From: Thermococci archaeon
GTDB lineage: Archaea; Methanobacteriota_B; Thermococci; Thermococcales; Thermococcaceae
Assembly (NCBI GenBank): GCA_003663525.1
Contig: QMUF01000038.1
Location: 1 to 12,351 of the forward strand
Direction: 5' to 3'
DNA: 12,351 nucleotides
A program made the translations under genes and the position numbers. Position 1 is the first letter of the stretch; each line of letters opens with the position of its first letter. Shown piece by piece: positions 1-12,351 of the stretch. The notes beneath the pieces are model-generated. The model did not search any database, had not been told where the DNA came from, and was given only the letters and a program-made list of their open reading frames with translations.

Positions 1-917
1 ACATAAGCCACATGCCATTTGGAGCTGCTGGTATGAGAGGACTAGAAGTTCACACATGGCCTTTTGATAACGACGAATTTAACATTGATGTTGACAAGGC
101 AGCCAAGATGATTAGAGAACTTGAGCCAAAGATAGTTGTTTTTGGTGGTTCATTATTCCCATTCCCACACCCAGTTAAGGAACTTGCACCTGTGGCAAAG
201 GAAGTTGGAGCCTTCGTAATGTACGATGCCGCACACGTTTTGGGATTAATAGGCGGGGGTCAGTTCCAAGACCCACTTAGAGAAGGGGCCGAGGTAGTAA
301 CATCCTCAACCCATAAGACCTTCCCCGGACCACAGGGTGGTGTTATACTCTACAAAGACCTTGGTGAGGCCACAGCAAAACTACAATGGGCAATCTTCCC
401 AGGTGTCCTGAGCAATCACCACTTGCACCACATGGCTGGAAAAGTCGTTACAGCTGCAGAGATGCTTGAATTCGGTAAAGCTTATGCAGAGCAGATTGTC
501 AAGAACGCAAAGGCCCTAGCTGAAGCAATGGCAGAAGAAGGGTTCAAAGTCATTGGTGAGGGCAAAGGATACACCAAGAGTCACCAAGTAATAGTTGATG
601 TAAGCGAACTCCATGAAGCTGGTGGAGGATGGGCCGCTCCACTCTTGGAAGAAGCGGGTATAATCCTCAACAAGAACCTTCTCCCATGGGACCCACTTGA
701 AAAGGTCAACACTCCAAGCGGTCTAAGAATTGGTGTTCAAGAGATGACGAGAGTTGGAATGATGGAAGACGATATAAAGGAGATAGCAAGATTCATGAGA
801 AGAGTCCTTCTTGATAAAGAAGATCCAAAGAAAGTCGAAAAAGACGTCTTCGAGTTCAGAAAGCAATTCCAGAAGGTTTACTACTCCTTCGACTATGGCT
901 TGCCAATGAAAGAGTGA
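1..917 (+). CDS. glyA: Serine hydroxymethyltransferase, C-terminal part (5' end outside window)
   Basis: This is a PLP enzyme of fold type I that interconverts serine and glycine while moving a one-carbon unit to a folate or archaeal pterin carrier. The reading frame is open to the left edge (first full codon at 3), so the start lies upstream; the ATG at 12 is internal. About 304 residues are visible, against roughly 430 for the family. Counting from the Met at 12, MYDAAHVLGLIGGGQFQDP (70-88) holds the Asp and His that contact PLP, and TSSTHKTFPGPQGG (97-110) holds the Schiff-base lysine, K102, codon at 315-317. The C-terminal domain has SHQVIVDVS and GLRIGVQEMTR, both typical of SHMT. No defect is seen in the visible part. 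It lies in the same direction as the his operon but is separated by about 900 bases, so co-transcription is unlikely. Confidence 0.96.
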   Translation, partial: ISHMPFGAAGMRGLEVHTWPFDNDEFNIDVDKAAKMIRELEPKIVVFGGSLFPFPHPVKELAPVAKEVGAFVMYDAAHVLGLIGGGQFQDPLREGAEVVTSSTHKTFPGPQGGVILYKDLGEATAKLQWAIFPGVLSNHHLHHMAGKVVTAAEMLEFGKAYAEQIVKNAKALAEAMAEEGFKVIGEGKGYTKSHQVIVDVSELHEAGGGWAAPLLEEAGIILNKNLLPWDPLEKVNTPSGLRIGVQEMTRVGMMEDDIKEIARFMRRVLLDKEDPKKVEKDVFEFRKQFQKVYYSFDYGLPMKE

Positions 918-945
918 TTTTCTCTCTTTTCCTTTAGTTTTAATT
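918..945 (+). terminator. Pyrimidine-rich probable terminator of glyA
   Basis: Directly after the glyA stop there is a run of T-rich tracts (TTTTCTCTCTTTTCC, then TTTTAATTT) without a clear stem. Archaeal RNA polymerase can terminate on oligo-T tracts alone, so this is a likely 3' end for glyA. This is inferred from composition only. Confidence 0.4.
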
Positions 946-962
946 TAGAGTTGAAGCCCAAA

Positions 963-970
963 AATTTATG
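963..970 (+). promoter_or_regulatory. Weak TATA-like element before the decayed gene at 998
   Basis: AATTTATG lies about 30 bases before the ATG at 998, the right distance for a transcript starting a few bases before the start codon. No good Shine-Dalgarno sequence precedes 998, which fits a short-leader or leaderless message. The match to the archaeal TATA consensus is only partial. Confidence 0.3.
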
Positions 971-997
971 ATGTTGTGACGTTATCTCTTATAATCG

Positions 998-1588
998 ATG
1001 ATAACAATGAAAAGGGTTATTTACACAGCACTTTTGTTACTTATAATTGCATCTGCTTATCTAATTATTTCGTCTGAGGATACACGAGAATACAATCAAA
1101 AAATGCTCTCCTGTGAGATTCCTCCAGAACCTTTAAGGCCTGCCTCTAATCATTCCTTCTTCTGTTGCCCTGGAAAAGTGGGATACTGGATAAGTGCAGG
1201 TTACAAACCTCCGGGAAAAATAGTTGGATTTGAAGCTCAGGATGTGCCTCCAAATTATAATGGAACAGCAATTTTTGTTGTTTATAAGAAAATTAAGGAC
1301 AGCTGGGAGATTCTATACACCAAAAATGACTGGCATGCTGAATTCATCCTTCCCTCTGATCAGGACGTTACTTATGCTCTCTGTGTATGTTTTTGATGAG
1401 AACTGTAGTCTGATTGATAACTTATACTCCACAGTCTTTGTCCCAATTCAAGATTTTCGTGCCAAAATGCATCTTAGTGAACTACCCCACCCTAACGGAT
1501 GGGGTCTTCCAGGAGGATAAAAAATGTGGAGGGAATAGGAATAGAGGGAACACTAACACTCGAGGTAGAGTTTGAGATTAGAGAATAG
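998..1588 (+). pseudogene. Decayed gene for a small membrane-anchored/secreted protein
   Basis: I do not recognise the family. The first open frame (998-1396) starts MITMKR and then has one hydrophobic segment of about 19 residues (VIYTALLLLIIASAYLIIS, 7-25), so it is a signal peptide or membrane anchor. The rest is polar with several Cys (CEIPPE, FFCCPG) and alternating strands such as GTAIFVVYKK, suggesting an extracytoplasmic beta-sandwich. It stops abruptly in ALCVCF. The frame one base further on continues plausibly as SVYVFDENCSLIDNLYSTVF up to about 1463. Restoring one CT to the GCTCTCTGTG tract near 1378 would join the two. That second frame then runs into an IS605-like hairpin (1484-1505). 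A third coding-like stretch, VEGIGIEGTLTLEVEFEIRE, reads in the original frame from 1526 to a TAG at 1586-1588 and looks like a last beta-hairpin. Two lesions in one ancestral gene are inferred; separate tiny ORFs are the alternative. Confidence 0.45.
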
Positions 1589-1642
1589 TCACGTATATCT
1601 TACCTCGTGAAAGTCTCGTCATTCACGGCGGGGAGAAGGTCA
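1478..1642. mobile_element. Probable IS200/IS605 (TnpB-type) end relics
   Basis: Two structured pieces resemble the ends of archaeal IS605/TnpB elements. The first is the hairpin ACCCCACC-CTAAC-GGATGGGGT at 1484-1505 (one mismatch), followed by CTTCC; it resembles the perfect hairpin at 11987-12006 with its CTAC and CTTC flanks. The second has a CGTGAA/TTCACG stem (1606-1611 with 1622-1627) followed by GGCGGGGAGAAGGTCAG ending near 1642, much like the AGGTCAC end of the relic at 11979. No transposase coding is visible between them; that stretch may belong to the decayed host gene. The two pieces could be the ends of one miniature element or two separate remnants. Confidence 0.45.
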
Positions 1643-1660
1643 GAAAAATTTTTCGTATAG

Positions 1661-1689
1661 TAAAGGAGAGCCTCCCTTTATCGTTTTTT
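1661..1689 (+). terminator. Terminator-like hairpin plus T6
   Basis: TAAAGGAG (1661-1668) pairs with CTCCCTTTA (1672-1680) with one bulged C and a 3-base loop, then TCG and six T (1684-1689). This is a compact stem followed by a T-tract on the + strand, placed between the decayed gene and the his promoter. It would insulate the his operon from upstream transcription. The region 1690-1770 shows nothing else but a partial copy of the his promoter sequence (1686-1701). Confidence 0.45.
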
Positions 1690-1770
1690 AAAGCCTAAGA
1701 ATCATACTTCCTCTGGTCTCTCTAAAATCCAAATGAATCTAGGTTAAGTTCATTGATTTTCTCCATAAAG

Positions 1771-1779
1771 TTTATAAGG
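1771..1779 (+). promoter_or_regulatory. TATA box of the his operon
   Basis: TTTATAAGG is a good archaeal TATA box. A start about 25 bases downstream would fall near 1798-1802, just before the GGTGA ribosome-binding site (1803-1807) of the leader ORF at 1813. No other comparable promoter appears between here and hisZ, so the leader ORF and the his genes probably share this transcript. Confidence 0.65.
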
Positions 1780-1794
1780 CTTAAGAATCCTTAT
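1774..1794. promoter_or_regulatory. Candidate operator: inverted repeat over the his TATA box
   Basis: ATAAGG (1774-1779) and CCTTAT (1789-1794) form perfect 6-bp arms around a 9-base spacer that itself contains the palindrome CTTAAG (1780-1785). The site starts inside the TATA box and ends just before the expected transcription start, where a bound repressor would block the basal factors. The regulator is not identified from this window. Confidence 0.4.
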
Positions 1795-1812
1795 CCCCCG
1801 TAGGTGAGCAAT

Positions 1813-1935
1813 ATGAAAGTTTGGAATGAAAACAGTACGAAAAACTTTGCAAATGTCCAAGATAGAGAAAATGTATTTTCAGTAGTTTGTATGGTGAACT
1901 ACTGCCATCATCATTGCCGGCTCTTCTATAATTGA
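1813..1935 (+). CDS. Small leader ORF with three consecutive His codons
   Basis: This 40-codon ORF starts at ATG 1813, preceded by GGTGA at 1803-1807 with five-base spacing, and follows a TATA box at the right distance, so translation is likely. It begins MKVWNENSTKNF and ends MVNYCHHHCRLFYN; the three CAT codons are at 1906-1914 and the stop is TGA at 1933-1935. It sits 62 bases before hisZ, the first gene of the histidine operon. A His run in a short ORF at this place matches the logic of bacterial his leader peptides, where ribosome stalling at His codons senses charged tRNA-His. Attenuation of this kind is not something I know as established for archaeal his operons, so the role is inference. 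The other reading is a tiny Cys/His metal-binding protein (C-HHH-C). Confidence 0.55.
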   Translation: MKVWNENSTKNFANVQDRENVFSVVCMVNYCHHHCRLFYN

Positions 1936-1954
1936 GATTAACTTAGATCTACTG
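1880..1954 (+). promoter_or_regulatory. Competing RNA stems around the leader His codons
   Basis: CAGTAGTT (1880-1887) pairs perfectly with AACTACTG (1897-1904), an 8-bp hairpin with a 9-base loop ending just before the His codons. The same 5' strand, CAGTAG (1880-1885), can instead pair with a second CTACTG at 1949-1954 beyond the leader stop codon. A ribosome paused on the His codons would cover the near partner and leave the far one free. The pairings are read directly from the sequence; their regulatory use is inferred and no folding energies were computed. Confidence 0.35.
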
Positions 1955-1997
1955 TTGAAGTTGAAATCCATTTTAAAACTCACAGGAGGGGATTTTT

Positions 1998-2888
1998 TTG
2001 AAAAAAGACCTATTTTCCGAATCAGTTAGGTTAGCGTATATTGTAAAAGACCTAAGAAGAACCTTTGAGCTTTGGGGATATAAGGAGATATTCCTACCTA
2101 GTGTGGAAGAATATTCCCCTAATTTAAGGAAGGGTACAAAGTTTGCATATAACAATAAATTCTACATGTTTAAACCAGACCCCACATCGCAAATCCTAGC
2201 AAATTTAAAAGAGAGAAGAGAGCTAAAGATTTATTACATCCTTGAGGTTCTCAACGGAGCCACAAAGGGAGAATGGCAAGCTGGAATTGAGTTCATTGGC
2301 GGAAATGATTTGATGGTACAGGTTGAAGGAATATTAGTTGCAATAACAGCATTGGAAAGTCTCGGCATAAACGAGTTCTATATTGATGTGGGCAGTTTGG
2401 AAGTGTGGAAAAGAGCTCTGAAGGAAATAGAAGAGTATAAACCCCAGATAATTACTGCATTAAGTAGACGAAACTTTGAAGAAATAGAAAGCCTCCCTAT
2501 ATCTTCAGCAAAAAAGGAAGAACTTTGGAAGCTTTTCAACTTCAGAGGAAAGAAGTGTGAATACCAAAAGCTAAACAAGATAATTGAAGCAATCAACGAC
2601 AAAAGGGTTTTTGTGGATTTCGGTACCATGAGAATCCTCCCCTATTATAGTGATATTATCTTCGAAGTATACTCACCAAAATTTGGAAAACCTATTGGAG
2701 GCGGGGGGGAATACGAGATTAAAGGCATGAAAGCATTTGGATTTGCTTTTAACTTAAAAGCCATTCTAAAGCTTTACGAAGGAGATCTAGAAAAAACAAG
2801 GAAAATTATTAGTGGCGACCTTAAAGAGGCCTATAACAAAGCAAAACAGTTTGTAAGCCTTGGTATACCAGTGAAGGTGAGAAAATGA
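1998..2888 (+). CDS. hisZ: HisZ, regulatory subunit of ATP phosphoribosyltransferase
   Basis: HisZ is a histidyl-tRNA-synthetase paralogue that lost aminoacylation and forms a hetero-oligomer with short-form HisG, which needs it for activity and histidine feedback. The 296 residues cover a class II synthetase catalytic-like core only. [17 protein letters not shown] (23-39) is like motif 1, [10 protein letters not shown] (58-67) and QAGIEFIGG (94-102) are the motif 2 region, and GGGGEYE (234-240) with GFAFNL (248-253) is like motif 3. There is no C-terminal anticodon-binding domain, which separates it from true HisRS. The start is TTG 1998, chosen because AGGAGGGG (1984-1991) precedes it by a good distance and no ATG is available there. 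It overlaps hisG by four bases (ATGA). A possible stem, GAAATCC (1963-1969) with GGATTTT (1990-1996), would place the ribosome-binding site in its loop. Confidence 0.9.
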
Positions 2889-3502
2889 GATTTGTTCTTC
2901 CAAAAGGCCGTCTTTTAACAGGCTCTGTGGAGATATTACAAAAAGCTGGTATAGAGGTAAGACCACCCCAGGGTCGCGAATTAATAACTAAAAATGGAGA
3001 ATACAGCTTTTTGCTTGCAAAATCCTTCGATGTTCCAGTTTATGTGGAGCATGGAATCGACATTGGCATTGCTGGAAATGATATTGTAGAAGAGAGAGAA
3101 AGCGACGTGTTTGTTCCTCTTGAACTCCCCTTTGGTAAATGTAGACTTAGCCTAGCCATCCCAAAGGAAAAAAGTGTAAAAGTTGAAGAAATGGATGGAT
3201 TTAGAATTGCTACCAAGTACACTAACCTTACTAGAAAATTCTTTGATAAAAGAGGTATCGAAGTAGAGATAATAAAACTACACGGAAGCATTGAACTAGC
3301 TCCAAAAATTGGAATAGCTGATGCCATAGTTGATATTGTTGAAACTGGAAATACCTTACTGGCGAATGACCTAATTGAATTGGAAAAAATAATGGATATT
3401 TCAGCAGTTCTAATAGTAAATAGAATATCTCAAAAAACTAGATTTGAAGAGATTAATGACCTTATTTTAAAACTTAAGGGAGTTGTTGAAGATGGATTTT
3501 GA
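2885..3502 (+). CDS. hisG: ATP phosphoribosyltransferase, short-form catalytic subunit
   Basis: HisG joins PRPP and ATP to give phosphoribosyl-ATP, the committed step of histidine synthesis. At 205 residues it is the short form without the C-terminal regulatory domain, which agrees with hisZ next to it. Diagnostic segments are [10 protein letters not shown] (1-10), [12 protein letters not shown] (59-70) and the family signature ending [21 protein letters not shown] (about 143-163), which includes the PRPP-binding loop. It starts inside the hisZ stop (ATGA at 2885-2888) and its end overlaps the start of hisD by 11 bases, so translational coupling on both sides is likely. Like hisZ, it is clearly more AT-rich than hisD and the genes after it. 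Confidence 0.95.
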
Positions 3503-4625
3503 ATTGGAGAGTTATGTAGCCCAAATCTTAAGAGATATACAAAAAAGGGGTATTGATGCTATTAGAGAGTACTCAAAGAAGTTTGACAGGTACGAGGGAG
3601 AGTTCTTAGTGAAAGAGGAAGAGTTTGAAGAAGCTGAGAGGCTGATTCCAGAGGAAGATAAACCCGTAATCGCGAAGACTATCGAGCGTGTTAGGGAATA
3701 TCACGAGAAGCAGCTTGAAAATGATAAGCTCTACATAAAGAACGCATCGCTTTACGGCATAATCTACAAGCCAATTAGGAGGGTAGGAATCTACGTCCCT
3801 GGAGGAAAGCCTCTTCCCTCAACGCTCATAATGGTTGGAGTTCCGGCTAAAATAGCTGGCGTTAAAGAGATAGCTGTTGCCATACCACCGAAAGATGGAA
3901 AAGTTAATCCTTACGTCCTCTACGTTGCAAAGCTCCTCGGTATTAAAGAGGTCTACAAGCTCGGTGGAATCCAAGCGATTGGAGCAATGGCTTACGGTAT
4001 TGGAATGAAGAAAGTGGACAAAATCTTTGGGCCCGGGAACAAGTTCGTGAATGAAGCTAAGAGGCAGGTTTTTGGTGCTGTCGGGATTGATAGCTTAGCT
4101 GGCCCTTCGGAGATAGCGGTAATAGCCGATGAAAGTGCAAATAAAGATTATGTCCTAGCTGATCTGCTCTCCCAACTAGAGCACGGGAAAGACTCAAAGG
4201 CTTGGCTCCTCACGACTTCAAAAGAGTTAGCAGAATATTGTAACAAGGAAGGCGTTGAGGTTGTCTTGTGCGAAAGCTTGGAGGAGTGTGCGGAAAAGGT
4301 CAATGAGATTGCTCCAGAGCACTTGGAGATACTCACAAAAGAGCCTCTGAAGTTGGTGGACTTAATCGAAAATGCTGGGGCGATTTATTTGGGAGAATAC
4401 ACACCAGTACCAGCGGCGGATTACTTCCTTGGCGTAAACCACGTCCTTCCAACGGGTGGAGCGGCTAAGTTCAGCTCGGTCTTAACGGTTATGGACTTTA
4501 TGAAAAGGGTAAGCTTAGCCTACGTGAGCAGGGAGGAGTTTTTGCAGGAGAGGTATTTGGGGATTCGCTTGGCGGAGATTGAAGGGTTAGAACTCCACAA
4601 AAAAGCTCTGGAGGTAAGAAGATGA
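3492..4625 (+). CDS. hisD: Histidinol dehydrogenase
   Basis: HisD is the zinc enzyme that oxidises histidinol to histidine in two NAD-dependent steps, the last reactions of the pathway. From ATG 3492 it has 377 residues, shorter than the roughly 430 of bacterial forms. Visible motifs are [17 protein letters not shown] (98-114), [14 protein letters not shown] (156-169), [18 protein letters not shown] (178-195) and [14 protein letters not shown] (200-213). Zinc-ligand and catalytic candidates are Q228 and H231 (SQLEHG), the Glu-His pair E276-H277 (APEHLEI), D310 (PAADYF) and H369 near the C-terminus. An in-frame TTG at 3483 would add three residues but sits too close to the AAGGGA at 3476-3481, so ATG 3492 is preferred. 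It overlaps hisB by ATGA. Base composition rises abruptly here relative to hisZ and hisG. Confidence 0.95.
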
Positions 4626-5155
4626 GAAGAAAGACTAAGGAAGTTGATATAATTGTCGAAATTGGTATTGAAGGGGAAATAAACACTAGAGATAGAGTAT
4701 TAGACCACCTCCTCACTGCTTTGTTCTTTTACATGCAAGAGAAGGCTAATGTAAAAGCAAAATGGGATTTAAGGCACCACTTGTGGGAGGACTTGGGTAT
4801 AGTCCTTGGAGAAGAGCTCAAAGAGAAAATCAAGGACAAAAAGATAGCGCGCTTTGGGAACGCAATAATACCAATGGACGATGCATTGGTTTTGGTTGCC
4901 GTGGACATCTCTGGTAGAGCGTATGCCAGCGTTGAGCTCGCCCCGGAAGAGGGTGAGGAGGGATTTGAGCTCACGTTAGTTAGAGAGTTCCTCTGGGCTT
5001 TAGCGAGGAGTCTCAATGCAACAATTCACATGAAGCAGTTGAGCGGAGTTAATGCCCACCACGTCATCGAGGCGGCGTTTAAGGGGCTCGGCGTCGCTTT
5101 AAGAAAGGCTTTGAGAGAGAGCAAGCGTTTGGAGAGCACGAAAGGGGTGCTGTAA
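4622..5155 (+). CDS. hisB: Imidazoleglycerol-phosphate dehydratase
   Basis: HisB is the manganese enzyme that dehydrates imidazole-glycerol phosphate to imidazole-acetol phosphate. This is the monofunctional dehydratase, 177 residues, slightly shorter than the usual ~195, with an abbreviated N-terminus and no phosphatase domain. The twin metal-binding motifs are both present: [11 protein letters not shown] (49-59; H52, H53, E56, D57) and [17 protein letters not shown] (144-160; H146, H147, E150). LDHLLTAL (27-34) matches the LDHML element and the C-terminus keeps the STKG motif. It starts in the hisD stop (ATGA, 4622-4625) and its TAA abuts the hisH ATG with no gap. Confidence 0.94.
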
Positions 5156-5743
5156 ATGATAGCAATAGTGGATTTAGGGATTGGGAACTTGGCAAATGTT
5201 AGAAAAGCCTTGGGTGGAATAATCACGAGTGACTCCTATGAGATTGAGAGAGCCGATAAGATCGTGCTCCCGGGGGTAGGGAACTTTGGAGCAGTGATGA
5301 AAAGGCTTGAGCCTCTAAAAGAGACGATCTTAGATGCGATCAATGAAGGAAAGCCATTCCTTGGGATATGCCTAGGAATGCAGCTTTTGTTTGAGTGGAG
5401 CGAAGAAAGCGAAGGGAAGGGCTTAGAAGTATTTAAGGGCAATGTAGTGAAGTTTAGAGGTGTTAGGGTCCCCCACATAGGCTGGAATCAAGTTTTTCCT
5501 GCTAAAGAGTGTCCGCTCTTTGAAGGAATCAAAAGCGGGAGCTACTTCTACTTCGTGCACTCCTACTATGTAAACCCTCAAGACAAAGAAGTAATTGCAG
5601 CAATAACGGACTATGAGTCAAAGGGGAAGGAAGTAGTCTTTCCTTCAGCAGTTTACAAAGATAACATCTTTGGGGTTCAATTTCACCCAGAAAAGTCGAG
5701 CAAAAATGGGTTGAAGCTTTTAGAAAACTTCAGGAGGCTGTGA
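5156..5743 (+). CDS. hisH: Imidazole glycerol phosphate synthase, glutaminase subunit
   Basis: HisH is a class I glutamine amidotransferase that releases ammonia from glutamine and channels it to HisF. The 195 residues contain the full triad: C72 in FLGICLGMQLLFEWSEE, H177 and E179 in FGVQFHPEKSS. The oxyanion-side VLPGVGNFG lies at 37-45 and PHIGWNQV is the usual interface segment. The start follows the hisB stop directly. Its own last codons carry AGGAGG (5732-5737), the ribosome-binding site for hisA. HisH is intact, but its partner HisF is interrupted, so glutaminase activity would have no synthase to serve as the sequence stands. Confidence 0.95.
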   Translation: MIAIVDLGIGNLANVRKALGGIITSDSYEIERADKIVLPGVGNFGAVMKRLEPLKETILDAINEGKPFLGICLGMQLLFEWSEESEGKGLEVFKGNVVKFRGVRVPHIGWNQVFPAKECPLFEGIKSGSYFYFVHSYYVNPQDKEVIAAITDYESKGKEVVFPSAVYKDNIFGVQFHPEKSSKNGLKLLENFRRL

Positions 5744-5744
5744 G

Positions 5745-6434
5745 ATGAGGGTTTACCCTGCAATAGATTTAATGAGCGGGAAAGCTGTGAGGCTCTACAA
5801 GGGCAAAAAAGAGAGCGTAAAAGTTTATGGAGATCCAGTAGAGATAGCTAAGGATTTTGCCAAGCTTGTGGACAAAATCCACATAGTGGACTTGGATGGA
5901 GCCTTTGAAGGAAAGCCAAAGAACCTTGATGTCGTGAGGAGAATAATAAAGGAAACTGGGTTGAAGGTTCAAGTAGGTGGAGGCTTTAGGGACTATGAGA
6001 GCATAGCGAAAGCCTACTCAATTGGCGTTGAGAACGTCATAATAGGAACGAAAGCCTTTGATTTGAAGTTTTTAGAAAAGGTAACGCAGGATTTTGAAGG
6101 AATAACTGTAAGCTTAGATGCCAGAGGCGGAAGGATAGCTGTAAAAGGCTGGGAGGAGGAGAGCTCTATAACCGTTGAAGAGGCTTACGAGATGCTCAAA
6201 AAGTACATTAATAGGTTCATTTACACGGCAATCGAAAGGGATGGCACCTTGATGGGAATTGAAAAGATTAATCGCTTTTGGGATGGAGAAGAGGTTATCT
6301 ACGCTGGGGGCGTCTCAAGCGTAAGCGATGTACTAAAGCTTAGAGAGATTGGATTCTCTGGGGCTATAGTGGGGAAAGCCCTCTACGAGGGTAAAGTTAC
6401 TTTAGAAGAGCTGTTAAATGTCTTAGGTGATTGA
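5745..6434 (+). CDS. hisA: ProFAR isomerase (phosphoribosylformimino-AICAR isomerase)
   Basis: HisA carries out the Amadori rearrangement of ProFAR to PRFAR, the HisF substrate. It is a (beta/alpha)8 barrel of 229 residues. The catalytic aspartates are in place: D8 (YPAIDLMSG) at the end of strand 1 and D125 (VSLDARGGRIAVKGW) at strand 5. Phosphate-binding glycines are seen at QVGGGFRD (76-83) and YAGGVSSV near 187. TAIERDGTLMG (161-171) is the conserved strand 6 loop. AGGAGG lies seven bases before the ATG. The end of the gene carries AGGTGA (6425-6430), which serves hisF. The sequence and length are normal. Confidence 0.95.
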   Translation: MRVYPAIDLMSGKAVRLYKGKKESVKVYGDPVEIAKDFAKLVDKIHIVDLDGAFEGKPKNLDVVRRIIKETGLKVQVGGGFRDYESIAKAYSIGVENVIIGTKAFDLKFLEKVTQDFEGITVSLDARGGRIAVKGWEEESSITVEEAYEMLKKYINRFIYTAIERDGTLMGIEKINRFWDGEEVIYAGGVSSVSDVLKLREIGFSGAIVGKALYEGKVTLEELLNVLGD

Positions 6435-6435
6435 G

Positions 6436-7191
6436 ATGTTAGCTAAAAGAATTATCGCTGCCTTGGACATAAAAGAGGGGAGAGTTGTAAAGGGGATAAA
6501 GTTTCAGAATATCAGAGACGCCGGAGACCCAATAGAGCTGGCAAAGCGCTATGAGGAGGAGGGAATAGACGAGATAGTTTTCCTTGACATTACTGCATCT
6601 TACGAAAAGAGGCAAATTCTCCTCGATTTGGTAAAGAGGATAGCCGAGGAGATTTACGTTCCTTTCACGGTTGGTGGGGGGATTAAGAGCATCGAGGAGA
6701 TTAGAGAGATAATAAAGAGCGGTGCCGATAAGGTTTTCCTCAACACGGCGGCTGTTGACAATCCAGTGCTTGTAAGTGAAGTAGCAAAAGTTGTTGGGAG
6801 TGCGAATTTAGTCATAGCAATTGATGCAAAGTGGAACGGCAAATTTTGGGAGGTTTATACGCATGGAGGAAGAAAAGCGAGAGGGATAAATGCAGTAGAG
6901 TGGGCTAAAGAGGTCGAGTGTTTGGGAGCGGGTGAGATTTTGCTCACTTCTATGGGCACGGACGGGACACAGGAAGGCTTTGACATCCCCCTAACTTAAG
7001 CAATAGTCGAAGCTGTTGACATTCCCGTCATTGCCTCTGGAGGTGCTGGAAGCCCGGAGCACTTCTATGATGCATTTGAAATTGGTGCAAGCGCAGCTTT
7101 AGCTGCATCAATCTTTCACTATGGGAAATACACCGTTAGGGAGCTTAAGGAGTATTTGGCGAGGAGGGGTATGAATGTCAGACTTGAATGA
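6436..7191 (+). pseudogene. hisF: Imidazole glycerol phosphate synthase cyclase, interrupted by an in-frame TAA
   Basis: HisF converts PRFAR and ammonia to imidazole-glycerol phosphate and AICAR. From ATG 6436 (AGGTGA at 6425-6430; an in-frame GTG at 6427 is less likely) the protein shows MLAKRIIAALDIKEGR with catalytic D11, TVGGGI (78-83), and VIAIDAKWNG with catalytic D130. At codon 188 (6997-6999) there is TAA, right after GFDIPLT, where the family usually has a residue such as Lys. The same frame then continues without a gap as [20 protein letters not shown] and on to TGA at 7189-7191, which is normal strands 7-8 and the phosphate-binding ASGGAG. Full length would be 251 residues. The truncated 187-residue product lacks the last quarter of the barrel and should be inactive. 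[10 protein letters not shown] (169-178) is also a little unusual, since position 174 is often Asp or Asn. A single AAA/AAG-to-TAA change or a sequencing error would explain it. Confidence 0.9.
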
Positions 7192-7807
7192 GCTTATAAA
7201 GCAAGTTGCCTGGAAGAAGAGCGAAATAGTTCCTGTTATTGTGCAGAGCGTTGATGGGGAAGTTTTGACTCTGGCTTATATGAATGAGGAAGCGCTGAGG
7301 AAGACTTTAGAGACAGGTTATGCACATTATTATTCAAGGAGTCAAAAGAGAATTAGAATGAAGGGAGAGGTTAGCGGGAACGTTCAAAAAGTTAAGGAAA
7401 TAAAGATAGACTGCGACAATGATGCCTTGCTTTTAATAGTTGAGCAAGTTGGTGTAGCCTGCCACACTGGCAATAGGAGCTGCTTTTACAGGAAATTAGG
7501 AGAACCAGAGAGGGAAGTTGGCGGGATTGACTATTCGTTGACAGTTTTGAGGGAGCTTGAGGAGGTCATAAAGCAACGGAAAGAAAATCCAAAAGAAGGC
7601 TCCTACACTTCAAAGCTTTTCAAAGAGGGGAAAGAGAAGATATACAAGAAATTTGGGGAAGAAGCAGTGGAAGTTTTGGTCGCTGAAGAAAGAGAGAGAA
7701 TAATCTACGAAACGGCTGATTTACTCTATCACCTCCTAGTTTTGCTCGCTTATAATGGGATAAGCTTGGGTGAAGTTATGAAGGAGCTTAGGAGGCGTAG
7801 AAGGTGA
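7175..7807 (+). CDS. hisI: Bifunctional PR-AMP cyclohydrolase / PR-ATP pyrophosphatase
   Basis: This two-domain enzyme (HisIE) does steps 2 and 3: hydrolysis of PR-ATP to PR-AMP, then opening of the adenine ring. The HisI part spans about 1-115, with SRSQ...MKGEVSGN (54-69), the magnesium-binding DCDNDALL (79-86; D79, D81, D83) and zinc cysteines C80, C96 and C103 in [10 protein letters not shown]. The position before the KGE is Met/Arg where a Trp is common. The HisE part, about 120-205, is helical with YTSKLF (144-149), [13 protein letters not shown] (158-170) and [13 protein letters not shown] (179-191). The ATG at 7175 follows GAGGAGGGG with good spacing and overlaps the end of the hisF frame by 17 bases, which itself argues that the region after the hisF stop is still hisF. 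It ends in GTGA, overlapping hisC. Confidence 0.95.
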
Positions 7808-8808
7808 GAATTAGAGAGATAGTTAAAGCTTTCGAGTCCTATAAAGTTGTTGAAGGGAACTACAGAATTTGGCTCGATAAGAATGAGAATCCTTTTGATG
7901 TCCCGACAGAGATTAAGGAAGAGATCTTCGAAGAGCTTAAAAATGTCCCTTTCAACCGCTATCCACACATCACCGCTGATCCTTTAAGAGAGAGGATAGC
8001 CGAGTTTTTGGGGTTTGAAAAGGAAAACGTAATCGTTGGGAACGGGAGCGACGAACTGATAAGCCTACTTTTGAAGCTCTTCGAAGGTGACCACATAGTC
8101 ATAAGCTCCCCGACCTTTGGAATGTATGACTTCTTTGCAAAGCTTGAGGGAATTGATTTAGTTGATGTCCCATTGGATGAGCGCTTTAAGCTCCAGAACG
8201 TCGAGGACTACGCGGAAAATGCCAAGGCTATCTTTATCTGCTCTCCAAACAACCCCACAGGCAACACTCAAGAGGGGGAAAAGATAATAAGCGTCCTTGA
8301 AACCGGCGCTCCCGTGATCTTGGATGAAGCGTACATAGAGTTTGCAGAGGGCAGTAACGTTGATTTGATTAATGAGTATGATAATCTGATAGTTTTGAGG
8401 ACATTTTCAAAGGCTTTTGGATTAGCTGGAATTAGAGTTGGTTATGCTGTTGGGAGTGAGGAAATAATAAACTATCTTTTACGTATTAAGCCGCCTTTCA
8501 GCTTAAATGTCATTTCAATGAAGATAGCAGAGCTTATGCTTGACCATTATGATGTAATTAAACAAAACATCAATTACATAATTAAAGAGCGCGAGCGCAT
8601 CTATAAAGAATTCAAAGAGTACGCATATCCAAGCGAGGCAAACTTTCTGCTTATGCGCCTGAACGCCTATGAATTCCTTCTTGAGAGGGGCATTGTTGTG
8701 AGAAAGCTCGGCGGAAGGCTGGACGGCCACATAAGAGTTACCATCGGCAAAAAGGAGGAAAACGATGAGCTGATTAAAGCTTTGAAAGAATTCTTGGAGG
8801 TTAAATAA
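7804..8808 (+). CDS. hisC: Histidinol-phosphate aminotransferase
   Basis: HisC is a PLP enzyme moving an amino group from glutamate to imidazole-acetol phosphate. The 334 residues include GNGSDELI (79-86), [10 protein letters not shown] (102-111), SPNNPTGN (147-154), LDEAYIEF (173-180; D174 contacts the PLP ring nitrogen, Y177 its hydroxyl) and [16 protein letters not shown] (200-215), where K203 forms the Schiff base. Near the C-terminus GHIRVTIG carries the arginine that binds the substrate carboxylate. The start is GTG 7804 in a GTGA overlap with hisI. The last codons contain GGAGGT (8796-8801), the ribosome-binding site for the next gene, which begins in a TAATG overlap. Confidence 0.95.
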
Positions 8809-9548
8809 TGAAAAAACTAAAATGGTTAATCTTTGATGTTGACGGTGTTTTGATTAATGTTACTGAGAGCTATGACTTAGCGACAAAGCTCACGGTGGAG
8901 TATTTTCTAAAAAAGCTTGGCAAAAACATTGAAGTTGACTTAGAGTTAATAAGGGCATTAAGAAAAAAAGGCGCTTTTGGAGATGATTTTAAAGTTAGTG
9001 AAGCTTTAATGTCTGGTGCTTTAAATGGAAAGTTAAGTGATTTTGTTGAGAGCTTTCCAGAGGGAGAGGGGATTAAGTGGGTTAGAGAAAAATTTGGAAT
9101 TATTGTTAAGTCAGAAGAAATTGAGAGAGTTTTTAATACCTTTTATCTTGGTGAGTATTATAAAGAGAGACCTTTTGATTTTGATGGCCTATGGAAGAAA
9201 GAGAAACCGATAGTTAAGAAAAAGCTCCTAGAAAGAGCAAGTGAAAAGTTTAAGCTTGGTGTTATAACCGGAAGAAATAGACTTGAGCTTAAATTAGCCG
9301 AAGAACTCATTGGCTTCCACTTTGAAAGTGCGGTTACAAGAGAGCTTTATATTAAACCAGATCCAAAAGCTCTTTGGCATCTGGTTAGAGGAGAAAATGG
9401 AGCTTATATTGGTGATACGGTGAACGATGGCCTTTTGGTGGAGAACTACAAAAAAGAATACGGAAAGGATTTTGAGTTTATGATGATTGGCAGGGATGCC
9501 AAAGACGTGAATAATGCTATAGAAGGACTACTAGAGAAGCGGATGTGA
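8808..9548 (+). CDS. HAD-family phosphatase; candidate histidinol-phosphate phosphatase
   Basis: This is a haloacid-dehalogenase-type hydrolase of 246 residues. All four HAD motifs are visible: IFDVDGVL (8-15; nucleophile D10, acid/base D12), VITGR (152-156; T154), the Lys of YIKPDP (K183), and GDTVNDG (202-208; D203 and D207 for Mg). A helical cap fills roughly 20-145 after motif I (subfamily I layout). HAD proteins of this group occur beside or fused to his enzymes in some archaea and cyanobacteria. The usual HisB-N, PHP-type or HisN-type phosphatase is absent from this operon, so this gene is the natural candidate for histidinol-phosphate dephosphorylation. The evidence is positional plus family; the substrate is not proven. 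Its start overlaps the hisC stop by one base (TAATG). It is noticeably more AT-rich than hisC. Confidence 0.8.
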   Translation: MKKLKWLIFDVDGVLINVTESYDLATKLTVEYFLKKLGKNIEVDLELIRALRKKGAFGDDFKVSEALMSGALNGKLSDFVESFPEGEGIKWVREKFGIIVKSEEIERVFNTFYLGEYYKERPFDFDGLWKKEKPIVKKKLLERASEKFKLGVITGRNRLELKLAEELIGFHFESAVTRELYIKPDPKALWHLVRGENGAYIGDTVNDGLLVENYKKEYGKDFEFMMIGRDAKDVNNAIEGLLEKRM

Positions 9549-9640
9549 AGTGTTCTACCAATAGCTACAGTTCACTGATGTTTTTGCATAAATATCCTTG
9601 CATTTTTACTACGTGAAATTCTCATCCCTTAGAGTAGAGG

Positions 9641-9658
9641 AGAGCAGATTTTTTTTAA
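9641..9658 (+). terminator. Oligo-T terminator of the his operon
   Basis: About 100 bases after the phosphatase stop there is an uninterrupted run of eight T (9649-9656) after AGAGCAGA. No strong stem precedes it. Oligo-T tracts are the normal intrinsic signal for archaeal RNA polymerase, and no gene lies between the stop and this run. Confidence 0.5.
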
Positions 9659-9736
9659 CTTGCAATATTTAATAGTTTTAAAGAATTAGCACTCTATCAA
9701 GATCTCGCACTGACATTTCTATAATACTGTCAAAAA

Positions 9737-9753
9737 TTCAAAAGCATTTTGAA
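9737..9753. promoter_or_regulatory. 17-bp palindrome upstream of the proC TATA box
   Basis: TTCAAAA (9737-9743), spacer GCA, TTTTGAA (9747-9753): perfect 7-bp arms ending just before the TATA box. Its place over or next to the BRE suggests a regulator site, either blocking TFB or recruiting factors. It could also be chance in AT-rich DNA. Confidence 0.4.
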
Positions 9754-9754
9754 A

Positions 9755-9765
9755 AATATTATAAG
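9755..9765 (+). promoter_or_regulatory. TATA box of proC
   Basis: AATATTATAAG lies about 50 bases before the proC ATG. A start near 9787 would leave a leader of some 20 bases containing AGGTGA (9798-9803), six bases before the ATG at 9810. proC therefore has its own promoter and is not part of the his operon. Confidence 0.55.
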
Positions 9766-9809
9766 TTATGGAAAAATGCCACCATTAAGTTGATACTAGG
9801 TGATGAGTT

Positions 9810-10592
9810 ATGAGAATAGCAGTAATAGGTGCTGGAACAATAGGAAGTGCTGTTGCAAAGGCATTGGCTGAAGAGGGGTATGAAGTAGTAGTGACAAGGA
9901 GGAAGGTCGAGAAGGTGAAGTGGCTTGAGAGTTATGGAGTGGAGGTCTCGAATGATAATAAAGCCGCTGCTAAAAAAGCAGATATAATTATCCTCGCAGT
10001 AAAGCCAAACAAGGTCAAAAAAGTTCTTGAAGAAATAAATCCTACTGTTGAAGGGAAAATTCTCATTTCATTCGCCGCGGGGCTCTCACTAAACTTTCTA
10101 AAGAGACTAACAGGTGCAAAACTTGTTAGAGCAATGCCAAATATAGCAGTTCTTGTGAAAGAGTCTTTTACCGCGTATACAGCAAATGATTTAGATAGAA
10201 AAGAAATTGAACTTGTTGAGAAAATATTTGGTGCTTTTGGCAAGTGTGTTAGAGTTGACGAAGAATATATGGATGCCATAACCGGACTGAGCGGTTCTGG
10301 ACCTGCATATGCCTCAGTGTTCCTTGAGTCGTTGATATATGGGGGGCTAAAAGTAGGTCTCCCAAGAGACATTGCCCTCTTAGCAAGTGCACAGACGCTT
10401 CTAGGCACGGCAAAGCTTTTGCTTGAAACAAACCTCCACCCGGCTCAGATAAGAGATATGGTGATAACTCCAGGAGGGACTACAATAGATGGCATCTTTG
10501 AGCTTGAAGATAGCAGGTTTAGGACAGCAATAATGAAAGCCATAGATGCCGCGACAAAGAAGTCAAGACTTCTATCACTTGAGATCAAATAA
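9810..10592 (+). CDS. proC: Pyrroline-5-carboxylate reductase
   Basis: ProC reduces pyrroline-5-carboxylate to proline with NAD(P)H. The 260 residues show the N-terminal Rossmann motif GAGTIGSA (7-14), AVKP (63-66) and MPN (109-111), all typical of the family, then the dimerisation domain with TGLSGSGPAYASVF (158-171) and the signature VITPGGTTIDGIFELE (218-233). Length and motifs are normal. AGGTGA precedes the ATG. No proA or proB is in the window, so the source of pyrroline-5-carboxylate (glutamate or ornithine route) cannot be told from here. It ends only 10 bases from the stop of the convergent ubiD-like gene. Confidence 0.95.
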   Translation: MRIAVIGAGTIGSAVAKALAEEGYEVVVTRRKVEKVKWLESYGVEVSNDNKAAAKKADIIILAVKPNKVKKVLEEINPTVEGKILISFAAGLSLNFLKRLTGAKLVRAMPNIAVLVKESFTAYTANDLDRKEIELVEKIFGAFGKCVRVDEEYMDAITGLSGSGPAYASVFLESLIYGGLKVGLPRDIALLASAQTLLGTAKLLLETNLHPAQIRDMVITPGGTTIDGIFELEDSRFRTAIMKAIDAATKKSRLLSLEIK

Positions 10593-10602
10593 AGAGAGAA
10601 AG

Positions 10603-11871
10603 TTAAATTTTCGCCCTCTCAAACTTTTCCTTTCTATTCAAAGGTTTTGTAGCATCAATACCCCACTTGGTTGTAAACTTTCCCTCCCCCGAGGGATCGA
10701 GGGAAGACCCGCGAGTTTTTGGAATAATAATTAAGTCCTTATCAGCTTGGAATCTTGTAGCTATTGCCCACTCAACTTCCCTATCATCATAAATGTTAAT
10801 GTCTTCATCTACTACAACAACATGCTTTAAGCTTGGATGCCCAGTGAAAGCGGCCAAAATAGCGTTCTTCCCATCGCCCTCATGTTGTTTTGTGATGCTA
10901 ACCACTGCATGAAGCCACATACATCCCCCTTCTGTCAGGCGAACCCTATGTACTTTTGGAACCACCTGCTTGACGCTCTTGTATATCTGAGGTTCTTTAG
11001 GAAGGCCCATAAGCATGTAGTGTTCATAACCACTTGAAAAGAGGGCATGGAAGATTGGCCTATCAACATGATACATCTTTTCAAAAACAACAACTGGTTG
11101 CTCCCTTACGATATCATAAGTTCCAGTGATATCCACGAATGGGCCTTCTTTGTCAAGCTCCGGCAAAATTTTTGCCTCAAAGACAAACTCACTTTCAGCT
11201 GGTACAGGAATACCATTAACATCAACGACTTCCAAGGCCTTTCCAAAAGCCATCTCACTCATAGATGAAGCTATGTTGAGTTCACTCACTCCATAAGGTG
11301 GACTTGTACTGGCGGCGAGAAGTACATGTATGGGATTTCCAACAATTATTCTAACGTCAAGCTCTTCCCCGTGTTCTGTCTTTTCTTTCCACATTGCATA
11401 TAAGTGGCGGGGAACAAGTCTTACCGTTGCGCTTTTCTCATCTCTTACCATGGTTCTATGGTATGATAAGTTAACAAAATCATTATCATCTTTTGCTATG
11501 TATATAGCCGAAGTAAAATAAGGCCCTCCATCCTTCGGGAAATACTGGGGAATTGGAAGTTCTTTGAGAGAAAAGTCCCTTGTGGAATTCTCAAAGAATC
11601 CAGCTCCCCTTACACTTATGTATGGCTTTGGGCTATCCATTGCATTCATCATGAAATGGGTAATTTCTTCCTTTTTTATACCAAGATATTTAGCTATTCT
11701 CTCCCTCGTACTCCACACATTGCTCGTAACTTCCCAACCGTCCACATCCTTAAAAAGAATGGGCCTATCCTTGTACTGGAGAATATAATGACTTATCTCA
11801 AATTTCTTACTTACCGGCTCCTCAATAAGCATCACTTCATCTTGAAATTGAGTGAGTATCTCTCTAAGCAT
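10603..11871 (-). CDS. UbiD-family (prenylated-FMN) decarboxylase
   Basis: The 422 residues match the UbiD fold. The N-terminal region has [14 protein letters not shown] (51-64) and [19 protein letters not shown] (105-123), the archaeal version of the UbiD P-x-DGG segment. The prFMN-binding core includes [11 protein letters not shown] (134-144; R139 candidate catalytic Arg) and [13 protein letters not shown] (241-253). E242 and D247 fill the two acidic positions of the E(D)-R-E catalytic set, the second being Asp rather than Glu. In many archaea a UbiD homologue acts as anhydromevalonate-phosphate decarboxylase in the modified mevalonate route to isoprenoids; that is the leading guess, while a ubiquinone role is unlikely in this lineage. 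The function is inferred from family. Its start at 11871 has GGTGAT three bases upstream. It is convergent with proC. Confidence 0.85.
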
Positions 11872-11901
11872 GTTATCACCCTTTCAAAATTGACCCAGAC
11901 T

Positions 11902-11913
11902 TATGATAAACTT
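11902..11913 (-). promoter_or_regulatory. TATA-like element of the ubiD-family gene
   Basis: On the minus strand AGTTTATCATAA lies about 35 bases before the start codon, so a transcript would begin near 11882 with a leader of about 10 bases carrying GGTGAT (11875-11880). The match to consensus is moderate. The short stretch 11914-11966 shows nothing recognisable. Confidence 0.4.
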
Positions 11914-11966
11914 TTTGGAAACTTCCATTTATTCAGTATTTCCTATTGAATATTTTTCAGGTAGAT

Positions 11967-11978
11967 GGAGAAAAAGCT
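11967..11978. repeat. 12-bp direct repeat, left copy, flanking the tnpB relic
   Basis: GGAGAAAAAGCT occurs here and identically at 12220-12231, exactly bordering the 241-bp element at 11979-12219. The bases on either side of the two copies differ (T/G before, G/A after), so the repeat is exactly 12 bp. Confidence 0.8.
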
Positions 11979-11986
11979 GTGACCTA

Positions 11987-12006
11987 CCTCACCCTGAGGG
12001 GTGAGG
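11987..12006. repeat. Right-end hairpin of the IS605 relic
   Basis: CCTCACCC (11987-11994), loop TGAG, GGGTGAGG (11999-12006): a perfect 8-bp stem. Its flanks, CTAC before and CTTC after, are shared with the hairpin at 1484-1505. Confidence 0.8.
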
Positions 12007-12021
12007 CTTCGTGAGAGTTCA

Positions 12022-12132
12022 TCATTGCTTCACTCTCACTGGCCGGTTCACGCGACCACTACCGGCTATCGCCTTGATGGGCGAATCGCCGACTACCTTA
12101 TGCAAAATATTCAAAGCACCGTTCACATCACT
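12022..12132 (-). pseudogene. tnpB C-terminal fragment
   Basis: The minus strand reads SDVNGALNILHKVVGD (starting at 12132), then SPIKAIAGSGRVNRPVRVKQ and a TGA at 12022-12024. The DVNGALNIL block is the well-known C-terminal segment of TnpB nucleases, whose Asp belongs to the RuvC-like active site. Homology stops at about 12130; upstream there is an in-frame stop (TAA at 12160-12162) and no RuvC I or II motif or zinc-finger cysteines. Only about 36 of the usual ~400 residues remain. An ATG at 12133-12135 happens to precede the fragment. Confidence 0.8.
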
Positions 12133-12157
12133 CATTACATATACCAATAGTGAAAAC

Positions 12158-12167
12158 TTTTAAATCC
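12158..12167 (-). promoter_or_regulatory. Promoter-like sequence reading through the tnpB relic toward ubiD
   Basis: On the minus strand GGATTTAAAAG looks like a BRE/TATA box. A start about 27 bases downstream would fall at the ATG at 12135, and the transcript would cross both relic hairpins and continue into the ubiD-family gene. This is seen by position and motif only and may be chance. Confidence 0.3.
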
Positions 12168-12219
12168 TTCAATGTTATTTTAGAGTGCTCACATCCCTCC
12201 CTTAAGGGCGAGGTTTTCG

Positions 12220-12231
12220 GGAGAAAAAGCT
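12220..12231. repeat. 12-bp direct repeat, right copy
   Basis: Identical to 11967-11978 (GGAGAAAAAGCT). This copy runs straight into the TATA box of the gene at 12263, so it probably overlaps that gene's BRE. Confidence 0.8.
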
Positions 12232-12238
12232 ATAAAGG
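12231..12238 (+). promoter_or_regulatory. TATA box of the gene at 12263
   Basis: GCTATAAAGG gives a good archaeal TATA box; a start about 25 bases on falls near 12258. No Shine-Dalgarno sequence precedes the ATG at 12263, so the message is probably leaderless or nearly so. Confidence 0.5.
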
Positions 12239-12262
12239 AGAACTCCCAAAAGTCCTATTTGA

Positions 12263-12351
12263 ATGGCGATGAGGGTAGTTACATTGAGAATCCCAGACAA
12301 ATCAGCATTGGTTTATGTGGAAAAAGCTGATCCCAAAGTATACTTTATGAT
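12263..12351 (+). CDS. Start of an unrecognised protein (3' end outside window)
   Basis: An open frame begins at ATG 12263 (MAMRVVTLRIPDKSALVY...) and runs to the window edge, 29 codons. A second ATG at 12269 is an equally possible start. The visible part suggests beta strands (RVVTLRI, SALVYVE, KVYFM) and no signal peptide or known motif. The TATA box at the correct distance supports a real gene. I cannot assign a family from this length. Confidence 0.6.
   Translation, partial: MAMRVVTLRIPDKSALVYVEKADPKVYFM

Follow-up and report, generated by a model that had tools for sequence, protein, structure and literature searches.

The his locus and its leader ORF

The window, by which is meant the whole 12,351-nt stretch of Thermococci archaeon DNA analyzed here, carries a set of histidine biosynthesis genes preceded by a short ORF. 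The first of the his genes, hisZ (1998-2888, forward strand), matches Pfam family PF13393 (tRNA-synt_His, 1.6e-27) and NCBIfam model TIGR00443 (hisZ_biosyn_reg, 2.3e-36, a score below the curated cut-off), and it overlaps by 4 nt with hisG (2885-3502, forward strand), which matches PF01634 (HisG, 2.6e-54) and TIGR00070, the latter over its cut-off. Family models likewise support hisD. The hisF gene (6427-7175) contains an in-frame TAA (6997-6999) after 190 codons, behind which HisF-like sequence continues in the same frame; this stop may reflect either an error in the draft genome or a broken gene. Located 3' of hisC, at positions 8808-9548, is a gene for a HAD-like hydrolase (PF00702, 9e-7) whose product could be the histidinol-phosphate phosphatase.

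A first-pass annotation of this DNA had drawn attention to the region ahead of hisZ, where it described a TATA box, a GGTGA ribosome-binding site and an ATG for a 40-codon ORF ending 62 bases before hisZ, with three adjacent CAT codons inside it. Reexamination of the sequence bears out each of these elements. The TATA-like box (TTTATAAG, 1771-1778, forward strand) is the putative promoter of both the ORF and the his genes, with transcription probably starting near position 1800, and the GGTGA at 1803-1807 (forward strand) pairs with the 3' end of 16S rRNA, GATCACCTCCT, as read in three relatives. The ORF itself (1813-1935, forward strand) runs for 40 codons from an ATG at 1813-1815 to a TGA at 1933-1935, and its product has the C-terminal end NYCHHHCRLFYN. 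Within it, on the same strand, lie a second GGTGA (1893-1897) resembling a Shine-Dalgarno (SD) sequence, then, exactly 8 nt further on, the first codon of the His run CAT CAT CAT (1906-1914), and then the heptamer CTCTTCT (1921-1927), which belongs to a class of sequences termed here the post-His element. A gap of 62 nt separates the end of the ORF from the TTG start codon of hisZ at 1998, whose SD sequence, AGGAGGGGA (1984-1992, forward strand), forms with it the best SD/start pair by duplex energy. Seven T's (1993-1999) lead from this SD sequence into the TTG; the stretch is kept in two relatives (G076 and G080), is interrupted by a C in a third (G084), and is not general in the family.

These three relatives, the closest by hisG, also differ from the window at the codon 3' of the His run, which is TGA in all three and TGC in the window. 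With TGC in place of TGA, the window ORF is 6 codons longer and passes through the post-His element. The window genome is a draft in 220 contigs, and a sequence error at the TGC is therefore possible.

Conservation across the Thermococcaceae

A search of 94 Thermococcaceae genomes recovered hisG in 47. One of these loci (G088) was left out, its hisG being cut at a contig edge such that the upstream region is not readable, and one other (G091) was counted, its contig retaining the leader and the start of hisZ and ending before hisG, which brings the total of readable loci to 47. This total comprises a first set of 45 loci together with L113 (G058) and L114 (G091), both of which enter only the 47-locus counts; the pairing, start, SD-null and masking tests were carried out with the 45 loci or with 19 representatives, selected by greedy filtering at 75% identity across the spacer together with the end of the leader. 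As the genomes compared are related to one another, all counts are to be taken accordingly.

A short ORF ending in two to four adjacent His codons lies upstream of hisZ in all 47 readable his loci, and the conservation among relatives that the first-pass annotation had proposed looking for is thus found throughout the family. The run comprises two His codons in 23 loci, three in 23, and four in one. A start codon, an SD sequence and an open frame 12-40 codons long were assigned in 45 of 45 scored loci, by a procedure that gives a bonus to ATG; the shortest leader, at 12 codons, is that of L036, whose predicted start is poor. Upstream, a TATA-like 8-mer with at most one mismatch to a loose consensus was present in 39 of 45 loci. 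The spacer between leader and hisZ measures 24-80 nt (45 loci; 72 nt in L024), and in most of one group of loci (L012-L019 and L022) it holds a second purine-rich, SD-like stretch with a T run behind it (e.g. GCAGGGGATATTTT), ahead of the hisZ SD sequence.

The leader is also closely tied to his genes. A first search pattern, CAYCAYN{0,9}CYNTTCT, was too loose, matching in 94 of 94 genomes, and gave way to a 48-position sequence model built from 23 motif sequences. At E<=0.05 this model matches in 43 of the 94 genomes, 42 of them at the his-locus leader (39 with E<=1e-4), and no match with E<=1e-4 was found away from his loci in the 94 genomes. The weak matches consist of one in G016 (E=0.042), a genome without a hisG match, and two further off-locus matches (E=0.0036 and 0.03), both from genomes that have his genes; among genomes without hisG, only G016 and G091, the latter with the truncated contig described above, have any match. 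Five diverged leaders escape the model and are visible on inspection (G009, G019, G033, G050 and G066). Extending the search to 115 genomes of the phylum added only weak matches (E 0.008-0.046), spread over five genomes that do not belong to the Thermococcaceae, and two Thermoplasmatota loci with the hisZ-hisG gene order carry no His-rich short ORF upstream; a third locus there has other neighbors.

Among ORFs with at least two Trp codons in the 350 nt upstream of 15 trpC loci over the family cut-off, no Trp-rich leader is common to the loci, and a leader mechanism general beyond his is therefore not shown. At four of the loci searched (L083, L089, L090 and L091), a short ORF encoding GDGFWP or GDGFWI overlaps the trpC start in another frame, probably as a side effect of conservation at the beginning of TrpC. 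A probe for branched-chain synthesis, PF07991, gave only weak matches (46 bits or less) in the 13 genomes of the same genus.

Conservation of an open frame with a start in every scored locus would also be expected if the leader product were a functional small protein, for instance one that binds metal through its Cys and His residues. Most of the peptide drifts, however, its length varies from 12 to 40 codons, the Cys is kept in only 25 of 45 loci, no Pfam or NCBIfam model matches the leader peptide, and several of the conserved positions act on the nucleotide level, as described below. With this sequence drift and the variable residues flanking the His run, the small-protein reading was rejected, and it is the least probable of the explanations considered.

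Nucleotide-level constraint around the His codons

Three features around the His run are constrained beyond what the encoded peptide would explain. The first is codon choice. The leaders of the 47 loci use CAT for 115 of their 119 His codons and CAC for 4, as compared with 14 CAT and 59 CAC codons in hisZ and hisG (45 loci), a bias with a Fisher p of 5e-30 that is overstated since the loci are related.

The second feature is the internal SD-like site. GGTGA occurs 5' of the His run in 33 of 47 loci, and all 33 of these sites stand 8 nt ahead of the first His codon; affinity for the 3' end of 16S rRNA shows a sharp maximum at the site. When the peptides of the 19 representatives were recoded synonymously with the loci's own codon usage in 1000 draws, mean site strength averaged -2.49 +/- 0.47 kcal/mol as against -5.83 kcal/mol in the natural sequences, and 0 of the 1000 draws was as strong. 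GGTGA itself is present in 10 of the 19, whereas 1.1 are expected from the recodings and the maximum among them was 5. Random 12-nt windows from hisZ attain the mean strength with p=5e-5, and 26% of single random hisZ coding windows are as strong as -5. The site is weaker than -5 in 6 of the 19 representatives, and L036 and L038 lack any such site. The codon 5' of the conserved Val has G as its third base in 38 of 45 loci, even though the encoded amino acid varies.

The third feature is the post-His element, [CT][TCG]NTTCT (YBNTTCT), some form of which is present in 47 of 47 loci with the TTCT invariant, at a distance of 3, 6 or 9 nt from the last His codon (9, 31 and 7 loci, respectively). 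The element is kept whether a stop codon precedes it or comes after it. UGA directly follows the His run in 34 of 47 loci and is itself followed by C in 32; in L038 it lies one codon later. Where no UGA stands ahead of it, the element encodes Leu-Phe or Pro-Phe, and the Phe codon position reads TTC in 47 of 47 loci. As Phe usage in hisZ and hisG is mixed (467 TTT, 674 TTC), this invariance points to a constraint on the RNA or DNA. In L026, the frame continues beyond the leader TGA as LFWHH and a second stop (script coordinates 536-553, reverse strand), such that readthrough of the TGA would reach two more His codons.

Since several conserved positions act on the nucleotide level, one could suppose that the region is a non-coding element, either a regulator site or a small RNA, in which the ORF is incidental. 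This is very unlikely in light of the start, SD sequence and open frame found in all 45 scored loci by a procedure that favors ATG, and of the register of the conserved parts: the His run is in frame, and the distance from the run to the TTCT differs among all 47 loci by whole codons only.

The residues before the run raise another alternative. Val at -4 (37/45 loci), Ser at -3 (29/45) and Tyr at -2 (34/45) are partially conserved, as would suit an arrest peptide in which a hydrophobic stretch followed by VSYCHHH senses free histidine within the ribosome rather than charged tRNA. Yet the residue adjoining the run may be C, R, Y, L or F, much of the constraint sits on codon third bases, and sensing of tRNA is a simpler account of consecutive His codons. 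An arrest peptide thus appears improbable, if somewhat less so than an incidental ORF.

A probable his operon leader peptide

The sequence comparisons make a strong case that the ORF is real, family-wide and his-specific, with features directed at the ribosome. The best explanation, to which a probability of roughly three in four is assigned, is that the ORF at 1813-1935 encodes a leader peptide and forms the first cistron of the his operon, and that pausing of the ribosome in it alters the fate of the mRNA further downstream. It is likely that histidine supply controls the operon in this way, and translation of the leader, pausing upon His shortage and the direction of the effect are inferred.

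In the mechanism proposed, a ribosome would start at the leader SD sequence, read about 30 codons and arrive at the CAT run, 8 nt past the SD-like site, where rRNA could take hold of the mRNA just when the first His codon moves into the P site. At a spacing of 8 nt, the SD-like sequence would be placed much as on initiation, the first His codon occupying the P site and its neighbor the A site, which would be a natural arrangement for a pause dependent on tRNA-His. With charged tRNA-His in ample supply, the ribosome would pass and be released; with charged tRNA-His short, it would stay in place and cover the conserved bases just 3' of the run, and the fate of the downstream mRNA would shift in favor of hisZ and the genes coupled to it. 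A paused ribosome covers about 15 nt on either side, and with this reach a ribosome held at the run should cover the SD-like site as well as the post-His element, either wholly or at its 5' end. The readout thus probably begins with occlusion of this element, and biological sense suggests that pausing raises his expression. Two adjacent His codons, as found in 23 of the 47 loci, would be a short run for a sensor. In lineages where UGA stands between the His run and an in-frame CTN-TTC, it may act as a slow or leaky stop that forms part of the timing.

Possible routes from a paused ribosome to his expression

The first-pass annotation had likened the ORF to bacterial his leader peptides. The conservation, the CAT codons, the SD-like site at fixed spacing and the post-His element uphold the identification of a leader, while the hairpins and U-run terminator of the bacterial type were not found. 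Specifically, the spacers have no U-run terminator in common (the longest T run is 2-7 in the 19 representatives), consensus folds computed by group share no terminator, and no Rfam family matches in the window at its gathering score, with only chance-level matches at 1760-2020. A classical switch between terminator and antiterminator was accordingly rejected, no common hairpin with a U-run being present in the spacers or the group consensus folds, and attenuation in the narrow sense is only a candidate output. Two models of how the masked bases would act are considered, both of them variants of the leader peptide reading: they may pair with the hisZ SD sequence or be bound by a factor.

According to the first of these models, bases adjacent to the His codons pair with the hisZ SD sequence, and the paused ribosome breaks this pairing and frees hisZ for translation, as in translational attenuation. 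Pairing between the post-His region and the SD sequence exceeds that in shuffled sequences (p<=0.05) in 15 of 45 loci, including 9 of 9 in group B, for which one long consensus helix extends across the hisZ SD sequence; swapping partners within groups gave p=0.024 for group A and p=0.005 for group LF, all three groups having been defined after looking at the data. A stretch of the ORF from 24 to 10 nt 5' of the first His codon also complements the hisZ SD sequence (pooled p=0.001, the best of 7 windows). Against these signals stand the swap test over all 45 loci (p=0.20), over the 43 distinct ones (p=0.30) and within group B (p=0.35), and the pooled shuffle over the 19 representatives (p=0.11). 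Masking the ribosome's site brought no gain in SD access over masking upstream (7/19 at 37 C, 10/19 at 75 C), and pairing to the first 14 nt, dominant at 37 C in 10 of 45 loci, is so in 0 of 45 at 85 C, where none is stable. In 21 of 47 loci a purine, G or A, occupies the third position of the post-His element, which does not suit SD pairing, and the 7-bp pairing in Pyrococcus lies within the range of the shuffles (p 0.14-0.46). Because the overall swap, pooled shuffle and masking tests failed, hiding of the SD sequence was rejected as a family-wide rule and demoted to a rival explanation that fits some groups; as the general output it is doubtful.

The second model dispenses with RNA structure. 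A linear CUNUUCU after the His run might bind a termination factor, e.g. FttA (aCPSF1), or another RNA-binding protein, and the paused ribosome would cover it. This possibility, put forward tentatively, agrees with an element that is invariant at TTCT, free at N, within reach of the paused ribosome and retained with a stop codon on either side, and whose Phe codon is fixed as TTC at the level of RNA or DNA; a structure-free readout by a factor would suit both the free third base and high temperature. Both FttA and transcription-translation coupling exist in Thermococcus (PMC11616081, PMC8116511). The post-His element is short, however, and other work, to go by a title cited in PMC11616081, links FttA to U-rich stretches. 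A more speculative picture is that of a ribosome docked on SD-anchored His codons and covering a linear CUNUUCU signal, in a hairpin-free, factor-read arrangement that would work near boiling.

Known systems and biological meaning

Leader-peptide control of amino acid operons is a textbook bacterial mechanism. In hisL of Escherichia coli and Salmonella, a leader with seven His codons governs a hairpin terminator switch, and like it the archaeal leader is a short ORF with His codons that would form the first cistron ahead of his genes. The archaeal leader differs from the bacterial one in having two to four His codons, an SD-like anchor, no common U-run terminator and no Rfam match. TnaC, the leader of the tna operon in E. 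coli, is a sensor of free tryptophan that blocks Rho without RNA structure; the likeness is that a ribosome held at the end of the leader would sit on bases that a termination factor requires, and the difference is that free tryptophan and Rho are replaced by His codons and a putative factor. In the programmed frameshift of bacterial prfB, an internal SD-like sequence lies 3 nt from special codons. The archaeal leaders resemble it in the SD-like sequence at a fixed distance before special codons and in the UGA followed by C, but no slippery codon was seen in them and the spacing is 8 nt rather than 3. A further parallel is offered by translational attenuators such as the erm leaders, with which the archaeal leader would share the influence of a ribosome stalled in the leader ORF on the start site that follows. 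The erm leaders sense an antibiotic, and for the archaeal leader the hiding of an SD sequence is unsupported family-wide. Since the Thermococcaceae include genetically usable members, the leader is found in a family amenable to experiment.

A transcriptome study of T. kodakarensis stated in 2014 that direct experimental support for in vivo attenuators or riboswitches in Archaea was lacking (PMC4247193). The main texts of the transcriptome papers on P. furiosus (PMC6640164) and T. onnurineus (PMC5316973) contain neither 'histidine' nor 'attenuat', and a study of TK0271 has no passage on the his operon or on 'attenuat' (PMC6737238). Full-text searches of the open literature, subscription papers aside, brought up nothing that was recognized as this leader, although an earlier description may exist.

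If the proposed role holds true, it would mean ribosome-based sensing of an amino acid in Archaea, where FttA is present instead of Rho. A run of codons anchored by an SD-like sequence would then provide a means of sensing charged tRNA at high temperature without recourse to RNA structure.
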